A DNA stretch of 36,782 nt from Erysipelotrichaceae bacterium (GTDB lineage Bacteria; Bacillota_I; Bacilli_A; Erysipelotrichales; Erysipelotrichaceae): NCBI GenBank assembly GCA_029101345.1, contig JAQXQU010000115.1, positions 1-36,782 on the forward strand, read 5' to 3'. The number at the start of each line of letters is the position of its first letter. Positions within the stretch are counted from its first letter, which is position 1. Shown piece by piece: positions 1 through 36,782 of this stretch. The position numbers and the translations under genes were made by a program. The notes beneath the pieces are model-generated. The model ran no database searches. It was given only the letters and a program-made list of their open reading frames with translations, and had not been told where the DNA came from.

Positions 1-140
1 ATATATCATTTACTACAATACAGAAAGAATCAACGCAAAAAGAAAAGGATTGAGTCCATTAGCTTATAGACAACAATCCTTCGAGCAATTAGCATTAAGT
101 TAGTTTATTTATACCGGTCCAACTTTACCGGTGCACTACA
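1..140 (+). mobile_element. IS3-family insertion sequence, right (3') end, partial
   Basis: This is the right end of an IS3-family element whose body lies left of the window. It holds the transposase C-terminus (stop at 101-103) followed by a terminal repeat-like stretch at about 116-140. That stretch carries the GTCCAACTTT...GGTGCA pattern common at the right ends of IS150-type elements and ends in ...ACTACA. The exact end at 140 is inferred by comparison with the usual IS3-family right end. The left terminal repeat is not visible, so the target duplication cannot be checked. Confidence 0.7.
2..103 (+). CDS. IS3-family transposase (OrfB, rve integrase), C-terminal fragment
   Basis: Frame 2 is open from the window edge and encodes 33 residues ending in a stop at 101-103. 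The visible peptide includes IIYYNTERINAK, then KGLSPLAYR, then the final SFEQLALS. The pattern YYN..R.......L.P..YR is the characteristic C-terminal tail of IS3-family OrfB transposases, just after the integrase DDE core. The catalytic residues lie outside the window, so activity cannot be judged. The gene is truncated only by the window edge, and this part shows no frameshift. Confidence 0.8.
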   Translation, partial: YIIYYNTERINAKRKGLSPLAYRQQSFEQLALS

Positions 141-523
141 AAACAGGGCTTTTTTGTGTTGTGGGAACAACTATTCATAGATATACATTTTCTATGTTTT
201 TAATGGGTATTTTTGCATGTTCCAATGGGAAAAAGATGATAAATTCAGTGACAAACGGACGATTTGTACATGAAAATGACCATTATACTTGAAATAACGT
301 CAAAATCGCTTGACATCAGGCTTACACCCGCAATCCACCTCCAAACCTCCAAACCATGGCTTGGAGGTATTTACTCAAAATCATGATTTTTTGGCAAAAA
401 CAGACTAAAATGAGCCTAAAACAACCCAAAAATGACTGATTTTTACTGATTTTCGATGTTTTCACAATCAAAAACTCATCCAAATGTTTTCAAAATGTTT
501 TCACAGGAACCCAAGACATCAAA
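141..523. other. Gene-free AT-rich stretch between the IS end and guaA terminator
   Basis: I see no convincing gene here. Features visible are an inverted repeat at 345-368 (ACCTCCAA/TTGGAGGT, 8-nt loop, with CCTCCAAA also present as a tandem direct repeat just before it) and three copies of ATGTTTTCA at 456, 484 and 495. Two of the three copies extend to ATGTTTTCACA. None matches a known regulatory element that I can name. The segment may be sequence disturbed by the neighbouring insertion sequence. Confidence 0.5.
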
Positions 524-547
524 AAAACCGCTAATATTAGCGGTTTT
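521..547 (-). terminator. Intrinsic terminator of guaA
   Basis: A perfect 24-nt palindrome occupies 524-547 (arm AAAACCGCTAAT). On the minus strand it is followed by further T residues from 521-523, giving a run of seven T. It begins 15 bp after the guaA stop codon, the position expected for its terminator. Confidence 0.85.
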
Positions 548-561
548 AAGCACTTTGGAAA

Positions 562-2133
562 CTATTCAAACTCAATAGTTCCAGGAGGCTTGGAAGTCAA
601 ATCATAGAATACACGATTTACACCTTTGACCTCATTGATGATGCGCGACATAACTGTTTGCAGAACTTCAAATGGAATCTCTGCTGCTTCAGCAGTCATG
701 AAATCTACAGTCTTGACTGCTCTTACACAAACAGCATGATCATAGGTTCTTTCATCGCCCATGACCCCAACAGATTTGACATTTGTCAAAGCCGCAAAGT
801 ACTGGTCAGGTTTCCATGGAGCATCGCTACCATTGGCTGCCTTGTACTCACTAAGAGCCTTATCCACTTCATAACGGTAGATATAGTCTGCATCTTGGAC
901 GATTCTGACCTTCTCAGCTGTTACTTCGCCAATGATTCTGATTCCAAGGCCTGGTCCTGGGAATGGCTGGCGATAGACTAGCGATTCAGGAAGACCAAGT
1001 TGCAAGCCGACTTTTCTGACTTCATCCTTGAAGAGGTTTCTTAGTGGTTCAATGATTTCCTTGAAATCAACATGATCCGGAAGACCACCAACATTGTGAT
1101 GGGATTTGATGACAGCTGATTCACCACCAAGGCCCGATTCAACAACATCAGGATAGATTGTGCCCTGGGCTAGGAAATCTACAGCACCAATCTTCTTGGC
1201 TTCTTCTTCAAAGACTCTGATGAATTCTTCACCAATGGTCTTTCTCTTTCTTTCAGGTTCAGTAATGCCCTTAAGCTTTTCATAGTAGCGATTCTGGGCG
1301 TTGACTCTGACAAAGTTCAAATCAAACGAACCTTCCTTGCCAAAGACCGCTTCAACTTCATCGCCTTCATTCTTTCTTAAAAGTCCATGGTCAACAAAGA
1401 CACAGGTCAATTGCTTGCCAATGGCTTTGGCAAGAAGAGCTGCCAGAACTGATGAATCTACACCACCTGATAAAGCCAGCAGGACCTTGCCATCCTTGAC
1501 CTTTTCCCTGATTTCCACAATGGCATTTTCCACAAAGGAATCCATTCGCCATGAGCCATCGCAGCCACAGATATTTCTGACAAAGTTATAGAGCATCTTG
1601 GAACCTTCTGCTGTATGCAATACTTCAGGATGAAACTGGATTGCATAGAGACCTTTTTCAGCATATTCACAGGCAGCTATTGGACAATCAGCTGTTGTTG
1701 CAGTGATTCTGAAGCCTGGTGCTGCTTTTGAAATATAGTCGAAATGTGACATCCAGCAGATAGTATTTTCTGTGACATTCTCAAAGAGCCTTGAAGTCTG
1801 ATCGACAGTTACTGCCGTCTTGCCATATTCTCTGACTGGTGCCTTTTCAACCTTGCCACCAAGGACATGGGCCATCAGTTGGGCACCATAGCATAGTCCT
1901 AAAACCGGAATGCCCATTTCAAAGAGTTCCTTGGAACAGCTGGCAGCCCCTTCTTCATAACAGCTTGAAGGACCACCAGTCAATATTATGCCCTTAGGAT
2001 CCATCTCTTTGATCTTCTCTAGAGGTGTGCGGTATGAATAGATTTCACAATAGACATTGCATTCTCTGACTCTTCTGGCAACCAGCTGGTTATACTGGCC
2101 ACCAAAGTCAATGACGATAATCTTATTTGACAT
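562..2133 (-). CDS. guaA: GMP synthase (glutamine-hydrolysing)
   Basis: Converts XMP to GMP using ATP and glutamine, the last step of guanine nucleotide synthesis in the cytoplasm. The 523-residue length is typical of the two-domain single-chain enzyme. The N-terminal class I glutamine amidotransferase has Cys81 in GLCYGAQ and the His168/Glu170 pair in HPEV. The ATP pyrophosphatase domain has the PP-loop SGGVDSS at 222-228. The C-terminal dimerisation domain ends in KPPGTIEFE, the usual GuaA ending. The start is supported by AGGAG a few bases upstream. The gene is monocistronic, with its own TATAAT promoter and a strong terminator. No purine riboswitch fits in the roughly 70 bp upstream gap. 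Confidence 0.98.
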
Positions 2134-2156
2134 TTTATTCTCCTAGTAATGAAATC

Positions 2157-2186
2157 ATTATAAAGTAAAATCAGGACATCTGTCCT
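2157..2186 (-). promoter_or_regulatory. guaA promoter nested in the upstream terminator
   Basis: On the minus strand a perfect TATAAT (2162-2157) lies 18 nt from an AGGACA -35-like hexamer (2186-2181). The -35 hexamer is inside one arm of the hairpin at 2167-2192, so the terminator of the upstream gene and the guaA promoter share bases. The predicted leader is about 17 nt long and carries the AGGAG ribosome-binding site. Confidence 0.65.
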
Positions 2187-2192
2187 GATTTT
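2167..2192 (-). terminator. Terminator between the pyrophosphatase-like gene and guaA
   Basis: An 11-bp perfect stem (AAAATCAGGAC/GTCCTGATTTT) with a 4-nt loop starts 14 bp after the 2206 stop codon. Its T-run is built into the stem, as in other terminators of this window. It is symmetrical and could act on both strands. Confidence 0.75.
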
Positions 2193-2205
2193 TCAATGCT
2201 TTTTA

Positions 2206-2592
2206 TCAATTATCAGAAATAGCCCAAGCTGGAGTATCCTTGCCTCTTTTGATTAGTACACCCTTTTGGAAATCAGTCTTGTTCAAAAATGTCAGAACTT
2301 CCAGAATCTCATCATCATCAAGACCAACAATACCTTTGACTTCAAATCTCTTTGTCAGAATGTCTGCGCAAAGAATCAAAGCATCAACCCGGCCATTGCC
2401 CTTGCGATATACTTCCATTGAACATTCCCCTTCATCATTGAAGGTCCGGATCTCGCCAAAGTCGCATGGATATTTCAGTGATGGATGACGCTTGTGCTGG
2501 TCTCCTTTCCGATGTTTCAGTTTAAAATCACCAGTAGAATACAAAGAGTCTACTTTTTGCCAAAAATATGCATTATTTTCAAATTCTTTCAT
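2206..2592 (-). CDS. Small inorganic pyrophosphatase-like protein
   Basis: A 128-residue cytoplasmic protein. The spacing of FWQKVDSLY, KHRKGDQHKRHPSLKYPCDFG, MEVYRKGNGRVDALILCAD and FQKGVLIKRG resembles short Firmicutes proteins annotated as inorganic pyrophosphatase-like, which usually read DRPKGS.HPRYPDFIYP.DYG. The conserved Asp-rich metal site of true family I pyrophosphatases is not evident. I therefore assign the family by resemblance and leave the activity open. Two ATG codons stand in tandem at 2595 and 2592. The second is chosen because AGAGG is then 6 nt upstream instead of 3. An extended -10 (TGCTATGAT, 2618-2610) predicts a leader of under 15 nt. It is separated from guaA by a terminator. 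Confidence 0.55.
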   Translation of the reverse strand: MKEFENNAYFWQKVDSLYSTGDFKLKHRKGDQHKRHPSLKYPCDFGEIRTFNDEGECSMEVYRKGNGRVDALILCADILTKRFEVKGIVGLDDDEILEVLTFLNKTDFQKGVLIKRGKDTPAWAISDN

Positions 2593-2609
2593 CATATACC
2601 TCTATAACC

Positions 2610-2618
2610 ATCATAGCA
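2610..2618 (-). promoter_or_regulatory. Extended -10 promoter of the pyrophosphatase-like gene
   Basis: TGC followed by TATGAT on the minus strand. Transcription would start about 7 nt downstream, giving a leader of about 8 nt that still contains AGAGG. No clear -35 is seen. Confidence 0.5.
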
Positions 2619-2664
2619 CTTAATAAGGATTATTGATAGTTTATTACATTATCAATGGAATAAA

Positions 2665-3219
2665 TCAATGATTATGTTTCATTAGTTTCTGAAATTCTCT
2701 GATAAAATCATCATCTTCATATAATTCGCAGTCATTGATGATGTTTAGCATGATCATAAGACATGCATAGGCATCAGATTGGCCATTATGATGATTGAGC
2801 TCAATTCCCAGATATTTTGCCATAGTATCCAAGCGATGGTTAGGCATCATGGGATAATGGATTCTTGCAAGACGCACTGTATCAAGATATGGATTTGTGA
2901 AACGGGGCAAACGGCAATAATCACATAAGGCATTCAATACGCCAATATCAAAGGCAGCGTTGTGGGCAATGATAACAGCATCATCCACTACCCGTCCTAG
3001 TTCTTCATAGTAATAGGAAAAGTCTTCGCAATCAGCGACATCTTCCTTATAGATATTATTGATATAGGAGTTGGTGAAGAAATTGTAACGTTCAAAGGGA
3101 CGGAAATACCATTCAAAGCTGTCTTTGATTTCTCCATCTTCATAGACAGCCACGCCAAGAGCACAAGCACTTTGGGGATAACGATTGGCTGTTTCAAAGT
3201 CCAGAGCGACAATTTTCAT
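2665..3219 (-). CDS. DnaQ-like DEDDh 3'-5' exonuclease
   Basis: A 184-residue exonuclease of the DnaQ/RNase T superfamily. It would remove nucleotides from 3' ends with two metal ions. Motif Exo I is LDFET with Asp7 and Glu9. Exo II is IIAHNAAFDIGVL with Asp91. Exo III epsilon is HHNGQSDA, with His144 and Asp149 giving the DEDDh pattern. All catalytic residues are present and no extra domain is attached, so it is a stand-alone exonuclease, not part of PolC or DinG. Its substrate cannot be told from sequence. The ATG overlaps the stop of the upstream membrane-protein gene by ATGA, implying translational coupling, and AGGAAAAAG precedes it. Confidence 0.85.
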   Translation of the reverse strand: MKIVALDFETANRYPQSACALGVAVYEDGEIKDSFEWYFRPFERYNFFTNSYINNIYKEDVADCEDFSYYYEELGRVVDDAVIIAHNAAFDIGVLNALCDYCRLPRFTNPYLDTVRLARIHYPMMPNHRLDTMAKYLGIELNHHNGQSDAYACLMIMLNIINDCELYEDDDFIREFQKLMKHNH

Positions 3220-3659
3220 TTCTTTTTCCTGACTTGTTTCTGCTTGCCTTTGGCATATAAGCCAAGAAGCCTTTCAATCTTGTTTTTGCTGAAACACTCA
3301 ATACGCTGGGTAGAACCATCTACCAGTTCGATGACTACTTCATCCTCCAGAAAACCATTGATATATGACCATGATTCAATATCTTCATAATAGATGAGAA
3401 TGCAATTTGACTGATTGGCCTTGTTGAAAAGGATAACATAATCAGTCGTAAATTCCATGAGCACCCTTCTGGGAAGAAAAGCAAGGCAGCCAAAGCCCAT
3501 GAAAATCAATGAAATTCCATACATCCTATTAAAGAAAAAGACCAGGACAAAGCCAATAATCAAAGCAAGAAAGATCAGAAAATACGGCTTGGCTTCAATA
3601 CTGCCAACCAGAATTCGATCAGATGGCAGGTTGTATTGCTTAAGTTCTTTTGTCTTCAT
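3216..3659 (-). CDS. Small membrane protein with two transmembrane segments, function unknown
   Basis: A 147-residue protein I do not recognise. A short hydrophilic N-terminus is followed by two closely spaced hydrophobic helices at about residues 27-44 and 48-62. A soluble C-terminal part of about 80 residues follows (beta-rich, VILFNKANQ...EDIESWSYINGF...VVIELVDGSTQRI) and ends in a very basic tail KQKQVRKKK. The arrangement resembles bacterial PH-like or YcxB-type membrane proteins, but this is only a shape argument. It is co-transcribed with the DnaQ-like exonuclease through an ATGA overlap. There is no Shine-Dalgarno sequence. An extended -10 ends 6 nt before the ATG, so a leaderless mRNA is predicted. 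Confidence 0.7.
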   Translation of the reverse strand: MKTKELKQYNLPSDRILVGSIEAKPYFLIFLALIIGFVLVFFFNRMYGISLIFMGFGCLAFLPRRVLMEFTTDYVILFNKANQSNCILIYYEDIESWSYINGFLEDEVVIELVDGSTQRIECFSKNKIERLLGLYAKGKQKQVRKKK

Positions 3660-3665
3660 AAATCA

Positions 3666-3674
3666 AGTATAACA
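3666..3674 (-). promoter_or_regulatory. Extended -10 for predicted leaderless transcript of the 3659 gene
   Basis: TGT-TATACT on the minus strand, then exactly 6 nt (TGATTT), then the ATG at 3659. The normal start site 7 nt after the -10 box is the A of the start codon. There is no room for a ribosome-binding site. Confidence 0.65.
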
Positions 3675-3710
3675 TCATTGGACTTGATTGGCTAAGTGCC
3701 TGGCCAGATA

Positions 3711-3719
3711 TGGTATCAT
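3711..3719 (+). promoter_or_regulatory. Extended -10 for predicted leaderless transcript of tgt
   Basis: TGG-TATCAT is followed by 7 nt and the tgt ATG at 3727. No purine-rich Shine-Dalgarno sequence lies between. The two divergent extended -10 boxes (this one and 3666-3674) sit 36 bp apart. Confidence 0.55.
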
Positions 3720-3723
3720 GTAG

Positions 3724-4856
<1,133 letters not shown>

Positions 4857-4857
<1 letters not shown>

Positions 4858-5882
4858 TGGATTTAAAGGAATTTGATTACGAATTGCCAGAAGAGCTGAT
4901 TGCCCAGCACCCTGAAAACAAAAGGGATGAATCACGTCTTATGGTTCTTCATAAGGAAACTGGTGTAATTGAACATCGGCATTTCTATGACATCATCGAC
5001 TATTTGAAACCCGGAGATGTCCTGGTTCGCAATACATCAAAAGTCATACCAGCAAGACTCTATGGCACCAAAAAGCCTACTGGTGCCAAAGTCGAAGTAC
5101 TGATTTTGAAAATGGAAGGAACTGTTTGCGAATGTCTTTGCGGTAATGCCAAAGCCATCAGGGTTGGCACAATCATTGAGTTTTCAGATAAGCTATATGG
5201 CGAATGCATTGAAAGAAAAGATGAAGGCATCAGAGTCTTCAAAATGCATGCCCAGGGCCTATTTCTTGAAGTCCTGAATGAAGTTGGCATGATGCCAGTC
5301 CCTCCTTATATTCACGAAAAGCTTGCGGACAATGACCGCTATCAGAATGTCTATGCCAAGGAACTAGGCTCAGCCGCCTGCCCAACTGCTGGCTTGCATT
5401 TTACCAACGAACTTATTGATAAGATCAAGGATAAGGGCGTTGAAATCCTTGATGTAACCCTCCATGTCGGTTTAGGCACTTTCAAGCCAGTAAAGGAAGA
5501 AAGAATTGAAGACCATCATATGCACTATGAGCACTATCAGATGGATGCTTATACCGCCAATAGGCTTAATCTTGCCAAAAAGGAAAAAAGAAGAATCATT
5601 GCCATTGGAACAACTTCAACTAGAACATTAGAAACAATTATGAATAGATTTGGTGAATTCAAAGAGTGTTCGGGTGATACCAATATCTTCATCTACCCTC
5701 CTTACAGCTTCAAGGCCATCGATGCCCAGATAACCAATTTCCATCTGCCAAAATCAACGCTGATCATGATGATTTCAGCACTAGCTGGCAGGGAAATGAT
5801 TCTTGACGCCTATAAAGAAGCAGTTAAAAACAGGTACCGTTTCTTCTCCTTTGGCGATTCCATGTTCATTGATAATGAATAA
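4857..5882 (+). CDS. queA: S-adenosylmethionine:tRNA ribosyltransferase-isomerase
   Basis: Transfers and isomerises the ribosyl part of S-adenosylmethionine onto preQ1 in tRNA, making epoxyqueuosine. The 341 residues are full length. The N-terminus MDLKEFDYELPEELIAQHP and blocks such as GDVLVRNTSKVIPARL, GSAACPTAGLHFT, LHVGLGTFKPV and IAIGTTSTRTLE are hallmarks of QueA. It overlaps tgt by one base (TGATG) and queH by 8 bp (ATGAATAA), so the three are probably translated in a coupled way from one mRNA. Together with tgt and queH it covers base insertion to finished queuosine. No preQ1 synthesis genes (queCDEF) or transporter are present in this window. Confidence 0.98.
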
Positions 5883-6471
5883 GACCTATTATCAGAGACA
5901 TTTAGCTCAGCTCAAAGCCATCAAAGGAAGACCTAGTCTTTTAATCCACATCTGCTGTGGCGTCTGTTCAGTCTATCCCCTTGAATATCTAAGGAAATAC
6001 TTTGATATCACCATCTATTTCACCAATTCCAACATCTATCCCTTTGAAGAATATGAACTAAGGCTTAATGCCCTAAGAAAATACCTTCAGATCCTGAAAG
6101 ATCCAAGCATCAAGCTGATTGACGCCAAATATGATAACGAAAGCTACATGCAGGACCTCGAAGAACTCAAAGACGAAAAGGAAGGTGGCAAGAGATGCTA
6201 CCGGTGCTATGGCAAAAGACTGCTTGAAACCTGTCTATATGCCAACAAGCACCACTATGACTACTGGACCTCAGTCATGAGCATCTCCAATCGCAAGAAC
6301 GCCGACTGGATCAACGAGATTGGGGAAAAGCTCTATGAAGAATACCCTCAGAGCATTTATCTCTATGCCGATTTCAAAAAAGGCGACGGCATCATAAGGA
6401 ATGATGAAATGAATCACGGACTTGGCCTTTACCATCAAAACTATTGTGGTTGTGTCTATTCAAAAAGATAA
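5875..6471 (+). CDS. queH: Epoxyqueuosine reductase QueH
   Basis: Reduces epoxyqueuosine-34 to queuosine in tRNA. It is the metal-cluster enzyme (old name DUF208) that replaces QueG in many Firmicutes. The 198 residues carry the expected cysteine sets: ICCGVCS (Cys27, Cys28, Cys31), KRCYRCYGKR (Cys108, Cys111) and the C-terminal NYCGCVYS. The phrase YFTNSNIYPFEEYELR is also typical. The chosen ATG lies in the queA stop region (ATGAATAA). A longer reading from 5803 would run through 72 bp of queA and begin with an unrelated peptide, so it is not used. It is the last gene of the operon, followed by the hairpin at 6534-6568. Confidence 0.93.
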   Translation: MNKTYYQRHLAQLKAIKGRPSLLIHICCGVCSVYPLEYLRKYFDITIYFTNSNIYPFEEYELRLNALRKYLQILKDPSIKLIDAKYDNESYMQDLEELKDEKEGGKRCYRCYGKRLLETCLYANKHHYDYWTSVMSISNRKNADWINEIGEKLYEEYPQSIYLYADFKKGDGIIRNDEMNHGLGLYHQNYCGCVYSKR

Positions 6472-6533
6472 CCTCGGGCACACCTGGTAGTGTTGATAAA
6501 TAAATCGCAAAGAAAAATGTAAATAATTTAAAA

Positions 6534-6568
6534 AAACGCCTACTTTCCGTTGACTCAGGTAGGCGTTT
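6534..6568 (+). terminator. Terminator hairpin after queH, containing the str promoter
   Basis: A 10-bp stem (AAACGCCTAC/GTAGGCGTTT) with a 15-nt loop and T-rich sequence after it (GATTTATTATT). The complementary strand has a better T-run from six A at 6531-6536. The loop contains the -35 of the following promoter. Confidence 0.7.
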
Positions 6569-6578
6569 GATTTATTAT
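6550..6578 (+). promoter_or_regulatory. str operon promoter (TTGACT-17-TATTAT)
   Basis: TTGACT at 6550-6555 and TATTAT at 6573-6578, with an exact 17-nt spacer, form a near-consensus housekeeping promoter. The -35 lies in the terminator loop and the spacer covers its 3' arm. The predicted start is near 6585. Confidence 0.8.
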
Positions 6579-6584
6579 TAAGTG

Positions 6585-6683
6585 GCTTAGTGTTGGACCT
6601 TGATTGGTCCATATAAAATGCTAAGGCACGGCACACTTGGAAACGTGTGCACAATGCTAGAAAGAAAAGGAAAGGAGAACAAG
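6585..6683 (+). promoter_or_regulatory. Structured 5' leader of the str operon
   Basis: About 99 nt of leader with two hairpins: TGGACC/GGTCCA (6594-6599 and 6606-6611) and GCACAC/GTGTGC (6631-6636 and 6645-6650). A direct repeat ATGCTA flanks the second hairpin. The leader ends in AAAGGAGAACAAG before the rpsL ATG. It could bind a ribosomal protein for feedback control, but I cannot assign it to a named family. Confidence 0.45.
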
Positions 6684-7103
6684 ATGCCAACAATCAACCA
6701 ATTGGTTCGTAAAGGTCGTCAGGCTAGAACATTCAAGTCTAAGTCACCAGCATTAAACAAGGGTTTCAATTCACTGAAGTCTCGTCCTACTAATCTGTCT
6801 TCCCCTCAGAAAAGAGGCGTATGTACTCGTGTAGGCACAATGACACCTAAGAAGCCAAACTCAGCTTTGAGAAAGTATGCGAGAGTTCGTTTATCAAACG
6901 GCATGGAAGTAACAGCATACATTCCTGGTATCGGACACAACCTGCAGGAACATTCAGTCGTAATGATCCGTGGCGGACGTGTTAAGGATTTGCCAGGTGT
7001 TCGTTACCATATCATCCGTGGAACACTGGACTGCGCTGGTGTAAACGGAAGAATGCAGAGCCGTTCATTATACGGTACTAAAAAACCAAAAGTTAAGAAG
7101 TAA
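6684..7103 (+). CDS. rpsL: Ribosomal protein S12
   Basis: Small-subunit protein of the decoding centre, 139 residues. It starts [12 protein letters not shown] and contains the conserved loops [10 protein letters not shown] and [20 protein letters not shown], followed by [19 protein letters not shown] and the basic tail GTKKPKVKK. The lysines at which streptomycin-resistance mutations usually arise are wild type (KKPNS). The start is fixed by AAAGGAGAACAAGATG. An upstream extension to 6600 would be part of the leader and has no homology. First gene of rpsL-rpsG-fusA-tuf, the classic str operon order. Confidence 0.98.
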
Positions 7104-7109
7104 TCATGA

Positions 7110-7595
<486 letters not shown>

Positions 7596-7607
7596 TAGGT
7601 GTTATCG

Positions 7608-9704
7608 ATGGCTAGACAATTCAGTTTACAGAATACTAGAAATATCGGTATCATGGCTCACATCGATGCTGGTAAGACTACTACTACCGAAAGAATCCTT
7701 TACTACACAGGCAAGACTCACAAGATTGGTGAAACCCATGATGGTGCTTCACAGATGGACTGGATGGCTCAGGAACAGGAAAGAGGTATCACTATCACTT
7801 CCGCTGCTACTACCACTCAGTGGTCAGGCTCCAAGAACCAATTCACTCCTACAAGATTCAACATCATTGATACTCCGGGTCACGTCGATTTCACAGTTGA
7901 AGTTGAACGTTCACTAAGAGTTCTGGATGGTGCTGTTACAGTATTAGACTCCAAGGCTGGTGTTGAACCACAGACTGAAACAGTTTGGAGACAGGCTACC
8001 GAATATAAGGTTCCACGTGTTGTCTTCTGCAACAAGATGGACGCTACCGGTGCTGACTTCATGATGTCAGTCAGATCAATTGGCAACAGATTAGGTGCTA
8101 AGGCTGCTGCAATCCAGATGCCTATTGGTGCTGAAAATACTTTCAGGGGAATTATTGACCTTGTTGAAAGAAGACAGTACATCTATAAGAATGATTTAGG
8201 TACAGACATTCAGGAAACAGATATTGAACCTCAGTTTAAGGATGAAGCAGAAGCTTTAAGAAATGAATTGATTGAAGCTATTGCCGATTACGATGATGAT
8301 CTGATGATGATGTTCCTGGAAGGTGAAGAAGTTCCTGTAGATATGATCAAGGCTGCTATCAGAAAAGGTGTTCTGAAGTCAGAATTCTTCCCTGTTATGT
8401 GTGGTTCAGCCTATAAGAACAAGGGTGTTCAGCTGCTGCTTGATGCAGTCATTGAATATCTTCCTGCCCCTACTGATGTTGCGTCTATCAAGGGTACAAC
8501 ACTAAATGGTGTTGAAGAAGAAAGACATCCTGGTGATGATGAACCATTTGCTGCTTTGGCATTCAAGGTCATGACTGACCCATTTGTTGGCCGTTTGACA
8601 TATTTCAGAGTTTACTCCGGTACTGTTGAACAAGGTACTTATGTATTAAATGCCACTAAGGATGAAAGAGAAAGATTTGGCCGTCTTGTTCAGATGCATG
8701 CTAATCATCGTGCTGATATCGACCGTGTCTATTCCGGCGATATCGCTGCTGCTGTAGGTCTAAAGAATACTACAACCGGTGATACATTATGTGATGAAAA
8801 GGCTCCTATCATTCTGGAATCCATGGTCTTCCCAGAGCCAGTTATCCAGATGTCAGTCGAACCTAAGACTAAGGCTGATAATGACAAGATGGGTATTGCT
8901 CTTATGAAGCTTGCCGAAGAAGACCCTACATTCAAGACATATACCGATGAAGAAACTGGTCAGACAATCATCGCTGGTATGGGTGAACTTCACCTTGATA
9001 TCATCGTTGACCGTATGAAGAGAGAATTCAAGGTTGAATGCAATGTTGGTGCTCCACAGGTTGCTTACCGCGAAACTATCAGAGCTGCTGCTGATTGTGA
9101 AGGCAAGTTTGTCCGTCAGTCAGGTGGTAAGGGTCAGTATGGTCATGTTTGGATCAAGTTTGAACCAAACGAAGAAGGCAAGGGCTTTGAATTCATCGAT
9201 GCTGTTGTCGGTGGCAGTGTTCCTAGAGAATACATCAAGCCAACTCAGGAAGGTTTGATTGCTGCATTAAACAATGGCTTAGTTGCTGGTTATCCAGTAG
9301 TTGATATCAAAGCTACATTATTTGATGGTTCATATCATGAAGTCGACTCTTCAGAAATGGCCTTCAAAATGGCTGCTTCCCTTGCATTGAAGGAAGCTGC
9401 CAAGAAGTGTAAGCCAGTAATTCTTGAACCTATTATGGATGTTACTATTGTTGCTCCAGCTGAATATCTTGGTTCAGTAATGGGTGACTGTACAAAGAGA
9501 CGTGGTCAGATCAGAGATCAGGAAGAAAGAGGAAATGCCATTGCTGTCAGAGCATATGTACCTCTATCTGAAATGTTCGGATATGCTACCGACCTTCGTT
9601 CCTTCACTCAGGGCCGTGGTAACTACATGATGCAGATGGATCACTATTCAGAAGTTCCAAAGAGCATCGCTGAAACAATTGCCAAGAAAAACGCTCGCGA
9701 TTAA
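7608..9704 (+). CDS. fusA: Translation elongation factor G
   Basis: GTPase that drives translocation and, with RRF, ribosome recycling; 698 residues. The start [35 protein letters not shown] carries the P-loop AHIDAGKT. Switch II is DTPGHVDF and the guanine motif is NKMD. Domain IV and the C-terminal signature [15 protein letters not shown] are intact. ATG 7608 is chosen over the GTG at 7599 because it matches the family start and AGGTG is suitably placed before it. It lies 12 bp after rpsG. Codons strongly favour GGT, GCT and GTT, as expected for a highly expressed gene. Confidence 0.98.
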
Positions 9705-9723
9705 TTGCTAATCGTTGGCGTTT
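9688..9723 (+). terminator. Bulged hairpin in the fusA-tuf gap (possible attenuator)
   Basis: AAACGC/GCGTTT encloses CGATTA/TAATCG in a stepped hairpin that includes the fusA stop codon. There is no long T-run after it, so read-through into tuf is likely. It may partly terminate transcription or protect an mRNA end. Confidence 0.4.
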
Positions 9724-9766
9724 ATCTTAAAATAAAAAAGTAAATATACAGGAGGAAAGATTTAAG

Positions 9767-10945
9767 ATGGCAAAAGAAAAATTTGACCGCTCTCTACAGC
9801 ACGTCAATATCGGTACTATCGGTCACGTTGACCATGGTAAAACTACATTAACTGCCGCAATCACTAAGAGATTAGCTGAAAAGGGCCAGGCTGAATTCAG
9901 AGCTTATGACCAGATTGATGGTGCACCTGAAGAAAAGGCAAGAGGTATCACTATCAATACTGCTCACGTTGAATACAAGACTGCTACTAGACACTATGCT
10001 CATGTTGACTGCCCAGGCCATGCCGACTATGTCAAGAACATGATCACTGGTGCTGCTCAGATGGATGGTGCTATCCTTGTAGTTGCTGCTACTGATGGAC
10101 CAATGCCACAGACTCGTGAACACATCCTTCTTGCTCGTCAGGTAGGTGTTCCTTACATCGTAGTATTCCTTAACAAGTGCGATATGGTTGATGATGAAGA
10201 ATTAATTGACCTAGTTGAAATGGAAGTTACTGAACTTCTTGAAGAATATGGCTTCGAAGGTTCTCCAATTATCCGTGGTTCAGCTCTTAAGGCTCTTGAA
10301 GGCGACCCAGTTTGGGAAGAAAAGATTGATGAATTAATGGATGCTGTTGATACATTCATCCCTGCTCCAGCTCGTGAAATGGATAAGCCATTCCTAATGT
10401 CAGTAGAAGATGTCTTCACTATCTCAGGTCGTGGTACAGTTGCTACTGGTAGAGTTGAACGTGGTGTTGCTCACTTAAATGACCAGGTTGAAATCGTAGG
10501 TATCAAGGATACTAGAACTACAGTTATCACAGGTCTTGAAATGTTCCATAAGCAGTTAGACGAGGCTGAAGCTGGTGATAACATCGGTGCTCTTTTAAGA
10601 GGTGTTAACCGTGATGAAATCGTCAGAGGACAGGTCTTAGCTAAGCCAGGTTCAGTTACTCCTCATACTTCTTTCAAGGCTCAGGTTTACGTCTTGACTA
10701 AGGAAGAAGGCGGTCGTCATACTCCTTTCGTTTCTAACTACCGTCCACAGTTCTACTTCAGAACTACTGACGTAACTGGTGTTGTTCACCTTCCTGAAGG
10801 TGTTGAAATGGTAATGCCAGGTGACCACGTTGAAATGACTGTTGAATTGATTGCACCAATCGCTATCGAAAACGGTACTAAGTTCTCTATCCGTGAAGGT
10901 GGTAGAACAGTAGGTTCAGGTAACGTTACTGAAATCGTTGCTTAA
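9767..10945 (+). CDS. tuf: Translation elongation factor Tu
   Basis: Delivers aminoacyl-tRNA to the ribosome as a GTP complex; 392 residues. The N-terminus [28 protein letters not shown] has P-loop GHVDHGKT. The effector region is [14 protein letters not shown], switch [10 protein letters not shown], and guanine motif NKCD. Domains II and III are complete and end in [11 protein letters not shown] strong CAGGAGGAAAG site lies upstream. The 62-bp gap from fusA has a hairpin but no clear separate promoter, so tuf is probably the last gene of the str operon. Strong T-ending codon preference indicates very high expression. Confidence 0.99.
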
Positions 10946-10966
10946 TTAATTCGAGAGACAACAATT

Positions 10967-10996
10967 AAAAGTGCTTCAGATGAAGCACTTTTTCTT
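10967..10996 (+). terminator. Terminator of the str operon after tuf
   Basis: An 11-bp perfect stem (AAAAGTGCTTC/GAAGCACTTTT) with a 4-nt loop, followed by TTCTTTTGCTT. It begins 22 bp after the tuf stop codon. Confidence 0.9.
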
Positions 10997-11014
10997 TTGC
11001 TTAATAATCAATAA

Positions 11015-11036
11015 AAGAAGGCTAGCAAGCCTTCTT
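11015..11036 (-). terminator. Terminator of the 16000-11022 operon
   Basis: A 9-bp stem (AAGAAGGCT/AGCCTTCTT) with a 4-nt loop. On the minus strand it continues into TTATTG. It overlaps the last codons of the hydrolase gene. Confidence 0.75.
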
Positions 11037-11699
11037 CAATTCATTTTTAATCAATTCAATAGCTATGTCCTTTACACCTTCATCATCAAGAATCCGATGC
11101 TGTCCTTTGGCCAAAATGACACAATTCTTATCATCATGGGGAACTTTTTCAAAGTTTTTGAGTGATAAGGAATATGGAATCATTTCATCTCCCATGCAAT
11201 GAATAAAGAGAACTGGACATTTGACAGAAGAAATTGATTCCTTGCAATTATTGACAACATCCATAAATGGTCCATAATAGGTCGATGGAAGTGGGATAAA
11301 TCTGTCATCATTGGGATCGCTTTTCTTAGGCTTAAACTGGCCTTTGACCGTTGTCAGGTTCAAATACTCAAAGGCTGGAGCCAATAAGATCAAGCGCTTG
11401 ATGTTGAATTTGGAAGCCAGGTAGGAAGCAATTACTCCACCCATCGAAAAGCCAATCAGCACAATCTCCCGCTTTCTGTTCTTGCATTCAATGATTTTTT
11501 CCTCAGCTCTTGATACCCAATTGAACCAATGAATATCATCAGCCCTTCTCTGATCAAAGAGTTCAGGCAAAACAACATCATAATCATGACAGATAGCTTT
11601 TAGAAGATTATCATATTCAACAGTCTTGCGGCGGCCAAAGCCATGGATACAGATGACTACAGGCCTTTTATTGCGTTTATATTGATTAAATAGTTCCAT
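11022..11699 (-). CDS. Alpha/beta hydrolase (lysophospholipase/esterase-like)
   Basis: A 225-residue cytoplasmic serine hydrolase. The oxyanion-hole sequence ICIHGFGRRK is at 16-25. The nucleophile elbow is GFSMGG with Ser85. Asp171 (HCMGDEMIP) and His201 (KGQHRIL) complete the triad. The natural substrate cannot be inferred. ATG 11699 is chosen because GAGGG lies about 8 nt upstream and only one base separates it from the upstream stop. A longer reading from 11741 would overlap the ccdA-thioredoxin gene by 41 bp. It is the last gene of the metal/envelope operon. Confidence 0.8.
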   Translation of the reverse strand: MELFNQYKRNKRPVVICIHGFGRRKTVEYDNLLKAICHDYDVVLPELFDQRRADDIHWFNWVSRAEEKIIECKNRKREIVLIGFSMGGVIASYLASKFNIKRLILLAPAFEYLNLTTVKGQFKPKKSDPNDDRFIPLPSTYYGPFMDVVNNCKESISSVKCPVLFIHCMGDEMIPYSLSLKNFEKVPHDDKNCVILAKGQHRILDDEGVKDIAIELIKNELKKAC

Positions 11700-11700
11700 C

Positions 11701-12834
11701 TTATTGACCCTCGTATAAGGCAATTGCCTGTTGATAGACATTTTCCATGCCTTCCTTGTTGATATAGCCAGCTATATAGCCAAGAATACTGCCATCTGGT
11801 GCAATGACCATCAATGTTGGATAACCACTGACATTGCCCTGATATAGCAATGTACCATCCTTGTCGACAATAACCGGAATATCAATGCCCTTGTCGTCAA
11901 TGTGCTTCCTGACATCCTCGTCGCTTAAACCATTTTCGCTTAATGGTGACATGACATAGAAACAATGGATGTCATTTTCCTTGGCAAATGCTAGATAATC
12001 TGCCCTTTCCATTTCACAATAGCTGCACCAGGTAGCTGTAAAATTCAAGAAGACATATTTGCCACGATAATCCTTGAAGAGAATTTCCTTGCCATTGGCA
12101 TCATTAAAGGTCTTATCAGAAATCATTTGAACATCAACTGTTTCAGCATTCTTATAAGCCATGATGTTTCGGCTGGCATTATAGATATTGGAAATGCCGT
12201 AGCTGATCATAATGACACCGGCAATTACCATGATATATTTGAAGATCTTCTTTCTTTTCTGAATGAAATTCAAAATGCCTGAAGTAAACAGGCCAGTTAG
12301 AACAAACGGTATGATAAGTCCCAAGGCATAAAAAAGCAGATAAACCAATGACCCTTCAGATACGCTTAATAACAGAACACTGGCTAATAGCGGTCCAATA
12401 CAAGGTGTCCATGCAAAGGAGAAGAGGAATCCAAAGCAAAAGGCCTTGAAATAGGTCATCTTTGCAAATGAGAACTTATCCTTGAATGAATATTCATGAT
12501 TAAGGAGGGAAATGCTGATGAGTCCTGTTTCATGAAGACCGAGGATAATGATCAGCACACCGCCAATCAAGGCAACGATATCCTGATAATCCTTGAGAAA
12601 ATCGCTAATAAAGCCAACTGAAAGACCAAGCAGGACAAAAACAAAGGAGATGCCTAAGACAAAGAAGATTGTACTTAGGAAGGTTTTCCTTTGATCATAG
12701 ATGATATTCCCCTCATCATCCTTTTTGCCTTCGCCAGACAGATAGGCCATGAATAATGGCAGAAGTGGCAGGACGCAAGGTGAAAGGAAAGACAGAAGGC
12801 CTTCAAGAAATATACCGGCAAATGAAATGTTCAT
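11701..12834 (-). CDS. CcdA/DsbD-type transmembrane reductase fused to a thioredoxin-like (TlpA/ResA) domain
   Basis: Probably carries electrons from cytoplasmic thioredoxin across the membrane to an extracytoplasmic thioredoxin domain for thiol reduction. Residues 1-220 form a six-helix CcdA-type domain with the two conserved membrane cysteines, Cys20 in LSFLSPCVLP and Cys145 in FAWTPCIGP. Residues about 235-377 form a thioredoxin fold with the active site TWCSYC (Cys270, Cys273). It also has the cis-Pro region SGYPTLMVI. Many bacteria encode these as separate CcdA and ResA proteins, so the 377-residue fusion is self-contained. Its ATG shares a base with the uppP stop (TAATG). No haem or cytochrome c maturation genes are nearby. 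Confidence 0.88.
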   Translation of the reverse strand: MNISFAGIFLEGLLSFLSPCVLPLLPLFMAYLSGEGKKDDEGNIIYDQRKTFLSTIFFVLGISFVFVLLGLSVGFISDFLKDYQDIVALIGGVLIIILGLHETGLISISLLNHEYSFKDKFSFAKMTYFKAFCFGFLFSFAWTPCIGPLLASVLLLSVSEGSLVYLLFYALGLIIPFVLTGLFTSGILNFIQKRKKIFKYIMVIAGVIMISYGISNIYNASRNIMAYKNAETVDVQMISDKTFNDANGKEILFKDYRGKYVFLNFTATWCSYCEMERADYLAFAKENDIHCFYVMSPLSENGLSDEDVRKHIDDKGIDIPVIVDKDGTLLYQGNVSGYPTLMVIAPDGSILGYIAGYINKEGMENVYQQAIALYEGQ

Positions 12835-13676
12835 TAGACAATAAAACCAAAATACAATAAGACAATAAGGCCAATGGCGATGCGATAATAGCCAAAGATC
12901 CTGAAGTCATGTTTACGGATATAGGACAAAATGAATCTGATGACAAAAATCGAAACAATAAAGGCGCTTATTGAACCTGCCAGCAATAAGGAAAGCTCAG
13001 TAGTACTAAAGGCCAGGCCATATTTGACAATCTTCAATAAGGATGCTCCAAACATGACAGGTATTGCCAGGTAGAAAGTGAATTCAGTAGCTGCTGCTCT
13101 GCTAACACCTAAGATAAGTCCACCAATAATCGTACACCCTGATCTTGAAGAACCGGGAAAAACTGCTGCTATAACCTGAAAGACACCTATCAAAACAGCT
13201 GTCTGATAGCTGATATCCCTGATATCCTTCATTGAAGCATCCTTGCCCATATTGATCTTTTCAATGACAATAAAGGCAATGCCCACAATTATCAACGCCA
13301 ACGCTACGCTGATAGGATTATAGAACAAGGCATCGAAGACATCATCAAAGGCCAAGCCAATAACTGCCGCCGGCAAGCAGGCAATGATGATCTTGGTCCA
13401 TAAGATCATCTTATCTTTCCGGACTATTGCAAGAATGCCTTTTCCAAGTGGTTCATCCGATTGGCCAAAAGGCCAAATGTCCTTAAAGAAGAGGACAACA
13501 ACCGCCATGATAGCTCCTAGCTGAATGACTACTTCATAGACCTTGTAGAATTCTTCACTGACAGCAAAGTCAATCAGGTTATTGAAGATGATCATATGTC
13601 CAGTTGAAGAGATTGGCAGCCACTCCGTAATACCCTCAATAAGACCAAAGAGAATGGATATAAGGTAATTGATCAT
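12834..13676 (-). CDS. uppP: Undecaprenyl-diphosphate phosphatase (UppP/BacA family)
   Basis: Integral membrane phosphatase that recycles undecaprenyl pyrophosphate to the monophosphate lipid carrier needed for peptidoglycan and polymer export. Overproduction is known to give bacitracin resistance. The 280 residues form about eight membrane helices. Motif 1 is EGITEWLPISSTGHM with the conserved Glu residues and motif 2 is FPGSSRSGCT. Both are intact. AGGGGGACC supports the start, 8 bp after the CobW/DUF1980 gene. It sits unusually between putative metal GTPases and a thiol reductase, and its stop overlaps the ccdA-thioredoxin start by one base. Confidence 0.97.
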   Translation of the reverse strand: MINYLISILFGLIEGITEWLPISSTGHMIIFNNLIDFAVSEEFYKVYEVVIQLGAIMAVVVLFFKDIWPFGQSDEPLGKGILAIVRKDKMILWTKIIIACLPAAVIGLAFDDVFDALFYNPISVALALIIVGIAFIVIEKINMGKDASMKDIRDISYQTAVLIGVFQVIAAVFPGSSRSGCTIIGGLILGVSRAAATEFTFYLAIPVMFGASLLKIVKYGLAFSTTELSLLLAGSISAFIVSIFVIRFILSYIRKHDFRIFGYYRIAIGLIVLLYFGFIV

Positions 13677-13684
13677 AGGTCCCC

Positions 13685-14614
13685 CTAATTGAAGTAGACG
13701 AATTCATCTTCCGGTGCTTCTGTTTGCAGATAATCATCAACATAGAGTACACAGGTCATCTGACCCATTTCATCCTGCTGGCAATGAATAACACCTTTCA
13801 GATGATAGTATTTGTCAGGGACAATATCAACATATTGGACATTGACACAGGTAATGGAAATATATTGGATATCATTGGCACAACAGACCATTGCAGGTCG
13901 ACCCATGATAACAACATCATCATATAAAGGGTGTTTCTCGACAAAACGGGCATTGAAAGCAACAGTCTTGCCTTCATATTTGGTTGGATGATCAAGTGCA
14001 TCCATATACCAAAGACCAAAATCATCATTATTGAGATCAAAGAAGTCACCATCGCCAAAGAGCTCCTCATCAAAGCCATTGAGATCCTCACCACTGGTAG
14101 TCTCATAGACGATATCCAAGCGATGGTTGATGGCCTTGAGATTGTTTCTGACATAACGTCGGTCAAGATTGTCGGCTCGATTGAAGATGCAGGTCTCAGC
14201 ATATTTGATATGGTTGAACATGAATTGCTTCATATTGGCCATATAATTCATAAAGCTTGTAGAATCAATGATGGTCAGAGCCTGACATAATTCCCAGCCA
14301 TAGGCAAAACCTTCATTATAGAGAATGGCATCATCCTCCAAGCCATTGAGTTCAATGAAAATGCGCTGAGGGCAGTATTTGATATCAAGTTCTGCCTGCC
14401 TTTGCCTTGTCAGTTCGTTGATGGAATCAAGATAGACAACAATCGAATTGGAAGCAGCCAGGAATTCATTATCATATTCCTCATCCCCTTCTTCTAAGGC
14501 GATGATCAACGTCCGTTCTCCTTCATTGAAATTGGGGTCAAGCAATGATTCCTTGATGGTTCTCGTCTTGCCAGCATCAAGAAAACCAGAGAAGACGTAG
14601 ACTGGCTTAGCCAT
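13685..14614 (-). CDS. CobW-like GTPase fused to a DUF1980/TIGR03943-like C-terminal domain
   Basis: A 309-residue protein. Residues 1-180 form a G3E-type GTPase domain with a variant P-loop, GFLDAGKT (10-17), and a late FNRAD in place of NKxD. The CxCC metal-binding motif of typical CobW proteins is absent. The region where most members read EPSG instead reads IELNG. Residues about 210-309 resemble the C-terminal domain of DUF1980/TIGR03943 proteins (YcgQ-like), especially GKTVAFNARFVEK and GRPAMVCCANDIQYI, which has paired Cys. It may accept metal from, or work with, the first GTPase, whose stop it overlaps by 8 bp. Function is inference. Confidence 0.7.
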   Translation of the reverse strand: MAKPVYVFSGFLDAGKTRTIKESLLDPNFNEGERTLIIALEEGDEEYDNEFLAASNSIVVYLDSINELTRQRQAELDIKYCPQRIFIELNGLEDDAILYNEGFAYGWELCQALTIIDSTSFMNYMANMKQFMFNHIKYAETCIFNRADNLDRRYVRNNLKAINHRLDIVYETTSGEDLNGFDEELFGDGDFFDLNNDDFGLWYMDALDHPTKYEGKTVAFNARFVEKHPLYDDVVIMGRPAMVCCANDIQYISITCVNVQYVDIVPDKYYHLKGVIHCQQDEMGQMTCVLYVDDYLQTEAPEDEFVYFN

Positions 14615-15599
14615 GGAAGGCCTCTTTCAATACCTCATAATCAAGTTTAGTGCCGATGATTGAAACAACAGCAGCTTCTTTCTTCTTGCCATCGAAAATA
14701 TTGTATTCATTGAGAATATAGTTGAAATAGATTGTACCATTTTCACCCTTGACATAGCCTTTGACACGGATAATATCCTCATCCATCTTATCCAGGATGC
14801 CAGCAAGCTCTTCCTTTGTAAAGATATGTTCTGGATGAAAGACCACATTGTGGAATGGTTCATCTTCATCATCGTGATGGTGATGATGCTCGTGGTCGTG
14901 GTGATGTTCATGATCATGGTGATGCTCATGGTCATGATGATGTTCATCATAATCGTGATGGTGATGGCAGCAGCATTCCTCATCGTGGTGGTGTTCCATA
15001 CAGCATTCTTCGCAGATCTCACCACCTGCTACAATGATATCCATCAATTCATCGATTGAATATTCTGCAATCGGCTTATCAGTAATCACTGCATCATCAT
15101 TGATGTCCCGGACAAGTTCAATCGCTTCCTGTTTCTTCTCTTCATCAACAACATCAAGATGAGAAAGGATAATGGCATTGGCTGAGACAACCTGATCATC
15201 AAAGTATTCCTTGAAATTCCGATGATATTTCCTGCATGTCTTGGCATCAACTATGCAGATATGGGAAACGATTCTAAAATCATCATCAGCATGAACAACA
15301 CTGATGATATCTGAAAGTTTCCCTACTCCTGATGGTTCAACAATCAGATCAGTAACACCCATTTCTTCAATATCCGCTAAAGCAGACGCAAAGTCGCCCT
15401 TTAATGAACAGCAGATACAGCCGTTGTTGATTTCCTTGACATTCAAACCCTCATCAAAGAAAGATCCATCAACACCCTCTTCGCCAAATTCATTTTCCAG
15501 CAACATGACTTTGGAAAACTTCTTTTCCCTTAATAGCTTCTGAATGAAAGTTGTCTTTCCTGAACCTAGGAAGCCCGATACTATATAGACATTAATCAT
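14607..15599 (-). CDS. CobW/ZNG1-family metallochaperone GTPase with histidine-rich loop
   Basis: A 330-residue G3E-family GTPase, likely a zinc or related metal chaperone. P-loop GFLGSGKT is at residues 9-16, the CxCC metal motif NNGCICC at 58-64, and VEPSGVGK at 88-94. The guanine-specificity region reads ILSHLDVV. Residues 196-242 form a Cys- and His-rich linker (EECCMEHHHDEECCC, then repeats of EHHHDH). Such linkers bind metal ions in family members. The C-terminal CobW_C domain follows, ending DYEVLKEAFHG. The ATG overlaps the preceding stop (TAATG) with GGAGG upstream. The neighbouring second GTPase and PPC protein suggest a dedicated metal-handling unit. Confidence 0.88.
   Translation of the reverse strand: MINVYIVSGFLGSGKTTFIQKLLREKKFSKVMLLENEFGEEGVDGSFFDEGLNVKEINNGCICCSLKGDFASALADIEEMGVTDLIVEPSGVGKLSDIISVVHADDDFRIVSHICIVDAKTCRKYHRNFKEYFDDQVVSANAIILSHLDVVDEEKKQEAIELVRDINDDAVITDKPIAEYSIDELMDIIVAGGEICEECCMEHHHDEECCCHHHHDYDEHHHDHEHHHDHEHHHDHEHHHHHDDEDEPFHNVVFHPEHIFTKEELAGILDKMDEDIIRVKGYVKGENGTIYFNYILNEYNIFDGKKKEAAVVSIIGTKLDYEVLKEAFHG
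14883..14954. repeat. 18-bp tandem repeat encoding the His-rich loop
   Basis: Four consecutive 18-bp units (14883, 14901, 14919, 14937) share the pattern RTGATGYTCRTGRTCRTG on the plus strand, the last being diverged. They encode about four copies of a six-residue unit rich in His, Asp and Glu. The in-frame 18-bp period allows the loop to grow or shrink by slippage without frameshift. Confidence 0.85.
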
Positions 15600-16000
15600 T
15601 ATTCATTACCTCCATGACACTTGATAAAGGAGATTTCATCATAACCAGTTTCCTTGTCATAAGTACGGCAGGAATCATATTCTTGAAGTTTGCCTAAAAC
15701 CAGTTCGCAGGTTGTATTGACAATATTTCCTTCAAGCAAATGACCACCAAGGCAATGGCCTTTTTCATCACTGACACCAATATGCAAGTGGCATTTGCCA
15801 TTGGCAATGGTTCCATTCAGACTTATTATTTCGAAGTCTTCCCCAATTGACAGTTCATCTTTGGCCTTGGCCAATCTGATATGGAGAAAGGAAAGGCAGC
15901 CAACAGCTGAAAGGACAACATAGGTCCCATCCTTGCCAAGCTCTGCTATTATATTCTTCAGATCATCGCCTTTATGCAGCCGATATGCAAATTCCCTCAT
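15599..16000 (-). CDS. PPC-domain (DUF296) protein
   Basis: A 133-residue protein made almost only of a PPC domain (plant and prokaryote conserved, DUF296). The typical run is present: an N-terminal RLHKGDDL, then YVVLSAVGCLSFLHIRLA, FEIISLNGTI, then HLHIGVSDEKGHCLGGHLLEGNIV and CELVLG. Bacterial PPC proteins form trimers, and histidines of the HLH...GGH type can bind metal. Its role is not established. As the first gene of an operon with two CobW-type GTPases, a metal-related or sensing role is plausible. There is no Shine-Dalgarno sequence. An extended -10 ends 7 nt before the ATG, so a leaderless mRNA is predicted for the whole operon. Confidence 0.82.
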   Translation of the reverse strand: MREFAYRLHKGDDLKNIIAELGKDGTYVVLSAVGCLSFLHIRLAKAKDELSIGEDFEIISLNGTIANGKCHLHIGVSDEKGHCLGGHLLEGNIVNTTCELVLGKLQEYDSCRTYDKETGYDEISFIKCHGGNE

Positions 16001-16007
16001 CTAGATT

Positions 16008-16016
16008 ATTGTATCA
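16008..16016 (-). promoter_or_regulatory. Extended -10 for predicted leaderless transcript of the PPC operon
   Basis: TGA-TACAAT on the minus strand, then 7 nt (AATCTAG), then the ATG at 16000. No Zur- or Fur-like palindrome is obvious around it. Confidence 0.6.
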
Positions 16017-16030
16017 CAATCAAAGAAAAC

Positions 16031-16058
16031 AAGAAAAAGGATGCCTTCTTAGGCACCC
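16031..16058 (-). terminator. Terminator of the glycogen operon
   Basis: On the minus strand GGGTGCCT pairs with AGGCATCC (one A-C mismatch) around a 4-nt loop and is followed by TTTTTCTTGTTTTC. It overlaps the glgB stop codon and lies just before the PPC operon promoter. Confidence 0.8.
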
Positions 16059-17932
16059 TGTTCAGCACTGATTTCCTTTTTAGCCAAGGCTTTGGCTGTT
16101 GTCTTGCGTGCTCTTTTCTTCTTCAAGACATGCTTGAAAGTTATGGACGCAAAGCTACCAAGCCTAAAGGAAATGGTATCTTCAAGATTGTTGGTTGCTT
16201 TCTTGAAGGATTTCAGTGGTTTTTCATTGACATAGCCATCACCTGAATAGATGGTGTTATCAGAATTGAGATATTCGACATACTCGCCTTCATCCGGAAC
16301 ACCAATCTCCAGATTATCATAGCGATTTGGTGTCATATTGAGAACCGTTACAAAGATGTTCTTGCCATCACTGCGGTAATAGGTGAATAAGGACCAGTTG
16401 GCATTATCAGCGTCGATCCAGCGGAAATTGCCACTATTTGCATCATATTCGCCTTGATAGAATGCAGGATTATCCAGATACATATGGTTAAGGGCTTTGA
16501 AGTACTCTTTGAAGGAATCATGGAGTGGATATTTTAACATGAACCAGTCCATTTCCTTCTTTTCATCAAATTCCCTGAAAAGAGCCAATTCATTGCCCAT
16601 GAAATTGAGCTTCTTGCCCGGATGGGTGAACATGTACATATAGAGGGTTCTCACCTGTTTGAACTTGTCTTCGTATGAACCATACATCTTGTCAATGACT
16701 GTTCCCTTGGAATGGACTACTTCATCATGGGATAAAGGCAATAGATACTTTTCATTAAAGAAATAGTACATGGAGAAATTGATGGCATTATGATGGTATT
16801 TCCGATAGACAGGATCCATCTTCAAATATTTGAAGGTATCATTCATCCAACCAAGATCCCACTTGTAATCAAAGCCCAGACCGCCAAATTCAACTGGTAC
16901 CGTTACCTTAGGAAAATCCGAAGAATCTTCAGCGATAATGACACAATCAGGATGAGCTTTCTTGATATGGAAGTTGAACCTCTTGATGAAATCGTGTCCT
17001 GCTTTGTTTTCACCCAGGAATTTATTGCCCTTATGGTGAATGAAGTGTGAGACAGCATCAAGCCTTAATCCATCAAAATGATAAACTTCCAGGAAGAAAT
17101 TGGCTGATGATAGCAGGAATGAAATAACAGGTCTGGAAAGAAGATTGAAGTAATAAGTACCCCATTCACTTCTTCTTAGATGTTCTTCGCTATATTCATA
17201 TAATGGTGTGAAATCAAAATTGCATAATGAGAAGGCATCAGCTACAAAGTGAGTATAGACTGCATCCATGATGACATGAATGCCATTCTTATGACATTCA
17301 TTGATGAAATCCATCAGATCATATGGTGACCCATAACGGGAAGTGGCTGAGAAGAAGCCTGAAGACTGATAGCCCCAGGAGCCATCAAATGGATGTTCAG
17401 TTACAGGCATCAGTTCAAGATGGGTAAAACCCATTTCCTTCAGATATGGGATGAGATGTTCCTTAGCTTCCTTATATGTTGCCAGATCCCTTTCCTTCTT
17501 GAAACCATTAAGATGGACTTCATAGATATTCATTGGGTCATCATAGGAAAAATGCCGATTCTTTAAAAAATCATCGTCACTGAACTTATAGGAATCAAGA
17601 TCATACATGACCGAAGCATTGCCTGGTCTTAGTTCTGAGAGGAAGGCAAAAGGATCGGATTTATCATGGTATGTAAATGGATCCTTATAGATGCGATAAC
17701 GATAGGAATAGATGAGATCGCAGTTTAAAACTACTGTCTGCCAGACGCCACGGAAATCTATCCTGTCAAGCGGATAGAATACTTTGAAGTCGTCCTTAGA
17801 CATGAATACCTCGACCTTATAGGCATTTGGTGCCCAGACAGTAAATTCAACCCCATCATTGACTTTATGGGCTCCAAAGAGGTTATAGGCTTCTAACTCA
17901 TAACCATCAAAAAAACGATCATATTTTGACAT
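16049..17932 (-). CDS. glgB: 1,4-alpha-glucan branching enzyme
   Basis: Introduces alpha-1,6 branches into glycogen. It has 627 residues. An N-terminal CBM48 domain (about 20-110, EFTVWAPNAYKVEVF) precedes the GH13 barrel. Catalytic residues are visible: nucleophile Asp292 in GLRLDAV, acid/base Glu335 in IIAEDSS, and Asp403 in LSHDEVVHSKG. The final part is the all-beta C domain with a basic tail. ATG 17932 is preferred to the TTG at 17938 because AAGGTG lies 7 nt upstream and the sequence MSKYDRFFDG is a natural start. It overlaps the end of glgA by 14 bp and is the last gene of glgC-glgD-glgA-glgB. Confidence 0.97.
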   Translation of the reverse strand: MSKYDRFFDGYELEAYNLFGAHKVNDGVEFTVWAPNAYKVEVFMSKDDFKVFYPLDRIDFRGVWQTVVLNCDLIYSYRYRIYKDPFTYHDKSDPFAFLSELRPGNASVMYDLDSYKFSDDDFLKNRHFSYDDPMNIYEVHLNGFKKERDLATYKEAKEHLIPYLKEMGFTHLELMPVTEHPFDGSWGYQSSGFFSATSRYGSPYDLMDFINECHKNGIHVIMDAVYTHFVADAFSLCNFDFTPLYEYSEEHLRRSEWGTYYFNLLSRPVISFLLSSANFFLEVYHFDGLRLDAVSHFIHHKGNKFLGENKAGHDFIKRFNFHIKKAHPDCVIIAEDSSDFPKVTVPVEFGGLGFDYKWDLGWMNDTFKYLKMDPVYRKYHHNAINFSMYYFFNEKYLLPLSHDEVVHSKGTVIDKMYGSYEDKFKQVRTLYMYMFTHPGKKLNFMGNELALFREFDEKKEMDWFMLKYPLHDSFKEYFKALNHMYLDNPAFYQGEYDANSGNFRWIDADNANWSLFTYYRSDGKNIFVTVLNMTPNRYDNLEIGVPDEGEYVEYLNSDNTIYSGDGYVNEKPLKSFKKATNNLEDTISFRLGSFASITFKHVLKKKRARKTTAKALAKKEISAEQGA

Positions 17933-19364
17933 TTTCAATCACCTTATCATATATTCTTTCATATTCCTTTGCCGAAGAAGCAAAGCTGACATCATATTTC
18001 ATTGCATTATCCATGAGCATTTTGAAACGGTCATGATATTGATAGTATTGCAAATAAAGATAGTCAAAGACATTAAGGAAGTCTTCCTTGCGATAGGGGC
18101 CAAAACTAAAGCCATGACCTGTATTGTCATATTCATTCAGTGGCTGGACACTGTCCTTTAACCCTCCTGTTTCCCTCACCATAGGGATAGTACCATATCG
18201 CATGGCTATCAGCTGACTGATTCCGCATGGTTCATATGCCGATGGCATCAATAGCACATCAACACCAGCATAGACCTGATGTGAAAGAGCCTCATCATAG
18301 CCACAATAATAGGCTACTTGACCCCTATGCTCAGCTTGCAGGGCTTTAAAGGCATATTCATAACTTGTCTCCCCATTTCCAACAACAACCAGCTGCACCT
18401 TCTTCTTTAGAATGTCATCCAAAGAGTCAAGCAATAGGCCGATTCCCTTTTGGTTAACTAGTCTAGAAACAACTCCTAGCAGCAGAATATCCTTGTCTTC
18501 TTTCAGTGAGAGCTTTCTTTGCAAAAACAGCTTATTGAAGACCTTGAGCCGATGGACATTGCTGGCATCATAATTACAAGGTATCTGATCCCTGCTGGGA
18601 TCAAAGACAGTTGTATCTATGCCATTAGGAATGCCATAGAGATCATCTTTACGATAGCGAAGGACATATTCAAGACCAAAGCCATACTCGCCGGTCAGTA
18701 TTTCCTTGGCATAGCTCCTGGATACTGTCGTGATGATGTCTGCATAGACAATGCCGATTTTCATCAGATTGGCACTGTCATTATAGCGCAGTTCACCATT
18801 TGCATACTCTTCATAGGCAAAGTCCAGATAATCAAAGAGGATCCGCTTATCATAGATACCTTGATAGGCCAGATTATGGATGGTAAAAACCTGCCTGATG
18901 CTGGCCAATCTAAGAAAAGAAGCAGATTTAAGCTTGCAGATTGCTGGAATCAAAGCTGTATGGTAGTCATGGGTATGGATGATAGCAGGATAATAATCAA
19001 GTGCCTTCAGCATTTCCACTACTGCCAAGCAGAAAAGGGAATATCTGAAAGCATCATCCTCATAGCCATAGACGTCATAGCGCCCAAAACATTTGCCATT
19101 ATCAATGAAAAGATATTCAATGCCTTCATTCATCAGCGCATAGACATCAGCCTCTTCATCTATCCTGCCACTTCTGATATGAAGATGTGAAAGGAAAGCC
19201 ATCTTTGAAAAATGGCTTTCCTTGATTCTTAAATGCAGCGGGAGTACCACTCTAATCTGATATTTGTCCTGATTGATGGCTTTTGGCAAGGCATAAACAA
19301 CATCAGCCAGCCCACCTGTCTTGATAAACGGAAGTGATTCAAAAGCCGCAAATAGGACTTCCAT
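17919..19364 (-). CDS. glgA: Glycogen synthase (ADP-glucose, GT5 family)
   Basis: Extends alpha-1,4-glucan chains using ADP-glucose. The 481 residues form two Rossmann domains. The N-terminus MEVLFAAFESLPFIKTGGLADVVYALP contains the KTGGL motif that binds the nucleotide-sugar. The C-terminal domain has VSRLVNQKGIGLL and the sugar-binding signature MPSAYEPCGISQLIAMRYGT followed by RETGGL. It begins 2 bp after the glgD stop (TAAAGATG) and its stop overlaps glgB, so it lies within one translationally coupled operon. Confidence 0.97.
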   Translation of the reverse strand: MEVLFAAFESLPFIKTGGLADVVYALPKAINQDKYQIRVVLPLHLRIKESHFSKMAFLSHLHIRSGRIDEEADVYALMNEGIEYLFIDNGKCFGRYDVYGYEDDAFRYSLFCLAVVEMLKALDYYPAIIHTHDYHTALIPAICKLKSASFLRLASIRQVFTIHNLAYQGIYDKRILFDYLDFAYEEYANGELRYNDSANLMKIGIVYADIITTVSRSYAKEILTGEYGFGLEYVLRYRKDDLYGIPNGIDTTVFDPSRDQIPCNYDASNVHRLKVFNKLFLQRKLSLKEDKDILLLGVVSRLVNQKGIGLLLDSLDDILKKKVQLVVVGNGETSYEYAFKALQAEHRGQVAYYCGYDEALSHQVYAGVDVLLMPSAYEPCGISQLIAMRYGTIPMVRETGGLKDSVQPLNEYDNTGHGFSFGPYRKEDFLNVFDYLYLQYYQYHDRFKMLMDNAMKYDVSFASSAKEYERIYDKVIENVKI

Positions 19365-19366
19365 CT

Positions 19367-20482
19367 TTAGATATTATCCCTTCTTGCAATATATAGAGGT
19401 TTTTGTTTCTCGCCTCTTAATTCCTTGACGGTATTGATATAAGCAAAGCGGTCAACGACTGCATTTTCCAGATAGACATTATCGCCAATTGTTACATTTG
19501 GACTGATAACACAATCCTTGACAACCGAATCCTTGCCTATCGATACGTTACGGCCAATAACTGAACCGATGACACTTCCTTCAATGCGACAGCCATTGCC
19601 CACTAGTGAATCATTGACAACCGAACCTTTGAGATAAAGGGTAGGGCATGAATCGGTGGTCATTGTAAAGATTGGCCAGTCATCCTGGAACATCTGATAC
19701 ATTTCCCGGCTGTCTTTCATGGCCATATTAAAATCATAGTATTCCTTGAGATTGTTGATGCAAGCAGCTCTGCCTGTATGGTGGTAGCCACCAACCTTCA
19801 GCCATTCAATGGAATCAGCAACAATATCGGACAATGAATACATAGAGGATATGGATCTGCCCTTATCAATGAGATCCTTGAATAATTCATAGGTCATGAT
19901 ATAGGTCTCAAGAGAGATATAGCCCTTCTTGTATTTCAGACGATTCTTATGGAAAGCGGTAATATTCTTGTCATCATCAAGACTAAGGACATCACAGTTC
20001 TGATATCTTTCGTTTGAATCATAGACATTCTGATAAAGAATAGTAATGTCATTGCCTGATTCCAGATGATATTGGAGCATCACGCTAAAGTCCTGAATGA
20101 AAATGAAATGTGATGGGGCAATAATGACATATTTTGGACTGACTTCATCCATATATTCCATATTGTCATGGAATGCATTCAAATCAGTATTATATGCTTG
20201 ATTGATTACTTCCTTTTCACCATAGAGCAGATGAATCTTTCCTCTTTTGGAATTGAGATTGTAGTTTGTGTTATGGATATGTTCAATCAATGAGCGTGGA
20301 CGATTCTTTAGATAGACTTTGACATCCTGAATGCGGGAATTGGTAAAATTGGACATCATGAAGTCAATTGTGCGATATCTTCCTAAAACTGAACCTGCTG
20401 AAATGGGGCGATAATCCTCAATGCCTTCAACTTTGACATAGTTTGGCTCCATATTCAGAATACCTAATACTTTATTACTCAT
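19367..20482 (-). CDS. glgD: GlgD subunit of ADP-glucose pyrophosphorylase
   Basis: A paralogue of GlgC that in Firmicutes forms a heterotetramer with it and mainly modulates activity. Its own catalysis is weak or absent. The 371 residues keep the nucleotidyltransferase fold and C-terminal left-handed beta-helix repeats ([18 protein letters not shown]). The catalytic GGRGSRL loop is missing: the N-terminus instead reads [30 protein letters not shown]. The start at 20482 lies within the end of glgC (CATGAGTAA overlap) with AGGTG upstream. An upstream extension to 20548 would read glgC in another frame. Confidence 0.93.
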
Positions 20483-21629
20483 GTTTGACACCTGCCTTTG
20501 CAATATATGCTCTTGAAACAAGCAAAACTTCATCTGAATCCGGATCACCTAGCACCATGCCTTCAGGTACACGGACATCATCGGCAACCAAGCATTTATA
20601 TAGCTTGGCATCCTTGCCAATAACAGCACCAGTCATGACTACCGAATCCTTGACATAAGCACCCTTTCTGACCTTGGCATTGGTGAAGATAACGGAATTG
20701 ACAACTTCGCCTTCAATACATGCACCTTGGGTAATCAGAGAATTGTCAACCTTGGCATCCTCAGAGATAATCTGCGGATAAGTCAGGACATCTTCGGTAT
20801 AGATTTTCCAAGATGGATCAAAGAGATCAAGTTCACCATTAGGATCCAGCAGATCCATATTCGCTTCCCAAAGAGAAGAAATTGTACCAACATCCTTCCA
20901 ATAGCCTTTGAAACGATATGCCATCAGTTTAAGGCCATTGTTAAGATAAGTCGGAATCAGATCCTTTCCAAAATCATGGGAAGAGTTAGGGTTTTTGGCA
21001 TCTTCTTTCAGGAATTTGCGCAATGTCTTATAAGAGAAGATATAAATGCCCATAGAGGCCAGATTGGACTTTGGATTCTTTGGCTTTTCCTCAAATTCAA
21101 CAATCCGATCTTCACTGTCTGTATTCATAATGCCAAAGCGGCTAGCTTCCGACATTGGCACTTCAAGAACAGCAATCGTAGCTTCAGCATTGTTTTTGAT
21201 GTGCTCTTCCAGCATTTTTTCATAATTCATCTTATAGATGTGATCACCAGATAAGACGAGTACATATTCAGCATCATATTGGTCAAGGAAGTCAATATTC
21301 TGGGTAATGGCATCAGCTGTACCACGATAGACATCAAGACCTGCCTCATCCTTTTCACGTGGTGAGAGGACATAGACACCACCACCATTGGAATCAAGAC
21401 CCCAAGTGGCAGCTCTAGCTGAATAGGAACTTAGCAGAATTGATTCATATTGGACAAGAACGCCGACTGTGTCAATATTTGAATTGGCACAGTTTGATAA
21501 AGGAAAATCGATAATACGATACTTTCCTCCATAATGAACAGCCGGTTTAGCCACCTTCTTTGTCAAATCAAAGAGACGTGAACCTCTTCCGCCAGCCAGG
21601 ATCATCGCAACCATATTATTCTTTTTCAT
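20475..21629 (-). CDS. glgC: Glucose-1-phosphate adenylyltransferase, catalytic subunit
   Basis: Makes ADP-glucose from ATP and glucose-1-phosphate, the controlled step of glycogen synthesis. The 384 residues carry the pyrophosphorylase loop [10 protein letters not shown], the substrate segments [17 protein letters not shown] and GTADAITQN, and [14 protein letters not shown] with the metal-binding Asp. The C-terminal hexapeptide repeats form the regulatory beta-helix. AGGGG lies upstream of the ATG. It is the first gene of the operon, and its promoter contains a cre-like site, so catabolite control through CcpA is likely. Confidence 0.97.
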
Positions 21630-21657
21630 TGGATATACCCCTTCGTTTATTAATTAC

Positions 21658-21686
21658 ATTATATATGAAACCGATTACAAATTAAA
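21658..21686 (-). promoter_or_regulatory. glgC promoter (TTTAAT-17-TATAAT)
   Basis: On the minus strand a perfect TATAAT (21663-21658) is preceded by a 17-nt spacer and TTTAAT (21686-21681). The leader of about 20 nt contains the ribosome-binding site. The spacer is almost filled by a cre-like operator. Confidence 0.7.
21666..21679. promoter_or_regulatory. cre-like site (CcpA operator) in the glgC promoter
   Basis: TGAAACCGATTACA on the plus strand, and TGTAATCGGTTTCA on the minus strand, both fit the Bacillus cre consensus TGWAANCGNTNWCA at every position. The site lies between the -35 and -10, where CcpA binding would block RNA polymerase. That CcpA is the regulator is inferred from the motif. 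Confidence 0.7.
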
Positions 21687-21702
21687 TATTTCAAAGAAAT
21701 GC

Positions 21703-21728
21703 GAAAAGCCTCCAAAGGGAGGCTTTTC
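21703..21728 (-). terminator. Strong palindromic hairpin upstream of glgC
   Basis: An 11-bp perfect stem (GAAAAGCCTCC/GGAGGCTTTTC) with a 4-nt loop. On the minus strand it lies downstream of the structured RNA candidate at 21761-21813 and upstream of the glgC promoter. It could terminate a short transcript there. Orientation is not certain, because the T-run is contained in the stem. Confidence 0.5.
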
Positions 21729-21750
21729 AGTATTATTTGATCTTTATAAA

Positions 21751-21820
21751 GGGGGATATGCGACGCAGTAAGTGTAGGGAATCAGCGTCGGCAGGTTTCC
21801 TTACCTGCACTTATATAGTA
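21751..21820. ncRNA. Candidate structured RNA with pseudoknot and kissing loop
   Basis: Stem A, CGACGC/GCGTCG (21761-21766, 21785-21790), abuts stem B, GCAGGT/ACCTGC (21791-21796, 21803-21808). TAAGT in the loop of A (2169-style positions 21769-21773) can pair with ACTTA just after B (21809-21813) to form a pseudoknot. AGGGAA in loop A (21776-21781) can also pair with TTCCTT of loop B (21797-21802), with one G-U pair. I cannot match it to a family I know; fluoride, preQ1, ZTP and SRP consensus motifs do not fit. The strand is unresolved, though a hairpin downstream favours minus. Confidence 0.4.
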
Positions 21821-21875
21821 CACAAACTCTTTCAAATAAATATGTCTCAAATATGTAAAAATGTGTGAATAGCGA

Positions 21876-21884
21876 TGATACAAT
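21876..21884 (+). promoter_or_regulatory. Extended -10 for predicted leaderless transcript of the phosphoesterase gene
   Basis: TGA-TACAAT, then exactly 6 nt (TAAAAC), then the ATG at 21891. No Shine-Dalgarno sequence is present. Confidence 0.65.
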
Positions 21885-21890
21885 TAAAAC

Positions 21891-22715
21891 ATGAAAAAGA
21901 AGACCCCAATTATCATTCTGGCAATCGTTATCACAATCGCTTTGCTTGTGGTGAATGCCATATTCATCAATCCCCACACAACAAAGGTCAGACAGGAAAC
22001 AATCACTTCAAACAAAATAGGAAAAAGCCTTGATAATACACTAATTGCTTATTTCTCTGATCTTAAATATGCTAAGGAAACCCTTGACATCACCACCAGA
22101 GCCATTGACAATATCAATGCTTTCAAACCAGATCTGATTCTCTTTGGCGGCGATCTTTTAAGAACTGACTACAAGTTGACTGAAGAAGAGACCAATATGC
22201 TCATCGAACTTCTTGCTAGTCTCAAGGCACCACTTGGCAAATATGCCGTCCTTGGCGACGAGGATAACCGGGAAGATGTCAGAAAAATCATTGAAGATAG
22301 CGGCTTTGTCATCCTTGATAACAGATCAGTCAAGATTTACAATGGCAGTTCCTATTTGGAGCTGGTTGGACTTGAAAACATGATCAACGGCCAAAAAGAC
22401 CTCGCCAAAGCCTATGCTGATGTCAATAGCGGTTCCTTTATTCTGACTTTGTCCCACTGCCCTGACAGCATTGAAGAAATCTCCTCATATCCAAGCGACT
22501 ATTTCCTGGCTGGCCATAGCTTAGGTGGAAGTATCTATATCCCTATATTCAATTCCTTCTATCGTTTCAAAGGGGCCGAGAAGCACTTCCATGGTTCAGA
22601 TATCATTAATGGCACCTATTTGGAAATCACCAATGGTGTTGGATTAGGCAAATCAAAAGCCCGCTTGTTTGCGGACTCGGAAATTGTCTTATATAAGCTT
22701 AGTTCTGCTTCATAA
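21891..22715 (+). CDS. Membrane-anchored metallophosphoesterase-like protein with altered metal motifs
   Basis: A 274-residue protein with an N-terminal membrane anchor (residues 6-27) and an extracytoplasmic domain of the calcineurin-like phosphoesterase fold, similar in layout to YkuE-type proteins. The five metal motifs are recognisable but changed. DxH is SDLK (Asp57, Lys59), GD is intact (FGGDLL, Asp88), and GNH[DE] is GDED (122-125). The single His is LSHCP (His189), and GHxH is GHSLGG (His209, Leu211). Loss of several metal ligands suggests weak or no hydrolase activity, or a binding role. It lies downstream of a structured RNA candidate and converges on the aminopeptidase P gene, overlapping its end by 17 bp. 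Confidence 0.75.
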   Translation: MKKKTPIIILAIVITIALLVVNAIFINPHTTKVRQETITSNKIGKSLDNTLIAYFSDLKYAKETLDITTRAIDNINAFKPDLILFGGDLLRTDYKLTEEETNMLIELLASLKAPLGKYAVLGDEDNREDVRKIIEDSGFVILDNRSVKIYNGSSYLELVGLENMINGQKDLAKAYADVNSGSFILTLSHCPDSIEEISSYPSDYFLAGHSLGGSIYIPIFNSFYRFKGAEKHFHGSDIINGTYLEITNGVGLGKSKARLFADSEIVLYKLSSAS

Positions 22716-23940
22716 GAGCCTCGATATCATCAGGCTCTTTTATTATGTCCTTGGACAGATTGACTGCACCTGTACCAGTAATCAGAAGATCGTCTTCTAT
22801 GCGAATGCCAATGCCTTCAGAAGCAATATACAAGCCAGGTTCGTTGGTAATGACCATGCCAGCCTCCAGCTTTCTTCCTTTTGAGCCATCAATGTCATGG
22901 ACATCAAGACCCAAATGATGGGATACGCCATGGAAGTAGTATTCGCTGACATCTTCCAATAGACCATGCTTTGGCAGTTCAGCCTTATAGTAGTCAACAA
23001 CCATGCGATTGAGTTCCTTCAAGCTGACACCAACCTTGGCATTTTCTTCAACAATTCTCTGAGCATTGAGGACAATTTCGTAGATTTCCCTTTGACGTGG
23101 ACTAAAGACGCCATTGACAGGGAAAGTGCGGGAAATGTCAGCACAGTAATGTTTGAAAGTTCCGCCTAAATCACATAGGAAGAGCTCACCATCATTCATG
23201 ATCTGATCATTATCACTGTAATGAAGGATTGTAGCCCGTTCACCACTTGCACAGATGGTCTTAAAAGCATTTTCATTGCAGCCATTTCTCATCAAGGAAA
23301 AATCAAAAACACCTTCCATGACCATTTCATTCAATCCAGGCTTTGAAGTCTTCATCATATTCTCAATGCCGATTCTTGTCTTGGCAATAGCCTGGCTAAT
23401 GCAAGTCAGCTCGTATTCATCCTTATATAGGCGCATCTTTGCCATATAAGGGTAAAGGTCCTTGATTGTTGCGGCTGGATAGTCCTGCTGAAGCTTTCTG
23501 GCACAAACAAGGGCTGGAGATGGTGCCTGTTCAGGATTATACTTCCATAAATCAAGATAAATCCTGAAAGAACAATCAGATCTGGCAAAATTCATGACTG
23601 AATTGATGGCGCCATCCAGTTCACTATAGTCATTCACATTGGCTACTTCGGATATTTCCCTGGCTTCTTCAGCACTCATTCTGCCGCCAACCCAACGGGC
23701 CAAAGTATCATCAAATGGCAGGATATAGAGGCTCTCTCTAATGACATCATCAATCTTGTATATTAACAATGCCATGTTTTCCTTTTCAAGCCCTGTCAAA
23801 TAATAGAAATTGCGATTGACACAGAAAGGATAGGCTTCATCTTCACTGCGCATTGGTGCATTGCCAGAAAAGAGGATGATCAAGGCATTATCCTTGAAAT
23901 TCTTGAGAAGCTTTTCCCTTCTCTTGCTATAAATATTCAT
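22699..23940 (-). CDS. Aminopeptidase P family protein (Xaa-Pro aminopeptidase, M24B)
   Basis: Removes N-terminal residues that precede proline. The 413 residues have an N-terminal AMP_N domain (YSKRREKLLKNF...NRNFYYLTGLEKENM) and a C-terminal pita-bread catalytic domain. All five metal ligands are present: Asp257 and Asp268 (CDLGGTFKHYCADISRTFP), His341 (HGVSHHLGLDVHD), Glu367 (TNEPGLY) and Glu382 (IRIEDDLL). A strong AGGAGG precedes the ATG, 9 bp after thiI, so it belongs to the ezrA-nifS-thiI unit. Its last codons overlap the convergent phosphoesterase gene, whose terminator lies inside this coding sequence. Confidence 0.93.
   Translation of the reverse strand: MNIYSKRREKLLKNFKDNALIILFSGNAPMRSEDEAYPFCVNRNFYYLTGLEKENMALLIYKIDDVIRESLYILPFDDTLARWVGGRMSAEEAREISEVANVNDYSELDGAINSVMNFARSDCSFRIYLDLWKYNPEQAPSPALVCARKLQQDYPAATIKDLYPYMAKMRLYKDEYELTCISQAIAKTRIGIENMMKTSKPGLNEMVMEGVFDFSLMRNGCNENAFKTICASGERATILHYSDNDQIMNDGELFLCDLGGTFKHYCADISRTFPVNGVFSPRQREIYEIVLNAQRIVEENAKVGVSLKELNRMVVDYYKAELPKHGLLEDVSEYYFHGVSHHLGLDVHDIDGSKGRKLEAGMVITNEPGLYIASEGIGIRIEDDLLITGTGAVNLSKDIIKEPDDIEALMKQN
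22714..22743 (+). terminator. Terminator of the phosphoesterase gene, inside the aminopeptidase P coding end
   Basis: AAGAGCCT pairs with AGGCTCTT (22714-22721, 22732-22739) around a 10-nt loop, followed by TTATTATG. The whole element is within the 3' coding part of the convergent gene. Confidence 0.7.
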
Positions 23941-23949
23941 ATTAACCTC

Positions 23950-25143
23950 CTAGAAAATATCTTCTTCCTGATCACGGTATGACAATTTGACAATCTGATC
24001 ATTTTCAACGCAGGCATTGACCAATGACTGGTAATCAAATTTTGCTTCATAATGAAGAACACGGTCCTCCTTAGGTTTGGTGACAGGATTCTTTGGATCA
24101 AAAATGGTACAGCAGTCTTCATATGGCAGGATGGATGTCTCAAAAGTATCAATCATCTTGGCAATCTCGATGATTTCGAGTTTGTCATACATGCAGACAG
24201 GCCGAAGAATCAGGGTATCCGAAACTTTGGCAATTACTGATATGGACTCAGGCGTCTGGGATGCAACCTGACCAATTGATTCACCATTGGTGATAGTCTT
24301 GATCTTTCTTCTTTTGCATAATTCATCAGCAATGCGGTACATCATTCGACGCATGATTGTGATGGCATAGGATTCATCACAGTTATCATAGATTGCTAGC
24401 TGCAATTCAGTGAAGGGAATGATATGGAGAATGATATCTTCCTGATAGACAGAAAGCTTCTTGGCCAACGTCTTGACCTTCTCCAAAGCCTGAGCCGAAG
24501 TATAAGGCATTGAGGCAAAATGGATGCACTCAATTTTCAATCCCCTTTTCATCGTCAGGAAGCCGGCAACCGGTGAATCAATGCCACCCGACAGCATTAA
24601 CATGCTCCGGCCATTGATGCCAGTTGGGTAGCCACCCAAACCTTTAACCTTTTCATCCATAATGTATGCACCATCGTGCTTGATGGAAATATAGATCTTC
24701 AGGTCCGGATTGTGGACATCAACTTTCAGGTCACTATGGGACAGGATATGTCCAGCTACTGCCCGGTTGATATCATCAGAACGCAATGGATAGGATTTGT
24801 CATTGCGTTTGGTTGCGACCTTGAAAGTCCGATGCTCTTTCATTGTGGCAATAGTCAAAGCCGTTTCCTTGATTTCTTCAATATCCAATGAAGAAATGAT
24901 TGCGCCGGCAAAATAGGCATAGCCAAAGACCTGCTTGAGATCATCTTTGATCTTGAGATAGTCTTCACCATTGAGCTTGATAAACAAGCCATCATGCTGG
25001 ACCTGATAATCAAGCTTAGGATAGTCTGCTAGACGTTTTTTGATATTATGGAAAAGCTGACGGACAAATTCCTTGCGGTTTTTTCCTTTGGTTGAAAGTT
25101 CTCCATAACGGACAACAATGTGATCGTATTTCAAATTAGCCAT
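23950..25143 (-). CDS. thiI: tRNA 4-thiouridine synthase ThiI
   Basis: Adenylates U8 of tRNA and, with a sulfur donor, makes 4-thiouridine; in some bacteria it also provides sulfur for thiamine. The 397 residues carry an N-terminal ferredoxin-like/THUMP region (YGELSTKGKNRKEFVRQL) and the PP-loop SGGIDSPV at 185-192, then the conserved PYEDCCTIFDPKNPVT. There is no rhodanese domain, as usual in Firmicutes, so sulfur must come from the adjacent NifS-type desulfurase. It overlaps the nifS-like stop by 8 bp. AAAGGAG lies 13 nt before the ATG, further than usual, consistent with coupling. Confidence 0.96.
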   Translation of the reverse strand: MANLKYDHIVVRYGELSTKGKNRKEFVRQLFHNIKKRLADYPKLDYQVQHDGLFIKLNGEDYLKIKDDLKQVFGYAYFAGAIISSLDIEEIKETALTIATMKEHRTFKVATKRNDKSYPLRSDDINRAVAGHILSHSDLKVDVHNPDLKIYISIKHDGAYIMDEKVKGLGGYPTGINGRSMLMLSGGIDSPVAGFLTMKRGLKIECIHFASMPYTSAQALEKVKTLAKKLSVYQEDIILHIIPFTELQLAIYDNCDESYAITIMRRMMYRIADELCKRRKIKTITNGESIGQVASQTPESISVIAKVSDTLILRPVCMYDKLEIIEIAKMIDTFETSILPYEDCCTIFDPKNPVTKPKEDRVLHYEAKFDYQSLVNACVENDQIVKLSYRDQEEDIF

Positions 25144-26248
25144 ATTTACTGATAATCTCCTTTAGACAATCCAACAGATATGCAATCTCTTCCTTATTAT
25201 TCAAATAATCAAAGGAGATTCTGATTGCATAGTCGTCGTCAATTCCAAGTGAACTTAGGGCTCTGTTCTTTTCGGCAGTCCGGGAACCACAGGTGCTCTT
25301 TGATGACACCATAATGCCTTTGGCATTAAGGGCATTAAGCATCACTTCACTGGTCAATGGTGTACTGATATTCAAAAGCGTCTTAAGGGAAGCTTCAGGA
25401 CTATTGATCCGAATTCCCTCAATATCCTTAAGGCCCTTGATGAGCATTTCATGCATTTCATCAAGCACCTTTTCATATTTCCTTTGGTTTTCCAAGGCCA
25501 GACGCAAGGTCTTAGCCAGAACAATATTGACCAGGGCATTGGAAGTGCCACCTCGGATACCCATTTCCTGCTGACCACCACTGATGATAGGCTCAAGTTC
25601 CACAAATCTTTTCTTGATAAGAGCGCCAGAACCTTTAAGTCCATGTATTTTATGAGCAGAGAAGGATGCCATATCAATGTCGCTTAAGTCAACATCAATC
25701 TTGCCAAGAGCCTGGGTGATATCGCTATGGAAATAGACACCTGGCGCTTTCTTGACAATCTTCTTGATAGCATTGATATCATTGATGGTACCTAATTCAT
25801 TATTGACATTCATTATGGATACCAATAATGTATCAGGTCTAAGGGCTTTCCTGACCATTTCAGCACTGACAACGCCCTTTTCATTTGGCCCTAAGAAACT
25901 GACTTCATAACCGAAGACATCCCTTAGCTGCAACATGGCATGATGAACAGAGGAGTGTTCATAGGAAGTTGTAATGAGGTGCTTGCGCTCAGGATGCTTG
26001 AAACATAGGCCTTTGATGGCAAGCGATGAAGCTTCTGAAGCACCAGAAGTGAAGATGACTTCATCTTTCCTGACACCTAAAGAAGAGGCAATATTGCCTC
26101 TTGCTTTTTCTTGCATTTCATAGATAGCCACGCCATCATCATATAAGGCATCGCTATTGCAGTAATAGTTGTCCAGCAGCTTCTTATAGGTTTCAAGAAC
26201 CTGCCTGTCGCATCTTGTTGTCGATACAGTATCAAAATAGGCTTTCAC
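25136..26248 (-). CDS. NifS/IscS-type cysteine desulfurase (ThiI partner)
   Basis: Pyridoxal-phosphate enzyme that takes sulfur from cysteine as a persulfide. The 370 residues contain the cofactor lysine Lys200 in FSAHKIHGLKG and the catalytic loop Cys320 in SSKSTCGSR. His98-type HSSVHHAM and the QGGQQE-like SGGQQEMGIRGGT are also seen. It starts with GTG, sharing a base with the ezrA stop (TAGTG), with GGAG 9 nt upstream. Directly followed by thiI, the NifZ-ThiI arrangement of Bacillus, it most likely supplies sulfur for 4-thiouridine. No IscU or SufU scaffold gene is adjacent, which argues against a general iron-sulfur role. Confidence 0.92.
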   Translation of the reverse strand: MKAYFDTVSTTRCDRQVLETYKKLLDNYYCNSDALYDDGVAIYEMQEKARGNIASSLGVRKDEVIFTSGASEASSLAIKGLCFKHPERKHLITTSYEHSSVHHAMLQLRDVFGYEVSFLGPNEKGVVSAEMVRKALRPDTLLVSIMNVNNELGTINDINAIKKIVKKAPGVYFHSDITQALGKIDVDLSDIDMASFSAHKIHGLKGSGALIKKRFVELEPIISGGQQEMGIRGGTSNALVNIVLAKTLRLALENQRKYEKVLDEMHEMLIKGLKDIEGIRINSPEASLKTLLNISTPLTSEVMLNALNAKGIMVSSKSTCGSRTAEKNRALSSLGIDDDYAIRISFDYLNNKEEIAYLLDCLKEIISKYG

Positions 26249-27954
26249 TAGGCATTCTCCAGAATCTTTTCATCAACTGATGCATTTGGGAACATCTTTT
26301 CCATGCAGGAAATAGCCATTGTCATTGCCCTTGTATATTCGCCATTGATAAAGGAGAATTCAGCTTTGGATAATTCAGAATCAATCTCCGGTGAAGAAGA
26401 ACGGTACTTATTGCCAAAGACAATGGCATTTTCAACCATTATAGCCATGCCAACAACGTTGTTGACATTATTGTAGAAGCGATAGATGAAATCAATTGCT
26501 TCATCAAGAACCTTGTTGAGCTCATCAATATTCAAAGGAATATCGGATAGTCTCTTCTTGATTTCTTCAATATACTGTTTGCCTTTGACAAGATCTTCAT
26601 GATATGTTCCGGCAATTGCTGGCAAATGGTATTCCTTGACCTTGACTTCCACTTCATTGATGACAACCTGCAGCTTCATCAGTTGAGAAATCGCTCTTTG
26701 TTCATCAGTAGCAGACTTGTCAATCTTGGACTTGAAAGCATTAAGAGTCCTGATGTCGGCACTAGAGTTCTCAACGGCCTTGGAGACATCACCAATAATC
26801 AATGTTGATGGACGGTCGTTGGTATTGATTCCTTCTGAAATATCCTTGAAACGCTGTTTGTAGATCTCAATCTTGGTCTTCTGGTTATCAAGTTCAGGAA
26901 TCATATCATCAAAGCCAAAACGGTCCTTTTCCGCCTCAAAGGAAGTACGGACATAATGTTCAAGCTTGATCATTTCCTGAATATTGTTCCATAAGTGTTC
27001 ATTTGCTTCCTTGGACTTCCTGAAAGCATCGTTTTCAGCTTCCAATGAATCAATGATTGCCCTTAGTTCATCCTTTGAAGATTTGACATCATCGCCAATG
27101 CCAGCAACATCAGCTCCTAAGAGATTCTTGGCATTATCATTTAACAGACCTTCAAGCTTTTCAATGCGCTCAGGGATTTCAATGTGATTGAGATATACGC
27201 CCCTTTGACGAGCAAGAGCATATTGTCTCTTGACTTCATCAATCATGGAAGGAAGAACACCTTTGACATCCTGAATAAGGCCAGGTATTACAACTACGGT
27301 CTTTTTGATATCATCGATTGATTTCTCGATTTCTTCCAGATCATCCTGGGCTTTCAGATACTCATTGCCATACATCCACTCTTCGGAAGATGAGAAAAGG
27401 CTTTCGATGTTTTCCATCTTCTTCTCAATGCCCTGATAAGCGATGGATAAAGCTCCACTATTTTCATGAACCATCAGTTTTGTTTCCCGATAATCCTCTT
27501 TGAGCTTGGCAGAATATTCGCGTTGCATTTCCTCTTTCTTGGAGAATTGTTCCAGAAAGACATCGATATCATTGACTTCCTTTTCCGAATCAGCAATATT
27601 CTCTTCAATGACCTTGAGTGCTGATTTGGCAGCCTTGTACTTCCTTGAGCTGACAGCATCATCAACCCCATTCATCAGTTCCTGGATCTGATCAATATGC
27701 TTCTCAGCTTCTTCGTAGCGACTATAGTATTCGGCAACAGCTGAAGCAGTCTCTTCATTCCTTCTTGCCATTGCCTGGGCCTTATTGAGCTTGAAGGCCA
27801 AAGGCACTGATTTTATGGCATTAAATCGCACATTCAGTGCAGCAATATCCTTCTTGAGATTGCTGTTTCTGACATTTCTGATCAGAAGATAAACTATAAT
27901 TAAAGCTGCAATAATCAGTGCAGCAATGGCCATTAGCATTGTCTTGTCATCCAT
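26248..27954 (-). CDS. ezrA: Septation ring formation regulator EzrA
   Basis: Membrane protein that restrains FtsZ ring assembly and coordinates cell-wall synthesis at the division site. The 568 residues begin with one transmembrane helix (about 5-24, MAIAALIIAALIIVYLLI), followed by a long cytoplasmic array of helical, spectrin-like coiled-coil repeats. The membrane topology, length and sequence such as SIAYQGIEKKMENIESLFSSSEEWMYGNEY fit EzrA. AAGAGGAC precedes the ATG, and a TTGAAA-17-TAAAAT promoter lies upstream. Its TAG overlaps the NifS-type GTG, the ezrA-nifZ-thiI order also known in Bacillus. Confidence 0.9.
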   Translation of the reverse strand: MDDKTMLMAIAALIIAALIIVYLLIRNVRNSNLKKDIAALNVRFNAIKSVPLAFKLNKAQAMARRNEETASAVAEYYSRYEEAEKHIDQIQELMNGVDDAVSSRKYKAAKSALKVIEENIADSEKEVNDIDVFLEQFSKKEEMQREYSAKLKEDYRETKLMVHENSGALSIAYQGIEKKMENIESLFSSSEEWMYGNEYLKAQDDLEEIEKSIDDIKKTVVVIPGLIQDVKGVLPSMIDEVKRQYALARQRGVYLNHIEIPERIEKLEGLLNDNAKNLLGADVAGIGDDVKSSKDELRAIIDSLEAENDAFRKSKEANEHLWNNIQEMIKLEHYVRTSFEAEKDRFGFDDMIPELDNQKTKIEIYKQRFKDISEGINTNDRPSTLIIGDVSKAVENSSADIRTLNAFKSKIDKSATDEQRAISQLMKLQVVINEVEVKVKEYHLPAIAGTYHEDLVKGKQYIEEIKKRLSDIPLNIDELNKVLDEAIDFIYRFYNNVNNVVGMAIMVENAIVFGNKYRSSSPEIDSELSKAEFSFINGEYTRAMTMAISCMEKMFPNASVDEKILENA

Positions 27955-27982
27955 AGGCTGTCCTCTTTAAAATTTCAAGTAT

Positions 27983-28011
27983 ATTTTACTATAGATAATA
28001 GCCCTTTTCAA
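27983..28011 (-). promoter_or_regulatory. ezrA promoter (TTGAAA-17-TAAAAT)
   Basis: On the minus strand TTGAAA (28011-28006), a 17-nt spacer and TAAAAT (27988-27983). Its -35 directly abuts the -35 of the divergent rpsD promoter, with no bases between. Confidence 0.75.
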
Positions 28012-28040
28012 TTGACTAGAAAGCCTGCATTTAATATAAT
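28012..28040 (+). promoter_or_regulatory. rpsD promoter (TTGACT-17-TATAAT)
   Basis: TTGACT at 28012-28017, a 17-nt spacer and a perfect TATAAT at 28035-28040. The predicted start near 28047 gives a leader of about 160 nt. Confidence 0.85.
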
Positions 28041-28066
28041 TATTGAGCATAAATAGATTTAGCAGC

Positions 28067-28167
28067 ATGTAAAGTTGTTGGTAAAAGCGTTGTTACCTCA
28101 ATGAGGAAATAAGTAGCCGGCCGCTATGGTGAAAGTCTAATAACAACACCGCTAACATGATTTACAC
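28067..28167 (+). promoter_or_regulatory. Structured rpsD leader, probable S4 autoregulatory element
   Basis: An outer helix TGTAAA/TTTACA (28068-28073, 28161-28166) encloses a second helix, AGCG-TTGTTA (28086-28095) with TAACAA-CAC-CGCT (28141-28153, 3-nt bulge). Inside is a hairpin CCTC/GAGG at 28096-28106. GTTGTT occurs twice (28074 and 28089) and both copies can pair with the single AACAAC at 28142, so alternative folds exist. Bacillus rpsD is repressed by S4 through such a leader. The assignment here rests on position and structure, not on a covariance search. Confidence 0.65.
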
Positions 28168-28208
28168 CTGGTACTGTTATATGCATGACAATATTAGGAG
28201 GAAACATT

Positions 28209-28814
28209 ATGTCAAGAAACACTGGACCAGTTTGGCGTATTTCCCGTCGTCTTCATTTCTCAATTCTGGAAAACGGCAAGGAACTAGCTAAGAGAGATTA
28301 CATCCCTGGTCAGCACGGAAGTGCAAACAAGAGAATCAAGCAGAGCAACTATGGTCTGCAGAAGGATGAAAAGCAGAAGATCAGATTCATGTATGGTCTT
28401 TCTGAAAAGCAATTCTACAACACTTATGTCAAGGCATCAAAGATGCCAGGCGTTACAGGTACAAACCTATTGGTAATGCTTGAATCAAGACTTGATAACC
28501 TTGTCTACCGTTTAGGTTTTGCTTCAACTAGAAAGGCTGCTAGACAGCTAGTCAACCATGGACATATCCTTGTCAATGGCAAGAAGGTCGATATTCCTTC
28601 AGCACAGATCAAGCCTGGTTCAACTATTGAAGTCAAGGAAAGAATGCGCAACAATTCAGTTATCGCTGAAAGCCTCGATAGCACTTTGGCTTTCAAGGAT
28701 TATGTTGAAGTCGACAAGGATGCTCGCAAGGGCAAATATGTCAGATATCCTGAAAGAAAAGAACTCAGTCAGGAAGTCAATGAATTGCTTGTCATCGAAT
28801 TCTACAACAGATAA
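28209..28814 (+). CDS. rpsD: Ribosomal protein S4
   Basis: Primary 16S rRNA-binding protein that nucleates 30S assembly, 201 residues. It starts MSRNTGPVWRISRRLHFSI and includes GQHGSANKR and the S4 RNA-binding domain (LESRLDNLVYRLGFASTRKAARQLVNHGHILVNGKKVDIPS), ending in LLVIEFYNR. The N-terminal zinc-binding cysteines of some S4 forms are absent (the C-minus type). ATG 28209 follows a strong TAGGAGGAAACATT. A start at 28185 would lie within the leader. It is a single-gene unit with its own promoter, leader and terminator, as in Bacillus where rpsD is separate from the alpha operon. Confidence 0.98.
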   Translation: MSRNTGPVWRISRRLHFSILENGKELAKRDYIPGQHGSANKRIKQSNYGLQKDEKQKIRFMYGLSEKQFYNTYVKASKMPGVTGTNLLVMLESRLDNLVYRLGFASTRKAARQLVNHGHILVNGKKVDIPSAQIKPGSTIEVKERMRNNSVIAESLDSTLAFKDYVEVDKDARKGKYVRYPERKELSQEVNELLVIEFYNR

Positions 28815-28838
28815 TAGCCAGTTCATAATGATTACTCT

Positions 28839-28865
28839 AAAGAGGCTTCGTGCCTCTTTTTCTTA
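28839..28865 (+). terminator. Terminator of rpsD
   Basis: An 8-bp stem (AAAGAGGC/GCCTCTTT) with a 5-nt TTCGT loop and a tail TTTCTTA. It runs straight into the extended -10 of the next gene. Confidence 0.88.
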
Positions 28866-28874
28866 TGCTATGAT
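28866..28874 (+). promoter_or_regulatory. Extended -10 for predicted leaderless transcript of the PHP gene
   Basis: TGC-TATGAT, then exactly 6 nt (TTATAT), then the ATG at 28881. The position where a -35 should be is taken by the rpsD terminator stem and shows no match. Confidence 0.65.
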
Positions 28875-28880
28875 TTATAT

Positions 28881-29717
28881 ATGAAAGCCGATTACCATTT
28901 GCATACGGAATTCTCCGATGATTCAACCAATCCAATGGAAAGTGTCATCCTGGAAGCCATTGAAAAGCAGCTTGATGAAATCTGCTTTACTGATCATGTT
29001 GACTATGGTGTCAAATGCGATTTTGATGAAGACCGTTCCTATTATGATGAACGCTTTGGTAAAGGGAACTATCGCTTCAACACCAATTATCCTCAATATT
29101 TTGCCAAAATAGCTGAGCTAAGCAACAAGTACCAGCAAACAATCACCATCAGAAAGGGCTTGGAATTTGGCGTTCAGCCAAAGGAAATTGAAAGATATGA
29201 AAAGCTCTTTGCCCAATACCCTTTGGACTTTGTCATCTTGTCAGTACATGAGATTGATGACCTCTGGCTCTTCAGATGGATTAAAAACCAAAGTGATCAG
29301 AAACAATACAATCTTGATTATTACGCAAACATCTATGAATGCATGAAAAAGTATGACAACTACTCTGTCCTTGGCCATCTTGATCAGATCAAAAGATATG
29401 ATCCCAAAGGTTCTTTGCCATTTAGTGAAATCAAGGAAGCCTGTGCAGAAATACTCAAGCTGGCAATTCAAAAGGGAAAAGGCATTGAAATCAATACTTC
29501 CACTTATCTAAGTGCAAACGATGAACCAATGCCATCATTTGATATCATCAAGCTTTATTACGATCTCGGTGGCAGAATCATTACCTTGGGTTCTGATAGT
29601 CATAAGCCAAATGCTGTTGCCAATAGCTTTGACTTAACAAGGGAAAAGCTCAAAGCCATTGGCTTTAGGGAATTCTGCACTTTTGATAGGATGAAGCCAA
29701 TCTTTCATGAACTATAA
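28881..29717 (+). CDS. PHP-domain phosphatase (histidinol-phosphatase HisJ-like)
   Basis: A 278-residue PHP-family metal-dependent phosphoesterase. The N-terminus MKADYHLHTEFSDDS has the HxH pair (His6, His8). CFTDHVD, GLEFG, LSVHEID, LGHLDQIKRYD, GIEINTS and the C-terminal LGSDSHKP provide the other metal ligands. The layout matches HisJ-type histidinol-phosphate phosphatases. No histidine biosynthesis genes are near, so the substrate could be another phosphomonoester. There is no Shine-Dalgarno sequence; the promoter predicts a leaderless message. The stop codon lies in the terminator shared with convergent gmk. Confidence 0.85.
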   Translation: MKADYHLHTEFSDDSTNPMESVILEAIEKQLDEICFTDHVDYGVKCDFDEDRSYYDERFGKGNYRFNTNYPQYFAKIAELSNKYQQTITIRKGLEFGVQPKEIERYEKLFAQYPLDFVILSVHEIDDLWLFRWIKNQSDQKQYNLDYYANIYECMKKYDNYSVLGHLDQIKRYDPKGSLPFSEIKEACAEILKLAIQKGKGIEINTSTYLSANDEPMPSFDIIKLYYDLGGRIITLGSDSHKPNAVANSFDLTREKLKAIGFREFCTFDRMKPIFHEL

Positions 29718-29749
29718 AAAATTGAAGCAGCTATTCTGCTTCAATTTTT
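29717..29749. terminator. Bidirectional terminator between the PHP gene and gmk
   Basis: A 14-bp perfect stem (AAAAATTGAAGCAG/CTGCTTCAATTTTT) with a 5-nt loop lies between convergent genes and has T-runs on both strands. It includes the last base of the PHP stop codon and the final codons of gmk. Confidence 0.9.
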
Positions 29750-30306
29750 CTTAATAGATAATCTTTGACATCCCTGACTGCTTTGTCTAGATCGTCATTG
29801 CAGACAACGCATTCATAAATGTCAGTTTCCAATAATTCCTGACGTGCCTTTTCAATTCTGGCGGTAATGACCTCATCGCTTTCACTCTTGCGGCCCCTGA
29901 TTCTTCTTTCGAGTTCTTCAAGACTAGGTGGAGTAATGAAGATGGAAGTGGCATCAGCACATTTGGCAATGATCTGCTTGGCACCCTGGACTTCAATTTC
30001 CAGAATGACATTCTTGCCCTCTTCCCGCATCTTTTCAACATAGGCCATAGGTGTGCCATAATAGTTGCCAACAAATTGGGCATATTCAAGCAATTCGTCA
30101 TTAGCGATCGCTTGTTGAAATCTCTCCCTGGTAACAAAGAAGTAATTGACTCCATCAACCTCTCCTTCTCTTGGGCTTCTGGTCGTCATTGATACTGAAT
30201 AAGCTAGATTCAAATCCTCATCATTGATGATTCTTGAAAGAATGGTGCCTTTCCCCACACCACTTGGTCCACTGAAGACTATGAGCAATCCCTTTTTCAT
30301 ATGCAT
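29731..30306 (-). CDS. gmk: Guanylate kinase
   Basis: Phosphorylates GMP to GDP with ATP, the step after GuaA in guanine nucleotide supply. The 191 residues contain the P-loop FSGPSGVGKGT, the GMP-binding segment SVSMTTRSPREGEVDGVNYFFV, EYAQFVGNYYGTP, and the lid RGRKSE. Two in-frame ATG codons occur, at 30306 and 30300. The second matches the family start (MKKGLLIVFSG). Neither has a Shine-Dalgarno sequence. A TATGAT -10 box at 30321-30316 predicts transcription starting only a few bases before the first ATG, so the mRNA is nearly leaderless. It is divergent from rqcH, not clustered with rpoZ in this window. Confidence 0.96.
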   Translation of the reverse strand: MHMKKGLLIVFSGPSGVGKGTILSRIINDEDLNLAYSVSMTTRSPREGEVDGVNYFFVTRERFQQAIANDELLEYAQFVGNYYGTPMAYVEKMREEGKNVILEIEVQGAKQIIAKCADATSIFITPPSLEELERRIRGRKSESDEVITARIEKARQELLETDIYECVVCNDDLDKAVRDVKDYLLRKIEAE

Positions 30307-30315
30307 ACATTTTAC

Positions 30316-30321
30316 ATCATA
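30316..30321 (-). promoter_or_regulatory. gmk -10 box
   Basis: TATGAT on the minus strand, 9 nt before the first in-frame ATG and 15 nt before the second. The leader would be 3-9 nt with no ribosome-binding site. Confidence 0.5.
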
Positions 30322-30344
30322 TTAGTTCATTAGGGCATGAAAAA

Positions 30345-30352
30345 TGTATAAT
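30345..30352 (+). promoter_or_regulatory. -10 box for predicted leaderless transcript of rqcH
   Basis: TG followed directly by a perfect TATAAT (30347-30352), then 6 nt and the ATG at 30359. The in-frame ATG at 30344 overlaps the promoter and is therefore unlikely to be transcribed. Confidence 0.7.
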
Positions 30353-30358
30353 AATCAT

Positions 30359-31990
30359 ATGGCTTTAGATGGAATTACATTAAGCAAGGTCAAAGAGGAA
30401 ATTTCAGGCCTTTTGCCAATCAGAATCAACCGGATTTCCGAGAGTTCCAAGACAGAAATCATTTTCAATGTCCATGCCGGTGGCAAGCGCACTAATCTCG
30501 TCATGTCCTTTCACAGTGTCTACAATCACATCTGCCTATCCAACAAGAACTATTCTACATATCTCGAACCAAGCACATTTGTTATGGTCCTAAGAAAATA
30601 TATTCTCAACGGCATCATCTATGACATTGAGCAAAACAGCTATGACCGCTTCCTTCTTATGAAAATCAGAGCCCGCAATGAGCTTTATGATGAAAAGGAA
30701 TATCTTCTTTCAGTTGAACTGATGGGAAAATATGCCAATCTCATTCTCGTCGATCAGGAAACTGGCAAGATCATTGATGCCTTGAAGAAGATACCACCAT
30801 TTGAAAATACCAGAAGAACCATCCTTTCAGGAGCCATCTTCACTCTTCCAGAACCCCAGGATAAAAAGGATCCTTATGGCAATGAGGTCAATCTTGATGA
30901 ATCACTGGTCAAGCAGCTGGCTGGCTTTTCCAAGCAATTGGAAAAGGAAGTCCGCTACCGTTTATCCATTGGCCAGCAATACGAAGATGTCATCAAGGAG
31001 ATCAAGGAATCAGATAGCCTCTATCTGACAAAGATTGACGACAGCTATGAATACAGCATCATTCCTCTTTTGTCACTTGAAAGACCATATGAGAAATGGC
31101 CAATCTTTGAAGGCTTTGATGAACTCTATTTCCATAGTGATGAAAAGGAACGCATCAAGAATATCTCTGATGACCTTTTCAAGGTCGTCAAAAGACAAAT
31201 CAAGCACTTTGAAAACAAGATTGGCAAGCTTAATGAATCCCTTCATGATGCCATCAATCTCTCTTCTGATCTTGAAAGTGGTGAACTGCTTTATACCTAT
31301 TCGAATCTGGATGACAAAGGGCTAAAGGAAGTGGAAGTCGTTGACTATGAAGGAAACAGCAGGATAATTAAGCTTGATCCAAAGCTTTCCATCAAGGAGA
31401 ATGCCAACAAATACTACCAGATCTATCAGAAAAAGCGCAAAGGCAAGGTCTATATTGAAGAACAGCTAGCTATCGCCAGCAACAGTCTTGAATATTTTAA
31501 TTCCCTCAATGAACAGCTTTCCTATGCTAATTATGAAGATGCCCTGGATATCAAGGAAGAGCTTGCAAAATATGGCTATCTGAAAAAGAAGACCAGTCAT
31601 AAAGCCAAGAAGAAAAAGAAGATATCCCTCTACCAGCTTGAAGTTGATGGCTATCTGATCACCTTTGGCAAAAACAACATTCAGAACAGCTATCTCTCCT
31701 TCGATTATGCCAAACCCAACAACCTCTGGTTCCATGCCCATGACTATCATGGATCCCATGTTGTAGTCAATAGCGACAATCCACCAGAGAAGATCATGCG
31801 CATCTGTGCAAATATCGCTGCCTATTATTCCAAAGGACGTTATTCCAGCAGTGTTCCTGTTGATTATCTTCCTGTCAAGCAACTGAAAAAAGTGAAAGGC
31901 ATGCCTCCTGGCTTTGTAACCTTTCACTCCCATAAAACAATTTACATTGACCCTTATGATGACAAAGAATTAGAGATCAGAACCCTTTAG
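30359..31990 (+). CDS. rqcH: Ribosome-associated quality control factor RqcH (NFACT family)
   Basis: Binds stalled 50S subunits and adds C-terminal alanine tails that mark incomplete proteins for degradation. The older annotation is fibronectin-binding protein FbpA. The 543 residues contain the N-terminal NFACT-N domain (MALDGITLSKVKEEISGLLPIRINRI), helix-hairpin-helix and coiled-coil parts (about 260-400), and the C-terminal NFACT-R domain with KNNIQNSYLSFDYAKPNNLWFHAHDYHGSHVV. The start at 30359 is chosen because it gives the usual family N-terminus and because the earlier ATG overlaps the -10 box. It converges on rluB and overlaps its end by 21 bp. Confidence 0.93.
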   Translation: MALDGITLSKVKEEISGLLPIRINRISESSKTEIIFNVHAGGKRTNLVMSFHSVYNHICLSNKNYSTYLEPSTFVMVLRKYILNGIIYDIEQNSYDRFLLMKIRARNELYDEKEYLLSVELMGKYANLILVDQETGKIIDALKKIPPFENTRRTILSGAIFTLPEPQDKKDPYGNEVNLDESLVKQLAGFSKQLEKEVRYRLSIGQQYEDVIKEIKESDSLYLTKIDDSYEYSIIPLLSLERPYEKWPIFEGFDELYFHSDEKERIKNISDDLFKVVKRQIKHFENKIGKLNESLHDAINLSSDLESGELLYTYSNLDDKGLKEVEVVDYEGNSRIIKLDPKLSIKENANKYYQIYQKKRKGKVYIEEQLAIASNSLEYFNSLNEQLSYANYEDALDIKEELAKYGYLKKKTSHKAKKKKKISLYQLEVDGYLITFGKNNIQNSYLSFDYAKPNNLWFHAHDYHGSHVVVNSDNPPEKIMRICANIAAYYSKGRYSSSVPVDYLPVKQLKKVKGMPPGFVTFHSHKTIYIDPYDDKELEIRTL

Positions 31991-32698
31991 GAAATCTTTG
32001 AGCTTAGCTACTTCATAAGGTTTTAAGAGGCGGTATTCACCGCTTTTTAAATCCCCTAGTTCCAGATTGGCTTCCCTGATACGGTGAAGACGCATGACTC
32101 TGGCACCAACAGTTTCAAACATCTTGCGGATTTCCCGGTTTCTTCCTTCATGAATAGTAATAGTCAGGAAGGTTTTCCTTTTGTTTTCATTATAACGGAT
32201 GATTTCAATATGACAGGGTGCACTGACATAGTCCTCAATCACCACCCCTTTTTCAAGCCTTTCCTTTTCCTCATCGCTAAGGAGCTTGCTGATGGTGGCC
32301 TCGTAGGTCTTTTCCACTTGATATCTGGGATGAATCAGTTCCTGCATCAATTGGCCATCATTGCTTAAGAGAATCAGGCCACTTGAATCAAAATCCAGTC
32401 TGCCAAGAGGATAGAGGCGGTACTTGCAATCAACCAAGTCAACAACTGTTCTTCGACCCCGGTCATCCTTGGCTGAAGAAATGACTCCTTTGGGCTTATT
32501 AAGAAGATAGACAACCTTCTGATCTTCCTTGCTGATTCTGATGTCATCAACAAGAATTTCACTGCTGTAGTCAGCTTTGAAACCTAACTGGTCGATAACA
32601 ACGCCATCAACCTTGACTCGCCCACTTAAAATCAGCTCTTCAGCCTTTCTTCTTGAACAATATCCACAGCCTGCAATGATTTTCTGCAATCTTTCCAT
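31970..32698 (-). CDS. rluB: 23S rRNA pseudouridine synthase, RluB/RsuA family
   Basis: Converts a specific 23S rRNA uridine (2605-type site) to pseudouridine. The 242 residues have an N-terminal S4 RNA-binding domain (MERLQKIIAGCGYCSRRKAEELILSGRVKVDG) and the catalytic core with LNKPKGVISS and YPLGRLDFDSSGLILLSNDG, where Asp102 is the nucleophile. RNREIRKMF is the usual C-terminal block. The start, supported by AGGAAGAG, lies 67 bp inside the upstream 878-residue gene. That is an unusually long same-strand overlap, but the N-terminus matches the family exactly. The RluB versus RsuA choice rests on similarity of the N-terminus to Bacillus RluB. Confidence 0.9.
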   Translation of the reverse strand: MERLQKIIAGCGYCSRRKAEELILSGRVKVDGVVIDQLGFKADYSSEILVDDIRISKEDQKVVYLLNKPKGVISSAKDDRGRRTVVDLVDCKYRLYPLGRLDFDSSGLILLSNDGQLMQELIHPRYQVEKTYEATISKLLSDEEKERLEKGVVIEDYVSAPCHIEIIRYNENKRKTFLTITIHEGRNREIRKMFETVGARVMRLHRIREANLELGDLKSGEYRLLKPYEVAKLKDFLKGSDL

Positions 32699-35268
32699 TG
32701 TTTCTCTTCCTTTCTGACCATCTGGTAATAGAAGACAAAATTCAGCAATAAGGTAAAGTATAGAGCTGAAAAAGCCAAAACATGACGAATGAAGCGATGA
32801 TTATCAAAACCATTGTTATATGCATTGATGTTTTCATAGCTATCGGCAAAGTCATATTCCTGCAAACTTTTGCGTGCCATGATGGCAAAGATGCCGGTCT
32901 TGTCAGACATGAAATGCACATAGCCATTAGACCATTGCGTATAGCATTTCTCAATGCGTCCTTTTTCAAAATGGTAAACCGCATACTGATAATCCTTGCC
33001 ACCAGCAACCTTGACACTATAGATAAGTGGTGCAATGACTTCAGCCTTTTCATAATTGCAATACAAAGATATATCGATGGCAAACTGATAATCAAAGAAA
33101 TAATCGTCCAGGATATATCTGATCAACTCATCATCAAGCCATCGAGGTTCCCTGGTCCTTAGATAGATGCAGTTCTTGAAGATATTATCATCGGTTTTAG
33201 CAATCGATGAAGCCAGCCCCGATACCGAGATATCATATTCATTGTCATAGATATGGTAGTTGTCATCTGATAGCTGATAGAGATAATCATCCATCAGACG
33301 GATATCCTGAAAAGAGAAATCCTTTCTTTTGCTTATCAGATCATAGACTTCATTCACAGACAATGAGGACGGGTCCTCCAAAAAAGATGCCATCATTTCC
33401 TCTGTATCAGCATTTTCCCTGATGACTAGCGGTGTCTTGATATATAGACCGCAATAGCTGATAACAGCCTCGTCATTATCGATGCTGACCATATCGGAAT
33501 TAATAGGAATGGTCCTTGTCGCCATATTCTCATCTACTACTTCCAAAAAGGCCCTGGAAAGATCGATGATGTCATCTTCAATAACGATTATCGAATCAGA
33601 ACTTAATCTGATTTCATCTATTTTCAGGTATTTGGCCTGATAAGCTGCATCACAGGTGGCAATCTCAACTTCTTTATCAAAGCCAATGAATTCATAGCCT
33701 TCCTTATTAGGTACTGAGGATGAAGGAAGCTGCCCTTCCCTGATCAAATAGCTGCAGTTGCCCTCTCCATTGACAAGACCGCCATCATAATCAAAAGTTA
33801 TTGCATATTGCTTATCACCTTGATGGCCTTCACCAATAAGGTAATCAACATCGCTCTTCAATATATAGCCTTCCGGATAGCTTATGCCGAAGTTTAGGGA
33901 TTGGGTCAGTTTGACCTTATAGGCTTTCTCCTCTTCTTCTAGAACAATGAAACCAAAATCATGAATATTCTTCAAGGAATAGTGGTAATCACTGCATTCG
34001 GGATTGGAATAGACGATCAGACGGTCTGCACTCACAATGGCGATCTTTTCCTTATTCAAATCCCTAAAACCCATTCGGGAGTCAAATTCATAGTATTGGG
34101 CCACCAGCTTTTCACCATAATAGGGATCTCCATTATAGCCAGAGGAAAACCCAGAAACAAGGTTGCCGAAATTGGTTCCAGAATAGCCGGGCTTGAGATA
34201 ATTGTCAAAGGTCGTTGAGACATAATAATGGCTGAAATTTGCGATGGAATCAGCAACAGACTGATAGCCATTGCTTCTTTCGTTTTCATCATCATAAGCT
34301 ATCCCCTGATAAAGGGAGTGATTCTTGAAAGCATTCAGATTTTTGCCATAGGAACTATCAACTATTGCAGTCGCAAAAAGCATGAGGGCATTATTGCCAT
34401 CAGCTTGTTCAACGGTTTTGAAGCAATCACCCATGTCATATAGTTCGGAAACATTGACAACATCGTTGGCTCCATCTTTGCTGGCATCACGATAGCTATC
34501 CATTCGCCTGTCAATATTGAGGGTGTCTTCAATAAAGGAATTGATATCCTGGGCACTATAATTGCTGCTAGAGGCAAAGGGCAGATATTGATAGTAGTTG
34601 TAATAAGGTTCGCTATTGATGGCATTCTGATGGCTGTTCTTGCGATAGTCATCACTCATCAGATAGAAATCCTGATAGAAATAATGGCCATCATAGGATA
34701 AATAATCACCATCTGCTAGACCTTGTGGCGCCTTTCCTAGCAACAATTGGCAATCATGATAAGGTGTTGAAACAGCTGTATTGATAAGATGATAGAGCAT
34801 TCCTTCCTGGACCATATAATAGCTAGCAGAGCTTGAGAGCTTTTCATAAGGAACAAGTTCAACCAATGTCTTGTCAAGATATCCGGTTTCACCTGAAATA
34901 GTGAAATAAGCTGAACCTAAACGGCTTTTAAGGTAGACAGCTTCCAAACCGTTTCCTCCATCAATTGTCCGATTGATGTTATAAATGGTTGAACGATATT
35001 CCTGCTTGCCTTTAAGAACAACATAGCCATATTCCATCTCTTCAACAGCTAAATTCCGGCATAAGACAAGATTATCGTATTGGTCAGCATTTTGATCATA
35101 AGCCAGATAAGCTTCGTATTCGCTTTGGTACTCACCGATTGTCTTGTTGGTCGAAGCATCATAGACAAGATATATGTCAGCTGTCTCTTCACAGTTGATA
35201 TTCTTTACAAACAGCGATGCCAATATCAATGACAGCACAATAAAAAGTACAGTTCTTTTTTGATACAT
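32632..35268 (-). CDS. Large secreted, C-terminally anchored protein with GH73-like and InlB-repeat-like regions
   Basis: An 878-residue surface protein. Residues 1-26 look like a signal peptide or N-terminal anchor, and a helix at about 829-850 is followed by a short basic cytoplasmic tail. Residues about 280-395 resemble glucosaminidase (GH73) domains (NNALMLFATAIVDSSYGKN...NHSLYQGIAYDD...YGEKLVAQYYEFD). The position of the catalytic Glu in the A..ES..G pattern is Asp304. An SH3-like stretch (about 405-475) and an InlB/Flg_new-type repeat (about 488-547, ITFDYDGG...GYEFIGF) follow. It lies just after the EssC-like and ubiquitin-like genes and may be part of their envelope-spanning system. 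Its exact role is unknown. A leaderless promoter is predicted. Confidence 0.7.
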   Translation of the reverse strand: MYQKRTVLFIVLSLILASLFVKNINCEETADIYLVYDASTNKTIGEYQSEYEAYLAYDQNADQYDNLVLCRNLAVEEMEYGYVVLKGKQEYRSTIYNINRTIDGGNGLEAVYLKSRLGSAYFTISGETGYLDKTLVELVPYEKLSSSASYYMVQEGMLYHLINTAVSTPYHDCQLLLGKAPQGLADGDYLSYDGHYFYQDFYLMSDDYRKNSHQNAINSEPYYNYYQYLPFASSSNYSAQDINSFIEDTLNIDRRMDSYRDASKDGANDVVNVSELYDMGDCFKTVEQADGNNALMLFATAIVDSSYGKNLNAFKNHSLYQGIAYDDENERSNGYQSVADSIANFSHYYVSTTFDNYLKPGYSGTNFGNLVSGFSSGYNGDPYYGEKLVAQYYEFDSRMGFRDLNKEKIAIVSADRLIVYSNPECSDYHYSLKNIHDFGFIVLEEEEKAYKVKLTQSLNFGISYPEGYILKSDVDYLIGEGHQGDKQYAITFDYDGGLVNGEGNCSYLIREGQLPSSSVPNKEGYEFIGFDKEVEIATCDAAYQAKYLKIDEIRLSSDSIIVIEDDIIDLSRAFLEVVDENMATRTIPINSDMVSIDNDEAVISYCGLYIKTPLVIRENADTEEMMASFLEDPSSLSVNEVYDLISKRKDFSFQDIRLMDDYLYQLSDDNYHIYDNEYDISVSGLASSIAKTDDNIFKNCIYLRTREPRWLDDELIRYILDDYFFDYQFAIDISLYCNYEKAEVIAPLIYSVKVAGGKDYQYAVYHFEKGRIEKCYTQWSNGYVHFMSDKTGIFAIMARKSLQEYDFADSYENINAYNNGFDNHRFIRHVLAFSALYFTLLLNFVFYYQMVRKEEKQWKDCRKSLQAVDIVQEERLKS

Positions 35269-35274
35269 GCCATA

Positions 35275-35283
35275 ATTTTAACA
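35275..35283 (-). promoter_or_regulatory. Extended -10 for predicted leaderless transcript of the 878-residue gene
   Basis: TGT-TAAAAT on the minus strand, then 6 nt (TATGGC), then the ATG at 35268. It fills the 19-bp gap after the upstream stop codon, so this gene may have its own promoter within the cluster. Confidence 0.55.
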
Positions 35284-35287
35284 TCAT

Positions 35288-35503
35288 CTAAAAAAGATAG
35301 AAAGTCATCAGGGCTTGCGGTCCAAACTGCCCGATTGGCACATCCATGTCCACAAAAACCTGATGATTTCTTTCATAAGCATAGCTAATATCCATAAGTT
35401 CCAGCTTTTCTATTATTTTCCTGATTGAAACATCATGATCAACCAGGACTTCAATAATCTTTCCGTTTTTCAATTGTTCGATTCTAACCAATATCTTATT
35501 CAT
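35288..35503 (-). CDS. Small ubiquitin-like protein, EsaB/YukD-type candidate
   Basis: A 71-residue protein beginning MNKILVRIEQLKNGKIIEVL and ending GQFGPQALMTFYLF. The predicted order, beta hairpin, helix (SIRKIIEKLELM), then beta strands, fits a ubiquitin-like fold. Position next to an EssC-type ATPase suggests the EsaB/YukD accessory protein of type VII secretion. Sequence identity to known EsaB is not obvious, so the call depends mainly on size and context. The ATG overlaps the EssC-like stop by 8 bp (ATGAATAA). A longer reading from 35569 would run inside the ATPase gene in another frame. Confidence 0.5.
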   Translation of the reverse strand: MNKILVRIEQLKNGKIIEVLVDHDVSIRKIIEKLELMDISYAYERNHQVFVDMDVPIGQFGPQALMTFYLF

Positions 35504-36782
35504 CAAGAATCCTGATCTTTCTGACTTTGTTTTCAACAAAGAGATAGCCTTCATTGCCATTTGGATCATCTCTTGTAAAAAGAGGAAAGATCCGCTGGCT
35601 GGAAAAACCGCCTCCTAGCCACAAGGCAATTCTTCCATGCCGGTAGCTTTTGCCATACTGGCATAAGGTTCCTTTTAGTCCATAGGCTGCTTCATAGCGC
35701 TCCAATAGCTTCTTATCATAGCTGAAAAGTTCAATCTGTCCCTTGCCATATAGGGCTTTTCTTTTCTTTATGTCATAACCAATCAACATGGAACTATCTG
35801 CTTTAACCGGTCTGATTATTTTAGGAATCCTTCTTAAAACAGGGGCTGCCCTTTGTTCTAGCGTTCTGTATTCTTCAACAAGATAAGGGATAAAGGGTTT
35901 GACTTCTCCATCAAAATAGAAGCATTTCCCCTTAGCTGCGCTTCTTTTTCCAAAGACAGTCATCACACTATCGTCATCAATCAGATAATGTTCTTCAAAA
36001 GCCATCAGATATCGATATTTGATATTTGCATTTGCCGACAAGGCCAAGACCTTGACGTTATTGGCCAGAGCCATGATTTTCAAAAGATAATTGCCATATT
36101 CCTCGTGATAAGCCAGAAAAGCAGATAGATCCTTGATTAGAAGAACAAGCCTTTTTTGATTTCCAGCAAGCAGTGATTCAAACAGAAAGACGATGTCATC
36201 GTGTTCCTGGTAGAGGATGTTGTCGGCCAGATAGCCACCATTGACACTTTGATCTGTCAAATAGACATAATCAATCTTCTCTTCATTGAGGATATTGTGC
36301 AGGCTGCCTATTGCGTTCTTGCGGGTATCAATTATCAGATTGTGCAGATCAAGATCTATTCTGACTTCATGATAATCTTCCTTGATGTAGTCATCACTGA
36401 CACCTATTCCCCTTTTTACATGCCTTTTCCTTCTAGCCATCGGCAAATAGGAAAGCGGCTTTGCAGAAAAATGACCATTGCTACAGACATTGATGATTTC
36501 CTTGCATATTGATTCGTTCTCTGTTTCATCTATCAGATCTTCGGGAAATGGACATAGCCTTTCATCAAGCATAATGATTTTGCCATCATCAGCTCTTCCC
36601 GGCCTTTTGGCAAAGACACTATGAGCACTGATGAGCTTATCATCATGAAGCATGATGAATTCACCCTTCCTAGTCAGATACTTGGCATCCTTTTTGCCAA
36701 TAAGATCAAGGGAATCCCGCTCTTCGTAGGTTCTTAAGGCCAGTTTAAAACTTGAATTGGAAAAGATCTCCTCATCAATTAC
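35496..36782 (-). CDS. EssC-like FtsK/SpoIIIE-type ATPase, C-terminal part (5' end outside window)
   Basis: The frame stays open to the window edge, so 428 residues of a longer protein are visible. The first 60 (IFSNSSFKLALRTYEERDS, then LIGKKDAKYLTRKGEFIML) are the end of an FtsK/SpoIIIE ATPase module. A second module follows (RGIGVSDDYIKEDYHEVRIDLDLHNLIID...KRLVLLIKDLSAFLAY). Its nucleotide loop is lost: IDTRKNAIGS stands where GxxGxGKT is expected. Degenerate final ATPase modules are known in EssC motors of type VII secretion, which supports that assignment over a DNA translocase. It is followed in coupled order by the ubiquitin-like gene. The internal ATG at 36653 is not a true start. Confidence 0.65.
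   Translation of the reverse strand, partial: VIDEEIFSNSSFKLALRTYEERDSLDLIGKKDAKYLTRKGEFIMLHDDKLISAHSVFAKRPGRADDGKIIMLDERLCPFPEDLIDETENESICKEIINVCSNGHFSAKPLSYLPMARRKRHVKRGIGVSDDYIKEDYHEVRIDLDLHNLIIDTRKNAIGSLHNILNEEKIDYVYLTDQSVNGGYLADNILYQEHDDIVFLFESLLAGNQKRLVLLIKDLSAFLAYHEEYGNYLLKIMALANNVKVLALSANANIKYRYLMAFEEHYLIDDDSVMTVFGKRSAAKGKCFYFDGEVKPFIPYLVEEYRTLEQRAAPVLRRIPKIIRPVKADSSMLIGYDIKKRKALYGKGQIELFSYDKKLLERYEAAYGLKGTLCQYGKSYRHGRIALWLGGGFSSQRIFPLFTRDDPNGNEGYLFVENKVRKIRILDE

Follow-up and report, generated by a model that had tools for sequence, protein, structure and literature searches.

It has been reported that the csRNAs of Streptococcus, which belong to the CiaRH regulon, are short RNAs with two stem-loops and an unpaired anti-Shine-Dalgarno region, occur in several copies, and are controlled by an OmpR-type regulator acting from direct repeats with an 11-bp period (PMC3091779). 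RsaE and RoxS are stand-alone small RNAs (sRNAs) which carry two UCCCC motifs and are activated by a two-component regulator (PMC8334554, PMC8216469), and LhrC of Listeria, a member of the LisRK regulon, has three UCCC sites distributed over two loops and a single-stranded stretch. The UCCC or C-rich motifs of RsaE, RoxS and LhrC bind ribosome-binding sites (PMC8334554, PMC8216469, PMC4132741). For the CssRS system of Bacillus subtilis, the described regulon consists of htrA, htrB and cssRS, the known CssR box is TTTTCACA, and the system responds to secretion and heat stress (PMC6749698). Our literature search found no CssR-controlled sRNA and no sRNA described in Erysipelotrichaceae.

The DNA analysed here, referred to as the window, is the whole 36,782-nt stretch of contig JAQXQU010000115.1 from an Erysipelotrichaceae bacterium (GCA_029101345.1). 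Judging from its sequence and that of its relatives, the element upstream of glgC is almost certainly a stand-alone sRNA gene on the minus strand, conserved across related genomes. The gene is placed at 21696-21809 (minus strand, about 114 nt) by covariance model matches (models R1, R2 and R3) and by its fold, with ends inferred from the -10 element and the terminator. Read leftwards, it consists of a direct-repeat box, the -10 element, hairpin 1, hairpin 2, a tail and the terminator, all on the minus strand. The -10 element TACTAT lies at 21815-21820, and the pattern TAtnAT is kept about 10 nt ahead of hairpin 1 in relatives. Hairpin 1 (21791-21808) reads GCAGGT-AAGGAA-ACCTGC and is directly abutted by hairpin 2 (21761-21790; CGACGC-18 nt-GCGTCG, or CGACGC-UGAUUCCCUACACUUACU-GCGUCG as RNA), whose loop holds UUCCC; the C-rich motif in this loop, UUCCCU (21776-21781), is replaced by CCCCC in most relatives. 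The tail between hairpin 2 and the terminator reads UAUCCCCCUUUA (CAUAUCCCCCUUUAUAA in RNA letters) and contains the C-rich stretch UAUCCCCCUUUAUA (21745-21758; UUUAUCCCCUUAAA in the genus), a putative anti-Shine-Dalgarno seed which is unpaired in the fold of the window RNA. The intrinsic terminator (21702-21729) has a 12-pair stem and a T-rich tail, in a scan where 0.2 terminators were expected by chance.

The earlier note on this DNA had described two perfect, abutting 6-bp stems and a strong minus-strand hairpin at 21703-21728, and all three are present, the last one being the intrinsic terminator. It had also proposed a riboswitch aptamer or a small regulatory RNA; the latter reading holds, but the plus-strand orientation assumed for it does not. 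The minimum-energy fold of the minus strand gives exactly both stems (z -2.5), and with the terminator included z falls to -4.5 and none of 200 shuffles was as stable, whereas the plus strand folds into a different structure with z -1.6. Covariance model R1 scored 28.5 bits on the minus strand of the window versus 2.6 bits on the plus strand. The RNA was thus assigned to the minus strand, since the covariance model matches the window there only and the plus strand folds worse, and a plus-strand RNA was dropped.

The two hairpins go far beyond chance, being maintained by compensatory changes in relatives, and both carry the covariation signal: 6 of 6 pairs changed in this way in each of them, with 98.5% (hairpin 1) and 94% (hairpin 2) of the alignment cells paired across genera. 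Of the 18 modelled pairs, 15 were changed on both sides among 37 distinct sequences drawn almost entirely from the genus, and all 18 among 60 distinct sequences across genera; the alignments were fitted to the model's own structure and these pair counts lean its way, but the slid and shuffled controls were far off. In the cross-genus alignment 90.8% of cells were paired versus 33-44% when the partners were slid by 1-3 columns, and only 0 or 1 of 500 shuffles reached the observed covariation. A third helix, which in the genus presents UCCCCU within an A-U hairpin, is weaker elsewhere, with 80% of cells paired, and barely forms in the window RNA. The tertiary contacts that had prompted the aptamer idea fared less well. 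Letters complementary for the TAAGT/ACTTA pseudoknot exist, but the pairing is not conserved (237 of 300 controls were as good), and its partner at 21809-21813 sits between the -10 element and the likely RNA start. The kissing of the two loops through AGGGAA/TTCCTT is at best marginally conserved, with 12 of 300 controls as good.

A DNA search of 60 related genomes gave matches mainly on the promoter side. The flanking phosphoesterase gene was used to reach further upstream regions, and most of the 30 regions fetched carried the divergent sRNA unit. Model R1, built from ten relatives with the window left out, matched in 29 of the 36 genomes of the window's genus (E up to 1), and model R2, which includes the promoter, matched in 179 of 272 Erysipelotrichaceae genomes, covering 40 of 59 genera; the genome of the window itself has a second copy (G000:C58). 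The covariance model search detected no copy in some genomes of the genus, among them G001 and G002, and family members are often present in two or more copies per genome. Named records matching the tail pattern were mostly Erysipelotrichaceae MAGs from rumen and gut, and a protein search of named genomes with a single phosphoesterase query gave no match. The sRNA forms a new and widely distributed family, of a kind already known, spanning most Erysipelotrichaceae genera.

Tandem sRNA units, each with its own box and terminator, were seen about 150-190 bp apart in L140 (388-447 and 565-630), and further tandem copies in L139, L236, L245, L247, L249 and L233. Identical units stand at contig ends in G029 (C2, C29, C30, C37) and G031 (C84, C91, C141, C150); these are recent duplications of promoter and RNA into different neighbourhoods, which break the assembly. 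A mobile element was considered for the G029 contig-end repeats and rejected, as the repeat is the whole unit with its promoter, recently duplicated, in differing surroundings.

The layout of the sRNA most resembles that of the csRNAs, with which it shares shortness, two stem-loops, several copies, a similar promoter layout with OmpR-type direct repeats, and an unpaired anti-Shine-Dalgarno stretch; a Shine-Dalgarno-complementary sequence between or in the stem-loops, as in csRNAs, is found in the tail (UAUCCCCUUA). However, the CiaR repeat NTTAAG-N5-TTTAAG is not found before the -10 element, where the box is of the TCACATAATTTTACATAATT type, and the C-rich motifs lie in loop 2 and the tail. 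Like RsaE and RoxS, the sRNA stands alone and would be activated by a two-component regulator, and most members have two UCCCC motifs free to pair, in loop 2 and the tail, but those sRNAs are controlled by ResD/SrrA and not by CssR, and they do not share the covarying two-hairpin scaffold. RF01820 (RsaE/RoxS) reached its gathering cut-off in none of 115 Erysipelotrichaceae genomes, while the B. subtilis control was positive, and membership in RsaE was dropped for this reason. LhrC differs in that the hairpins here abut tightly and covary, and in that the window has two C-rich sites. A cmscan of the window and of 36 relative-bearing loci against all 4227 Rfam families found at this place no match to LhrC or to any other family at gathering score, so that the RNA is unassigned, as in the earlier note, and the best sub-threshold matches were mostly terminator look-alikes. 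The sRNA would work like RsaE/RoxS, LhrC and the csRNAs, but the sequence or box tests fail for each of them, and it was placed in a new family of their kind.

The promoter box TTCACACATTTTTACATATTTGAGACATATTT (21838-21869, minus strand) consists of ACATA-type direct repeats with a 10-11 bp period, is conserved in the genus, and is a putative site of a CssR-type response regulator. Its specificity is high: nothing but the sRNA promoter scored above 11 bits across 400 kb of a related genome, and genus-wide the box pattern matched once or twice per genome while the reversed control gave none. In a class-wide search 11 genomes outside the order matched, and 6 of these, from four families, have a response regulator gene of one and the same type within about 1 kb. 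This gene lies just downstream of the match in 5 of the 6 and is followed by a kinase gene where the flank is long enough. The regulator is of the OmpR type; it reached no NCBIfam equivalog cut-off, and its DNA-binding domain best matches CssR of B. subtilis (PDB 7cx5; 98 bits versus 67 for the next), with near identity around DRVVDD.LRRLR.KMP. A regulator with such a domain, again with CssR as the best PDB match, is present in the clade (L349, L374). Orthologues with a mutual identity of 76% stand after glmM in G184 and in the cdaA-cdaR-glmM-RR-HK operon of G028, which belongs to the window's genus; the gene names of this operon are our own assignment, made by sequence recognition and not by a family scan. 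The box has partial letter matches to TTTTCACA and the right position relative to the -35 region, but it is made of repeats rather than a single octamer, and neither of the two Erysipelotrichaceae genomes that yielded the regulator has a box close upstream of the regulator's own gene. The neighbourhood, the domain similarity and the partial box similarity make it likely that the sRNA promoter is under CssR-type control. Upon membrane protein misfolding or envelope damage, the OmpR-type regulator of the CssR class would bind the direct repeats and activate the sRNA.

A different OmpR-type system, such as WalR/YycF or PhoP, might instead control the promoter of an equally real and C-rich sRNA, which would then respond to wall state or phosphate. 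The OmpR class as a whole typically has direct repeats with an 11-bp period, and locus L115 reads TTAACATAATTTAACATAATT, which is near PhoP boxes. Against this, four other families have the box next to a CssR-type regulator, and we consider such control rather unlikely. A phosphate (PhoP) box was dropped, as no box was found near the pstS genes of the genus, three full-length ones included. As a separate observation, the two-component system in L374 (1515-7262, G028:C5) lies inside the cdaA-cdaR-glmM operon (c-di-AMP cyclase, glucosamine mutase), an arrangement which suggests a link from c-di-AMP or wall precursors to envelope stress.

The C-rich motifs are the strongest conserved feature of the RNA: of the 56 distinct members, 51 have CCCC in the tail and 37 have CCC in loop 2, and both motifs are unpaired in the fold of the window RNA (UUCCC, UCCCCC). 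The window has these two sites; a third one, in the terminator loop, is found in some genera (L216, L232-L235, L239). The tail sequence UAUCCCCUUA is complementary to UAAGGGGAUA, which is of the Shine-Dalgarno type. By analogy with the described C-rich sRNAs, there are good grounds to expect that the sRNA acts in trans by covering Shine-Dalgarno sequences. The C-rich loop 2 and tail would pair with G-rich Shine-Dalgarno sequences (UAAGGGG) and thereby prevent a set of mRNAs from being translated or lead to their decay, while hairpin 1 may protect the 5' end and keep loop 2 open. The best tail duplex in the window is predicted for the gene at 13676 (-16.4 kcal/mol), presumably uppP-like, a name based on the N-terminal sequence alone, and glgC (-13.2 kcal/mol) follows among the next-best. 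In one set of a genome-scale target ranking, membrane or secreted proteins made up 22 of the top 40 versus 30% (p 0.0007), but this surplus did not go beyond that of shuffled sRNA segments, which nearly matched it, and membrane or secreted proteins were dropped as a target class. Altogether, a stand-alone trans-acting sRNA which is activated by a CssR-type regulator and blocks Shine-Dalgarno sequences with its C-rich parts is the best explanation, and as a whole a fairly probable one.

It is improbable that the RNA, rather than regulating mRNAs, binds a protein (for example as a CsrA- or CSP-like sponge) or serves as a sponge for other RNAs. The purine-rich loop 1 (AAGGAAG, AGUGAGG) and the repeated simple motifs, judged from the sequences, do resemble protein-binding decoys, but loop 1 varies among relatives and has no constant ANGGA, and it is the C-rich tail that is strongly conserved.

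The genes downstream bear on whether the RNA could be a leader of glgC. Past the terminator, the next gene is convergent with the sRNA in 47 of 88 loci, the downstream genes fall into 49 unrelated clusters, and glgC is next in the window copy only, so the sRNA does not keep the fixed, equally oriented place ahead of a given gene or pathway that a riboswitch would have; the riboswitch aptamer of the earlier note has therefore to be given up for an RNA which brings its own promoter and terminator. That the RNA is a cis-acting leader or riboswitch of the gene downstream is hence most improbable, largely refuted by the convergent genes and further opposed by the strong terminator ahead of glgC, the lack of a conserved aptamer core and the second and tandem copies which occupy other, unrelated contexts with the same box, even though glgC, which follows the sRNA, has the same orientation, 18 related loci have one same-strand downstream gene in common, and the Shine-Dalgarno region of glgC (GAAGGGGUAUAU) can form the above duplex with the tail. 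In L012, a small ORF directly past the sRNA terminator (MTDKKELNKEELNKVSGG...) has a bacteriocin-like double-glycine leader.

On the other side of the box lies a divergent gene (21891-22715, plus strand) encoding a membrane-anchored metallophosphoesterase, with a Pfam Metallophos match at threshold level. It is linked to the sRNA throughout the genus and present in 34 of its 36 genomes, and the same box lies upstream of it in most loci. Its -10 element TACAAT (21879-21884, plus strand) is 6 nt ahead of the ATG, and a -10 hexamer 6-7 nt before the start codon was found in 30 of 30 genus loci versus 11 of 684 other genes. This spacing indicates that the phosphoesterase mRNA is probably leaderless. 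A leaderless mRNA would be insensitive to an RNA which masks Shine-Dalgarno sequences, and the phosphoesterase mRNA, although sharing the box with the sRNA, may thus escape it.

Putting these parts together, a CssR-type secretion-stress system in the cdaA-cdaR-glmM operon could act via a family-wide anti-Shine-Dalgarno sRNA from which the co-controlled leaderless envelope phosphoesterase escapes, a scheme we offer tentatively and with some doubt. If true, the sRNA would be a Gram-positive counterpart of the enterobacterial sigma-E sRNAs and, after CiaRH-csRNA and LisRK-LhrC, a third link between htrA-controlling two-component systems and anti-Shine-Dalgarno sRNAs, which would suggest one stress-response design repeatedly used in Firmicutes. 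Erysipelotrichaceae are common gut and rumen bacteria, and the sRNA reaches 40 genera of this family; its scaffold covaries, its promoter box is unusually specific and its regulator can be identified, and with model R3 and the box hundreds of genomes can be annotated. A different C-rich RNA (GTGTCTTCTAAGG..., then CTTTTTCATAARCAAACTATAACTCTCC) is driven by a box of this kind in another family of the class (L294-L296, L304-L307), at some loci just ahead of the CssR-type regulator gene.

Follow-up and report, generated by a model that had tools for sequence, protein, structure and literature searches.

Gene, predicted fold and probable membrane anchor

Within the window (the whole stretch of DNA that was analysed, 36,782 nt), an ORF on the forward strand was confirmed at exactly 21891–22715; it is intact and encodes a protein of 274 aa. 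The gene and the region just upstream contain the following features:

21703–21868, minus strand: conserved RNA-like element, divergent from the gene, with a hairpin (21703–21728), C-rich loops and an AT-rich box (21842–21868)
21879–21884, plus strand: -10-like TACAAT ending 6 nt before the ATG, a probable leaderless promoter (spacing conserved in the genus)
21891–22715, plus strand: gene for an altered, membrane-anchored, calcineurin-like metallophosphoesterase homologue of 274 aa (from the ORF, the fold and orthologues)
21903–21977, plus strand: hydrophobic N-terminal helix, residues 5–29, a probable signal anchor (helix in the AlphaFold model, preceded by MKKK)

The AlphaFold model of the window protein has a mean pLDDT of 95.0 and a pTM of 0.92. 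Its nearest solved folds are those of Mre11/SbcD (Z 19.0) and GpdQ (Z 16.9), with about 15% identity to the window protein, and the comparison with 5dny_A (Z 19.0) gave an rmsd of 2.7 over 200 residues. Mre11/SbcD and GpdQ are two-metal enzymes, and the titles of the solved structures name manganese; Asn80 of GpdQ has reportedly been the subject of earlier work. A direct search of the window protein sequence against solved structures gave no match at E 1, and a profile built from 52 orthologues matched three SbcD/Mre11 sequences with E-values of 0.0065–0.008.

Profile searches pointed to the same fold. The window protein scored 21.4 bits against PF00149, missing the curated cut-off of 21.5 by one tenth of a bit, and 44 of the 52 members of its orthologue group (A1) matched this profile at E 0.01. 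The best NCBIfam match was LpxG (NF033458), UDP-2,3-diacylglucosamine diphosphatase, with 110.2 bits against a cut-off of 350 (E 1e-31); this match takes in the anchor region, with the best stretch at residues 12–128, and the LpxG profile was matched by all 52 A1 members at E 1e-5. YaeI (PRK11340 / NF008460) matched residues 51–267 (E 1e-20), with a score likewise below the cut-off (74.2 vs 188 bits). Thus, the metallophosphoesterase fold given in the preliminary description is borne out by the model, by the likeness to Mre11 and by the PF00149, LpxG and YaeI profiles. The helix at residues 5–29 and the basic start of the protein fit a probable membrane anchor in the model, and from the topology so predicted the domain probably lies outside the cytoplasm.

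Metal-site residues of the window protein

The roles of the ligands were transferred from LpxH (PMC5016852) to window positions 57, 59, 88, 123, 189, 209 and 211, and the usual catalytic His corresponds to position 124. In the Pseudomonas LpxH crystal structure, according to PMC5016852, Mn1 is bound by Asp8, His10, Asp41 and His197, and Mn2 by Asp41, Asn79, His114 and His195; the two sites are referred to below as M1 and M2. The corresponding codons, all on the plus strand, are listed here with their conservation among the aligned sequences (rows) of the genus and of the tree described below:

22059–22061, plus strand: Asp57, M1 ligand, retained (31/31 genus rows, 127/128 tree rows)
22065–22067, plus strand: Lys59, replacing the M1 His of DxH (His kept in 6/31 genus rows)
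22152–22154, plus strand: Asp88, bridging / M2 ligand, retained (31/31 genus rows, 126/128 tree rows)
22257–22265, plus strand: Asp123-Glu124-Asp125, replacing Asn-His-Asp; position 123 (M2 ligand) is acidic, position 124 (catalytic His) is replaced and Asp125 is retained
22455–22457, plus strand: His189, M2 ligand, retained (31/31 genus rows, 125/128 tree rows)
22515–22517, plus strand: His209, M2 ligand, retained (31/31 genus rows, 124/128 tree rows)
22521–22523, plus strand: Leu211, replacing the M1 His of GHxH (His kept in 3/31 genus rows)

The motifs of the window protein are SDLK (Asp57, Lys59), GGD (Asp88), GDED (residues 122–125), SHCPD (His189) and GHSL (His209, Leu211), and the changes of DxH to DLK, GNHD to GDED and GHxH to GHSL are all as first read. 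By comparison, L004, L008 and L026, which are canonical and come from the same orthologous group, have DxH, GNHD and either GHSH or AHSH at the aligned positions. In the window protein the seven-ligand set D,H,D,N,H,H,H is incomplete: D57, D88, H189 and H209 are kept, H59 is replaced by K, N123 by D and H211 by L, and Glu124 stands at the usual position of the catalytic His. Site M2 (Asp88, Asp123 in place of Asn, His189 and His209) is complete. The earlier wording, that several metal ligands are replaced, is true and can be made more specific: the losses concern the M1 His ligands and the catalytic His, whereas M2 persists with a change of Asn to Asp or Glu.

These residues also set the window protein apart from the characterized families that its sequence resembles. 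It differs from LpxG in its missing metal ligands, and from YaeI in having neither the M1 His ligands nor the catalytic His. The seven-ligand design of LpxH is common to the canonical orthologues, and LpxH is itself without the usual catalytic His (Arg80); however, according to PMC5016852, LpxH keeps all seven ligands and two Mn, whereas the window protein keeps four ligands unchanged plus the Asn to Asp replacement.

Distribution and conservation of the altered form

A strong match to the window protein (best E ≤1.1e-19) was found in 57 of 61 genomes, its own included, and 58 had a match at E 0.001. When the search was extended to the class, 92 of 247 genomes gave matches at E 1e-20. Among the best 80 of 282 matches, the named relatives belong to Erysipelotrichaceae and neighbours, namely, Solobacterium MAGs, Bulleidia extructa, Longicatena caecimuris, Amedibacillus dolichus and Merdibacter massiliensis. 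The protein of Longicatena caecimuris DSM 29481, which is identical to L087, has exactly the set found in the window (Lys59, Asp123, Glu124 and Leu211).

The genus was represented by 31 full-length sequences from 36 genomes, the other five having fragments or no orthologue. Altered motifs were found in 28 of the 31 sequences, and the three others are canonical, so an active form exists in the same genus. Asp57, Asp88, Asp125, His189 and His209 are unchanged in 31/31 rows, and the canonical residues at the queried positions are still held in 6 (His59), 3 (Asn123), 5 (His124) and 3 (His211) of the 31. All of the 22 rows of a sister family are non-canonical: here His59 is kept in 8 rows, Asn123 and His124 in one row each and His211 in none, and Asp57, Asp125, His189 and His209 are kept in all 22 and Asp88 in 21. 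Across the 52 orthologues, the PD after His189, the GG after GHS and Pro218 are invariant or nearly so. Alignment of the homologues thus shows that the changed residues are not confined to the window copy, and, with 28 of 31 genus rows altered and five positions fixed in all 31, the queried motif changes exceed chance.

Nei–Gojobori dN/dS was 0.02–0.20 in 18 pairs of altered sequences and 0.118 in the one canonical pair; these pairs partly share sequences, some approach saturation (dS reaching 1.87), their frames were taken from stop to stop, with the result that a few upstream codons may be non-coding, and they exclude the window protein, which has no close enough relative. The values for the altered pairs indicate that the altered forms are constrained; that is, purifying selection acts on them elsewhere in the family. 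The possibility that the gene of the window is a single decayed copy is ruled out by the 28 altered genus rows taken together with the dN/dS of the altered pairs.

A broader form of the same explanation is the neutral decay of a redundant phosphoesterase. The alteration of three of five motifs would agree with it, as would the presence of another protein with canonical motifs in the genome: in the own assembly (95% complete, 213 contigs), the sole other match at E 1 is L002, a separate protein with 28% identity over residues 128–221. Against decay stand the low dN/dS of the altered pairs and the strong match in 57/61 genomes, and this explanation, already disfavoured, is regarded as highly improbable. 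The change is real: a known fold has been modified repeatedly, and the modified forms are under constraint.

Selectivity, order and number of the losses

A tree was computed without the four motif columns from 128 of the 182 distinct proteins, and many of its branches are weak. Four fragments (L033, L034, L058 and L059) are omitted, as are 50 of the 57 distinct rows of one search (7 kept), the pattern of which favours G[DE]xD and the list of which holds the best 80 of 282 matches. From the 92 genomes matching in the class-wide search, 30 returned loci and 40 hand-chosen stretches were used. Altered members predominate among the sequences behind the profile, and the sample is therefore no census; distant paralogues are also among the 128 rows (L002, L060–L066, L214 and L218), and L217 is probably misaligned at positions 57–59.

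Among the 128 rows, 34 have all seven ligands and His124. Another 11 have Asp or Glu at position 123 and no His124, with both M1 His present; in a further 19, His211 is also gone and His59 is kept; in 46 rows all four are lost, and the remaining 18 are in other states. Asn123 is kept in only 2 of the 71 rows without His211. The loss is selective, since 75 of the 78 rows that have lost an M1 His retain all four M2 ligands, which also argues against neutral decay. An M2 residue is missing in five of the 128 rows (L040, L092, L213, L197 and L204), the first three of which have lost an M1 His as well. The other two, L197 and L204, belong to one genus (g26) and represent the mirror image: both M1 His are kept, His189 is replaced by Tyr and His209 by Lys.

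At position 123, N, D or E is present in 127/128 rows. In the 87 rows without His124, it is D in 53, E in 28, N in 5 and K in 1. Conversely, in the 87 rows with D or E at position 123, position 124 is occupied by E (20), Q (18), K (13), H (6), R (5), N (5), L (4), D (3), Y (3), T (3), S (2), M (2), F (2) or A (1). If M2 is still in use and the old hydrolytic mechanism is not, this is the expected pattern: an acidic residue where the amide ligand used to be, beside a drifting position 124. In three other proteins (L196, L198 and L199, family f13) the motif is GNRD, with Arg at the usual position of the catalytic His, as in LpxH.

These counts bear on the explanation that the protein is a pure scaffold, in which the fold would serve for contact with protein, and the role of the M2 residues would be structural, with no metal bound. 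The metallophosphoesterase fold is used without an enzyme reaction in VPS29 of retromer, a eukaryotic protein with no membrane anchor, which serves here as an analogy only. Purifying selection on both the fold and the sequence would be consistent with a scaffold, but the restriction of position 123 to N, D or E while position 124 drifts suggests metal coordination rather than packing.

The minimum numbers of changes by parsimony were 14 for N123, 15 for H124, 14 for H211 and 17 for H59, and at the kept positions 2 for H189, 3 for H209, 1 for D57, 2 for D88 and 0 for D125. In constraint tests, the groups for which were defined with the first tree already in view, a single clade of all canonical rows (45-row subset) was rejected (p 0.017), as was a single clade of the canonical rows of the family of the window (p 0.030), but one limited to canonical proteins from the genus and its nearest relatives was not rejected (p 0.259). 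Sign tests for correlated change gave no significance, with low power (4 independent changes at position 123 on strongly supported branches). The altered form occurs in more than one lineage, and, as far as the tree can tell, more than one origin of the alteration is supported, the exact number not.

Gene neighbourhood and linkage to RNase J

The gene of the window converges on pepP, an arrangement found in 9 of the 31 genus loci, the window included. In the sister family (L036–L057), the order degV, rnj, altered phosphoesterase gene was observed in 22/22 loci; the start of the gene overlaps the stop of the RNase J gene by 1–4 nt in 21 of them and lies 1 nt after the stop in L049. Outside the genus and the sister family, 18 of 117 further distinct proteins have genes that immediately follow rnj in the same orientation, with a frame gap of -52 to 92 nt. 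No rnj was found in the genus within the flanks examined, which for most loci extend over about 1.5 kb at most.

The coupling in the sister family would be compatible with a role linked to a second protein, as a scaffold would have; however, the predicted location of the domain (by inference only) is extracellular, and RNase J is intracellular. The tie to RNase J is a linkage in part of the group and, given this predicted location, need not mean contact. Taken together with the pattern at positions 123 and 124, we consider a pure scaffold improbable.

Upstream region: probable leaderless start and RNA-like element

The proposed expression of the gene from a leaderless message gained support from comparison. 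A TAnAAT hexamer whose end lies exactly 6 nt upstream of the start codon is present in 27 of 32 genus loci, compared with a background of 43/4804 ATGs of these loci, and by eye the remaining five have TAnAAT ending 7 nt upstream; the start codons were hand-chosen, that of L025 with the -10 in mind, and thus a slight circularity remains. A string resembling a Shine–Dalgarno sequence is also present in 2 of the 32 loci. This spacing of TAnAAT supports a leaderless transcript. A strict -10 test in the window flagged this gene and one other of the 32 genes; by eye, another three resemble them. The other starts with a -10-like hexamer about 6–7 nt upstream and no clear ribosome-binding site are at 35268 (minus strand) and, by eye, at 3659 (minus), 16000 (minus) and 28881 (plus). 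This suggests that leaderless messages are not rare in this organism, and the leaderless expression of the gene may not be special.

The RNA candidate beside the gene, mentioned in the preliminary description, is a conserved neighbour; it also occurs at sites without the phosphoesterase gene (examples L228, L229, L231, L239 and L222), and is therefore separate from it. In two cases (L228 and L229) the element adjoins a tRNA-Pro gene. Features discerned by eye are a hairpin CGATAC/GTATCG with a C-rich loop, a second loop with CCCC and a terminator-like hairpin; an RNAalifold consensus of 27 sequences in a gappy alignment contained one 6-bp hairpin only (GCAAGG/CCTTGC). A search of the whole window against Rfam gave nothing at gathering scores, and sub-threshold matches only (E up to 5), so the element was not assigned to a known RNA family. 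It looks like an independent small RNA. The conserved box ATGTnnnAATTATGTAAAATTATGTGA was considered as a response-regulator operator and rejected, as it occurs without the gene, at the same end of the RNA element; its distance to the -10 varies (L015, L018 and L027), and it appears to belong to the element.

Proposed function

Based on the residues that are lost and kept, we propose, with a probability of about 0.55, that the window protein is exported and tethered to the membrane, does not carry out standard two-metal hydrolysis and keeps one metal site for binding or sensing. It would be a relative of the YaeI/LpxG-like metallophosphoesterases in which standard two-metal phosphoester hydrolysis was given up. 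At M1, His59 and His211 are gone, as is the catalytic His124, and the replacement of Asn123 by Asp or Glu should tighten the holding of metal at M2. The resulting protein would carry a single metal at M2 and bind its ligand without hydrolysing it, most likely in metal-dependent binding or sensing at the cell envelope; the ligand may be a partner protein or, in the old pocket, a phosphorylated molecule of the envelope.

A case for lost hydrolysis can be made because both M1 His ligands are gone together with the catalytic His; since LpxH is active with Arg at that position, the loss of His124 alone proves nothing. Of the earlier suggestion of a conserved but inactivated or repurposed enzyme, conservation and constraint are established by the genus and sister-family alignments (28/31 and 22/22 rows altered) and by dN/dS; inactivation itself is a proposal.

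The chief rival is a single-metal hydrolase, in which M2 would activate water and the carboxylate at position 123, or another residue, would cover for the lost machinery. It would account for the near invariance of the M2 ligands and their neighbours (PD, GG and Pro218) in the 52 orthologues, and precedents can be cited: LpxH functions without the usual catalytic His, according to PMC5016852, and the title of PDB entry 4fbk describes Mre11 with one manganese per active site. On the other hand, position 124 and both M1 His positions hold unrelated residues, which are hard to fit to one shared new mechanism, and alanine mutants of Haemophilus LpxH at metal ligands, including His11 of M1, lost much activity (PMC5016852). 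A single-metal hydrolase thus appears rather unlikely, and binding or sensing through M2 remains the preferred reading.

On a wider scale, it may tentatively be proposed that several lineages of the class independently turned a two-metal exported phosphodiesterase into a one-metal protein by a similar route, in which Asn changed to Asp or Glu along with the loss of the catalytic His and the M1 His pair followed. The product would be a new envelope sensor or a single-metal hydrolase, with its expression tied in one family to that of RNase J by gene overlap.

In many Solobacterium-related gut bacteria one of two metal sites has been lost and the other retained, which suggests a conserved protein with a role other than the usual reaction, and profile hits alone risk the misannotation of these genes as phosphodiesterases or LpxG-like hydrolases. 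Among the matches listed in the open-access PMC literature (titles and abstract openings), none was on this family or on the loss of one metal site in bacterial metallophosphoesterases. As related bacteria carry a mixture of canonical and altered orthologues and intermediate states are extant, both the order of the one-site loss and the use of the remaining site are directly testable. Matches were also found in 17 records of a phage collection, every one with less than 60% identity; one of these stretches was examined, without annotation.
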